Positions 1 through 40,111 of a stretch of 40,111 nt of DNA are shown in pieces. The stretch comes from a virus. Numbering within the stretch: position 1 is the stretch's first letter; the number at the start of each line of letters is the position of its first letter. A model generated the notes under the pieces. The model was not told the origin of the DNA. It made no database searches and saw only the letters and a program-made list of their open reading frames with translations. Location of the stretch: positions 1-40,111 of IMG/VR virus record IMGVR_UViG_3300047289_000043. One strand, written 5' to 3'. A program made the translations under genes and the position numbers.

Positions 1-1
1 C

Positions 2-592
2 GTGGTTTTGAATAACACGTTTGAAGCACCCATGAAGGCATCATGGTTTCAGCTAACGACTGGTGCGCAACACGAAGTGAAGTGTCTAGCTGACAACATC
101 TTTTACGAAGCAGGTAATGAACCACACGATGGCAAAGTCGCTGTTGCAATGGTCACTCTTAACAGAGTCACTAGCAATCAATATGAAGACAGCATCTGTG
201 GAGTCGTGAAAGAGAAGATTAAAGGCACCTGCCAATTTTCATGGTGGTGTCAGGACAGAGAGCGTAACGCTGCTATTAACCATAACCTGACCCCACGACA
301 AAAAGAAATTTACAATGATATCTTAGCTATTGCTTTGAACATCTATATGAACTACGGTAGAATAGAGGATCCGACTAAAGGCGCTTTGTTCTATCACGCT
401 GATTACGTTCGACCAAATTGGAAGAATCTAAACGTCACTACTAAGATTGGAAGACATATCTTCTATGTTAAGAGTGACAAATTTAAGAAAGGTGATGTAC
501 ACAATGGCACACATGATGCAGAAATTAAATCTCGATTTGCTGAGCAAGGAGCAGTCAAACCACTCGTTCTACTTGCTTATGGAGGAAGTTAG
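2..592 (+). CDS. SleB-type cell-wall hydrolase (5' end may be truncated)
   Basis: Predicted peptidoglycan hydrolase of the SleB / Hydrolase_2 family, whose bacterial members act as lytic transglycosylases or cortex-lytic enzymes. In a phage it would most likely act as an endolysin or particle-associated lysin. The family pattern is clear: an N-terminal segment with FYEAGNEP (candidate catalytic Glu at residue 36 counted from the first GTG), then VAMVTLNRV, then ICGVV and the CQFSWWCQ motif, ending near KIGRHIFYV at about residue 155. The reading frame opens at the second base of the window with GTG, so the true start could lie upstream; an internal ATG at 32 is an alternative. No signal peptide is visible in what is present. 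The family assignment is secure by motif, but the biological role (lysis or entry) is inferred. The 3' end overlaps the ClpP-like gene. Confidence 0.85.
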   Translation: MVLNNTFEAPMKASWFQLTTGAQHEVKCLADNIFYEAGNEPHDGKVAVAMVTLNRVTSNQYEDSICGVVKEKIKGTCQFSWWCQDRERNAAINHNLTPRQKEIYNDILAIALNIYMNYGRIEDPTKGALFYHADYVRPNWKNLNVTTKIGRHIFYVKSDKFKKGDVHNGTHDAEIKSRFAEQGAVKPLVLLAYGGS

Positions 593-1073
593 CCTAAACT
601 CCATGAAGGCACCAATCGAGTGGATTCTCGAAGCTAACTTTGCTGACGAAAAGCCAGAGTTACTAAACTTGATTATCTGTAGTCCAGGTGGCGATATGCA
701 TGCAGCATTCGCCTTGATCGATGTTATCAGAGGTAGCGCAATTCCTGTCCGTACTATTGGACTTGGTCTTATCGCTTCAGCTGGCTTGCTGCTGTTCTTA
801 GCTGGCAAGAAAGGTTATCGTATTCTTACACCGAATACTTCAATCTTGTCTCATCAATACAGCTGGGGTTCCTTCGGTAAAGAACATGAGTTGATGGCTC
901 AAGTCAAAGAATACGACTTAACCACTCACCGAATGATCTCTCACTACAAGAAGTGCACTGGCTTGAAAGAAGAAAACATCCGCAAGTTCTTACTACCACC
1001 ACAAGACATCTGGCTATCACCAGACGAAGCGTTGGAGTTGGGAATTTGTGATACTGTTAAAGATCTGAAATAA
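504..1073 (+). CDS. ClpP-like serine protease
   Basis: Protease of the ClpP/crotonase fold. Visible landmarks are the CSPGGDMHAAFA loop (oxyanion region), GLIASAGLLL carrying the candidate nucleophile Ser92, SILSHQYSWG with His117, and QDIWLSPDEA with Asp168, so the Ser-His-Asp triad looks intact (numbering from ATG 504). The start is uncertain. ATG 504 has a Shine-Dalgarno-like AAAGGTGA 8 bases upstream but overlaps the hydrolase gene by 89 bases. ATG 579 overlaps by only 14 bases but would remove the first beta strand of the fold (residues HSFYLL). Known phage ClpP-like proteins are thought to process capsid or host proteins. T4 itself uses an unrelated S78-type prohead protease (gp21), and neither that gene nor a Clp ATPase is in the window. 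Fold 0.9 sure; role unknown. Confidence 0.85.
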   Translation: MAHMMQKLNLDLLSKEQSNHSFYLLMEEVSLNSMKAPIEWILEANFADEKPELLNLIICSPGGDMHAAFALIDVIRGSAIPVRTIGLGLIASAGLLLFLAGKKGYRILTPNTSILSHQYSWGSFGKEHELMAQVKEYDLTTHRMISHYKKCTGLKEENIRKFLLPPQDIWLSPDEALELGICDTVKDLK

Positions 1074-1084
1074 GGAGAAACGAT

Positions 1085-1333
1085 ATGTCTATTGATGTTA
1101 AACCACTTGCTATTATTTGCGGTACGCTAGCATTCACAACTCTTGTTGGTTGTATTGCTTACTACGAAGTGAAGCGTGATGAACTTATGTCACGTAACAT
1201 TGAGTCTGCTATCGTAAAGGGTGTAGACCCGATGGCGGCACGTTGTTCGTACTCGAAACCTACGGACACAATCTGTGTGGTTTATGCTTCTAGCTCACAT
1301 AAAGCCGATGCACCAACCCTAATCAAAAAGTAA
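1085..1333 (+). CDS. Small single-pass membrane protein, unknown function
   Basis: An 82-residue protein with a hydrophobic segment at about residues 6-27 (PLAIICGTLAFTTLVGCIAY) and a charged segment after it, which predicts one N-terminal membrane helix with a soluble C-terminal part. The central phrase NIESAIVKGVDPMAARCSY resembles short phage proteins of unknown function that carry a 'KGVDP..ARC' motif; that resemblance is from memory and is not a functional assignment. A strong Shine-Dalgarno AAGGAGA lies directly upstream of ATG 1085, 11 bases after the ClpP-like gene, so the two are probably co-transcribed. A terminator follows. The Cys and TM content would also fit a spanin-like or lipoprotein-like accessory, but no lipobox is evident. 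Confidence 0.7.
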   Translation: MSIDVKPLAIICGTLAFTTLVGCIAYYEVKRDELMSRNIESAIVKGVDPMAARCSYSKPTDTICVVYASSSHKADAPTLIKK

Positions 1334-1351
1334 ACCTTTAGGATTACCTCG

Positions 1352-1377
1352 AAACCCCTGTTTTTACAGGGGTTTTT
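1352..1377 (+). terminator. Rho-independent terminator
   Basis: AAACCCCTG, a short T-rich loop and CAGGGGTTTTTT form a GC-containing stem followed by a T run. It closes the hydrolase/ClpP/small-membrane-protein unit and separates it from the promoter at 1423-1451. Confidence 0.85.
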
Positions 1378-1422
1378 TGCCTTCTAATCCCCTTAAAACT
1401 TGAGGGTTATTCCAGATACTTG

Positions 1423-1451
1423 TTGTCGTTTATTCCAAAGTGCTGTATAAT
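1423..1451 (+). promoter_or_regulatory. Sigma70-type promoter (TTGTCG-17-TATAAT)
   Basis: The -35 box is TTGTCG at 1423-1428, the spacer is exactly 17 bases, and the -10 box is a perfect TATAAT at 1446-1451. It lies directly after a terminator and before a cluster of small genes. The bases following the -10, AACTACATG, closely match those after the promoter at 2112-2140 (AACTGTATG). This is likely an early promoter read by unmodified host RNA polymerase. Confidence 0.85.
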
Positions 1452-1481
1452 AACTACATGTTAAGAGAGAAGGAGATTGAA

Positions 1482-1682
1482 ATGGGTTTCGAGAAAGTTG
1501 TTTTGGATAAGGTTGAGAAAGTTCTGAAAACCGATAACCGTGCATATTTTGCTTACGGTACAATGGCTGTTGAATGTTCAGCCAAAGAAGCTGCTAAGAT
1601 TGAGACTGCTCTGTTGAAAGATGCTACATACGGCATTATCGTCTCAAAAGCAGGTGAGGAATTTCTTTTCGATTTTGTGTGA
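1482..1682 (+). CDS. Small hypothetical protein (66 aa)
   Basis: No family recognised. It is a compact acidic/lysine-rich protein with helix- and strand-forming segments and no membrane segment. The start at ATG 1482 is chosen because AAGGAG (1470-1475) sits at good spacing before it. An in-frame ATG at 1458 lies 7 bases after the TATAAT of the upstream promoter, so a longer leaderless form (eight extra residues, MLREKEIE) is possible. First gene of a tight cluster: the next gene starts 8 bases after its stop. Position and promoter type suggest early expression and possibly a host-takeover role, but that is only inferred from location. Confidence 0.75.
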   Translation: MGFEKVVLDKVEKVLKTDNRAYFAYGTMAVECSAKEAAKIETALLKDATYGIIVSKAGEEFLFDFV

Positions 1683-1690
1683 GGTGTAAA

Positions 1691-1885
1691 ATGGCTGAAG
1701 TCAAACTGAATGGTCTGTTTAAAGTTACTGTCACTGAGTATGAGCGTGGTTGGGGACAACGTACTGACCCCGAAGACACCAAGTTCTTCACTACACGAGA
1801 AGAAGCTGAGAAGTACCAAGCCCACTGGGAGAAGGGTGGCACACCAGACTATTTCTGGCGTGCTCAAATTGAGAAAGTTGATTAA
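1691..1885 (+). CDS. Small conserved phage protein with 'YERGWGQR' motif
   Basis: A 64-residue soluble protein. The core phrase EYERGWGQRTDPEDTKFF, followed by a 'TTREEAEKYQ' helix and a C-terminal YFWRAQIEK strand, resembles a widespread family of small phage proteins of unknown function (recognised from memory of the motif, not a search). ATG 1691 is preferred over an in-frame GTG at 1679 because GAGGTG at 1681-1686 serves as the ribosome binding site. Its TAA stop overlaps the next ATG by one base (TAATG), indicating translational coupling. Confidence 0.75.
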   Translation: MAEVKLNGLFKVTVTEYERGWGQRTDPEDTKFFTTREEAEKYQAHWEKGGTPDYFWRAQIEKVD

Positions 1886-2115
1886 TGGTTGCTAACGTCC
1901 ACTTCCTCCGTAAGCTGGCGTCTGACGAGTTGCGAGACACCATGTTCTTTGCAACTGGTCAGGTTCCTTCCAAAGAACGAGACCCAAACTTTGTAATGCT
2001 CAGAGCCGACTGGCTGAATGTTAAGGTTGTTACAAGCCGAAACATCTTAGTCAATGGTGACAAGTGTAAGTCTGTTCCCGAAGCTAAGTTCGCCATCCAG
2101 CAACTTATTGCTTGA
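1885..2115 (+). CDS. Small hypothetical protein (76 aa)
   Basis: Not recognised. A 76-residue soluble protein with an N-terminal helix (FLRKLASDELRDTMFFATG), a central strand-rich part and a C-terminal helix (EAKFAIQQLI). It is translationally coupled to the preceding gene through a TAATG junction. Its own stop codon TGA (2113-2115) lies within the -35 box of the next promoter, so gene end and promoter share bases. Probably an early gene. Confidence 0.7.
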   Translation: MVANVHFLRKLASDELRDTMFFATGQVPSKERDPNFVMLRADWLNVKVVTSRNILVNGDKCKSVPEAKFAIQQLIA

Positions 2116-2140
2116 CATTTATTCATCATTGGGGTATAAT
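2112..2140 (+). promoter_or_regulatory. Consensus sigma70 promoter (TTGACA-17-TATAAT)
   Basis: A perfect match to the bacterial consensus: TTGACA at 2112-2117, a 17-base spacer and TATAAT at 2135-2140. The predicted transcription start (6-7 bases after the -10) falls on or next to ATG 2147, and there is no Shine-Dalgarno sequence between the -10 box and that ATG. This suggests a leaderless or near-leaderless transcript. The -35 box overlaps the stop codon of the preceding gene. Confidence 0.9.
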
Positions 2141-2146
2141 AACTGT

Positions 2147-2497
2147 ATGGCACTTATACATACCACTCTTCAAAAAAGTAAGAAACGTAAACCTAACGCT
2201 AAGCAGCGTGAGTTAGACGCAAGCTGGGAAAAACTTATGGCAAAATATGAAGCACCAAAGAAAAAGATTAACCGTGCATCTTCTCTGAGCGAGTCTGGGT
2301 ATAGCTTGTCTATTCCTGCTGGTCGTGATAGCAAGCAGTACCCATCACGTGACACTGGCGTGGGTTCCACTGCACTACGTGCACCAAAGGTTTATACTGG
2401 CACAGCAATGCTCGGCGTAGCTACCATGCACAAAAGCAATTCTGTTCCTGTGTTCTCTAGCCAAGAGGCTACCGAAATTTCATCAATGCGTCGTTAA
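2147..2497 (+). CDS. Conserved phage protein of unknown function
   Basis: A 116-residue, strongly basic N-terminus (LQKSKKRKPNAKQRELDASW) leads into a low-complexity middle and ends in LGVATMHKSNSVPVF with a terminal ISSMRR. The layout of a basic N-terminus, an 'SLSIPAGRDS' segment and a conserved 'HKSN.VPVF' tail resembles hypothetical proteins found in diverse phages; no function is known to me. The start at 2147 is fixed by the promoter, because upstream in-frame starts would lie upstream of or within the -10 element. No Shine-Dalgarno sequence precedes it, so initiation may be leaderless. The next gene begins 11 bases downstream. Confidence 0.75.
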   Translation: MALIHTTLQKSKKRKPNAKQRELDASWEKLMAKYEAPKKKINRASSLSESGYSLSIPAGRDSKQYPSRDTGVGSTALRAPKVYTGTAMLGVATMHKSNSVPVFSSQEATEISSMRR

Positions 2498-2508
2498 GGA
2501 AATATATT

Positions 2509-2799
2509 ATGTTCAATCGCCACTCAATCGAATCTAAAATGCTCGACCTGACTATCCAACGTGACGTTGCTGGGCTGAATGCCTTGCTGCGTGACTTGAT
2601 GACCCAACGTAAGAAAATGGACGTTTGGTTTGATAAGTATCTGGATGCAGTCGACTCACAAATGGATCCTTCCGTCTCTGACAGTCCTGTGTGGAAACTG
2701 TACAACAGCAAGTTTGCTGAGTATGAAGACCTGCAAGCTGCCATCAAGAGCGTAAACTACTTCCGAGAAAAATACAATGTCCCAACCGCTACTGTTTAA
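2509..2799 (+). CDS. Hypothetical helical protein (96 aa)
   Basis: Not recognised as a named family. It is predicted to be largely alpha-helical: residues 6-32 (SIESKMLDLTIQRDVAGL onward) and 68-92 (SKFAEYEDLQAAIKSVNYF) look like two helices joined by an acidic Pro/Ser linker, possibly a helical hairpin. AAGGAA lies 9 bases before ATG 2509. The 3' end overlaps the gp33-like gene by 23 bases, so the two are probably coupled. The position next to gp33 and gp59 suggests a replication or transcription accessory role, by location only. Confidence 0.65.
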   Translation: MFNRHSIESKMLDLTIQRDVAGLNALLRDLMTQRKKMDVWFDKYLDAVDSQMDPSVSDSPVWKLYNSKFAEYEDLQAAIKSVNYFREKYNVPTATV

Positions 2800-3010
2800 A
2801 GACTCCAACTCTTTTTCTACCTACATCGAGAATGCTGTTAGGCAGAAGAAGGGTTTGACTCACTTAGATGCTGTACTTGATTATTGCCGTGTCAACTTTA
2901 TTGACCCTGCTGAGATCAAAAGCCTAATCAATAAGTCATTGAAGGAAAAGATGCGAATCGACTTCCAGAACGATGGCTATCTTCCCAAGAACGCAACACT
3001 AGATATATGA
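2777..3010 (+). CDS. 33: gp33-like late transcription co-activator
   Basis: Likely homologue of T4 gp33, the small RNA-polymerase-binding protein that links the sliding clamp gp45 to late promoter opening together with gp55. In divergent T4-like phages gp33 carries a core of the type 'tHlDAVldYC...ieiE.i.sLInksLKeKi', and here THLDAVLDYCRVNFIDPAEI followed by INKSLKEKMRIDF matches. The C-terminal hydrophobic tail (YLPKNATLDI) corresponds to the clamp-contacting end known for gp33/gp55. At 77 residues it is shorter than T4 gp33 (112). The gene order 33-59-32 is also the T4 order, which supports the call. No clear Shine-Dalgarno sequence is present; translation may depend on coupling to the overlapping upstream gene. 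Confidence 0.75.
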   Translation: MSQPLLFKDSNSFSTYIENAVRQKKGLTHLDAVLDYCRVNFIDPAEIKSLINKSLKEKMRIDFQNDGYLPKNATLDI

Positions 3011-3011
3011 C

Positions 3012-3644
3012 ATGGATGGCTTTAGAGCTTACAAGTATTACATTGCAACTAAGCTGCACTTCACCACAGACAAGTTCAATGTCTTTGAAAACTCCAACGT
3101 AAAAGGATCGAGAGATGCCTTCTTTAACCGAAATGACCGATACATATTTGAAAAACTTGCACGAAAGTTTACAAGTGACCACGATCTTATACAGTACTAT
3201 GTGGCAAATTTCGCTTACGGCAATGATGCCGTCGCTTATCACGATAGTGAGTCTGACACAAACCTAACTGTTTGGACAAAGCGTAAACAATCTATTACAC
3301 GAATCTTTGAGAACGACCTGTCTGCAATAATCCTTCATCTTGAGAAAGAGAAGAAAGGTCAGACAGAGTTGTTCACCTTTAATGATAACAACTTCCCTGA
3401 ATTATTCAAGTTATACCTTGGACACTATGTCACTATTGAGTCACTCTCTATACTCAACCAATTCCAAACCTTCTTACCATCTTGGAGGCAAAATGCAAAC
3501 TTGATATGGGACGAAGAATGCCGTAGAATTGAGAAGGTAAAGGGCTTTGTTAAATACGACGAGTCCAAGCTAACTCCAGTTTACAAAAAGTTTTTAGAGG
3601 ATTTAAGCGAGTTAAAGCATGGGACGCACATACAGGAAAGATAA
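3012..3644 (+). CDS. 59: gp59 helicase loader
   Basis: Homologue of T4 gp59, which binds forked DNA and gp32 and loads the gp41 replicative helicase. The N-terminus is diagnostic (GFRAYKYYIATKLHFTTDKF), followed by FFNRNDRYIFEKLARKF and the YYVANFAYGN segment. The 210-residue length is close to T4 gp59 (217). The start is ATG 3012, one base after the gp33 stop codon; an ATG at 3018 would remove the first residues of the conserved segment. Its 3' end overlaps the next small gene by 26 bases and gp32 follows, so the helicase loader and its ssDNA-binding partner are likely co-expressed. Confidence 0.93.
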   Translation: MDGFRAYKYYIATKLHFTTDKFNVFENSNVKGSRDAFFNRNDRYIFEKLARKFTSDHDLIQYYVANFAYGNDAVAYHDSESDTNLTVWTKRKQSITRIFENDLSAIILHLEKEKKGQTELFTFNDNNFPELFKLYLGHYVTIESLSILNQFQTFLPSWRQNANLIWDEECRRIEKVKGFVKYDESKLTPVYKKFLEDLSELKHGTHIQER

Positions 3645-3819
3645 TTCTTGGGAGGATGATAACCGCAAGCAGCGTGGTTACAGCCCGAAAAAAAGTAAAA
3701 AAAGTTTTAGTACCTCTGGTATGAAAGTACTAAATAACTATGTTGAGGATGAAGTCGATCACATAGACTTTGACCAAGACGAAAAACATACTAATCATAC
3801 ATCCAATCATACGACATAA
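3619..3819 (+). CDS. Small charged protein between gp59 and gp32
   Basis: A 66-residue, very hydrophilic and probably disordered protein: a basic N-terminal half (RKQRGYSPKKSKKS), an acidic second half (DEVDHIDFDQDE) and a His/Thr/Asn-rich end (HTNHTSNHTT). No family recognised. ATG 3619 lies inside the gp59 gene (26-base overlap). The C-terminal repeat is encoded by repeated AATCATAC-type DNA that also forms the leader of gp32, so the odd C-terminus may be a by-product of a regulatory RNA sequence. A real short gene is likely from spacing, coupling and the AAAGGA before gp32 that follows it, but function is unknown. Confidence 0.65.
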   Translation: MGRTYRKDNSWEDDNRKQRGYSPKKSKKSFSTSGMKVLNNYVEDEVDHIDFDQDEKHTNHTSNHTT

Positions 3820-3830
3820 AGGACATACAA
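3782..3830 (+). promoter_or_regulatory. G-poor leader with AATCATAC repeats upstream of gp32 (putative translational operator)
   Basis: The bases before ATG 3831 are almost free of G until the Shine-Dalgarno AAAGGA and contain two direct copies of AATCATAC (3793-3800 and 3805-3812), so the mRNA here should be essentially unstructured. In T4, gp32 represses its own translation by binding cooperatively to an unstructured A/U-rich leader. The composition here fits such an operator, but no pseudoknot nucleation site was identified and autoregulation is an inference. Confidence 0.4.
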
Positions 3831-4772
3831 ATGGATATTCAAGCACTACGCAAAATGCGCAATCAAGACTTCTCCAAAATCGCTGGAGAGTTTGACAAAA
3901 TGTCTAACCCCGATTCTGCGGGTGGCAAATCATACAAAGACGAACGTGTCTGGAAACTAGAACCAGATAAAGCAGGTAACGCAACAGCCGTTATTCGCTT
4001 CCTTCCTCGCACAGAAGGTGATGAACTTCCTTGGGTTCGTGTCTTTAATCATTCCTTCCAAGGTCCAACAGGCAAGTGGTACATCGAAAACTCCCTAACA
4101 ACTTTGGGCGAGAACGATCCAGTGGGCGAACTGAATTCACGTTTGTGGAACAGTGGCTCAGAAGCCAACAAAGAAATTGCTCGTAAGCAAAAGCGTAAGC
4201 TGACTTACATCGCAAACGTGCTAATCATCTCCGATCCTAAGCATCCAGAAAACGAAGGACAAGTTCGCTTGTTTAAGTTTGGTAAGAAAATCTTTGATAA
4301 GATTATGGATAAAGCCAAGCCAACCTTCGAAGATGAAAAGCCAGTCAACGTGTTTGACTTGTGGGAGGGTGCAGACTTTAAATTGCGTATGCGCAAGGTT
4401 GATGGTTATTCTAACTACGACCAGTCTATGTTCTCTGAGCCATCCGAATTGCACGGTGGTGATGAAGACAAATTGCTAGAAGTTGTTTCTAAGCAGCACA
4501 AGTTGTCCGAGTTCTTGGACAAGAAAAACTTCAAGTCTTATGACGACTTGTCTAAGAAGTTGAATGATGTGTTGAGCGAAACTGCCGCAGCACCTCGTGC
4601 TTCAGCTGCTAAGATGGCTGATGATTTGAGTGATTATACTCCACCAACTCGTAATGTTCCAACTGCATCTGCACCAAAGATGACAGAGAAGCCAGCACCT
4701 GCGCCAGCAGCAAGTGCTGATGAGGACGACGACATGATGGGTTATTTCCAGAAGATCGCAAACGAGAAGTGA
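3831..4772 (+). CDS. 32: gp32 single-stranded DNA-binding protein
   Basis: Homologue of T4 gp32, the cooperative ssDNA-binding protein of replication, recombination and repair. The OB-fold core is recognisable: VFNHSFQGPTGKWYIENSL at residues 71-89, RKQKRKLTYIANVLIISDP, FKFGKKIFDKI and DLWEGADFKLRMRKVDGYSN. The C-terminus is acidic (DEDDDMMGYF), as expected for the partner-binding tail, after an Ala/Pro-rich linker. Length is 313 residues, against 301 in T4. The zinc site of T4 gp32 (one His and three Cys) is not conserved: His74 aligns with the T4 ligand, but the protein contains no cysteine at all. A Shine-Dalgarno AAAGGA precedes ATG 3831, and a bidirectional terminator follows 13 bases after the stop codon. 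Confidence 0.95.
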   Translation: MDIQALRKMRNQDFSKIAGEFDKMSNPDSAGGKSYKDERVWKLEPDKAGNATAVIRFLPRTEGDELPWVRVFNHSFQGPTGKWYIENSLTTLGENDPVGELNSRLWNSGSEANKEIARKQKRKLTYIANVLIISDPKHPENEGQVRLFKFGKKIFDKIMDKAKPTFEDEKPVNVFDLWEGADFKLRMRKVDGYSNYDQSMFSEPSELHGGDEDKLLEVVSKQHKLSEFLDKKNFKSYDDLSKKLNDVLSETAAAPRASAAKMADDLSDYTPPTRNVPTASAPKMTEKPAPAPAASADEDDDMMGYFQKIANEK

Positions 4773-4784
4773 AATACTCGGCAT

Positions 4785-4813
4785 AAAAAAAGCCCTCTTC
4801 GGAGGGCTTTTTT
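4785..4813. terminator. Bidirectional terminator between converging gp32 and tape-measure genes
   Basis: A symmetric hairpin with a run of A on the left arm and of T on the right: AAAAAAAGCCCTC, tetraloop TTCG, GAGGGCTTTTTT. The stable cUUCGg-type loop and the U run on both strands mean it can end transcription of gp32 (plus) and of the long leftward morphogenesis operon (minus), whose last stop codon lies only 2 bases beyond it. Confidence 0.92.
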
Positions 4814-4814
4814 G

Positions 4815-6569
4815 TTATCCATATGATCGTTTTCGTAGATAATCATTGGTTGGATTGTCAGAGTTCCTTGGTGACGGCGATGCAACTGCAGTCGTAGACT
4901 TCTGGTTAGATACCTTACTGTTATTGACAACAGTGGTAACATTAGTAGCAGCAGGTGTTGTTTTACCAGCTTCGACTTCTTTAGAGTCGGCAGCAACTTT
5001 ATCAGATAGCTTTGCCTTATCGCCTTCGACTTTACCTGTCGTTGCCACAGCAGCTGTTATCTTCTTTGCTTCTGGAGAAGCTGCTGATACTGTAGCAGCA
5101 GATGCAGGAGTAGATGAACTACCACCAGAGTCTTTACTCTCAGACTTAAATGGATGCCACGGACCAAACTGCTTACCAAGAACACTGAATCCAGGGATCT
5201 CGAAGTTTTTGAACCCATCGAACAGAGACATAATACCATCACCTAATGCACTAAAGAAGTTTTCAAATGGCTTGAAGATGTACTCATTGATAGTCTCACC
5301 TGCCCAGTCTACAAGTTCTTTGATAACCTTAGCATCAATCAAACCAAACGTCAAGAAGTCTAGGATACCACCAAGACCAGCGATAAGTGCTTCGGTGATA
5401 GAACCAGTTTCCATGAATGTATTGAAGCCATCCATAATGCCGTTGACCAGCGCACCAACGATTGCCAGTGGTGCCAATACCTTAGAGAAAATCTTCAACA
5501 ACATCTTAGGGTTGAACAAGAATTTAAATGCACTGGTAATACCTGTCATTAGCATACCACCGATACTCGATAGAGCACCCATTAGGCTGCTGATCAATCC
5601 AGTGATAAACTTCTTTGGACCGCCGAGCAGATTACCTAAGAATCCACCACCTTCTGGTTTGGTTTCTTTCTTTTCGCTGCCACCTTCACCACGAGTATTT
5701 TCTTCGATCTTAGACAACAACTCTAGTTGGCTGTCCATCTTACGACCGTTTTCCAATTCCTCTTCACTGCTTGACATCGCATCAGCTACGGCATTACCTT
5801 GTTCTTTCTTTTCCTTCTTGAACTTGTCGATATCAACAACGTTGCTTTTGGATGATCGTTCAACTCTAGGTTTACCGCTTGGTGTGATTCCGTCTCTGAA
5901 TCTGCTGTCTTTCTGAGCTAAGTCTGCGGCAAGACCTGCTTGCTGTGTAGACTCACTTGAACGACCCACTTGGGATTCACTAAATCCTTGATCTCTTAGA
6001 CGACTTAGTTCTTTATTGTTGTCTTGAACTTTAACAAGAGCATCGTTACCCTTTTCGAACTGATTACCAAAGGTCTTAGATGCTTTCTCAACACCACCAC
6101 CAATACCTTTGACATAGTTCTTGTCTACGTTCAGACGATCCTTAACGTATTGTTGTTTGGCTTCACGCTTTTCGAGAGCAGCATCAGCGATACCGCTGAA
6201 CATACCAGTGCTACCCTTTTTTACGATACCTGTTTTATCTAAGAAGCCACGTAAGGTGAATAACTTCTTGAAATCGTCCACACGTTCTTTAACTGCACCA
6301 CCAGCACCTTTGTAAGACTTAACACGATCAGCCTTTTCGCCGACCGCACCTGTCCCACCACTTTCCTTCATCTGCTGCTTGATGATTTCGGTTAAGTTCT
6401 TTAGGGATGTGTTAAGAATCTCTGTGGCAGTGAGGTTTTTCTTCTCAACTTCCACAGAGTCTTTTGCTAGCTTGTCAGCCATGCCTTCGTTATGAGTTTG
6501 AGCGGATATTCCCGCCCCACCCATCTTGGCTTTGTAGTCTGCCAACTTAATAATTGCTGCCTTTGTCAT
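4815..6569 (-). CDS. Putative tail tape-measure protein (gp29-position)
   Basis: A 584-residue protein, close to the length of T4 gp29 (590), the tail-length determinator. It has a charged, probably helical/coiled N-terminal half (1-300, rich in Lys, Glu and Gln), a long hydrophobic stretch at about 310-450 with several membrane-like helices (for example GGMLMTGITSAFKFLF and LAPLAIVGALVNGIM), and an Ala/Ser/Thr-rich C-terminus ending in NDYLRKRSYG. This layout is typical of tape measures that later insert into the host membrane. Direct sequence identity to gp29 is not something I can show, so the call rests on composition, length and position immediately after the gp26/frameshift unit. The start ATG overlaps the stop codon of the frameshift frame (ATGA). 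A long open frame on the opposite strand (4846-5916) is a shadow. Confidence 0.65.
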   Translation of the reverse strand: MTKAAIIKLADYKAKMGGAGISAQTHNEGMADKLAKDSVEVEKKNLTATEILNTSLKNLTEIIKQQMKESGGTGAVGEKADRVKSYKGAGGAVKERVDDFKKLFTLRGFLDKTGIVKKGSTGMFSGIADAALEKREAKQQYVKDRLNVDKNYVKGIGGGVEKASKTFGNQFEKGNDALVKVQDNNKELSRLRDQGFSESQVGRSSESTQQAGLAADLAQKDSRFRDGITPSGKPRVERSSKSNVVDIDKFKKEKKEQGNAVADAMSSSEEELENGRKMDSQLELLSKIEENTRGEGGSEKKETKPEGGGFLGNLLGGPKKFITGLISSLMGALSSIGGMLMTGITSAFKFLFNPKMLLKIFSKVLAPLAIVGALVNGIMDGFNTFMETGSITEALIAGLGGILDFLTFGLIDAKVIKELVDWAGETINEYIFKPFENFFSALGDGIMSLFDGFKNFEIPGFSVLGKQFGPWHPFKSESKDSGGSSSTPASAATVSAASPEAKKITAAVATTGKVEGDKAKLSDKVAADSKEVEAGKTTPAATNVTTVVNNSKVSNQKSTTAVASPSPRNSDNPTNDYLRKRSYG

Positions 6570-7464
6570 CGGTTAGCCTGTTCTTTTTGTCTTTGTTTTT
6601 CTTCTTCCAGATACTGGATCAACAGCGCTACATAAACTTCTCGCTCGAATGGAATCATTTCTTCAATATCACTAAGCGCATATTTGTGATATTGCATAAG
6701 AGCAAAGTTCATCTTGTAATAGTTCGACAAGTCCTCATGGCAAAGGTTAATTAAAAAAAACTGTCAAGCCCTTTCACAAGCACTGACTGTTCTTTTGCAC
6801 AGATCGGACATTTGTAGTCTAATTTCTTTTCCAGAGACGGCATGGTCTCGAAGAAGTTCTGAATCTTCTTGAATTGGTCTTGGGTAAGACTATCAAGAAA
6901 CTCATTCATCTCTTCTTTTGTGTATTCTTTAGCGTAGTGAACTTCTTCACCAGCGTAGATAGTGTCGATTGATTTAACGACAACCTCAAACACTGCTTCA
7001 ACGTCATCTGTGCTGAGATTTTCAAGTTGTTTAACTAGCTCCAGTGAAGGATACTTCATAATCACACCAACATCATCATACAACTTGATGTTACGGTTAT
7101 GTCCTTCTGGTGTGGAAACAACCAACTTAGTCAAGTCGACTGTAACTTTTACTTTAGCCTTTTCATCTTCGCAAGTGTCGCAGCGTAGGATAAGATCTAC
7201 GGTTTCACCAACGGACTTTGCACGGATTTGTGAGAAGATGTATTCCATATCGAAAGTTGCAAGATCATCTAAGTCAATCTTGTCCATAACACAATGAGAG
7301 ATTAGAGACTTTAGTGTGTCCAACATGATAGTGGTATCTTCGCTTTGCTGTGCAATCAGCAATGCCTTTTGTTCTTTAACTAAGAACGGACGGTACTTAA
7401 CAGCCTTTCCTGTAGAAGGAACGGTTAGTGTATATACTGCAGTTTTCTGAATTGGTAGTGCCAT
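6566..7464 (-). CDS. gp26 -1 frameshift fusion (GT-type tail chaperone), 299 aa
   Basis: Proposed long product of the gp26 gene. Ribosomes slipping back one base on T TTT TTT (complement of 6754-6760), just before the gp26 TAA, continue for 62 codons. The added residues begin LINLCHEDLSNYYK and run through NFALMQYHKYALSDIEEMIP to KEQANR, then stop at a TGA overlapping the next ATG. The extension reads like a real protein: amphipathic, helical, charged at the end, with no stop codon from the slip site onward. The distal part also opens with its own ATG (complement of 6710-6712), but no Shine-Dalgarno sequence precedes it. In many siphoviruses and myoviruses the tail chaperones G and GT are made this way and lie directly before the tape-measure gene, as here. 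The event itself is unproven. Confidence 0.75.
6751..7464 (-). CDS. 26: gp26-like baseplate hub / tail assembly protein
   Basis: A 237-residue protein of the T4 gp26 family (T4-type baseplate protein). Typical features are the N-terminal strand pair (VYTLTVPSTGKAVKYRPFLV), the 'KEQKALLIAQQ' helix, an acidic middle, and two CxxC pairs, RCDTCEDE (Cys95/Cys98) and KCPICAKE (Cys219/Cys222), that could bind one zinc ion. In T4, gp26 is a hub assembly factor. Here its place directly upstream of the tape measure, with a slippery heptamer at its end, suggests that it is the equivalent of the G tail chaperone. AAAGGAT precedes ATG 7464, and gp16 ends 4 bases upstream in the same operon. Confidence 0.85.
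   Translation of the reverse strand: MALPIQKTAVYTLTVPSTGKAVKYRPFLVKEQKALLIAQQSEDTTIMLDTLKSLISHCVMDKIDLDDLATFDMEYIFSQIRAKSVGETVDLILRCDTCEDEKAKVKVTVDLTKLVVSTPEGHNRNIKLYDDVGVIMKYPSLELVKQLENLSTDDVEAVFEVVVKSIDTIYAGEEVHYAKEYTKEEMNEFLDSLTQDQFKKIQNFFETMPSLEKKLDYKCPICAKEQSVLVKGLDSFF
6754..6760 (-). other. Slippery heptamer T TTT TTT for programmed -1 frameshift
   Basis: In the gp26 frame the mRNA reads AGU UUU UUU UAA, so X XXY YYZ is met by U UUU UUU with the stop codon directly in the next position. A Shine-Dalgarno-like AAAGGG (complement of 6769-6774) lies 8 bases upstream and could act as a stimulator, as in bacterial dnaX. Downstream only a weak 5-bp hairpin (CTTGT/ACAAG) was found. Confidence 0.7.
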
Positions 7465-7468
7465 TGTG

Positions 7469-7885
7469 TTATCCTTTAGACATATCTTTAATTAGTTTAT
7501 TCAAATCAGCGGTCGTCCCAACGAACAGATTGTTGTTAACAGTCTTAGATGGACCAGAGTCCTTCTTTGTTGTTCCTTCGATTTTCTGCTTTTGGTTATG
7601 CAAGTCCAACAGCTGTTGGTTCACATCAGCCATTTGCTTCATCAAGTTACCTACTACTTCAAACGCTCTTGGGTGCTCAGATGCTTGAGCCACGAGCAGA
7701 GCTTGCTCGAGTGCTTTCTGTCCTGTGACAAGAAGTGCTCTTAGGTTATCTCTACTATGAGTAAAGTCATCACCCAAAATATCGTTAGATACAGGTGTGA
7801 TGACTTCTCCAGTAGACGCATCTATCACTTCAAATTCGGTCTTTGGTGTATCAAAGACCTCAGATAATGTATCATCAATTTTCAT
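7469..7885 (-). CDS. 16: gp16-like terminase small subunit
   Basis: Homologue of T4 gp16, the small terminase that recognises DNA and regulates the gp17 packaging motor. The core is recognisable: DNLRALLVTGQKALEQALLV, ASEHPRAFEVVGNLMKQM and ADVNQQLLDLHNQKQKI, two long antiparallel helices that in the T4 family form the central oligomerising coiled coil. Length is 138 residues (T4 gp16: 164). The N-terminal part is acidic and the C-terminus basic (LNKLIKDMSKG). The large terminase is not in this window and certainly not adjacent, so the T4 order 16-17 is broken here. The start codon overlaps the stop codon of the upstream holin-like gene (TAATG). Confidence 0.88.
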   Translation of the reverse strand: MKIDDTLSEVFDTPKTEFEVIDASTGEVITPVSNDILGDDFTHSRDNLRALLVTGQKALEQALLVAQASEHPRAFEVVGNLMKQMADVNQQLLDLHNQKQKIEGTTKKDSGPSKTVNNNLFVGTTADLNKLIKDMSKG

Positions 7886-8343
7886 TAGTCGTTCCTAGTG
7901 TTTCTTGTTGGTGGATCGCCTGGTTCCAACTCTGGTTCTGCTGCGATTGGTTTTGGTACTGGTCTTGCGACTGGTGTTGGTGCTGCTGCAAGTGGCGCTG
8001 CTCCGATTGACGGCGCAGAGCTAGGTGTTGAAGGGTTGCTTGGTGTAGCGGAAATTCCACCATTGTTTGCTCCTGCGATCTTTTCTTGGGTACGTCCCAT
8101 AGCTGCGATACCTAGTACTGCACCCATGGCAATGTGGAATAGACCAGCACCTTGTAGTGTTAGTGGATTCCATTGAACTAATGTCTGGTGCTGAACCGTT
8201 TGGATCAACGACCATAGAATTGGGAATAGAACCATGTCGAAGAAACAAACGACCATGTACATCCAACCCATCATTGGACGCCACTTAGCGTTCATCCAAT
8301 CTTCTTTTTTCTTTTCGCTTTCGCTTTTTACTTCTTCTGCCAT
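7885..8343 (-). CDS. Holin-like membrane protein
   Basis: A 152-residue protein with a charged N-terminus (KSESEKKKEDW), two clear hydrophobic segments (about residues 27-48, GWMYMVVCFFDMVLFPILW; and about 67-85, GAGLFHIAMGAVLGIAAM), and a long Ala/Pro-rich tail with a charged end. The sequence WRPMMGWMYM and the segment GRTQEKI after the second helix resemble small phage proteins annotated as holins of the two-to-three-TM type (memory of pattern, not a search). ATG 8343 is chosen because GGAGA precedes it; a longer in-frame start would overlap the gp54-like gene. Location between gp54 and gp16 is unusual for a holin, so a virion-associated membrane protein is an alternative. Confidence 0.55.
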   Translation of the reverse strand: MAEEVKSESEKKKEDWMNAKWRPMMGWMYMVVCFFDMVLFPILWSLIQTVQHQTLVQWNPLTLQGAGLFHIAMGAVLGIAAMGRTQEKIAGANNGGISATPSNPSTPSSAPSIGAAPLAAAPTPVARPVPKPIAAEPELEPGDPPTRNTRND

Positions 8344-8368
8344 CTTATTCTCCGTTTTGTTATTGTTA

Positions 8369-9172
8369 TTATCCGAACAAGCCACCAAGGTATGACCCAA
8401 CTTTATCTTTAACCACTGACTGTGCTTTACTCTTATATGCGGTCGCTTGATCTTTATACGAGTTTACAGTTGAGTTAAATTGGTTTTGGAACCCCTTGAA
8501 GTCATTAACATATCCTTGCAACCCACTATCTGCAAACATAGTGGTCATTGCATCACCAACAATCATGTTTAGATCTATTGCTTGGAATGGATCACCAGCA
8601 CCCATCCCTGGGATTACTGGTGGATTGTTGATGTTTGCCAATGCTGCTTCGCTAGCAGCTGCAGCGCCAGCCACTGCTTTCCAATTTCTATATTGCATCG
8701 TAACTTGCAATTTCATAATTTCCTTGGAACCGTAGTCTAGTTGGACTGCACTTACCGATTTTGGATAACACTCACTTAGTGCAACAGCGTATGTGCGTTT
8801 GTCTTCAGTGTTATGTACCCATATCTCAATTGGCTTCACGTAATTCTCGTAGTAATTACCTGCCCTTGTATATGGGTTAATGATGCTTTCGTGCCACTTA
8901 TCAAAATACTCTTTCACATGAAAGTCCGAATCTACATAGAAAGTCATGTTGATTGGCTCAAACTGACGCTCGTATGCAACTTCTCGCACTTCACCAAATA
9001 CTTTAGATGGTGCGGTTAGCATAGTAGACGCTGGCAGCTGAGTGCTTTCGCAGAACATACCAATCATTTTATCTGGCGTATCACTTGGCATAGCCACGAA
9101 GAAGCGGTTAGTTCTAGCCAAACCTTTTTGCATCTGCGCAACGAAATCGTTTAGTGCTGGACCTTTGCTCAT
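8369..9172 (-). CDS. 54: gp54-like baseplate tail-tube initiator
   Basis: A 267-residue protein of the T4 gp19/gp54 tail-tube superfamily. The pattern FCESTQLPASTM, FGEVREVAYERQFEPINMTF, KEYFDKWHESIINPYT and YVKPIEIWV, then CYPKSVSAVQLDYGS, is the tube fold shared by the tube and its initiator. It is longer than a tube monomer (T4 gp19: 163) and nearer to gp54 (320), with an extra C-terminal part after residue 170 that has an Ala-rich helix and a Gly-ending tail (YLGGLFG). gp54 sits on gp48 and starts tube polymerisation; gp48 is encoded on the other strand just beyond the divergent region. Start ATG 9172 overlaps the previous stop codon (ATGA). A tube protein proper remains an alternative. 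Confidence 0.7.
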   Translation of the reverse strand: MSKGPALNDFVAQMQKGLARTNRFFVAMPSDTPDKMIGMFCESTQLPASTMLTAPSKVFGEVREVAYERQFEPINMTFYVDSDFHVKEYFDKWHESIINPYTRAGNYYENYVKPIEIWVHNTEDKRTYAVALSECYPKSVSAVQLDYGSKEIMKLQVTMQYRNWKAVAGAAAASEAALANINNPPVIPGMGAGDPFQAIDLNMIVGDAMTTMFADSGLQGYVNDFKGFQNQFNSTVNSYKDQATAYKSKAQSVVKDKVGSYLGGLFG

Positions 9173-9768
9173 TTTGTGAGTTTCTTTCTGCTATCTGCCC
9201 ACACTTTGGTGGAAGTGGCTTTCTTGAACTGTTCGACTGGCAACATCATTGCTGTCATCCAATCATCAGCTTCTATTTTTCTGAACTGTGATCTAACATG
9301 ATCGACTAGGTATTCTTTAACGCAAGGCTGAGCGAGAGCTAGTCTTGATGTGTTAGCCAATAGCTGCCAACTTAGCTTTAATCTTGTGACTTCATCTAGG
9401 TTCTTGTTGTTTGCATAGAGCATAAGTCTATCCAACAACATGATGCGCAGTGGGTATGGTAAGTAATGCATGTTCAACCCAAGGAATCCGTTTTGAGTTT
9501 TCGCAAACGGAAACACTAGAGGGAATGCGTCATAGTATGGAAGAGTTGCTTTGGTCTTTGGATCGTACACAAACATGTACAAAAAGCCAGGGAGCACTCT
9601 TGGGCGAAGAGCAGTCTTATCGGCTCTAAGCAGTTGTGCTGGAGTAACCTGCTCGGTTCGGAGCAGGGCAATTTGTCCTTGAAACCAACTTTTCGACTTC
9701 GTAACAGCTGTACGGTCGTATTTGTATTTGTCAAAGACGTCTTTTAATGATTTTCTAGAGGTAGCCAT
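9169..9768 (-). CDS. Conserved T4-like protein, possible gp2 DNA end protector
   Basis: A 199-residue soluble protein. The strongest segment is PGFLYMFVYDPKTKATLPYY followed by DAFPLVFPFAK and GFLGLNMHYLPYPLRIMLLD; further on it has KEYLVDHVRSQF and the end DDWMTAMMLPVEQFKKA. This 'PGxxYxFxYDPKxKxTLPYYDxFPL...GLNxHYLP' block is recurrent in marine T4-like phages, in some of which I recall it being annotated as DNA end protector (gp2). I cannot verify that link by sequence here. Adjacency to gp4 (gp2 and gp4 are neighbours in T4 and both complete the head) supports it. A late-promoter-like AATAAATA lies immediately upstream, and no Shine-Dalgarno sequence is evident. Confidence 0.5.
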   Translation of the reverse strand: MATSRKSLKDVFDKYKYDRTAVTKSKSWFQGQIALLRTEQVTPAQLLRADKTALRPRVLPGFLYMFVYDPKTKATLPYYDAFPLVFPFAKTQNGFLGLNMHYLPYPLRIMLLDRLMLYANNKNLDEVTRLKLSWQLLANTSRLALAQPCVKEYLVDHVRSQFRKIEADDWMTAMMLPVEQFKKATSTKVWADSRKKLTK

Positions 9769-9779
9769 AAATATATTTA

Positions 9780-10217
9780 TTACTTCAGTCCGAGTTCTTT
9801 TTCAGTAATGATGATAAACTTCCAGCCTCTATCGGTTGCCCAAGTTTTGGCAGCTGCCCATTTTGCTTGGTTTACCATGAATGTGGCAGACTCTTTAATG
9901 TAACGCTGAGTCTGACGACCTGGAAATGCTGGTGGCTGCGTCTGTTTTGCTGGTTTTATCTCAACCAGATACGTGGCTAACTGCCCCTGACGGTTCCTCA
10001 CTTGGATCCTGAAGTCTATAAAATAACGGTGTATCGTCTTTCTCATTGGGCAGCGATACGGAACAATGGTCTCTTCAGACGACCACGATAGAATACTTGG
10101 GTTGTTGTCACACCAAATGGCAAATTTAGTCTCCCAACTTGACCTCATTATGATGTTTGTTGGATCCCCTTTATACTTTTCAGGGTGGATTGGAACATAT
10201 CTTCTTTTATGGTACAT
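9780..10217 (-). CDS. 4: gp4 head completion nuclease
   Basis: Homologue of T4 gp4, a head-completion protein with a TnsA/endonuclease-like fold that prepares the packaged DNA end or portal for tail joining. Clear family landmarks are HPEKYKGDPTNIIMRSSWET, WCDNNPSILSWSSEETIVPY, HRYFIDF and YLVEIKPAKQT. The likely metal-binding residues of the nuclease fold are present: Glu29, Asp68, Glu86 and Lys88 (D...ExK). Length is 145 residues (T4: 150). First gene of the leftward operon; its start is 51 bases from the gp48 start on the other strand. Followed at 11 bases by the possible gp2. Confidence 0.92.
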   Translation of the reverse strand: MYHKRRYVPIHPEKYKGDPTNIIMRSSWETKFAIWCDNNPSILSWSSEETIVPYRCPMRKTIHRYFIDFRIQVRNRQGQLATYLVEIKPAKQTQPPAFPGRQTQRYIKESATFMVNQAKWAAAKTWATDRGWKFIIITEKELGLK

Positions 10218-10231
10218 AAATAACTCTATCG

Positions 10232-10239
10232 AATAAATA
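10232..10239 (+). promoter_or_regulatory. Late-promoter-like box AATAAATA before gp48
   Basis: AATAAATA matches the T4-type late -10 (TATAAATA; nATAAATA in cyanophages) at 7 of 8 bases and lies 29 bases before the gp48 start in the divergent gap. A second candidate, CATAAATA, is at 10215-10222. The string GAATAAATAACAA here is also found before gp25 (from 16717). Confidence 0.45.
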
Positions 10240-10249
10240 ACAACTTTTC

Positions 10250-10257
10250 TATTTAGA
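10250..10257 (-). promoter_or_regulatory. Late-promoter-like box TCTAAATA before gp4
   Basis: On the minus strand TCTAAATA is one base off TATAAATA and lies 32 bases upstream of the gp4 start, placing it to drive the leftward operon. Together with the plus-strand box it makes the short gap a candidate divergent late promoter. Single-site evidence only. Confidence 0.35.
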
Positions 10258-10268
10258 GATCCCCAAAC

Positions 10269-11324
10269 ATGGCATCACCGAATTCCCCAACTACTGGTAC
10301 ACGAGCTTCCGTTCGCGAGCAGGAGAGCCGTAGCACCGACAAGTACAATATGAGCCAACACACTTATCCTCAGGATTTGCTGTCAAATCAGGCTTCGTAT
10401 GGCGGTAACTATGTCATCTTCTTCATCAACGTCGCCGAAGGTGGTAAACTCGCTAAGGCAGCACCGACTATTAGCGCTAAGGATGTTCCACCACGTGAGC
10501 ACAGTTCGCTTGCTGGATTGAATTTGTCTAAGACTGGAGCAGTAGCAGCTTCTGCTTTGCTTGGTGGTGTAGTTGGCGGCGCAGTTGGTGGCGGCGGTGC
10601 TGGTGTCGGCGGTGCTGTTGTGGCAGGTGGTACAGCAGCAGCAATCCCAACAAACGGTACTCTATCACGCTCAACAAAACGTCTTGAAACTGCCATTGCT
10701 CTGTACATGCCCAACCAAGTTGGTATCCGTTACGGTATGCAGTGGGAAGAAGAAAATATGGGTTTGATGGTTGCTGTGATGGAAGGTGCAGAAGCAGCTA
10801 AGAATGCAGCAAGTGGTGGTGGAGACGGTAGAGGGAAATCTGCTAACACAATCGCGAGTATTGCAGCCAATGCTGCCATCAGCCAAGGATCGCCTGGTGC
10901 TGGTGCTATTGCTCGTGGGGGTGGTGTTGCTGCCAACCCGAGAAAGGAACAAGTGTTTAAAGGTGTTGACTATCGCTCTTTCCAATTCAACTATCAGTTC
11001 TTTCCTAAAAACTCAACTGAAGCAGATATGGTTATGGAGATCATCCACTCATTCAAATACCATATGCACCCAGAGTTCCAAGACGACAAAGGTTTCTTGT
11101 ATACATATCCTTCAGAATTTGATATCGTATACTACAATGGCGGTAGCGAGAACACAAACCTACACAAGCATACGTCTTGCGTCTTGAAAGAGATGAACGT
11201 AAACTACACCCCACAGGGACAGTTCAATGCTTTCGCTGATGGTACTCCAATGCAAATTAACGTAGACATGACGTTCCTAGAATTGGCTCTATTGACAAAA
11301 GATTCTATCGACAAGGGCATGTAA
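10269..11324 (+). CDS. 48: gp48 baseplate tail-tube cap
   Basis: Homologue of T4 gp48, the ring that sits on the central hub and receives gp54 and the tail tube. Length 351 (T4: 364). Recognisable parts are the N-terminal YPQDLLSNQASYGGNYVIFF, then CTCCAF-free segment TAIALYMPNQVGIRYGMQWE, and the C-terminal block FKGVDYRSFQFNYQFFPKNS, IIHSFKYHMHPEF, YTYPSEFDIVYY and CVLKEMNVNYTPQGQF. Two low-complexity inserts stand out: an Ala/Gly/Val stretch at about residues 95-128 and a Gly/Ala/Ser stretch at about 176-222. The Shine-Dalgarno sequence is weak (AGAGAT). The stop codon overlaps the gp53 start (TAATG). First gene of the baseplate operon. Confidence 0.9.
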   Translation: MASPNSPTTGTRASVREQESRSTDKYNMSQHTYPQDLLSNQASYGGNYVIFFINVAEGGKLAKAAPTISAKDVPPREHSSLAGLNLSKTGAVAASALLGGVVGGAVGGGGAGVGGAVVAGGTAAAIPTNGTLSRSTKRLETAIALYMPNQVGIRYGMQWEEENMGLMVAVMEGAEAAKNAASGGGDGRGKSANTIASIAANAAISQGSPGAGAIARGGGVAANPRKEQVFKGVDYRSFQFNYQFFPKNSTEADMVMEIIHSFKYHMHPEFQDDKGFLYTYPSEFDIVYYNGGSENTNLHKHTSCVLKEMNVNYTPQGQFNAFADGTPMQINVDMTFLELALLTKDSIDKGM

Positions 11325-11851
11325 TGACATATTTCGCAAAATTCCCAAACATCTACTACGATTTTAAGATCGGCAGCGCAGGTGACGAGAGCACCTTGAT
11401 GATTATCAAGGACATCACCCAAAACGTTCGCATTAGAAAAGAGATCCTTTCCAACGTTGTGTTGTTTGACTATTACCACATCCAAGACGGTGAGACTCCA
11501 GAGATTATTGCAGAGAAAGTTTACGGCAGTCCACTGTATCACTGGGTTATCATGATGGTCAACGAACGATATGATTACGTTGATGACTTTCCTATGTCAG
11601 CTTACACATTAGAGAAACACATCGATAAAAAGTACGGCACAGATAGAAATGCAATCCACCATTATGTAGCTGATGATTACATAGTTGATGCTGATTTTCC
11701 AGGCGCAACTTCAGTTAGCAATGCTGACTATGAGTATGCTCTTAATGACGAGAAGGCTAAGATTAAGCTAATCAAACCTTCGTTGTTGCAACAAATTCTT
11801 AAAGAGTACGATACCGTATTCACTAAGAGCATCACTCCTATTGTTGGGTAA
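11324..11851 (+). CDS. 53: gp53 baseplate wedge protein
   Basis: Homologue of T4 gp53, the wedge component that clamps adjacent wedges around the hub; it contains a LysM-like region. The typical lines are FAKFPNIYYDFKIG at the N-terminus, DYYHIQDGETPEIIAEKVYG, SPLYHWVIMMVNERYDYVDD (LysM-like) and LEKHIDKKYGTDRNAIHHYV. Length is 175 residues, near T4 gp53 (196). Translationally coupled to gp48 via TAATG; the hub gene begins 3 bases after the stop codon. The order 48-53-hub-gp5 groups central baseplate parts in one transcript. Confidence 0.9.
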   Translation: MTYFAKFPNIYYDFKIGSAGDESTLMIIKDITQNVRIRKEILSNVVLFDYYHIQDGETPEIIAEKVYGSPLYHWVIMMVNERYDYVDDFPMSAYTLEKHIDKKYGTDRNAIHHYVADDYIVDADFPGATSVSNADYEYALNDEKAKIKLIKPSLLQQILKEYDTVFTKSITPIVG

Positions 11852-11854
11852 GCT

Positions 11855-13168
11855 ATGAACGAAGCACAAAGAAATGCAGACTTGCGTGATCCTGATAAAC
11901 TTAGGAACGCAGGTAGCATCGCAATTGACAAGATCACCATAACATCAAGCAAGGGTGCTATGCTTGACGTGACTAATCAGATGCTGCAGATTCAAATTTA
12001 TGAAGACATGTTCCAGACGTTTACAACTGGTAACATCGTTCTTGATGATTCGTTGGATTTGATTAACTTCTTCCCGTTTGTTGGAGAGGAATATCTCGAC
12101 TTAGAATTGAAGACACCAACGTTCGAAGAAGATAACAGAAAAATCTCAGGTAAGTTCTACATCTACAAGATGACTGATCGTATTAAGCATAAAGAAAAGG
12201 CAGTGTTGTACACGCTACACTTTATTAGCGTTGAGGCTCTTATTGATATGAACGTGAGATTCTCTAAAGCATTCGAAGGATCCCCAGCAGACTTAGTTGA
12301 AAGGTTTGTTTCTAGTGATGAGGGTTTACGTTCAACTAAGAAGGTTGCAGTCAAAGAACCAACTTCCAATAAAGTTAAATTCGTCACCTCTAATTGGAAT
12401 CCATCCCGTTGCCTTGAGTACATCACTAAGGCAGCACAAAACGATTTGCGATCCAACTATTTGTTCTTTGAGAACAGAGATGGGTTTGTGTTCTCTACGC
12501 CAAACTACTTGTACGGATCCCAAGAAGTTTACCAGAAATTCTCATACAGCTCAAAAGATCGTGACATTGCACCAAGTGGTTCTTCGTCTAAAGACCTAGA
12601 GTATGACTACACTCGTATTCACGATTACAAACTACCAGTTGGTTTCAACTTTGTTGACAGAGTTGCAAACGGCATGTACGGTTCTCGCTTGACTACCCAC
12701 GATATGGTGACAAAGAAATATTCTAGCACAGTGTTTTATGCACCTAAAGAGTTTTCCAAACATCCACACCTGAACCCACACCCACTGTGGTCAGACAGCG
12801 TGCAATCTGCAACTTCGGCAGTTCAAATTATCGAACCTAAACACTATGGCATCCATAACGGGCATGGTGATATTACTAATACTAAGAATTTGTTATCACG
12901 TTTGTCGATGATGAAGCAGTTCGAAGCATTCAAGCTACAAATTAAAGTAGCAGGCAGAACTGATTACACAGTTGGTCAGAAAGTCTCTGTCGACTTACCT
13001 TCATTAGAACCATCAAGCGAGTCTGATAGTGCAGATGTAGTTAAGGACAAAATGTTCTCAGGTAACTATCTAATCGCTGCGATTAATCACAACATCAAAC
13101 CCGATAGGCATGAGTGTTACATGGAGCTTGTTAAAGACTCCCTAATTTTTGATTTGAACGGAGTATAA
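11855..13168 (+). CDS. 27: gp27-like baseplate central hub protein
   Basis: A 437-residue hub protein corresponding to T4 gp27 (391), which forms the trimeric torus that holds the gp5 needle. Supporting features are the N-terminal beta region SNKITITSS-like (actual DKITITSSKGAMLDV), QIQIYEDMFQTFTTGNIVLD, GEEYLDLELKTPTF and GKFYIYKMTDRI, then LHFISVEALIDMNVRFSKAF and LVERFVSS, which is the pattern of gp27/VgrG-type hub domains. The C-terminal half includes a domain ending FSGNYLIAAINHNIKPDRHE, as in phage hub proteins with an 'ltG.w.V..v.H' closing motif. Encoded directly upstream of gp5, the partner it would hold. Identification is by pattern and context and is good but not as strong as for gp53. 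Confidence 0.8.
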   Translation: MNEAQRNADLRDPDKLRNAGSIAIDKITITSSKGAMLDVTNQMLQIQIYEDMFQTFTTGNIVLDDSLDLINFFPFVGEEYLDLELKTPTFEEDNRKISGKFYIYKMTDRIKHKEKAVLYTLHFISVEALIDMNVRFSKAFEGSPADLVERFVSSDEGLRSTKKVAVKEPTSNKVKFVTSNWNPSRCLEYITKAAQNDLRSNYLFFENRDGFVFSTPNYLYGSQEVYQKFSYSSKDRDIAPSGSSSKDLEYDYTRIHDYKLPVGFNFVDRVANGMYGSRLTTHDMVTKKYSSTVFYAPKEFSKHPHLNPHPLWSDSVQSATSAVQIIEPKHYGIHNGHGDITNTKNLLSRLSMMKQFEAFKLQIKVAGRTDYTVGQKVSVDLPSLEPSSESDSADVVKDKMFSGNYLIAAINHNIKPDRHECYMELVKDSLIFDLNGV

Positions 13169-13171
13169 TTA

Positions 13172-15751
13172 ATGTCTAAATTTTTCACTGGAGTAGTTGA
13201 GGATCGAATGGATCCGTTGAAGATCGGACGTTGTAGAGTCCGAGTCGTTGGTGTACATACACACCTTAAGACAGTTCTTCCAACTTCTGATTTGCCATGG
13301 GCAATGCCTATGCAACCACTAACATCTGCTGGTGTCAGCGGTGTTGGTCAAACTGCGCTTGGACCAGTTGAAGGTACTTGGGTTATTGTGTTCTTCAACG
13401 ACGAAGATATGCAGTTCCCAGTGATGATGGGGTCGTTGGGTGGTATCCCACAAAAAGATGGCACAGTCGAAGAAGACGATGGCACATTGAAGTTAACACG
13501 TGATGGTGATAGTGGTCCATCCGACAGTTCAGCTAAGGTTGATACTAACGGCGAGATTGTCAGAGATGGCGACACCACACCACCAGCAAAGAAAGAAGAA
13601 CCAGCTGCAACAGATCAAGTTGTTAGTGGTGATACAACTGCACTTGGAAAGCCTGGAAATCAGTACACTACTGTTTCGCAACGTTGTATTGATTTGCTAC
13701 ACCAATACGAAGGTCTTGCTAAGAAGATTGGCAACAACCAAGTTCAAGCATACCCAGATCCAGGTACTGGCGCTGAACCTTGGACAATCGGTTACGGTAC
13801 TACGTTTTTGGACATTGACAAAGGCATCAAGGTCAAGCAAGGCGACATTATCTCTATCGCTAAAGCTGAAGAACTATTTGCACAGCAGCTGAAGAAGACT
13901 TACCTACCTCAAGTCACTAAACGTATTCGTGCGGTTGTCACTCAGTCAATGATTGACGCTTGCGTGTCATATACATACAACGCAGGTGGCGGTGGCTTTG
14001 GTTCATCTCCAATGTTGGCATTGATCAACCAAGGAAAGTATAAAGAAGCTGCATCAGCATGGCTCGATAGCAGAGTTACTGCTGGCGGTAAAACTCTGGC
14101 AGGTTTGGTTAAGCGCAGAAAAGCTGAATCTGAATTATTCCTCAAAGACGGAATCCCAGGCGAGGGTAAGAGCGTAACGCCACCTGCTGATGATCCTTCG
14201 CAATCTCCTGCTGTTGGTTCAACCAACTCTGATGGTTCTCGTTCAGACGGACAAGGTGGAAACGATCAGATTGGTTTCAAGGATCCAAACAAGAAGTATC
14301 CAAAATATATTGCAGAGCCAGACATGAACAGACTGGCTCGCCACGAACAGATAGACAAGACTATTGTTTACACTAAAGAAGCTGCTCATGTTAAGTCAGT
14401 TCCAGTGGCTGGTGGCGAAGCATGGGCACAGTCTCCGCTACCATACAACTCTGACTATCCGTTCAACCACGTGTATGAGTCTGAGTCTGGGCACGTTATG
14501 GAGTTTGACGACACTCCAAATGCTGAGCGTGTGCATATTTATCACAAGGCAGGAACATACACTGAGATTGACCACAACGGCACTCGTGTTAACCGCATCG
14601 TTGGTGATGGATACGAAATCTACGAACGTAACGGTTTCATCTTTGTCAACGGCACTTACAACTTAACTGCATCAGGTAACGGCAACATTCTTTTCCAAAG
14701 TGGAATGAACTTACACGTTGGTGGTGACGCACAGATCTCCGTTGCTGGTAATTGCAAACTTAATACAACTGGCAATATTGACATCAAAGGTAAACAGGTT
14801 AACATTGAATCTGAAACCGACATTAACCTCAAAGCAGGTGTATCTGTAAACGTCCAAGGTGTGTCAGATTTAAACCTCAAAGGCACTACTACAAATATAG
14901 AAGCCTCGGGTGCTATGAATGTTCTTGCAGGTGGTCAGATGAATATGGACTACTCGCAGGGCAACTTTGGTCAAGGTGCTGGTGGTGCTGTTGGCGCAAA
15001 ATCTGCAAACGCTGGTCCATCTGCAGCAGCTGGCGAAGGTGCTCCTGATCACCCTAAACTTACAGTCAATTCTAGACAAGACCGAGCAGCTGCCGAATAT
15101 GAAACTGAAGACGATGGGGATCCATCCGAGTTCAAGAAGAACGGCGCATCTAACGGTTCTATCGATCCAACCGCTCAGAATCCAGATAAACCAGCAGACG
15201 ATTCAGCAGTACCAAAGGGTAATGACAAGCAACCAGCTGGCGCAAAGTGTGATGAGATCTACGGTATGACTTCATATCCTAACAACATGAAGTTGTCACC
15301 TAACTTCACAGTTAGTGATTTGACCAAAGGCGGTACTCGCCCGATTGTTGACACACAAGGGTTGTCTGCACGAGAAATTGCATGTAACTTGAAGGGATTG
15401 TGTGAGCAAGTTCTTGAGCCAATCAAGAGAGCATATCCATCAATGATCATCACTAGTGGGTATCGTCGTCCAGGTGACGTTGGTGCTTCTAGCGCTAAGT
15501 CTCAGCACTATACTGGTCAAGCAGTTGACATCTTCATCCAAGGATTTAACCGCAAGAAACACTACGAAGCTATTCAGCAGATCCAACAATTGGTTCCATA
15601 TGATCAGTTGATTCTTGAGTATGATGGCACTTCTACAGTTTGGATCCACTGCTCGTTCACTTACACTGGTGCTAAGAAACAACACTTCACTATGTACCAC
15701 CATAAGCGTAAGGGTAACATGGGTGAGTTTATCTACTTGTCCGAGGGTTAA
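13172..15751 (+). CDS. 5: gp5 baseplate needle with lysozyme and C-terminal M15-type peptidase domains
   Basis: An 859-residue tail-needle protein (T4 gp5: 575). In order: an OB-fold domain at 1-95 (FFTGVVEDRMDPLKIGRCRV; VIVFFNDEDMQFPVMMGSL); a linker; a GH24-type lysozyme at about 165-325 with Glu180 (QYEGL), Asp196 (YPDPG) and Thr205 (WTIGYGTT), the T4 lysozyme triad; the conserved gp5 strand region YPFNHVYESESGHVMEFDDT, starting the triple beta-helix at about 425-620 (repeats such as GNIDIKGKQVNIESETDINL); an Ala/Gly linker; and a Zn peptidase of the M15 (D-Ala-D-Ala carboxypeptidase-like) type at about 700-845, with SGYRRPG, SQHYTGQAVDIF (His779, Asp786) and WIHCSF (His826). T4 gp5 lacks the last domain. 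Both enzymes should cut peptidoglycan during injection. The start is 3 bases after the hub gene. Confidence 0.93.
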   Translation: MSKFFTGVVEDRMDPLKIGRCRVRVVGVHTHLKTVLPTSDLPWAMPMQPLTSAGVSGVGQTALGPVEGTWVIVFFNDEDMQFPVMMGSLGGIPQKDGTVEEDDGTLKLTRDGDSGPSDSSAKVDTNGEIVRDGDTTPPAKKEEPAATDQVVSGDTTALGKPGNQYTTVSQRCIDLLHQYEGLAKKIGNNQVQAYPDPGTGAEPWTIGYGTTFLDIDKGIKVKQGDIISIAKAEELFAQQLKKTYLPQVTKRIRAVVTQSMIDACVSYTYNAGGGGFGSSPMLALINQGKYKEAASAWLDSRVTAGGKTLAGLVKRRKAESELFLKDGIPGEGKSVTPPADDPSQSPAVGSTNSDGSRSDGQGGNDQIGFKDPNKKYPKYIAEPDMNRLARHEQIDKTIVYTKEAAHVKSVPVAGGEAWAQSPLPYNSDYPFNHVYESESGHVMEFDDTPNAERVHIYHKAGTYTEIDHNGTRVNRIVGDGYEIYERNGFIFVNGTYNLTASGNGNILFQSGMNLHVGGDAQISVAGNCKLNTTGNIDIKGKQVNIESETDINLKAGVSVNVQGVSDLNLKGTTTNIEASGAMNVLAGGQMNMDYSQGNFGQGAGGAVGAKSANAGPSAAAGEGAPDHPKLTVNSRQDRAAAEYETEDDGDPSEFKKNGASNGSIDPTAQNPDKPADDSAVPKGNDKQPAGAKCDEIYGMTSYPNNMKLSPNFTVSDLTKGGTRPIVDTQGLSAREIACNLKGLCEQVLEPIKRAYPSMIITSGYRRPGDVGASSAKSQHYTGQAVDIFIQGFNRKKHYEAIQQIQQLVPYDQLILEYDGTSTVWIHCSFTYTGAKKQHFTMYHHKRKGNMGEFIYLSEG

Positions 15752-15753
15752 TT

Positions 15754-16407
15754 GTGATATACGAAGTTGAGTATAAGAACTATCCTCAGTCGAATCCCGA
15801 ATATGCAACCCCAGTTATTGATGGGGAGAGTGGAGATGCTGAGGCTAGATTCCCTTCGGTTTTTGAAATCATTGACGAAAATTGGGAAGTTAGCATCACG
15901 TTCTTTGAAGAAGACTACGACCCGATCACATTAGAAGGAACAAAGTCATTGACTGCACCAACTAAAGTTCTATCTTGGAACTTAGATCCTGCTTCGGATT
16001 CCATTCAGACTGTTATCGATAATACTCAAACGCAAGCCAAGATTACATTTAAGGGTACTTGGACAGATAGGTTTGATAGAAGACAGTTTGACTTTAGAAT
16101 GACTGATGGTAGCATTAGGCTGGACGGTAACGTGACTCAAATCGGCGACAACTATTATGGTCCAATTAACTTTATTCCAGACAGTAGGGTTTGGTTAGAG
16201 TCGACATACACAGCCAAAATAGAGAGCACACCTAACGATCCTCTAACGGGAAGCCCTCTAACCAAAACCATCACAACATTCGAGCGCAAGCAAACTGTGT
16301 TAAACAACTGGGATGCCAACAGAAGAAAATTGGTAGAACTTAGAAACAACCCAAAACGTAAAGAGCAGTTAGACGCTAACGTTTTTGGTAAGCAAGCAAA
16401 CTCATAA
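15754..16407 (+). CDS. Unknown baseplate-operon protein (217 aa)
   Basis: Not recognised. GTG start with a CGAGGG ribosome binding site 6 bases upstream, 2 bases after the gp5 stop codon. The protein is strand-rich and acidic in its first two thirds (ENWEVSITFFEEDYDPITLE; DRRQFDFRMTDGSIRLDGNV; NYYGPINFIPDSRVWLESTY) and ends in a basic, helical tail (KLVELRNNPKRKEQLDANVF). No signal peptide or membrane helix. Position between gp5 and the PAAR tip suggests a needle-associated part, for instance a fold-helper, plug or effector linked to the spike. This is inferred from location only. Confidence 0.7.
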   Translation: MIYEVEYKNYPQSNPEYATPVIDGESGDAEARFPSVFEIIDENWEVSITFFEEDYDPITLEGTKSLTAPTKVLSWNLDPASDSIQTVIDNTQTQAKITFKGTWTDRFDRRQFDFRMTDGSIRLDGNVTQIGDNYYGPINFIPDSRVWLESTYTAKIESTPNDPLTGSPLTKTITTFERKQTVLNNWDANRRKLVELRNNPKRKEQLDANVFGKQANS

Positions 16408-16416
16408 GGATAACCT

Positions 16417-16713
16417 ATGGCAGCAGTAGCATTAGCAGGTGGCACTTCGACAGGTCATGGATGCTTTCCACCAGTTCCAGATATTGGTGGTTACTCTACT
16501 AAGACTAAAGTCGAAGGACGCCCTGTGCAGCTTGTTGGAATAACTGCATATGGTCCAGTACACAATTGCGGATTGTCTGTACACCCTTGTGGACCAGTAG
16601 TTTCTGGTTCGTCTAAAAGTATCATGGAAGGTGCACCAGTGGCTAGAATCGGAGACCCAATTGCTTGCGGGGATATGATTGCTAAGGGCGCTTCCAAGAC
16701 TTTCTTTGCATAA
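16417..16713 (+). CDS. PAAR-type spike tip protein (gp5.4-like)
   Basis: A 98-residue PAAR-repeat protein, the pointed tip bound to the end of the gp5 needle (T4 gp5.4; same family as the type VI secretion PAAR tip). Features are an N-terminal GHGCFPPV, the centre AYGPVHNCGLSVHPCGPVVS, and the repeat signature GAPVARIGDPIACGD. The candidate zinc ligands are His14/Cys16, His49/Cys51, His56/Cys58 and Cys84; known PAAR proteins use one Cys and three His, and which are used here cannot be read from sequence. AAGGATA before ATG 16417 gives the start. Followed by a late-promoter-like box and gp25. Confidence 0.9.
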   Translation: MAAVALAGGTSTGHGCFPPVPDIGGYSTKTKVEGRPVQLVGITAYGPVHNCGLSVHPCGPVVSGSSKSIMEGAPVARIGDPIACGDMIAKGASKTFFA

Positions 16714-16717
16714 AGAG

Positions 16718-16725
16718 AATAAATA
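16718..16725 (+). promoter_or_regulatory. Late-promoter-like box AATAAATA before gp25
   Basis: AATAAATA lies within GAATAAATAACAA, the same 13-base string as before gp48 (10231-10243). The gp25 ATG is only 6 bases downstream, so the predicted transcript start would fall at the ATG; either the transcript is nearly leaderless or the match is chance in an A/T-rich gap. Confidence 0.35.
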
Positions 16726-16731
16726 ACAATT

Positions 16732-17124
16732 ATGGCGACAAATACCAGAGTCTTTACAGACATAGATCTAAACTTCAGACCCCATCCTCTAACTGGCGAT
16801 ATCGTCAAGAGGACGAATGACAGCGCAATCAAAGCATCTGTGCGCAATCTTGTTTTGACAAACAACTACGAGCGTCCATTCCACAGCGATATTGGCGCTC
16901 CACTGAGAAGGTTACTATTTGAACTACCTTCTCCGCTTACCAAAACTATGATCGAGAGAACTGTCATAGAGTTGTTAACCAAGTATGAACCAAGAGTGGA
17001 GCTCACTCAAGTTCAAGTTACTTACTCCGACGAAACCCATGAAGTTTACATTAGAATAGAATACAAAATAGTCAACACTTCTACCCTGCAGACAGTAGAA
17101 GTAACTCTAGAGAGAACCCGATAA
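16732..17124 (+). CDS. 25: gp25 baseplate wedge protein
   Basis: Homologue of T4 gp25, the small wedge protein that with gp6 and gp53 forms the inner baseplate and nucleates the sheath; it is also the conserved TssE-like element of contractile systems. The 130-residue length matches T4 (132). Landmarks are the N-terminal VFTDIDLNFRPHPLTGDIVK, NLVLTNNYERPFHSDIG and the hallmark EPR at residues 86-88 (YEPRVEL). Its stop codon overlaps the gp6 start (TAATG). No good ribosome binding site is seen; an AATAAATA box is immediately upstream. Confidence 0.95.
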   Translation: MATNTRVFTDIDLNFRPHPLTGDIVKRTNDSAIKASVRNLVLTNNYERPFHSDIGAPLRRLLFELPSPLTKTMIERTVIELLTKYEPRVELTQVQVTYSDETHEVYIRIEYKIVNTSTLQTVEVTLERTR

Positions 17125-18974
17125 TGGCAATAGACAACAAACGAATTAAGGTAAACGAGTTAGACTTCGATGAAATCAAACTCAACCTGAAAAACTTCCT
17201 AAGGGGTCAGAGCCAGTTCTCTGATTATGACTTTGATGGTGCAGGTATGAGCGTCTTGTTGGATGTGTTGGCTTACAACACCCACTATAATGCTCTGTAT
17301 ACCAACTTAGCTATCAACGAAATGTTCTTGGACTCCGCTTCAAAGCGTGGTAGCCTTGCTTCTATTTCTGCATTGATGGGTTACACACCTAAGTCTATCA
17401 CATCTGCAGTTGCACACATTGATTTGACTATCTCAAATGTCCCTGGAAATCCTGCAACGTTGACTATCCCTTCGCTGCAAACTTTCCAAGCCAGCATCAT
17501 CGACGAGACTGGTACTGCAACTGGTATCGTATTCTACAACAGAAGCAGCTACACCGCATCACGTTCTTCTCTTAACACATACGTGTTTAAGAATCTAGCC
17601 ATCACTGAAGGTAAGCCAATGTCTTACAAGTATGTGTTTGGTGAAGGCGTTCGCTACATTATTCCAAACGCTAACGTGGACATGTCTACGCTTTTGGTTC
17701 GTGTGCAAGAATCTGCAGAAGTGGGTACTTATACATCTTACAACTTGAGTGAATCTGTTGCCAACTCGACTGCAATCAGCCGTGTTTATTACACCAAAGA
17801 AATCGAGAACAGCTTATACGAAGTTTACTTCGGCGATGGCATTGTTTCTTACAAACCTACAGCTGGTAACGTTGTAAACTTCGAGTACTTTATCTCTAAG
17901 GGTGATATTGCAAACGGTGCTAAGATTTTCAACTATCAAGGTTATACCGCAGGTGGCACAAGTTCATGTTTGACCGTGCAAGCAGCTGGTGGTGGTTCTG
18001 TGCAAGAATCCAACGACAGCATTCGTTTCAATGCACCTAAACAGTTTGCTTCTCAAAACAGAGCAGTCACTTCTGAAGACTATAAGAGTCTGGTTCCAAG
18101 ACTATATCCAAACACTGATACCATTTCTGTATGGGGTGGCGAAGAAAACGATCCACCTATTTACGGTAAAGTGTTTATCTGTATCAAGCCATTGAGCGGT
18201 ACAGTTCTATCACAAGCTGCTAAAGAATATGTGACTAGCGAGTTGTTGGCATCACGCAACGTGGTTTCTATTACACCAACTATCGTGGACCCAAGATACT
18301 TGAATGTTATCTTGGACGTTTCGTTCTACTACAATCCATTGAAGACACGTTACTCCGCTGATGGTTTGTCAGCGTTGGTTCGCCAAACTATTGCGGACTA
18401 CAACTCTACTGACATTAGAAACTTTGACTCTGTGTTTAGATTGTCTAAGTTGCAACGTATGATTGACACGTGCGAACCTTCTATCACCAACAGCGTGGTA
18501 AAGGTAAAGTTAAGTTACGATCTAGATCCTAACTACAACTATGAGTCGTCATACACAATTTCTCTACACAACCCAATCTACAACGAGCCTGGAAGTACAG
18601 CTGGTAGTAACATCAACTCCACTGGGTTTACAGTTTCTGGTAACACAAACACTTTCTACTTTGACGACGACACGCAAGGTAAGCTAAGAGTTTATTACCT
18701 ATCAACTGCTGGTGTGAGAATCTACACGAACAACAACGCTGGTACAGTTGATTATGTCAACGGTAAAATTATCATCAGCAGCATCAACATCACTTCTGCT
18801 GTGAACAACATTATCACGTTCACTATCGAACCGTCTTCTTATGATGTCATCTCCGTTCGCAACCAGTTAGTCACTATCGCAGAGAATAAATCACTAATCT
18901 ATCCTATCGTTGATAAGATTGATTCTGGCGAGTCTTCAAGCGGAAGTTCCTACATCTTCACGCCTAACAGGTAA
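17124..18974 (+). CDS. 6: gp6 baseplate wedge protein
   Basis: Homologue of T4 gp6, the wedge protein that dimerises to form the continuous inner baseplate ring (baseplate-J family). Length 616 (T4: 660). The N-terminal block is diagnostic: LDFDEIKLNLKNFLRGQSQF, DGAGMSVLLDVLAYNTHYNA and LAINEMFLDSASKRGSLASI, ALMGYTPKS. The central domain has the baseplate-J type segments VYFGDGIVSYKPTAGNVVNF and NRAVTSEDYKSLVPRLYPNT. The C-terminal end is Ser/Gly rich. It is translationally coupled to gp25 and followed after 5 bases by the gp7-position gene. Confidence 0.95.
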   Translation: MAIDNKRIKVNELDFDEIKLNLKNFLRGQSQFSDYDFDGAGMSVLLDVLAYNTHYNALYTNLAINEMFLDSASKRGSLASISALMGYTPKSITSAVAHIDLTISNVPGNPATLTIPSLQTFQASIIDETGTATGIVFYNRSSYTASRSSLNTYVFKNLAITEGKPMSYKYVFGEGVRYIIPNANVDMSTLLVRVQESAEVGTYTSYNLSESVANSTAISRVYYTKEIENSLYEVYFGDGIVSYKPTAGNVVNFEYFISKGDIANGAKIFNYQGYTAGGTSSCLTVQAAGGGSVQESNDSIRFNAPKQFASQNRAVTSEDYKSLVPRLYPNTDTISVWGGEENDPPIYGKVFICIKPLSGTVLSQAAKEYVTSELLASRNVVSITPTIVDPRYLNVILDVSFYYNPLKTRYSADGLSALVRQTIADYNSTDIRNFDSVFRLSKLQRMIDTCEPSITNSVVKVKLSYDLDPNYNYESSYTISLHNPIYNEPGSTAGSNINSTGFTVSGNTNTFYFDDDTQGKLRVYYLSTAGVRIYTNNNAGTVDYVNGKIIISSINITSAVNNIITFTIEPSSYDVISVRNQLVTIAENKSLIYPIVDKIDSGESSSGSSYIFTPNR

Positions 18975-18979
18975 TATAC

Positions 18980-21900
18980 ATGGCTAAGGTAAAAGCAAAA
19001 GTCTCCACCGTTGTCGGTAAACAACTCCCAGAGTTTGTTAGAGAAGACCACCCATACTTCATTAACTTCTTAGAAGCATACTATGAATGGTTGGAAGTCA
19101 ACTACAAACCAAGGGATCTAGAAAACATAATCGACATCGACTCAACGGTTGATGAGTATGTTGAACACTTCGCAGACCAATTTGCTGCGCTGATGCCTAA
19201 GAACATGGCTGGCGATAGACGCCTAGTCATGAAGCATGCCAAAGAAATCTATCTTGCCAAAGGTACACCAAAGTCTTATGACTTGTTGTTCCGTTTGATG
19301 TTCAATGAATCACCTCAAGAGATCTACTATCCTAAGAAGGATATGCTTAGAGCTTCTGATGGTAAGTGGCAACAACAAAACATTATTCGTGGCTACGATG
19401 TAGAAGGCGATTCGTTTAACCTTATTGGTCAAGTGATCTATCAAGATCCAGTTAGCTTCGGTGATGCTGGTGCACAAGCACGTATTGAGTCCATCGTTAA
19501 GTACAACGTTGGCGTTGAACTAATCACAGAGATTAACCTTAGCGATTCCAACAAGTTTGGTGTATTCCAACCAAACCAACTTGCCTATGGTTTAAGTACC
19601 GTAGACGGCACACGTGTTTACGTTCGCCTAATCCCAATGATTACTTCGTTGGAAGTAACTTCTGGCGGTAAGTACTACGTTGGTGGTGACAAGATTATTG
19701 TTGATGAAAGCACAGGCATTCCTGCAACTGCAGTTGCAATCCTTGACGACACCGATGGTTCTATCGCCAGCATTAAAGTCACTAACGGTGGCTTGGGTTA
19801 TATTGAACAACCAGTAATCACAATCAATGGTAACGGCATGAATGCATCTGCACGTGCTGTGATCTCTTTCGGTAGAGTTGCTTCCATTGATATCACAAAC
19901 CCTGGAATTGGGTATACAGACCCTCCAACGATCATCATCTCCAACAGCACAGGTGGTGGTGTAGACTTCAACGGCGAAGTCAGCACAGTCAAGACAGGTT
20001 CTATCACTCGCATCCACGTTGCCAACGGTGGTGATGGTCACTACTACAAGCAACCAATTCTATTCGATAACACTGATGCTGGTTTCGGTGGTTCTGCTGC
20101 AGTAACAACAGCTGTTGCTGAAGTTTCACAGATCGACTACGGTATGATCTTGTTGGAAAGTGCAAACCGTTGGACTGAAGGTGAGTCTGTAGTTGGTGGT
20201 ATTGGCACAAGATACATCCACGAAAGAAACGAATACGAAGTTGTGACTGAGGGTGTCTTCGGTACAACTGGTCCAACGCACACATATGGCACAGCTGTTA
20301 ACGGCACTGCAATGGTCAAGTATGTTGGTCGTGCTTCTGGTAACTTGCTAATGGAAGGTGATGTTGGTCGTTCCATGATGGAACCAAACCGTATCTATTC
20401 TTACAATTCTGTAGGACAGTTGACACAACCTCCTATCCACCCACAAGGTAGTTTGTATTACGATATGAACTATGATGGCACGGTAAAGACACCTGCTGAA
20501 GACACAGTTGATAATACTGTAACAAACCCTCTATATGGTGCAATCAAAGAGATTAAACTAATTTCTGGCGGTAAGCACTACAATAAACTTCCAATTCCTT
20601 ACGTGATGACTGATTTCATTGTGTCAATGATGACTGAATTGGACACTAACATCGTCACATGTAAGACAGAGTTTGCTCACGAGTTACTAGAAGGACAAAA
20701 GATTATCATTAGCGGTAGCTTGAACGCTATTGTTGATGGTGCAGCGTCAGTTGCTTCTATCGTTGACAACTACACCTTTACATTCAGAGCACCTGGAACC
20801 ACAATCTTCTCAATGGGTGGTAGCATTGCTGCACCATACAAGAAGCAGTCATTGTGGGCAGATAAGACTACCAACCCAGCTGCTCAAAGAAAGAACAGCA
20901 CAGCTAAACTGCTAGCGCTATCAGACCAGATTGGTTCTGTGACCAAAGGTATTATTTCCAACTTTGGTTACTACTACGATACAGCAAAGGTTTCTTCACC
21001 TGCTGTATTGGTTGTTGATAATGTCAACGGCTCATTTGCTGCTGGTGAAACAATTTCTCTATTACCACAAACTCTTGCGAGAGAAGATGCCATCGAAGAC
21101 GGTTTCTTACTTGAGAGTGGTCTTGGTAAAATCAAATCTGAATCACAATCAACAGCTAGTGGCACGTTCGATGAGTATGTTTCTTACAACGGAACACTAA
21201 GATTAAGTCCAGCGTCTTCTCGTCAAGGTATCTTGCTAGAAGATGGTTCAGCTATTTTGACTGAAGAGTTTGTCTCGTTCAACTCAGGCATTCCATGGAC
21301 TGAGGATACTGCAGTAACACTGAACCAGTACCTAAACTACAACAACAAAATCTATCGTGTAACAATCCCTGGAACTACAGCTAAGACATTCACTCGTAGT
21401 GGTGTTAGCGGTAATACAGATTCTTTCTCGATCGTTGTAACTGGTGGTGCTGAGTCGTTTACTTTGGGTATGTTGGTGGCAGGTGATGGTGTTGCTGAAG
21501 GTGCAACAATTACCTCTATCTCAAACAACAGCTTAACGTTGTCTATTCCAAACACTGCACCAGTTGCAGGCAACACGCTAACATTCAGCACACCACCTGT
21601 GCACTCTAATGGTGCTATCGTCAACGGTACAGCTACGCTTCTTGCAGTCGACGGATACGTTTCTGCAGATCGCAACATGCTTGTTGGTGAAAAGTCTGGT
21701 GTGTTTTCTGCCAACAACACCCTACGTGGTGAAACCAGCGGAGCAACTGCAGTTATCGTTGACGGTTCTGTTGCACAGATTAAAACTATCATCGGTGCAT
21801 ATGGAGAGACAACTGGTAGCTTCTTGGACTCTGACGGTAAAATCTCCGACGGTTCTAAGAAACTTCAAGACAGTTTCTACTACCAAGACTACTCATACGT

Positions 21901-23956
21901 CATTCGTATCGGTCAATCCGTTTCCAAATACCGTGACGCAGTTAAGAAACTTCTACACCCAACTGGTCTAGCACTGTTCGGTGAGGTTAGCTTGATCAGT
22001 AAGGTTGGTGCTCTAATCCGCATCATGAACGATCAGAAGGCAATTCTTACCAACATCGTCAACTTGAATTTGAAAGTGTCTGCACTTGCTGTTGGTAATT
22101 GGCAAGAAACCACCAATCGTTTGTTGGTTGAAAATTCAGATACATATTCTCACCTATTCATGGAAGGTGGTATCCGTGAAGCTGTACAACTAGAAGACAG
22201 CATCGAAGGCAACGAACAATACTTGCTATCTGAAGAAGGTAATGTCTTTGTGTCAGAAAGATCTGGCGAAGAAGGTAGAAGTATCCTGATGGAAACTGGC
22301 TATAAGATTCTATCTGAAGAACAACAGTCCACATTCTTCCCTGAACACATTCTGCAAGAACAGTACAACTTCTTCAGAATGGAAAACGACACTTCTCACG
22401 CAAAGTCTAGAAACCCAGACATCCGTAAAGAGCAGTGGGTTATCTCTATTGAAGACTTTATGCCATCGTTTGCTGATGACGATGTTATCAAACTCGAATC
22501 TGCGCAGACAGACGGTAACGGTGTTATCATCGGTGAAGACAATGATCTATTGTTGGAAGACGGTGGTCGCTTCTTGAAGCAACAACAATACTCACGACCA
22601 GCACCAAGCATGCGTGTTCTACAATCTGAGATGTTGCCTCCGCTAATCATTCCAGAGTTACCGCTCAATACTATTCACTTGTTGGAAATGTCTCCTTCTA
22701 CATTCAAGGAGATTGTGTTTGGTATCAGCACTAAAGTCGACTTCAATTACAATGACGGTGGTTTGCTACTAGAAGACGGTGCTAAACTTCTATATGAAGA
22801 TGGTAGCTGGATTGCAGACAGAGCTTCTTATCCAAACATTCCAAACGACAAGTCTGTCACCGACATTCGTGTTGAATCAGTTCCTGCCAACGTAGAGCTG
22901 GATAACTTGTTGTTGGAAGACGGCAACTTCCTATTAGCTGAAGACGTTTACCCTGCTGGTTATCACTTCACCGCTAACATTGATGCAGCTCTAGCTGGAG
23001 CTAGAACTATCACTGGTTATGCAACCAAGTCTCAGTTCTCTAGCCAGTTGGTGCAAGGCATGCGTATCCGTGAAGGTTTGCAGTTCTCCATCTCTCAATA
23101 CTATGGTTTCGGCGAAGGTACTGTTACTGCAGTGAACTTTGAAGCTGACCCAGTTACGTTTACCATTGAGTTGGACGATGCGCTGACGACAACCCATTCC
23201 GATACTCCATTGGTAAGTATTGCGTTCACACCAGAACACTTTAAGCTACGTTGCGACCACCAGTCTCAGATTATCTTTGGGGCTAACTTTACCTCTGAAG
23301 TTTCTCCAGTTAAGACCGTGGATCCTATCACTGGTGCGGTGACGTATGATAAGATGTCTGTGAAGGTTCAGGCTAGACCATCGTTCAAACAAAATGGTGG
23401 TGCTCTATCCTTCTTGGAACAACGTAAGTTCGGGTTCGCTCCATACGTTTACGGTTCTAAAGGTTCGCTACAAGTTGTTCCAGCCACCACATATATTGGT
23501 GTAGGTTGGACTGCAGACACAGAATTACTAACCAAGCAAGTGGTGAATAACGACAATAAAGCGTATGAAGTGGTTACTGCAGGAACAACTGGTTCTTCTG
23601 CACCGACACATACTTCTGGAATTGTTGTAAATGGCACCGCTGAATTGCAATATATCGGTCCAGCGAAACTAAATATAGAATACTCCGAACCACCTGGATT
23701 CACTGGTGGTTGGTATGACCAGTACCCATCGCCAAACAGAGATTACTGGAACAACGAGTCATTGTTGTTAGAATCGGGCGACACATTGCTGAATGAGACA
23801 AACGATTCTCATCTAATAGAGTTTATGGAGTCTAGTGGTGATACGCAGATCAAACACTTTGCACACGTCACTGTTTACGACATCATAAATAGAAAGAATA
23901 AAAGATCAAAATATGCAGTAGGTTCCCACATCGAGATCTACAAAACTGCTGCATAA
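18980..23956 (+). CDS. Very large baseplate wedge protein at the gp7 position
   Basis: A 1658-residue protein following gp6 and preceding gp8, the place of T4 gp7 (1032), which initiates wedge assembly. The N-terminus is a conserved marine T4-like block (LPEFVREDHPYFINFLEAYY, EWLEV) followed by KGTPKSYDLLFRLMFNESPQ. Next come beta-rich modules at about 215-370 of the type 'NGGxGYxxPPxIxIxxxGxxA', and a conserved piece at about residue 967, YQDYSYVIRIGQSVSKYRDA, ending HPTGLALFGE. From about residue 700 on, many degenerate LLLEDGxxLLxE segments occur, and two copies of a 'YEVVTxGxxGxxxPTHT' module flank them. Identity with T4 gp7 itself is by position; the expansion looks like domain insertion. 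Shine-Dalgarno weak (AGGTAA). Confidence 0.75.
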   Translation: MAKVKAKVSTVVGKQLPEFVREDHPYFINFLEAYYEWLEVNYKPRDLENIIDIDSTVDEYVEHFADQFAALMPKNMAGDRRLVMKHAKEIYLAKGTPKSYDLLFRLMFNESPQEIYYPKKDMLRASDGKWQQQNIIRGYDVEGDSFNLIGQVIYQDPVSFGDAGAQARIESIVKYNVGVELITEINLSDSNKFGVFQPNQLAYGLSTVDGTRVYVRLIPMITSLEVTSGGKYYVGGDKIIVDESTGIPATAVAILDDTDGSIASIKVTNGGLGYIEQPVITINGNGMNASARAVISFGRVASIDITNPGIGYTDPPTIIISNSTGGGVDFNGEVSTVKTGSITRIHVANGGDGHYYKQPILFDNTDAGFGGSAAVTTAVAEVSQIDYGMILLESANRWTEGESVVGGIGTRYIHERNEYEVVTEGVFGTTGPTHTYGTAVNGTAMVKYVGRASGNLLMEGDVGRSMMEPNRIYSYNSVGQLTQPPIHPQGSLYYDMNYDGTVKTPAEDTVDNTVTNPLYGAIKEIKLISGGKHYNKLPIPYVMTDFIVSMMTELDTNIVTCKTEFAHELLEGQKIIISGSLNAIVDGAASVASIVDNYTFTFRAPGTTIFSMGGSIAAPYKKQSLWADKTTNPAAQRKNSTAKLLALSDQIGSVTKGIISNFGYYYDTAKVSSPAVLVVDNVNGSFAAGETISLLPQTLAREDAIEDGFLLESGLGKIKSESQSTASGTFDEYVSYNGTLRLSPASSRQGILLEDGSAILTEEFVSFNSGIPWTEDTAVTLNQYLNYNNKIYRVTIPGTTAKTFTRSGVSGNTDSFSIVVTGGAESFTLGMLVAGDGVAEGATITSISNNSLTLSIPNTAPVAGNTLTFSTPPVHSNGAIVNGTATLLAVDGYVSADRNMLVGEKSGVFSANNTLRGETSGATAVIVDGSVAQIKTIIGAYGETTGSFLDSDGKISDGSKKLQDSFYYQDYSYVIRIGQSVSKYRDAVKKLLHPTGLALFGEVSLISKVGALIRIMNDQKAILTNIVNLNLKVSALAVGNWQETTNRLLVENSDTYSHLFMEGGIREAVQLEDSIEGNEQYLLSEEGNVFVSERSGEEGRSILMETGYKILSEEQQSTFFPEHILQEQYNFFRMENDTSHAKSRNPDIRKEQWVISIEDFMPSFADDDVIKLESAQTDGNGVIIGEDNDLLLEDGGRFLKQQQYSRPAPSMRVLQSEMLPPLIIPELPLNTIHLLEMSPSTFKEIVFGISTKVDFNYNDGGLLLEDGAKLLYEDGSWIADRASYPNIPNDKSVTDIRVESVPANVELDNLLLEDGNFLLAEDVYPAGYHFTANIDAALAGARTITGYATKSQFSSQLVQGMRIREGLQFSISQYYGFGEGTVTAVNFEADPVTFTIELDDALTTTHSDTPLVSIAFTPEHFKLRCDHQSQIIFGANFTSEVSPVKTVDPITGAVTYDKMSVKVQARPSFKQNGGALSFLEQRKFGFAPYVYGSKGSLQVVPATTYIGVGWTADTELLTKQVVNNDNKAYEVVTAGTTGSSAPTHTSGIVVNGTAELQYIGPAKLNIEYSEPPGFTGGWYDQYPSPNRDYWNNESLLLESGDTLLNETNDSHLIEFMESSGDTQIKHFAHVTVYDIINRKNKRSKYAVGSHIEIYKTAA
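21080..23840 (+). repeat. Degenerate LLLEDGxxLLxED coding repeats in the gp7-position gene
   Basis: At least eight copies of a short motif: IEDGFLLESG, GILLEDGSAILTEE, EEGRSILMETGYKILSEE, NDLLLEDGGRFLKQ, GGLLLEDGAKLLYEDG, NLLLEDGNFLLAED, ESLLLESGDTLLNE and weaker versions around LFMEGG and LLSEEG. Spacing is irregular. They look like exposed two-strand beta turns scattered through the second half of the protein rather than a regular solenoid. Confidence 0.7.
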
Positions 23957-23982
23957 CCTAACGCCATCATAAGGAGACAAAC

Positions 23983-25410
23983 GTGGCTGCAATTATTACA
24001 AACAAATTCCGTATTCACAACGCTCAGTCATTCAAAGAAGGTTTCTCTGAAGCTGCAGCAACTAACATCTATTTGGGTATTGGTCGTCCACAATCGTGGA
24101 CTAACGAAAACTCCCCAGACACACCATACGACACCGTTGGTGACGAGTTCTATAACTGGGACGACATGTTGGCATTGAAGCGTGTACAATCTACAGACGT
24201 ATCCCTAGCAGTGGTTCGCCGCAACTGGGTGTCTGGTAAGTACTATGACGTGTATCGCCATGACTACAACGGTATCACTTATGGCGTAAACTTGGACTCT
24301 GGCGCTAACACTACTCCAGCTTCTTTGTTCGACGCTAACTTCTACGTTATCACTGACGAATACAACGTTTACAAGTGTATCAGTAACGTCAGCCCAACAA
24401 CTGGTTCTATCATCCCTTCGATCACGAAGCCAACTGGTACTTCCACTTCTACAATCACAACTTCTGACGGTTACGTTTGGAAGTACATGTACACTGTCGC
24501 TCCAGCTGACGTTTTGAAGTTCGTTTCTACAGACTTCATCCCAGTTAAGACATTGGTTACCAGCCCTGGATCCACAGATGCTTACTATGGTCAATACTTG
24601 ATCGAACAAGCTGCAGTTGACGGTGCTATCGAGAAGATCGTTATGGTCAACTTCGGTACTAACTACACAGCTGAACAAGGTGCTATCGCTGTAACTATCA
24701 CTGGTGACGGTAACGGTGCAACCGCTGAAGCTATTCGTGATTCCAACAACCGCATTATCGGCATCAACATGCTGACCAAAGGTTCTGGTTACACATGGGC
24801 ACGTGTTGAATTGGCAGACCCAGCTTCTGGTACTGACGTTGCAACTGCTCAAGCATTGATCTCTCCAAAAGGTGGTCACGGTAAAGACGCTGTTGAAGAA
24901 CTAGGTGGCTTCTACGTCATGATGAACGTTCGTTTGGAATATGATGATGGCGCTGGCGACTTCCCTATCGATAACGACTATCGTCGTATCTGCTTGATCC
25001 GTGATCCATATAACTTCGGTACTACAACAATCTCGTCTTCACAGACTCTATTGGCTAACCGTACTGCTAGCTACACTGCTGTTTCTGGTACGTTCTCCAT
25101 TGACGAAGAAATCTCTGGTGGAACTTCTGGCGCTAAGGGTAAGATTGTTTCTTTGAACACTGGTTCTACTCCAAAGACTCTACGCTACATCCAAACTCAA
25201 AACGATGCAGCTGGCGAAACCACTGGACGCTTGTTCCAAGTTGGTGAGACTATTACTGGCACCATCTCTGGCGCAACAGGCACAATCAGTGCTATTGCTG
25301 ATCCAGATGTCGTTCCAGACAGCGGTGACATTATCTACGTTGAAAACCGTCGCCCAATTAACCGTGCTGGTGATCAGATCGAAGACATCAAGATCATCGT
25401 AGAAATGTAA
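23983..25410 (+). CDS. 8: gp8 baseplate wedge protein
   Basis: Homologue of T4 gp8, a dimeric wedge protein that binds gp7 and gp10. GTG start with a strong AAGGAG ribosome binding site 6 bases upstream. The N-terminus NKFRIHNAQSFKEGFSEAAA, then TNIYLGIGRPQSWTNENSPD and the segment VVRRNWVSGKYYDVYRHDY, is the gp8 pattern; DGYVWKYMYTV follows. At 475 residues it is longer than T4 gp8 (334), because of a C-terminal beta region with two SGAxGxI-type repeats (SGGTSGAKGKIVSL; TGTISGATGTISAI). It closes with DQIEDIKIIVEM, as in the family, where the end is 'Q.E.ik.iiefm'. A minus-strand open frame of 224 codons inside it is a shadow. Confidence 0.92.
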   Translation: MAAIITNKFRIHNAQSFKEGFSEAAATNIYLGIGRPQSWTNENSPDTPYDTVGDEFYNWDDMLALKRVQSTDVSLAVVRRNWVSGKYYDVYRHDYNGITYGVNLDSGANTTPASLFDANFYVITDEYNVYKCISNVSPTTGSIIPSITKPTGTSTSTITTSDGYVWKYMYTVAPADVLKFVSTDFIPVKTLVTSPGSTDAYYGQYLIEQAAVDGAIEKIVMVNFGTNYTAEQGAIAVTITGDGNGATAEAIRDSNNRIIGINMLTKGSGYTWARVELADPASGTDVATAQALISPKGGHGKDAVEELGGFYVMMNVRLEYDDGAGDFPIDNDYRRICLIRDPYNFGTTTISSSQTLLANRTASYTAVSGTFSIDEEISGGTSGAKGKIVSLNTGSTPKTLRYIQTQNDAAGETTGRLFQVGETITGTISGATGTISAIADPDVVPDSGDIIYVENRRPINRAGDQIEDIKIIVEM

Positions 25411-25418
25411 AATAAATA
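25411..25418 (+). promoter_or_regulatory. Late-promoter-like box AATAAATA before the 2606-aa gene
   Basis: AATAAATA directly follows the gp8 stop codon, 37 bases before ATG 25456. This leaves room for a normal leader with AAGAGA, a modest ribosome binding site. Of the late-like boxes in the window this has the most conventional placement. Confidence 0.45.
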
Positions 25419-25455
25419 CATCTTGTCAGCACACTAATTACTAAGAGAAAACAGA

Positions 25456-28400
25456 ATGTCAATTAACTTTAACGTCGCACCTTATTATGATGATTACAGC
25501 GAAGATGATGATTATCTTCGCATCTTGTTCAGACCTGGATATGCTGTTCAGGCACGTGAGTTAACACAGCTACAAACTATCCTACAAAAGCAAGTCACTC
25601 GTTTTGGTGACCACGTATTTAAGAACGGATCGCAGGTAATCCCTGGATCGGTTAACGTGGACAATACGATTCACTTCGCTAAGTTGGAGAACGTGTATCT
25701 AACTCAGACTGTTAACACTTACCTTAGTCAGTTTGTTGACAAGATCGTCACTGGTCTTGAGTCTGGCGTTAAAGCATTGGTGGTTGATACCTCTGAGTGT
25801 GATTGCGTCGACAAAGTCGAAAGCGATATCCCAACTCTATACTTCAAGCTAGAAAGTCCAGGCGGTACTGAAGGCGAAACAAGTCGTTTCATTCCAGGTG
25901 AGACTCTGGTTGCGTATGCAGCTGACAACACCACACTAACAAACTATCGTTTATCGTCAGATCAAACATCTGATTTGTTTGTGAACATCAGATCGTTCGG
26001 TGACAATGGTGTTGCGGCTACTACCTACTCTAAGAATGCATCAAGTGACGTTCTTGGTTACGGTTATGTTGTTGAAGTCGAAGCTGGTGTTTACTACGTT
26101 GACGGATACTTCATCAAGAACCAAGAAATGCACTTGTACATTGGTCGTTTCACAACAACTCCATCGTACCGTGTTGGTTTCCAAGTAACTGAATCTATCA
26201 TCACTCCTGAAGAACAACCATTGTTGGCAGATAACTCTCAAGGTTCTACCAACTATGCAGCTCCAGGCGCACACCGTTACAAGATTTCCTTATCTCTAGT
26301 TAAGCTACCACTTGACTCTACTGACGACATTCGATTCATCGAATTGCTACGTGTTGTTAGTGGTCGTGTTCAGCACAAGATTCAAACATCTTCCTATGCT
26401 CAACTAGAAAAGACATTGGCTCGTCGTACATTCGATCAGTCTGGTAACTATGAAGTCAGCAAATTCAAATTGACATCACGTGAGCATTTGAACAGCAATG
26501 GAAATGGTGTTTACCCTCCAATCCCAGATAATGGCGTCCTTGTTGCTGATCAAGTTTACGGCGACGAAGACAAATTTGTTATTGCTGTGGATCCAGGGAA
26601 AGCGTATGTAGAAGGTTTCGAAATCGAATCTACAGCTACCCAATTTATCAGTATTGATAAAGCCAGAGAAAACACTATCACTGGTGATGAAGGTGGGCAT
26701 ATTGTTCGTCAAGATGACTATCCTATCGCCACCCCAGTTGGTAACTACCTAGTTGTCAATAACGTATTCAGCTACCCAGACCTAACCGCATTCCCTCTAG
26801 TTTACTTGTACAACAAGTCTAGAGCACCAGCAGGTGGTTCTGCTTTAACAGACGGCACTCCTCCAGTTTCTGGAAAGGTTGGTACTGCTCGTGTTAAGGC
26901 ATTCCAACTATATTCTTCTGCATACACCACAGGTGATGCTACTCAATTCATGCTTGGTTTGTTTGACGTTCAAATGGACACAGACTCTACCACTGGACAG
27001 AAGTATAACTTCGCATCTACAGTTAAGTCTGTTGCTGGCGCAACCAGCGGAACAAACACATTCACTTGTGATGTAGTTCCAGGCTTCTTCCAAATTGTTG
27101 GTGCAGCTTCTAGCACTAGCGGTAACAAGACTGTTACTGGTGTGGGTTCTCTATTCGTTGACCAACTAGCCGTTGGTGATATTCTTTACATCAACGGTAC
27201 TGCTGCTGGTGTTATCCCTGCATATGCTGCTGGTACAGCTGGCGTTCAATCTAACGTGTCTCTATTGTTGGAAAATAATGCTCCAGCAACTCTTTCTGGT
27301 ATTGCAACAGTATTCCGTGCAGAACTACAAGATCCAAAGTACGATTCTCTAGTGTTCAAGTCTGAATTCAGAACATTGAAAACCCTACGTGGTTTGGATA
27401 CTGCAGGTAATGACACAATTAAGTCAAGCACCCAAACTGTTCGTCGTAAACTAACAGCTAACGCTGACGCAAGCAACCTATCTTATACATTAACTTCTCC
27501 GTCGGAATTCTTCGATTCAGTTCAGTCACTGGCTAACTATACATTGTTTGACGATACAACCAAGACTTTCGTTGCCATCACTGGTAGCCATATCAGTTTG
27601 ACGTCAGATAGAAAAACATTCACAGTATCTGTAAGTGGTGCAGGTCTAACTGCATCCAGAGCATATACTCTTATCGCAAGTATTGTTCAAACTGGAACAC
27701 CAGCTGGTGAGCGCACCAAGACAATGAACTTGGATTATGCACACTTGGTGACTGGTAAGAAAGAAGTTAGCAACACAGTTATTACTCTGCCACATTCTGA
27801 CGTTCTACGAATCAAAGACATTCGTGTAACACCAGGAAATTTTGACACATACTCTGCATCAAATTCTGTAAGTATTAAAGACAAGTACATCTTTGATGAT
27901 GGTCAGCGTCAAACTCACTATCAGCAAGCTACGCTTACTCTAATTCCAAACAGCGCACCTCCTTCTGGTGCAATCACAGTTACGTATGATTACTTTACCC
28001 ACACTGGTAGCGGTAACTACTTCTCTGTAAACTCTTATGATGCAGCTATTGCAAACACAGCAAACAACTTCACATACTCTGATATCCCTACCTATGCAGT
28101 TAAGGGTACAGATGGTAAAACTGAAACTGTTTACCTAAGCGATGTTATTGACTACCGTCCAGTTATCGGCGGCTCCAATACATTCGCACCAGAGTTGCCA
28201 AAGATCGGCGAAGACTTCAACACTAGCTTGGCTTACTACTTGCCACGTTTCGACAAGATCGTTCTAGATAACGTTGGTCGTTTCAATGTATTGAAAGGTA
28301 TTCCTGCTCTTGATCCAATTGAACCAAAGGATCCAAAAGAAGGTATGGTAATGTGCTCCATTTACGTACCTGCCTTTACACGTTCCACTAAAGAGATTCG

Positions 28401-31400
28401 TGTATATCCACGTGATAACAAACGTTACACAATGAAGGACATTGGTAACTTGGAACGTCGTATCCAAAACTTGGAATACTACGTTTCCCTAACTCTACTT
28501 GAGCAAGAGACAGCATCGCTTTCCATTAAGGATGCCAACACAGGTCTTGATCGCTTCAAGAACGGTTTCATTGTTGACCAATTTACTGGTCACGGTGTTG
28601 GTGACGTTAAGAACATCGACTACCGTATTGCTGTTGACCCAGCACGTGGCGAACTACGCCCAATGCACTATACTGATGCACTAGACTTGATCGAAGACGT
28701 CACTTCTTCCGATGAGCGTTTTGCTCAAAGCTACAAGAAGAACGGCGACATCATTACCCTTCCATACACAACATCGTTGTTTATCTTCAACCCTAACGGT
28801 ACACGTTCTATTGACGTTAACCCATACAAGGTTGCAGCTTTTAAGGGTGAAGTTCAGTTGATCCCAGAAGGCGACAACTGGAAAGATACAGATCGTCGTC
28901 CAGATTTGCAAGTTACTGATGACAACAACTCAGATGCTATTAAATACATGGCTGAAAAGTTGGGTGTTACTGGAACAGTTTGGAACCAATGGCAAACTCA
29001 GTGGACAGGTTCTACCTCCACAACTTCTACATTCCAAACTGGTAACCCTAACGCACGTCGTCAAACTGTTACTGGCTACGCAACAACTACTACTGTTGAC
29101 ACAGGTACTCAGTCCAGAACTGGTCTTCGCACTTCTGCAACAGAAACAGTTAACACTCAAGACTACGGCGACCGTGTTGTAGACATCTCGTTTGCAGAAT
29201 ACATGAGAGCACGTCCAGTGACTTTCGTTGTTAGCAACTTGAAGCCAAGCGGTAAATTTTATCCATTCTTCGATGGCGACTCAGTTGCTGAGTATGTAAT
29301 TCCTGCTGATGTGTTCAAGGTTACCAGATTGTCTGGCACTTCAATCATGAACTTCGATGCAGAGTCTACGAAGGATCGTGTTATTGCTGGTGATGCTGAG
29401 CGTACTGAGGATGGTCAGGCTCAAATTGCTTACCAGATCGGTGACGTTCTACAGAATGATGCCCATACTCCATGTACTATCCAAACAATCACTCAGATTA
29501 CAGACCCACTAGGTGCAGCAACCCTAACGTTGACTGTTGACCAGATCTCTGGTGTTCGTGTTGGTCACCACGTTGAGTTGTATAACTTGAACGCTGGTAA
29601 GGTTGTGCAGAACATTGTTTCTTACGACCCAGTTAAGAAGACTCAAGTTACTATCACCAACAGAGCGTTGCCAACTGCCAATGAATTGAACAACAGAAAG
29701 TTCAAAGTCTCAGCAGTTACTCCATCTGTTGTTGGTCTAACAACTGGTACAGGTACTATTACCCTAACCACTCTAGATGGTAAAAAGATCCCATCCTTCA
29801 GCGCATACAACAAGTCTGCATACAAAGGTACTGATGGCGGTAAGTTGACACGTCTACGTGCTTCTTGCGTTGTTGTTCAAGATGGTGTTATTGACGCCAC
29901 AGACACTCTTGGCGTTGCACAAATTCAAGACTTGTTCGTTGCTAACATTAAGAATGGCTTCTCAATCGGTGAGTCCCTAACTGGTAAGATCAACTTTGCT
30001 GGTGGTACAAGAAACCGTGTAACGTTAACTTCTGTTAATGGTACAATTTCTGGTATCCCAACAATGAAGCAGTTTGGAGATCCAATTAGAACTGACGTTA
30101 ACGGTTCCACTGCTGGTGTGTTCAAACTACCAAATAGTGATGCTAAGAGATTCCGCACTGGTGAGCGTGATTTTAAGTTGACAGACAACCAGTCTAACAG
30201 CGACGCAAACTTCGACTCGAAAGGTAGTGCAACATACTACTCACAAGGTATCACTCTATCGAAAGAAGCTACTGTTGTTAACAGCCGTACTGTTACCTTC
30301 ACACAAGACCGCTTGTATGAGTCTATCCCAGTTCGTCGTGTTTCCACTTCAACTCGTGTTCTATACTCATACTACACTGGTCACGATCCAATCGCTCAAA
30401 CCTTCGTTGTATCTGCAACAGGTGGTGCGTTTGTAACTCACGTTGACTTGTATTTCTCTGAAGCAGGCACTCGCCCTGTAACAGTTGAACTTAGAACAAC
30501 GAATATGAATATCCCGTCAACTAAGATCATCCCACTATCACAAGTTACAAAGACTCCAAACAAGATTAAGACTTCTGAAGATGGTTCTGTTGCAACACGA
30601 TTCACTTTCCAAGCCCCTATCTACTTGCAAGATAACGAGATGTATGCATTGGTCGTTAAGACTGACCAACCTGGATGCCAATTGTTCGTTTCTGAAGTCG
30701 GTAAGGAAGACATCTTAACTGGTAACATTGTTACAGTTCAGCCTTTGACTGGTTCTTTGTACTTGTCTCAGAACAGTAAAGAATTTGAAATCAACCCATT
30801 GTTGGATATGAAGTTCCGCATGCACAAAGCAGACTTCGTGACCAACACAGTTGCCCAACTTCAACTACGTGCTCAACCACCAAAGCGTTTTGCTCTAGAC
30901 GAAAACCCATTTGAAGTTAGCCCAAGTACTGACATTGTGCGTGTTCATGCTCGTCGTCACGGATTCTCTGCAGATGACATCGTTCTTCTAGACGGTATTG
31001 AAGAATGGATCGATGAAGAGGCAGGCACTAAGAAGTATTACGGTGCAAGCAATAACACTTATGGTATTCCAGGTGAGTTGTTGAATGGACCGCATACAGT
31101 TCTCGCTGACGGTATTGATATTGATTCGTTCTGTATCAGAATCCAAACAACAGATGAGTATCTAGACACTGAAACTTCTACTCTATCACCAAACAGATTG
31201 ATCACCAATGCTGCTGGAACGCAGAACGACCTAACAGGAACAACGTTCGACGTCACTGTCCAGTCTATTATGGACGAATTTGTTAAGGGTAACTACGGTG
31301 GTACTGGTGTCACATGCTCTCGTCAACTAATTCTTGACGAAGTGTTCTTGAAGAGCGATAGCATTGTGACTAGCGACAGCACACTAGACTGGTCTGTTCA

Positions 31401-33276
31401 GGCTATGTCTACTGATGATAGCATCACAGGCTACCAAGCAATCAGCGAAAATTCTAACTTCTCGTTTGGTTCTAGAAAAATTATTCGCTCGTTCGAGAAT
31501 GAAGAACTTCTAGCTCAAACAGCTGACATTATCTCCAGAAAACCATCGTTGACATATCGTGCTAAGTTTAGCACTACAAACCCTAACGTATCACCAATTA
31601 TCGACTTGCAGAAGATTTCTTCTTATGTGATTAGAAACTTGGTAAATAGCACAACAGAAGAACAAACTAACATCATCGGTGTTGACGACAGAACTTTGTT
31701 GAAGGCTAATGACGTTGTGGCTACAGACATCGACGCAACCGTAGCAACTGGAAACATCTACTCTTACTTCTTGAGTAACCCATTCCAGTTCTCTGCTGGT
31801 ACATACACATATACCACTAGCGCTGATGGTCCTACCTATACAGTTACTCCTGTCCAATCAACTTGGAAGTTTGATGGATCTGGTAGTGGACAAACCACAC
31901 AACCACATCAAAGATTGCAGGTTGGTGACTTGCTGTATAAGGCAGACACAACTACATTAAACATGAACACAGCTTCTCAATTCTATGGTTGGGTTTCTGC
32001 GGTTAATTCTACTAACATTACAGTTACTAAAGCTCTAGTTGGTGGATTGACTGGTACAGCAACTCTTGCGCCAGGAACTGGTGTAGCAGTTAACTTCTTG
32101 GTTATCAGCAAGTACGTTTACGGGGATGCATCCGCTGCATTTACTTCTAAAGCACCTTCTGGAACTTTGTTGTATAACAACGCTGGCACTCTAATCGGAG
32201 AAGTTGATACTGTCTCTAGCGCAACTCAATTAGTATTGAAGTCTGCAGCTCAGGTTGGTAATGGTGTGTTTACAAACTTCGCAACTCACGCACCTCAAGC
32301 ATGGAGTGTTGGTACTCAAGAAGCAAAGCTAACCTTCTCTAATGTTAATGGATATGGTCAAATCACCACAAACATTGACGTTGCAGATAACTTGTTGTCA
32401 GTGGCTAAAGCAGGTAAGTATATCTACTTGACTGGCTTGGCGAGCGGCATTGATGGTAAGTACCTAGTTCGTAGCGTTGATGTTGCCACTGACTCTACTG
32501 TCTATGTTGGTAACGAAGAAGGCGATAAGATCACGCTACAAGTATCTCCAGCATTCACGTTCGCTGGTGCAGCAACTACATACACCGTTGATTTGATCAA
32601 TGACTACTTGTACCTAACTGGCGCTGGTACTATCACTTCCAGCACTGCAAACGGTACTGTAACTGGTGCGTCAACCACATTCACTACTCAAGTAGCTGTT
32701 GGTGACGTTCTAACTACAAGATTGACTGGTGGCGATACGTTGGCTGGTGTTCTTGGTACAACAACTTATACACCTATCGGTGTAGTTGGTGCAGTCTCTT
32801 CTGCAACAGGAATTACGATAGCAAACGGTGCAAATGCTGGTGCTACTGTTACTGGTTCTTCATACGCAATCAGAAAGCCAGCTACTAGCTTCAAGATTGC
32901 TCAACTAGACAAGTTTGTTGAAGACTGGGCACCGATTGGTTCTTCCAACTACGCAAACTACATCACTCGTCCGTTGGTTATCTCTAACCCAGCCGACTCG
33001 TTCAAGATTATGTTCGACGCTAACGTTCCATTGAATACATCTATTCTTGTATATTACAAAACATGGAGTGGAACAGTTGACATAAATAATCTAAACTACA
33101 CAGATACTGGATTCTCAGTAACTACTATCGACCCGATCGATACGTTTAGTGAACGAATGATCGACATCGAAGACATCACTCCATACAATAACTTGGTGGT
33201 GAAGATTGTCATGAAGTCGACCAACCCTGCTAACGTACCAAAGATTAAGAATCTAAGAATCATCACCCACTCATAA
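25456..33276 (+). CDS. Giant structural protein with DUF4815-like N-terminus (baseplate/tail-fibre complex)
   Basis: A 2606-residue virion protein. Its N-terminus (INFNVAPYYDDYSEDDDYLR, ILFRPGYAVQARELTQLQTI, then TRFGDHVFKNGSQVIPG) is the DUF4815 signature of large structural proteins in cyanophages and relatives. Further parts are a Ser/Thr linker around 1190 (WNQWQTQWTGSTSTTS), FDGDSVAEYVIPADVF, and a conserved block at about 1625-1800 (YTGHDPIAQTFVVSATGGAF; PIYLQDNEMYALVVKT; LTGSLYLSQNSKEFEINPLL). Two copies of a 'TVTGxxxxFxxQxAVGDxL' module occur near residues 557 and 2400. The protein ends with a beta-rich domain. It is at the place of T4 gp10/gp11 after gp8, but sequence relation to those is not visible. 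Probably it is the adaptor connecting the baseplate to fibres. Confidence 0.8.
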   Translation: MSINFNVAPYYDDYSEDDDYLRILFRPGYAVQARELTQLQTILQKQVTRFGDHVFKNGSQVIPGSVNVDNTIHFAKLENVYLTQTVNTYLSQFVDKIVTGLESGVKALVVDTSECDCVDKVESDIPTLYFKLESPGGTEGETSRFIPGETLVAYAADNTTLTNYRLSSDQTSDLFVNIRSFGDNGVAATTYSKNASSDVLGYGYVVEVEAGVYYVDGYFIKNQEMHLYIGRFTTTPSYRVGFQVTESIITPEEQPLLADNSQGSTNYAAPGAHRYKISLSLVKLPLDSTDDIRFIELLRVVSGRVQHKIQTSSYAQLEKTLARRTFDQSGNYEVSKFKLTSREHLNSNGNGVYPPIPDNGVLVADQVYGDEDKFVIAVDPGKAYVEGFEIESTATQFISIDKARENTITGDEGGHIVRQDDYPIATPVGNYLVVNNVFSYPDLTAFPLVYLYNKSRAPAGGSALTDGTPPVSGKVGTARVKAFQLYSSAYTTGDATQFMLGLFDVQMDTDSTTGQKYNFASTVKSVAGATSGTNTFTCDVVPGFFQIVGAASSTSGNKTVTGVGSLFVDQLAVGDILYINGTAAGVIPAYAAGTAGVQSNVSLLLENNAPATLSGIATVFRAELQDPKYDSLVFKSEFRTLKTLRGLDTAGNDTIKSSTQTVRRKLTANADASNLSYTLTSPSEFFDSVQSLANYTLFDDTTKTFVAITGSHISLTSDRKTFTVSVSGAGLTASRAYTLIASIVQTGTPAGERTKTMNLDYAHLVTGKKEVSNTVITLPHSDVLRIKDIRVTPGNFDTYSASNSVSIKDKYIFDDGQRQTHYQQATLTLIPNSAPPSGAITVTYDYFTHTGSGNYFSVNSYDAAIANTANNFTYSDIPTYAVKGTDGKTETVYLSDVIDYRPVIGGSNTFAPELPKIGEDFNTSLAYYLPRFDKIVLDNVGRFNVLKGIPALDPIEPKDPKEGMVMCSIYVPAFTRSTKEIRVYPRDNKRYTMKDIGNLERRIQNLEYYVSLTLLEQETASLSIKDANTGLDRFKNGFIVDQFTGHGVGDVKNIDYRIAVDPARGELRPMHYTDALDLIEDVTSSDERFAQSYKKNGDIITLPYTTSLFIFNPNGTRSIDVNPYKVAAFKGEVQLIPEGDNWKDTDRRPDLQVTDDNNSDAIKYMAEKLGVTGTVWNQWQTQWTGSTSTTSTFQTGNPNARRQTVTGYATTTTVDTGTQSRTGLRTSATETVNTQDYGDRVVDISFAEYMRARPVTFVVSNLKPSGKFYPFFDGDSVAEYVIPADVFKVTRLSGTSIMNFDAESTKDRVIAGDAERTEDGQAQIAYQIGDVLQNDAHTPCTIQTITQITDPLGAATLTLTVDQISGVRVGHHVELYNLNAGKVVQNIVSYDPVKKTQVTITNRALPTANELNNRKFKVSAVTPSVVGLTTGTGTITLTTLDGKKIPSFSAYNKSAYKGTDGGKLTRLRASCVVVQDGVIDATDTLGVAQIQDLFVANIKNGFSIGESLTGKINFAGGTRNRVTLTSVNGTISGIPTMKQFGDPIRTDVNGSTAGVFKLPNSDAKRFRTGERDFKLTDNQSNSDANFDSKGSATYYSQGITLSKEATVVNSRTVTFTQDRLYESIPVRRVSTSTRVLYSYYTGHDPIAQTFVVSATGGAFVTHVDLYFSEAGTRPVTVELRTTNMNIPSTKIIPLSQVTKTPNKIKTSEDGSVATRFTFQAPIYLQDNEMYALVVKTDQPGCQLFVSEVGKEDILTGNIVTVQPLTGSLYLSQNSKEFEINPLLDMKFRMHKADFVTNTVAQLQLRAQPPKRFALDENPFEVSPSTDIVRVHARRHGFSADDIVLLDGIEEWIDEEAGTKKYYGASNNTYGIPGELLNGPHTVLADGIDIDSFCIRIQTTDEYLDTETSTLSPNRLITNAAGTQNDLTGTTFDVTVQSIMDEFVKGNYGGTGVTCSRQLILDEVFLKSDSIVTSDSTLDWSVQAMSTDDSITGYQAISENSNFSFGSRKIIRSFENEELLAQTADIISRKPSLTYRAKFSTTNPNVSPIIDLQKISSYVIRNLVNSTTEEQTNIIGVDDRTLLKANDVVATDIDATVATGNIYSYFLSNPFQFSAGTYTYTTSADGPTYTVTPVQSTWKFDGSGSGQTTQPHQRLQVGDLLYKADTTTLNMNTASQFYGWVSAVNSTNITVTKALVGGLTGTATLAPGTGVAVNFLVISKYVYGDASAAFTSKAPSGTLLYNNAGTLIGEVDTVSSATQLVLKSAAQVGNGVFTNFATHAPQAWSVGTQEAKLTFSNVNGYGQITTNIDVADNLLSVAKAGKYIYLTGLASGIDGKYLVRSVDVATDSTVYVGNEEGDKITLQVSPAFTFAGAATTYTVDLINDYLYLTGAGTITSSTANGTVTGASTTFTTQVAVGDVLTTRLTGGDTLAGVLGTTTYTPIGVVGAVSSATGITIANGANAGATVTGSSYAIRKPATSFKIAQLDKFVEDWAPIGSSNYANYITRPLVISNPADSFKIMFDANVPLNTSILVYYKTWSGTVDINNLNYTDTGFSVTTIDPIDTFSERMIDIEDITPYNNLVVKIVMKSTNPANVPKIKNLRIITHS

Positions 33277-33527
33277 TGACAAACATTGCGAAAATCAAAG
33301 ACAATCCAGGGCTAGTGAAAGACCTAGCTACTGGAGCTGTCATCAACGTTGACGACTACAAGTATCAAGAACACAAGAAGATAATGTCCATCAGTAGAAG
33401 AAACATGGCTGAGAAAAGCGCCATGACATATTCTATTGAGCATATGAATGGGGAAATAAATAACCTAAAGCAGGACGTTGACTCCATCAAGCAGATGCTT
33501 CAGATTCTCATAGATAGGAAAGAATAA
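33276..33527 (+). CDS. Small coiled-coil protein (83 aa)
   Basis: An 83-residue, mostly helical protein. An N-terminal VKDLATGAVINVDDYKYQEH segment precedes a predicted coiled coil (HMNGEINNLKQDVDSIKQML). Similar short proteins with 'IKD..LvRD..s.AvIN.D...Y' followed by a C-terminal coiled coil occur near structural genes in T4-like marine phages (memory of pattern). It is coupled to the giant gene by TAATG and to the next gene by TAATG, which suggests a stoichiometric tail or assembly partner, for example a fibre chaperone. An internal AATAAATA is at 33455-33462. Confidence 0.7.
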   Translation: MTNIAKIKDNPGLVKDLATGAVINVDDYKYQEHKKIMSISRRNMAEKSAMTYSIEHMNGEINNLKQDVDSIKQMLQILIDRKE

Positions 33528-33745
33528 TGGCGCTACCATATCAAGAAACCCCAGTCGCAGAAGTCCCACAGACGGACAACTTCGACCAATGGCGTATTAA
33601 AACAAACCAAGCTATTGCTCGCACAAACGATCAAGAAGTTAAGATCGGTGATCTAAACACGCTAGTTGACCCACAAGAATCATTGGTAGATGCCGTCAAC
33701 TCTGGTCGTCAATTTTCAATTGCCATTACCTTGGCACTTGCATAA
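33527..33745 (+). CDS. Small tail-associated protein with 'FDQWRIKTN' motif and ALA C-terminus
   Basis: A 72-residue protein. The phrase NFDQWRIKTNQAIARTNDQE resembles 'tFdeWRxkTNe' segments in phage fibre-associated proteins. The C-terminus QFSIAITLALA resembles that of the gene at 35274 (LQIALSIALA). Function not known. TAATG coupling at the start; the next gene begins 12 bases after its stop codon with an AGGAAA ribosome binding site. Probably a small virion or fibre-assembly protein by context. Confidence 0.65.
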   Translation: MALPYQETPVAEVPQTDNFDQWRIKTNQAIARTNDQEVKIGDLNTLVDPQESLVDAVNSGRQFSIAITLALA

Positions 33746-33757
33746 CAGGAAACAATA

Positions 33758-34081
33758 ATGGCAAATACATTTAAAAACGAACTTAGAAGAAACGTTGGTA
33801 GCACTCCTACTGAAGTTTACGTAGCACCTGTCTCTAAGAAATCTATTATCATCGAACTAGACGTGTGCAATACAACAAACGGTGCTGTTTCTTGTGATGC
33901 GTTCATCACTTCTTCGTCCCTAGACTACTACGTAGTTAAGAATGCACCAGTCCCAGTTGGTGGCTCGCTGCAAGTTATTGCTGGACAAAAGATTGTGTTG
34001 GAATCTGGAGACAGCCTAAGCGTTAGATCCAGCGTAGCTTCATCATTAGACGTTATCGTATCAATCCTTGAGGATGTATAA
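33758..34081 (+). CDS. Small beta-sandwich virion protein (107 aa)
   Basis: A 107-residue protein that is nearly all beta in appearance: RRNVGSTPTEVYVAP, KSIIIELDVCNTT, YYVVKNAPVPVGGSLQVI, then GQKIVLESGDSLSVRSS and the closing LDVIVSILEDV. The pattern 'vytaP.....ii.l.v.N.......v......kn.pvp.g..l......vL..GD.l.v.s' is familiar from small structural proteins near phage fibre genes and fits a jelly-roll-like or decoration fold; it is not a named family to me. Coupled to the next gene by TAATG. Confidence 0.7.
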   Translation: MANTFKNELRRNVGSTPTEVYVAPVSKKSIIIELDVCNTTNGAVSCDAFITSSSLDYYVVKNAPVPVGGSLQVIAGQKIVLESGDSLSVRSSVASSLDVIVSILEDV

Positions 34082-35259
34082 TGGCTTATATTGGAAACAT
34101 TGCCGCAGATAAAAGCAGCGGATCTAGACCAAGAGACGACTTTGTTGGCGATGGTATCAGTGACACCTTCCTACTTTCACAAGGGGTTCCAGGTGGCTTT
34201 GAGAGTAACATCCAAGTATTCGTCGACAACGTACCTCAACAACCGATTGAGGCGTATCGCCTTATTCAGCTAAAGCGTATTGTCTTAACCGATATCGCAC
34301 GCACATTCATTTACGGCGAAACCTTGGAACAGTCTACCACTGGCGCTAGAGGTAGAATCGTAAACGCACCTACTAACTCTGGTTACGTTGACGTGGTGCA
34401 AACCACTTCCACTAACTTCTCCGTTGGTCAGATTGCTGCAGGTTTAACATCTACAGCGTTTGGTACTATCAGCGAACAACAAACCCTAGATGGCTTTGGT
34501 CTTCAGTTCACAGGTATCCCAGACAGCGGACAAGTAATCTATGCTATCCATCAAGGTGGTGAAACATACCAATTGTCTCCAGCTGCTGGTTCAGTTACGG
34601 CAGATACCCTGTCGGAAAACCTACGTAACTTTGTTATTGACAAGTATACAGCAACCGTTGACCAAGAAGAATTTGAACTGTCACAGGAAGAAGTTTCCGC
34701 AACCACATTGTTGGTTAGCGTTGATGGCGAAATCAAGACTCCAGTAGATGACTACACTCTTGGAACTGGTGGTGGTAGTATCGTTTTCACTACACCTCTA
34801 GTTGGTGGCGAGAAAGTTACAATTCTACACTTGAGTTTCAGTACAGTATCTCGCCATACCCTACAAGAAGTTGGAACATTCACTCCACAACTAAAGTTCG
34901 GTGGTGCCAACGTTGGTTTGGCAGCTAGCACTTTATCTGGTTCTTATACTAAGACTGGTCAACTAGTAACTGCAAACGTGTTTATCCGTTTGGTTCAGAC
35001 TGGTACGTCTACAGGTGTAGCAACTATCACAGGTTTACCATACGAATCAACTGGTATCTCTGAGCAAAATTTTGCGTTCTCTCTAGACGAATGCAACCCA
35101 ATCACTGGCGCACCTATCGCAAGACTAGCAGCTGGTTCTACCACTCTGCAGTTGGGACAGTTGAAGTTTTCAGAAGGCAGATGGCAGTCGTTAGACCATA
35201 CTATTATTGCTAACTCTTCTGCAATCTCTCTAACCTTCACCTATATCGCCGCTAAATAA
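34081..35259 (+). CDS. Putative tail fibre protein (392 aa)
   Basis: The N-terminus MAYIGNIAADKSSGSRPRDD, then FVGDGISDTFLLSQGVPGG and NIQVFVDNVPQQP, is the common hinge-like module at the start of marine phage fibres ('MAYIG...; F.gdGs...F.L...vp....i.VfVdnV.Q.P'). A second copy of that type follows at about 190-260 (TTLLVSVDGEIKTPVDDYTL; GGGSIVFTTPLVGGEKVTIL). The C-terminal 110 residues form a separate beta domain with SGSYTKTGQLVTANVFIRLV and an ending ISLTFTYIAAK, as in fibre tips. A TGARGRIV segment like those in gp8 and the gp7-position protein is also present. Host-receptor contact is possible but not shown. Confidence 0.7.
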   Translation: MAYIGNIAADKSSGSRPRDDFVGDGISDTFLLSQGVPGGFESNIQVFVDNVPQQPIEAYRLIQLKRIVLTDIARTFIYGETLEQSTTGARGRIVNAPTNSGYVDVVQTTSTNFSVGQIAAGLTSTAFGTISEQQTLDGFGLQFTGIPDSGQVIYAIHQGGETYQLSPAAGSVTADTLSENLRNFVIDKYTATVDQEEFELSQEEVSATTLLVSVDGEIKTPVDDYTLGTGGGSIVFTTPLVGGEKVTILHLSFSTVSRHTLQEVGTFTPQLKFGGANVGLAASTLSGSYTKTGQLVTANVFIRLVQTGTSTGVATITGLPYESTGISEQNFAFSLDECNPITGAPIARLAAGSTTLQLGQLKFSEGRWQSLDHTIIANSSAISLTFTYIAAK

Positions 35260-35273
35260 TACAAGAGGAACTT

Positions 35274-35501
35274 ATGGCAATCAGTAAAATCAAATCCACT
35301 TCGCTACAACAAGACATTGCTCTGCAAGGCGATGTGGTAGACCTCCCTGGCGGTACTTCTGCAGAAAGAACACCAAGCCCAGAAGCTGGTCAGATTCGCT
35401 ATAATGAAACAGTGCGCAAGATTGAAATCTACAACGGTAACTCTTGGGACGTGATTAATGCACAATCGTTGCAGATCGCACTTTCAATTGCCCTTGCATA
35501 A
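35274..35501 (+). CDS. Small fibre-like protein with 'IRYNxxxxKIEIYNGxxW' motif
   Basis: A 75-residue protein. Residues 40-60 (GQIRYNETVRKIEIYNGNSW) match the very common tail-fibre/collar phrase 'G.iRyNt....iE.Y.G..W', here as a single copy. The C-terminus LQIALSIALA resembles the end of the 33527 gene product. ATG 35274 has AAGAGGA at good spacing. Probably a small fibre subunit or tip. The final hydrophobic residues may form an interface. Confidence 0.7.
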   Translation: MAISKIKSTSLQQDIALQGDVVDLPGGTSAERTPSPEAGQIRYNETVRKIEIYNGNSWDVINAQSLQIALSIALA

Positions 35502-35531
35502 TAAACAACTAAGTTGATCCAGAGGAAATAA

Positions 35532-38500
35532 ATGGCTAAGAAACTCATAGCAACAGGTTATAGAATTGACAGAAACTCCAACACAATTTATTTGGCTGGA
35601 AACATTCTACATCAACGTCTACTCCTAATCACTGACGTAACAAATAACAGAATTCTTTATAACTTCGCTGACGAAGGTTCTGGTCTAATCTCCATCACCT
35701 ATGATCAGGCAACTGAAGAAACACGTCTAGTTTGCCGTCAGTCATTCTCTGTTCTTGGCGTAACGAACTCAGATACTCTGCAAGTTCTTATCGAAGAAGA
35801 AGCAGCGGTATTCAGACCAGACGACACATTCGTTGACCCTGTTTCTAAGTTCCGTGTTTCTCAACCAGAAAACTTGATCGACACCGACTTTGAATATGGT
35901 CTACAGACTACAAAGTGGGAAACCCTGAAGCTAGTTAACAACATCCCTTCCTTCTATTCTAAGGGTGGTGCTGTTCCTATCAGCGTAACTTCTGTACAGA
36001 CTTCTGCGGGTTCAGCTTCTGTTCTAGTCACTGCACCTAATCACGGTCTTGCTGCTGGTTCTCCATTCGAGATGACTGGTTTGACTAGCTCCACCTATGA
36101 AGGTGGATTCATTGTTACGTCTGTTGTCGACTCTAGCCGTTTCACGTACCTATTGTCGTTCAACTCTACAATCTCTCAAGAACTTTCTACAGTTTACACA
36201 GCTTGTCTTCCAGGCGCTTTCTACTTTGGTTCTCAGATCTCCGTCGTGGATATCGAAACCAACGGCGAAAACCCATCTCACTTGACTGTAACTACACGTT
36301 ACCCACACGGTTTCTCTATCAACACTCCGTTCTACTTCTTGAACACTGTTGCGGTTTATCGTCAAGACATCCCAAGCACTTCGTTCGTTCTAGACGACAC
36401 AGTTACATCTATTAAGACTACGACTTCTACAAGCATTGGTGAATCCACACAAGACTATCGTGTAACTTCTGTTACACCATACAAGTGGATCGGTAAGTCT
36501 ACAGTCTACTTCGACTCTACCAACATCATCACCAAGACAAACGCTCCAATCACTTCTGCAAGAAAAATTGGTTCTGGGGCTGGTTTCCAATCTACTCCTA
36601 TTGCTGTCCCAGTATTCACTACTGGTAACAACAGTAACTTCAATACATTCAACGCTACTACAACTGGCGTTACACTAGCTACTGGCGTTATCACTCTAGC
36701 TGCTGCAACAACAATGCAAACTGGCGACCGTGTTGAATACCACGCTTATGGTTTGCCATTGAAGTCTACAGTTGTTTCTGCAACTGCTAAAGATCCATTG
36801 CAGTATCTTACAGCTGCTCGCTTCCTAGGTTCTCAAGAAATCACCACAAACGGTTCTGGTACTACTGGTTACTCTTCTGGTGCGATGTCTTCTCAGCAAG
36901 GCATTATGCAAGGACAATCTGGCGAGACTGGAACTCCAGGTCAAGGTGGTTACTACGCTGGTGCAATTTCTACCACATTGACAATCGGTAACAACTTGTA
37001 CTACGGTACTATTGAGGCTGGTCAAAGCATTCAAGTATTCAACGGTCCAACCGCTGTTCTGCCAGTTGGTTCTACCATTGCAAACTTCACTGTAGATAGT
37101 CTAACTTCTACAACAACTATCACTATTGCGTTCCCATTCCCACTAAAGACTGGTATCGCTACATTGACCAACGCAGCGTTCTACTCTAACTGGATTGATC
37201 CAATTCAGAACACAATCAGAACTGACTTGCACGGTTTCCAGACTGGTGATCGTATCATCTATCGTGTTCTTGGTGCTACCAAGGGTACATATACTCCAGT
37301 TGCTCCAGACGCAGCAGGCATCGGCGGTCTAACTTCTGATACTGGTTACTACGTTATCAAGGTTGATGACAACACATTCAAACTAGCAGCAACTTATCAA
37401 GATGCTCTACGTGGCATTCAGATTGACTTTACTAACATCGGTGCTGGTACTTACAGCGGTACTGTTGGTTCACAATCTAGATTCCTTCCAGGGATTGCAT
37501 TTGTTTCTAGCAGTGCAAGTTTGTACTTGCGTAAAGTTTCTTCTACCACAGTCACTCTACACCCAACAGAGAGCGATGCTGTCAACGGCACCAACACTAT
37601 CACATTCTCTACAGCTGGCGTGGGCACTGCTCACCAGATCGTTGCAGGTCGTGCTAAGTTTAACACTACTGTTGCAGGTGGACAGCTAAACACTATCACT
37701 GTTGCTGATGGTGGTTACTCTTACGATAAAGTTTCCTCTATTGTAATTACTGCATATCAGACACAAAGAAGTTTGACACTTCCATTGAACTCTGGTGGTA
37801 CTATTTCTAGCGGTGGCACTAATACTGTATACTTTAAGTCGCAAGCTGGCGAGCCTACAATCTATCCTAACATGTTAATGTCAGGTACTGGTTTCACTAA
37901 TGCTACAGTTGTTACCGTATCTTCACCAGACTCTAACGGTATTGTTGCCGTAACTCTAAACTCAGCAAACAGCGCTACCATTTCAAACGGTACGGTTTAT
38001 ACCTTTGCAGATAACTCTGGTACAGCTGCTACTGCAGTTCCAGATATTCGCACAAACTGTTTCGCCATCGAAAACCATGGTTACAATATTGGCGATGCGG
38101 TGTTCCTATACAACCCACCAGCTAATACTTTCCCAACAGGCATTACAGCTTCTAGAGGTTATTTTGTCTATCCAATCGACGACAACCACTTCACTCTAGT
38201 TTCTACATATCCAGGTTCTGGCATCACTCCAGTATTCAGCGCAGCTAACAGTGGCACACGTGTTGCTATTAGCACTGTGGGTACTGTTGTTAGCAACCGC
38301 AAGTTTATGTTGACTCGTTCTTTCCGTGCTACTGCAGGTGGAACAAACAACATCTTGCCACTAGAAGGTCTATTGTCTCAGTCATATGGTCTAACTGTTA
38401 ACGATGCGTTCGTTGTAACTACTACAGATGCAAGCACAGCTACTCTGGCAAACGTAACGTTCTCTAGCGACGTTGCTGCTCCAATCGACAATACCAAGCA

Positions 38501-40111
38501 TACAATCTACTACGCACGTGCGGTGACTGTTGCAGGTAACACTTCTAACTTGACATTCGCTACTTCCACTACTGGTGGTGGTGCTGTTACTGCAGTTGGC
38601 GCTAAGGGTGGCACTGGTGAAATCTTCGTTACTCCAGTATTGTTGATCGCTGACTCTGATTCATTGTATATCCCTAACCATGGGTTCTCTGAAGACGACT
38701 ACGTTCTATACACAACAACTCTAACTGCTATCGGTGGCTTGAATGCCCAAGCAGGTAGCAACGGTTACTTGATCTCCAAGCTATCTTCTGATCGTGTTAA
38801 GTTGAAGAACCGTTCCACTGCAACTATCCTTGACTTGACATCGTTCGGCACAGGCACTCATGCTTTGTCCAACACAAAGTACAACCCAATTGCAAACACC
38901 ATCAATAAGACTGCACACGGTTTCCAACCTGGACAAGCAGTGTCTTATGACTCTGCTGGTAATCCAGTAATTGATGGTCTAAGCACTTCTACAGCTTACT
39001 ATGTTAAGCAAGTAAACAACGATGCGTTCCGCGTTTCTGACACTGCGCTTGAGTTGGTTATCTCTGCTATCACAAAGCCTGGATTCGGTGCAGCACCTAC
39101 TGCTGCTGAAATCACAGCAAGTAAGACAATGACTGTTACCTTCACCGCAAACCATGGTTTGTCTGTCGGTCAGAAAATTATCATTGCAAACAACCAAGTT
39201 AACACATTCGTGAATGGTCCATGGACTGTTGCTACTATTCCTGCATCACCAACTGTTAACGGACAACCATCCAGCATCACTATTACAGTTCCAGAGTTTA
39301 TCAACTCTGCGATTGCAATTAGCCAGAACACTGGTTCTATGGGTATTGCTTACCGCTTTGTTGACATCAACCAAGTTACTGGTAACGACTCTATCATCAC
39401 TCCAGTATTGGAAGGTGCTACATTCACTACTGTTAAGAGCATGGTTAACTCCACGGTTACTGGTGGTAATGGTATCGTTACAAACCACTTGGTGGAATCC
39501 AGCGCATCTATCCCAGTCGACTCTAAAGTTACTGCTCTGTCGGGCAGCAACATTAAGACTCAGACTATCACGTTCAAACAAGCTGCTATCGCAACTACCA
39601 CACGTGCTTCTGATGTAACTACTGTTGTAACTTCTACTGACCACGGTTATGCTGATCAACAAACAGTAACCATCACTGGTGTTACAGACACTTCGTTCAA
39701 CACAGGGTTTACTCCAGTTGTTGCTACTGTTGTTGACGCTACTACGTTTACATACCCTAATGCTGGCACCGATGGTTCTAGTACAGGTGGTACTGCAACT
39801 CTAGCTTTGACTTCAGCTCAAGCTACTGCAATGGCTGCAAACGGTATTAACTCTAGCACAAGCGCTAACGTTACCATTGCTGCGCAGTCAGTAGGTGCAA
39901 ACTTTACTACTGGTACAGTTGCCACAGCAACACAAATCACTAACGTAAGCAAGACTCTAGTGGCTAATGCTGGTTTGATTGGTCAAACTACATTGATCGT
40001 TCCAAACACTACTGGTCTAGCAGTTGGTATGCCAGTTGCTGGTGTTGGTATTGCAACTACAGCTAAGATTAAGACTATCATTGATAGCACTCTTATCGAG
40101 TTGACTGTTCC
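35532..40111 (+). CDS. Very large repeat-rich structural/fibre protein (3' end outside window)
   Basis: An open frame from ATG 35532 (AGAGGAAA ribosome binding site) to the window edge, at least 1526 residues and incomplete. The N-terminus KKLIATGYRIDRNSNTIYLA, GNILHQRLLLITDVTNNRIL, YNFAD resembles N-termini of large virion proteins in T4-like marine phages. The rest is Thr/Ser/Gly/Val-rich with at least eight degenerate modules that open with HGφxxGdxφ (for example HGFQTGDRIIY, NHGYNIGDAVFLY, NHGLSVGQKIII) and several that close with 'YYVxxVdxxTFxLa' (YYVIKVDDNTFKLA; YYVKQVNNDAFRVS). This repeat is widespread in phage structural proteins. Likely a long fibre or baseplate-attached filament; which one is not decidable here. 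Confidence 0.8.
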   Translation, partial: MAKKLIATGYRIDRNSNTIYLAGNILHQRLLLITDVTNNRILYNFADEGSGLISITYDQATEETRLVCRQSFSVLGVTNSDTLQVLIEEEAAVFRPDDTFVDPVSKFRVSQPENLIDTDFEYGLQTTKWETLKLVNNIPSFYSKGGAVPISVTSVQTSAGSASVLVTAPNHGLAAGSPFEMTGLTSSTYEGGFIVTSVVDSSRFTYLLSFNSTISQELSTVYTACLPGAFYFGSQISVVDIETNGENPSHLTVTTRYPHGFSINTPFYFLNTVAVYRQDIPSTSFVLDDTVTSIKTTTSTSIGESTQDYRVTSVTPYKWIGKSTVYFDSTNIITKTNAPITSARKIGSGAGFQSTPIAVPVFTTGNNSNFNTFNATTTGVTLATGVITLAAATTMQTGDRVEYHAYGLPLKSTVVSATAKDPLQYLTAARFLGSQEITTNGSGTTGYSSGAMSSQQGIMQGQSGETGTPGQGGYYAGAISTTLTIGNNLYYGTIEAGQSIQVFNGPTAVLPVGSTIANFTVDSLTSTTTITIAFPFPLKTGIATLTNAAFYSNWIDPIQNTIRTDLHGFQTGDRIIYRVLGATKGTYTPVAPDAAGIGGLTSDTGYYVIKVDDNTFKLAATYQDALRGIQIDFTNIGAGTYSGTVGSQSRFLPGIAFVSSSASLYLRKVSSTTVTLHPTESDAVNGTNTITFSTAGVGTAHQIVAGRAKFNTTVAGGQLNTITVADGGYSYDKVSSIVITAYQTQRSLTLPLNSGGTISSGGTNTVYFKSQAGEPTIYPNMLMSGTGFTNATVVTVSSPDSNGIVAVTLNSANSATISNGTVYTFADNSGTAATAVPDIRTNCFAIENHGYNIGDAVFLYNPPANTFPTGITASRGYFVYPIDDNHFTLVSTYPGSGITPVFSAANSGTRVAISTVGTVVSNRKFMLTRSFRATAGGTNNILPLEGLLSQSYGLTVNDAFVVTTTDASTATLANVTFSSDVAAPIDNTKHTIYYARAVTVAGNTSNLTFATSTTGGGAVTAVGAKGGTGEIFVTPVLLIADSDSLYIPNHGFSEDDYVLYTTTLTAIGGLNAQAGSNGYLISKLSSDRVKLKNRSTATILDLTSFGTGTHALSNTKYNPIANTINKTAHGFQPGQAVSYDSAGNPVIDGLSTSTAYYVKQVNNDAFRVSDTALELVISAITKPGFGAAPTAAEITASKTMTVTFTANHGLSVGQKIIIANNQVNTFVNGPWTVATIPASPTVNGQPSSITITVPEFINSAIAISQNTGSMGIAYRFVDINQVTGNDSIITPVLEGATFTTVKSMVNSTVTGGNGIVTNHLVESSASIPVDSKVTALSGSNIKTQTITFKQAAIATTTRASDVTTVVTSTDHGYADQQTVTITGVTDTSFNTGFTPVVATVVDATTFTYPNAGTDGSSTGGTATLALTSAQATAMAANGINSSTSANVTIAAQSVGANFTTGTVATATQITNVSKTLVANAGLIGQTTLIVPNTTGLAVGMPVAGVGIATTAKIKTIIDSTLIELTV
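36030..39700 (+). repeat. HGφxxGD / YYVxxVDxxTFxL protein modules
   Basis: Module starts were read at about nt 36037, 36302, 37229, 38073, 38677, 38914, 39151 and 39640. Each begins with His-Gly-aromatic or Leu, then a turn, then a short hydrophobic strand; a 'YxVxxVDxxxFxL' strand follows 25-45 residues later in several (near 37350, 38165 and 39000). They are divergent at DNA level, so this is an old protein repeat rather than a recent DNA duplication. Confidence 0.65.

Follow-up and report, generated by a model that had tools for sequence, protein, structure and literature searches.

A predicted programmed -1 frameshift at the end of a gp26 homologue, giving two tail-assembly chaperones in a T4-like phage

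In the viral DNA studied here a programmed -1 ribosomal frameshift very probably yields two tail-assembly chaperones from one gene, as far as can be judged by sequence comparison. The window, i.e. the whole stretch analysed, is a 40,111-base IMG/VR viral record, and its source can be classified from its sequence as a T4-like myovirus. It encodes homologues of gp32, gp2, gp4, gp48, gp53, a gp5-type hub lysozyme, gp25 and gp6, the T4 gene numbers being assigned from family names. The only matches of a 2606-aa ORF on the plus strand (25456-33276) are to the PHROGs phrog_358 and phrog_877, both of unknown function. The features around the predicted slip site, all on the minus strand, are the following.

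6751..7464, minus strand: gp26 homologue (putative TAC-N), zero-frame product of 237 aa; PF12322 T4_baseplate 2.1e-61, phrog_150 baseplate hub 2.8e-65, profile match to T4 gp26
6769..6774, minus strand: SD-like AAAGGG, probable internal stimulator, 8 nt before the T run; conserved anti-SD pairing
6754..6760, minus strand: slippery heptamer T TTT TTT with TAA directly after it; T TTT TT(C/T/A) in the relatives
6566..6754, minus strand: -1 extension, 62 codons and TGA, homologue of the T4 gp51 C-terminus (putative TAC-C); pN/pS 0.19 in the -1 frame (uncorrected)
4815..6569, minus strand: probable tape-measure gene, 584 aa, homologous to the downstream ORFs of relatives

The gp26 coding sequence (7464-6754) is closed by the stop TAA at 6753-6751, and its 3' end reads AGT TTT TTT TAA (6762-6751), with the heptamer in phase and within a run of eight T's (6760-6753). 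The -1 frame continues through codons 6754-6569 (peptide LINLCHEDLSNYYK...QANR) to a TGA at 6568-6566, which overlaps the ATG (6569-6567) of the 584-aa ORF; the predicted fusion of gp26 and the extension has 299 aa. This arrangement, including AAAGGG eight bases upstream of the slip site (6774-6769), had been described in an earlier note on this DNA, and both sequence and coordinates agree with the description. No second T8 occurs on either strand of the window (dinucleotide shuffles average 4.0), and a check of the last 24 nt of 31 major window genes showed an X XXY YYZ heptamer in gp26 only. An open -1 frame is by itself weak evidence, because the frame stays open in 116 of 20000 shuffles of the stretch (0.6%), and because in many window genes the -1 frame is open only because the following gene lies in it. 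The weight of the case for frameshifting comes from the relatives rather than from the open frame alone.

By the earlier note, relatives lacking the T run or having stops in the -1 frame would speak against a frameshift. We compared 83 relatives readable across the junction, taken from IMG/VR and from four annotated cyanophages. The in-phase T TTT TTN is kept at the end of gp26 in 83/83; counting the window, 63 sequences have TTTTTTC, 20 (the window among them) TTTTTTT and one TTTTTTA, and runs of six or more T's occur 46 times in the other 75 kb of the same genes. The -1 frame is open and homologous in 82/83 relatives, for at least 57 codons beyond the stop; in the sole exception (L043) a -1 stop follows after 19 codons, in the last bases of the contig. 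A single gene could in principle have been split by a wrong T count introduced during sequencing or assembly, and the window, an IMG/VR record, contains a homopolymer of the error-prone kind at this place. However, the reading frame breaks at exactly this codon in the 83 other sequences too, contigs and isolates alike, and the versions with six T's and a C are not long homopolymers; this explanation is hardly credible, and the isolates with the same frame break refute it. It could also be supposed that RNA polymerase slips on the T8 and adds a base, the edited mRNA then encoding the fusion. The eight consecutive T's of the window clade are long enough for some polymerase slippage, but six T's and a C, which is all that 63 of the 84 sequences carry, are too short for it to be efficient, and the relatives with TTTTTTC keep the phase of the heptamer and the SD-like element, both marks of ribosomal slippage. 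We consider polymerase slippage improbable.

The signal extends to distant isolates, phages of Pseudomonas, Agrobacterium, Aeromonas, Vibrio, Pelagibacter and Synechococcus: T TTT TT(C/T) is kept in 8/10 and the -1 frame is open in 10/10. In the other two, Vibrio phage K445 (near 3082) and Kuttervirus SE14 (near 2188), CTTTTC / ATTTTC replaces the T6 heptamer, and the -1 frame after gp26 is nevertheless open for 53-58 codons, therefore another signal or mechanism can serve there.

The earlier note had also suggested a synonymous-rate comparison of the -1 codons, and its outcome favours translation in this frame. We calculated pN/pS within the window's clade (16 members), treating the 14 extension codons that precede the first ATG separately from the remainder. 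The two segments gave 0.24 and 0.18 in the -1 frame, 1.6 and 0.75 in the zero frame, and 0.9 and 3.2 in the +1 frame. Because the sequences are related and the proportions are saturated and carry no correction, the evidence is the contrast between frames and not the values themselves. By this contrast, purifying selection on the -1 frame starts at the first codon past the predicted slip. The finding bears on the possibility that the gp51 part is made on its own, as a small protein, from an internal start or by re-initiation past the gp26 stop. Several GenBank records annotate it as a separate gene: S-RSM4 (g51) and Sf-CH8 have a gene of 43-44 aa with an internal start, HTVC008M also lists it separately, and an ATG does lie 14 codons into the extension. 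This ATG, however, has no SD before it, as the earlier note had observed, and is absent from many relatives; T4 gp51, moreover, is a full-length protein with a gp26-like part and the C-domain. Selection already acts on the codons preceding the first ATG, so that a small protein with its own start fails to explain the data, and we regard it as very improbable. The expectation that gene callers would miss the extension or call it separately held for both outcomes: the annotations of S-WAM1 and ACG-2014e leave a gap at this place, and S-RSM4 and Sf-CH8 have the small gene. In S-CRM01 a gp51-like gene begins right at the end of gp26.

The extension can be identified with some precision. The -1-frame peptide (63 residues) matches PHROG 634, 'baseplate hub assembly catalyst' (gp51), at 2.2e-27, and by tblastn it was found in 566 phage records, mostly of cyanophages. 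Its second match, to the end of PHROG 150 (gp26; 6e-6), suggests that both parts are joined in some of the database members. With hhalign, the profile of the fused product aligned with T4 gp26 as far as the FF encoded at the slip site (E 2.3e-16). It also aligned with T4 gp51, whose residues 6-244 were covered with the junction included (N-domain and C-domain, E 4e-10); residues 200-244 of T4 gp51 matched the extension (E 4e-6). Since T4 gp51 aligns over nearly its full length with the fusion, it is the counterpart of the frameshift product, encoded as a gene of its own. On these homologies we assign gp26 alone as the putative TAC-N and the predicted fusion as gp26-gp51 (TAC-NC). The pair likened in the earlier note to G/GT is thus supported as a frameshift pair, and the assignment of the extension becomes more specific, namely the C-terminal part of T4 gp51. 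In Acinetobacter phage Berthold gp26 and gp51 are already annotated as tape-measure assembly chaperones. A PDB sequence search with the gp26 profile gave no match, and the AlphaFold model of gp26 (pLDDT 85) had no significant PDB match in Foldseek; the highest probability among the matches listed was that of the HK97 tail assembly chaperone 2ob9 (0.72; TM 0.49 by target length, E 0.99), a likeness of the modelled fold which is suggestive only.

The next gene had been proposed to encode the tape measure. The 584-aa ORF itself had no direct match in PHROG or Pfam or by tblastn against phages, and its family profile had no match to T4 gp29. Homologues of it follow the slip site in the relatives; where readable, these downstream ORFs usually start within a few bases of the extension stop, and one of the homologues (in L006) matches several tape-measure PHROGs (best 3.8e-9). 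Through homologues of this kind the 584-aa ORF is likely to be the tape measure.

We infer the following mechanism. Most ribosomes would terminate at the TAA, with gp26 (TAC-N, 237 aa) as their product. A smaller fraction would pause at the internal SD-like AAAGGG, perhaps also at the stop beside the heptamer, and slip on U UUU UUU, the two Phe tRNAs re-pairing in the -1 frame, and would then append the 62-residue gp51 domain to give the 299 aa TAC-NC. Until tail-tube assembly, both forms would presumably cover the product of the adjacent downstream gene, the likely tape measure. The SD-like element is a plausible stimulator; in E. coli dnaX, -1 slipping is promoted by an internal SD at comparable spacing. 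Almost all sequences have a purine-rich RRGG approximately 8-12 nt before the heptamer, and with 8-mers the mean anti-SD pairing is strongest at centre -11 (-5.2 kcal/mol). Pairing in the last 24 nt of gp26 averages -5.5 kcal/mol, versus -2.0 in other gp26 segments; synonymous shuffling, with codon usage pooled over loci, averages -4.8 kcal/mol, with 0/40 replicates as strong as observed, thus the element comes mostly from conserved Glu/Lys-Gly, with codon bias in addition. Folding of eight sequences revealed no consistent downstream hairpin or pseudoknot (z -2.1 to +1.0), and an Rfam search gave no match. In the window's clade (L005-L019) the heptamer directly adjoins the stop (TTTTTTT TAA/TGA), whereas in most relatives one or more codons lie between slip site and stop (TTTTTTC GTN TAA). 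In this clade slow termination could therefore stimulate or control the -1 slip, a suggestion to which we give a small chance.

It is useful to compare this arrangement with known systems. Both halves are homologous to the products of T4 genes 26 and 51, T4 gp51 corresponding to the whole fusion; T4 differs in having two separate genes, on opposite strands, and no frameshift. The lambda gpG/gpGT pair likewise consists of a short and a -1-extended chaperone encoded just before the tape measure, and is likened here by arrangement; its slip site is GGGAAAG, compared with U7 in the window. Vladimirov, Gautam and Davidson reportedly identified the tail-assembly chaperones of T4-like phages (Virology, 2022). 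Among later papers, PMC12846349 cites Vladimirov et al. 2022 for the poly-T -1 signals in the TAC-N genes of this group, and PMC10885494 cites the same work for those T4-like phages in which the short and the fused form have separate genes instead. The frameshifted gp26/gp51 pair is thus already known in T4-like phages, and only this phage record is new. As these papers present them, the T4-like TAC-N/TAC-NC pairs share the gp26/gp51 homologues and the open -1 frame, and their TAC-N genes end in a poly-T site for the -1 slip; the window, its near clade and HTVC008M differ in that the heptamer adjoins the stop (TTTTTTT TAA). Pseudomonas phage Adele, a member of the Vandenendeviridae and hence of a different family from the window phage, has GTTTTT at the end of TAC-N, with the -1 frame open and the tape measure following (PMC12846349).

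Frameshifting explains why the small gene is truncated or skipped in several of the marine T4-like phage records examined, and it gives the 'baseplate hub assembly catalyst' label a new meaning: the C-terminal domain of a chaperone for tail assembly. If slow termination did play a part in the window's clade, it would couple the TAC-N:TAC-NC ratio to release-factor availability. The frameshift lineages and the T4 lineage, in which the long form has its own gene, represent two routes to the same two proteins.
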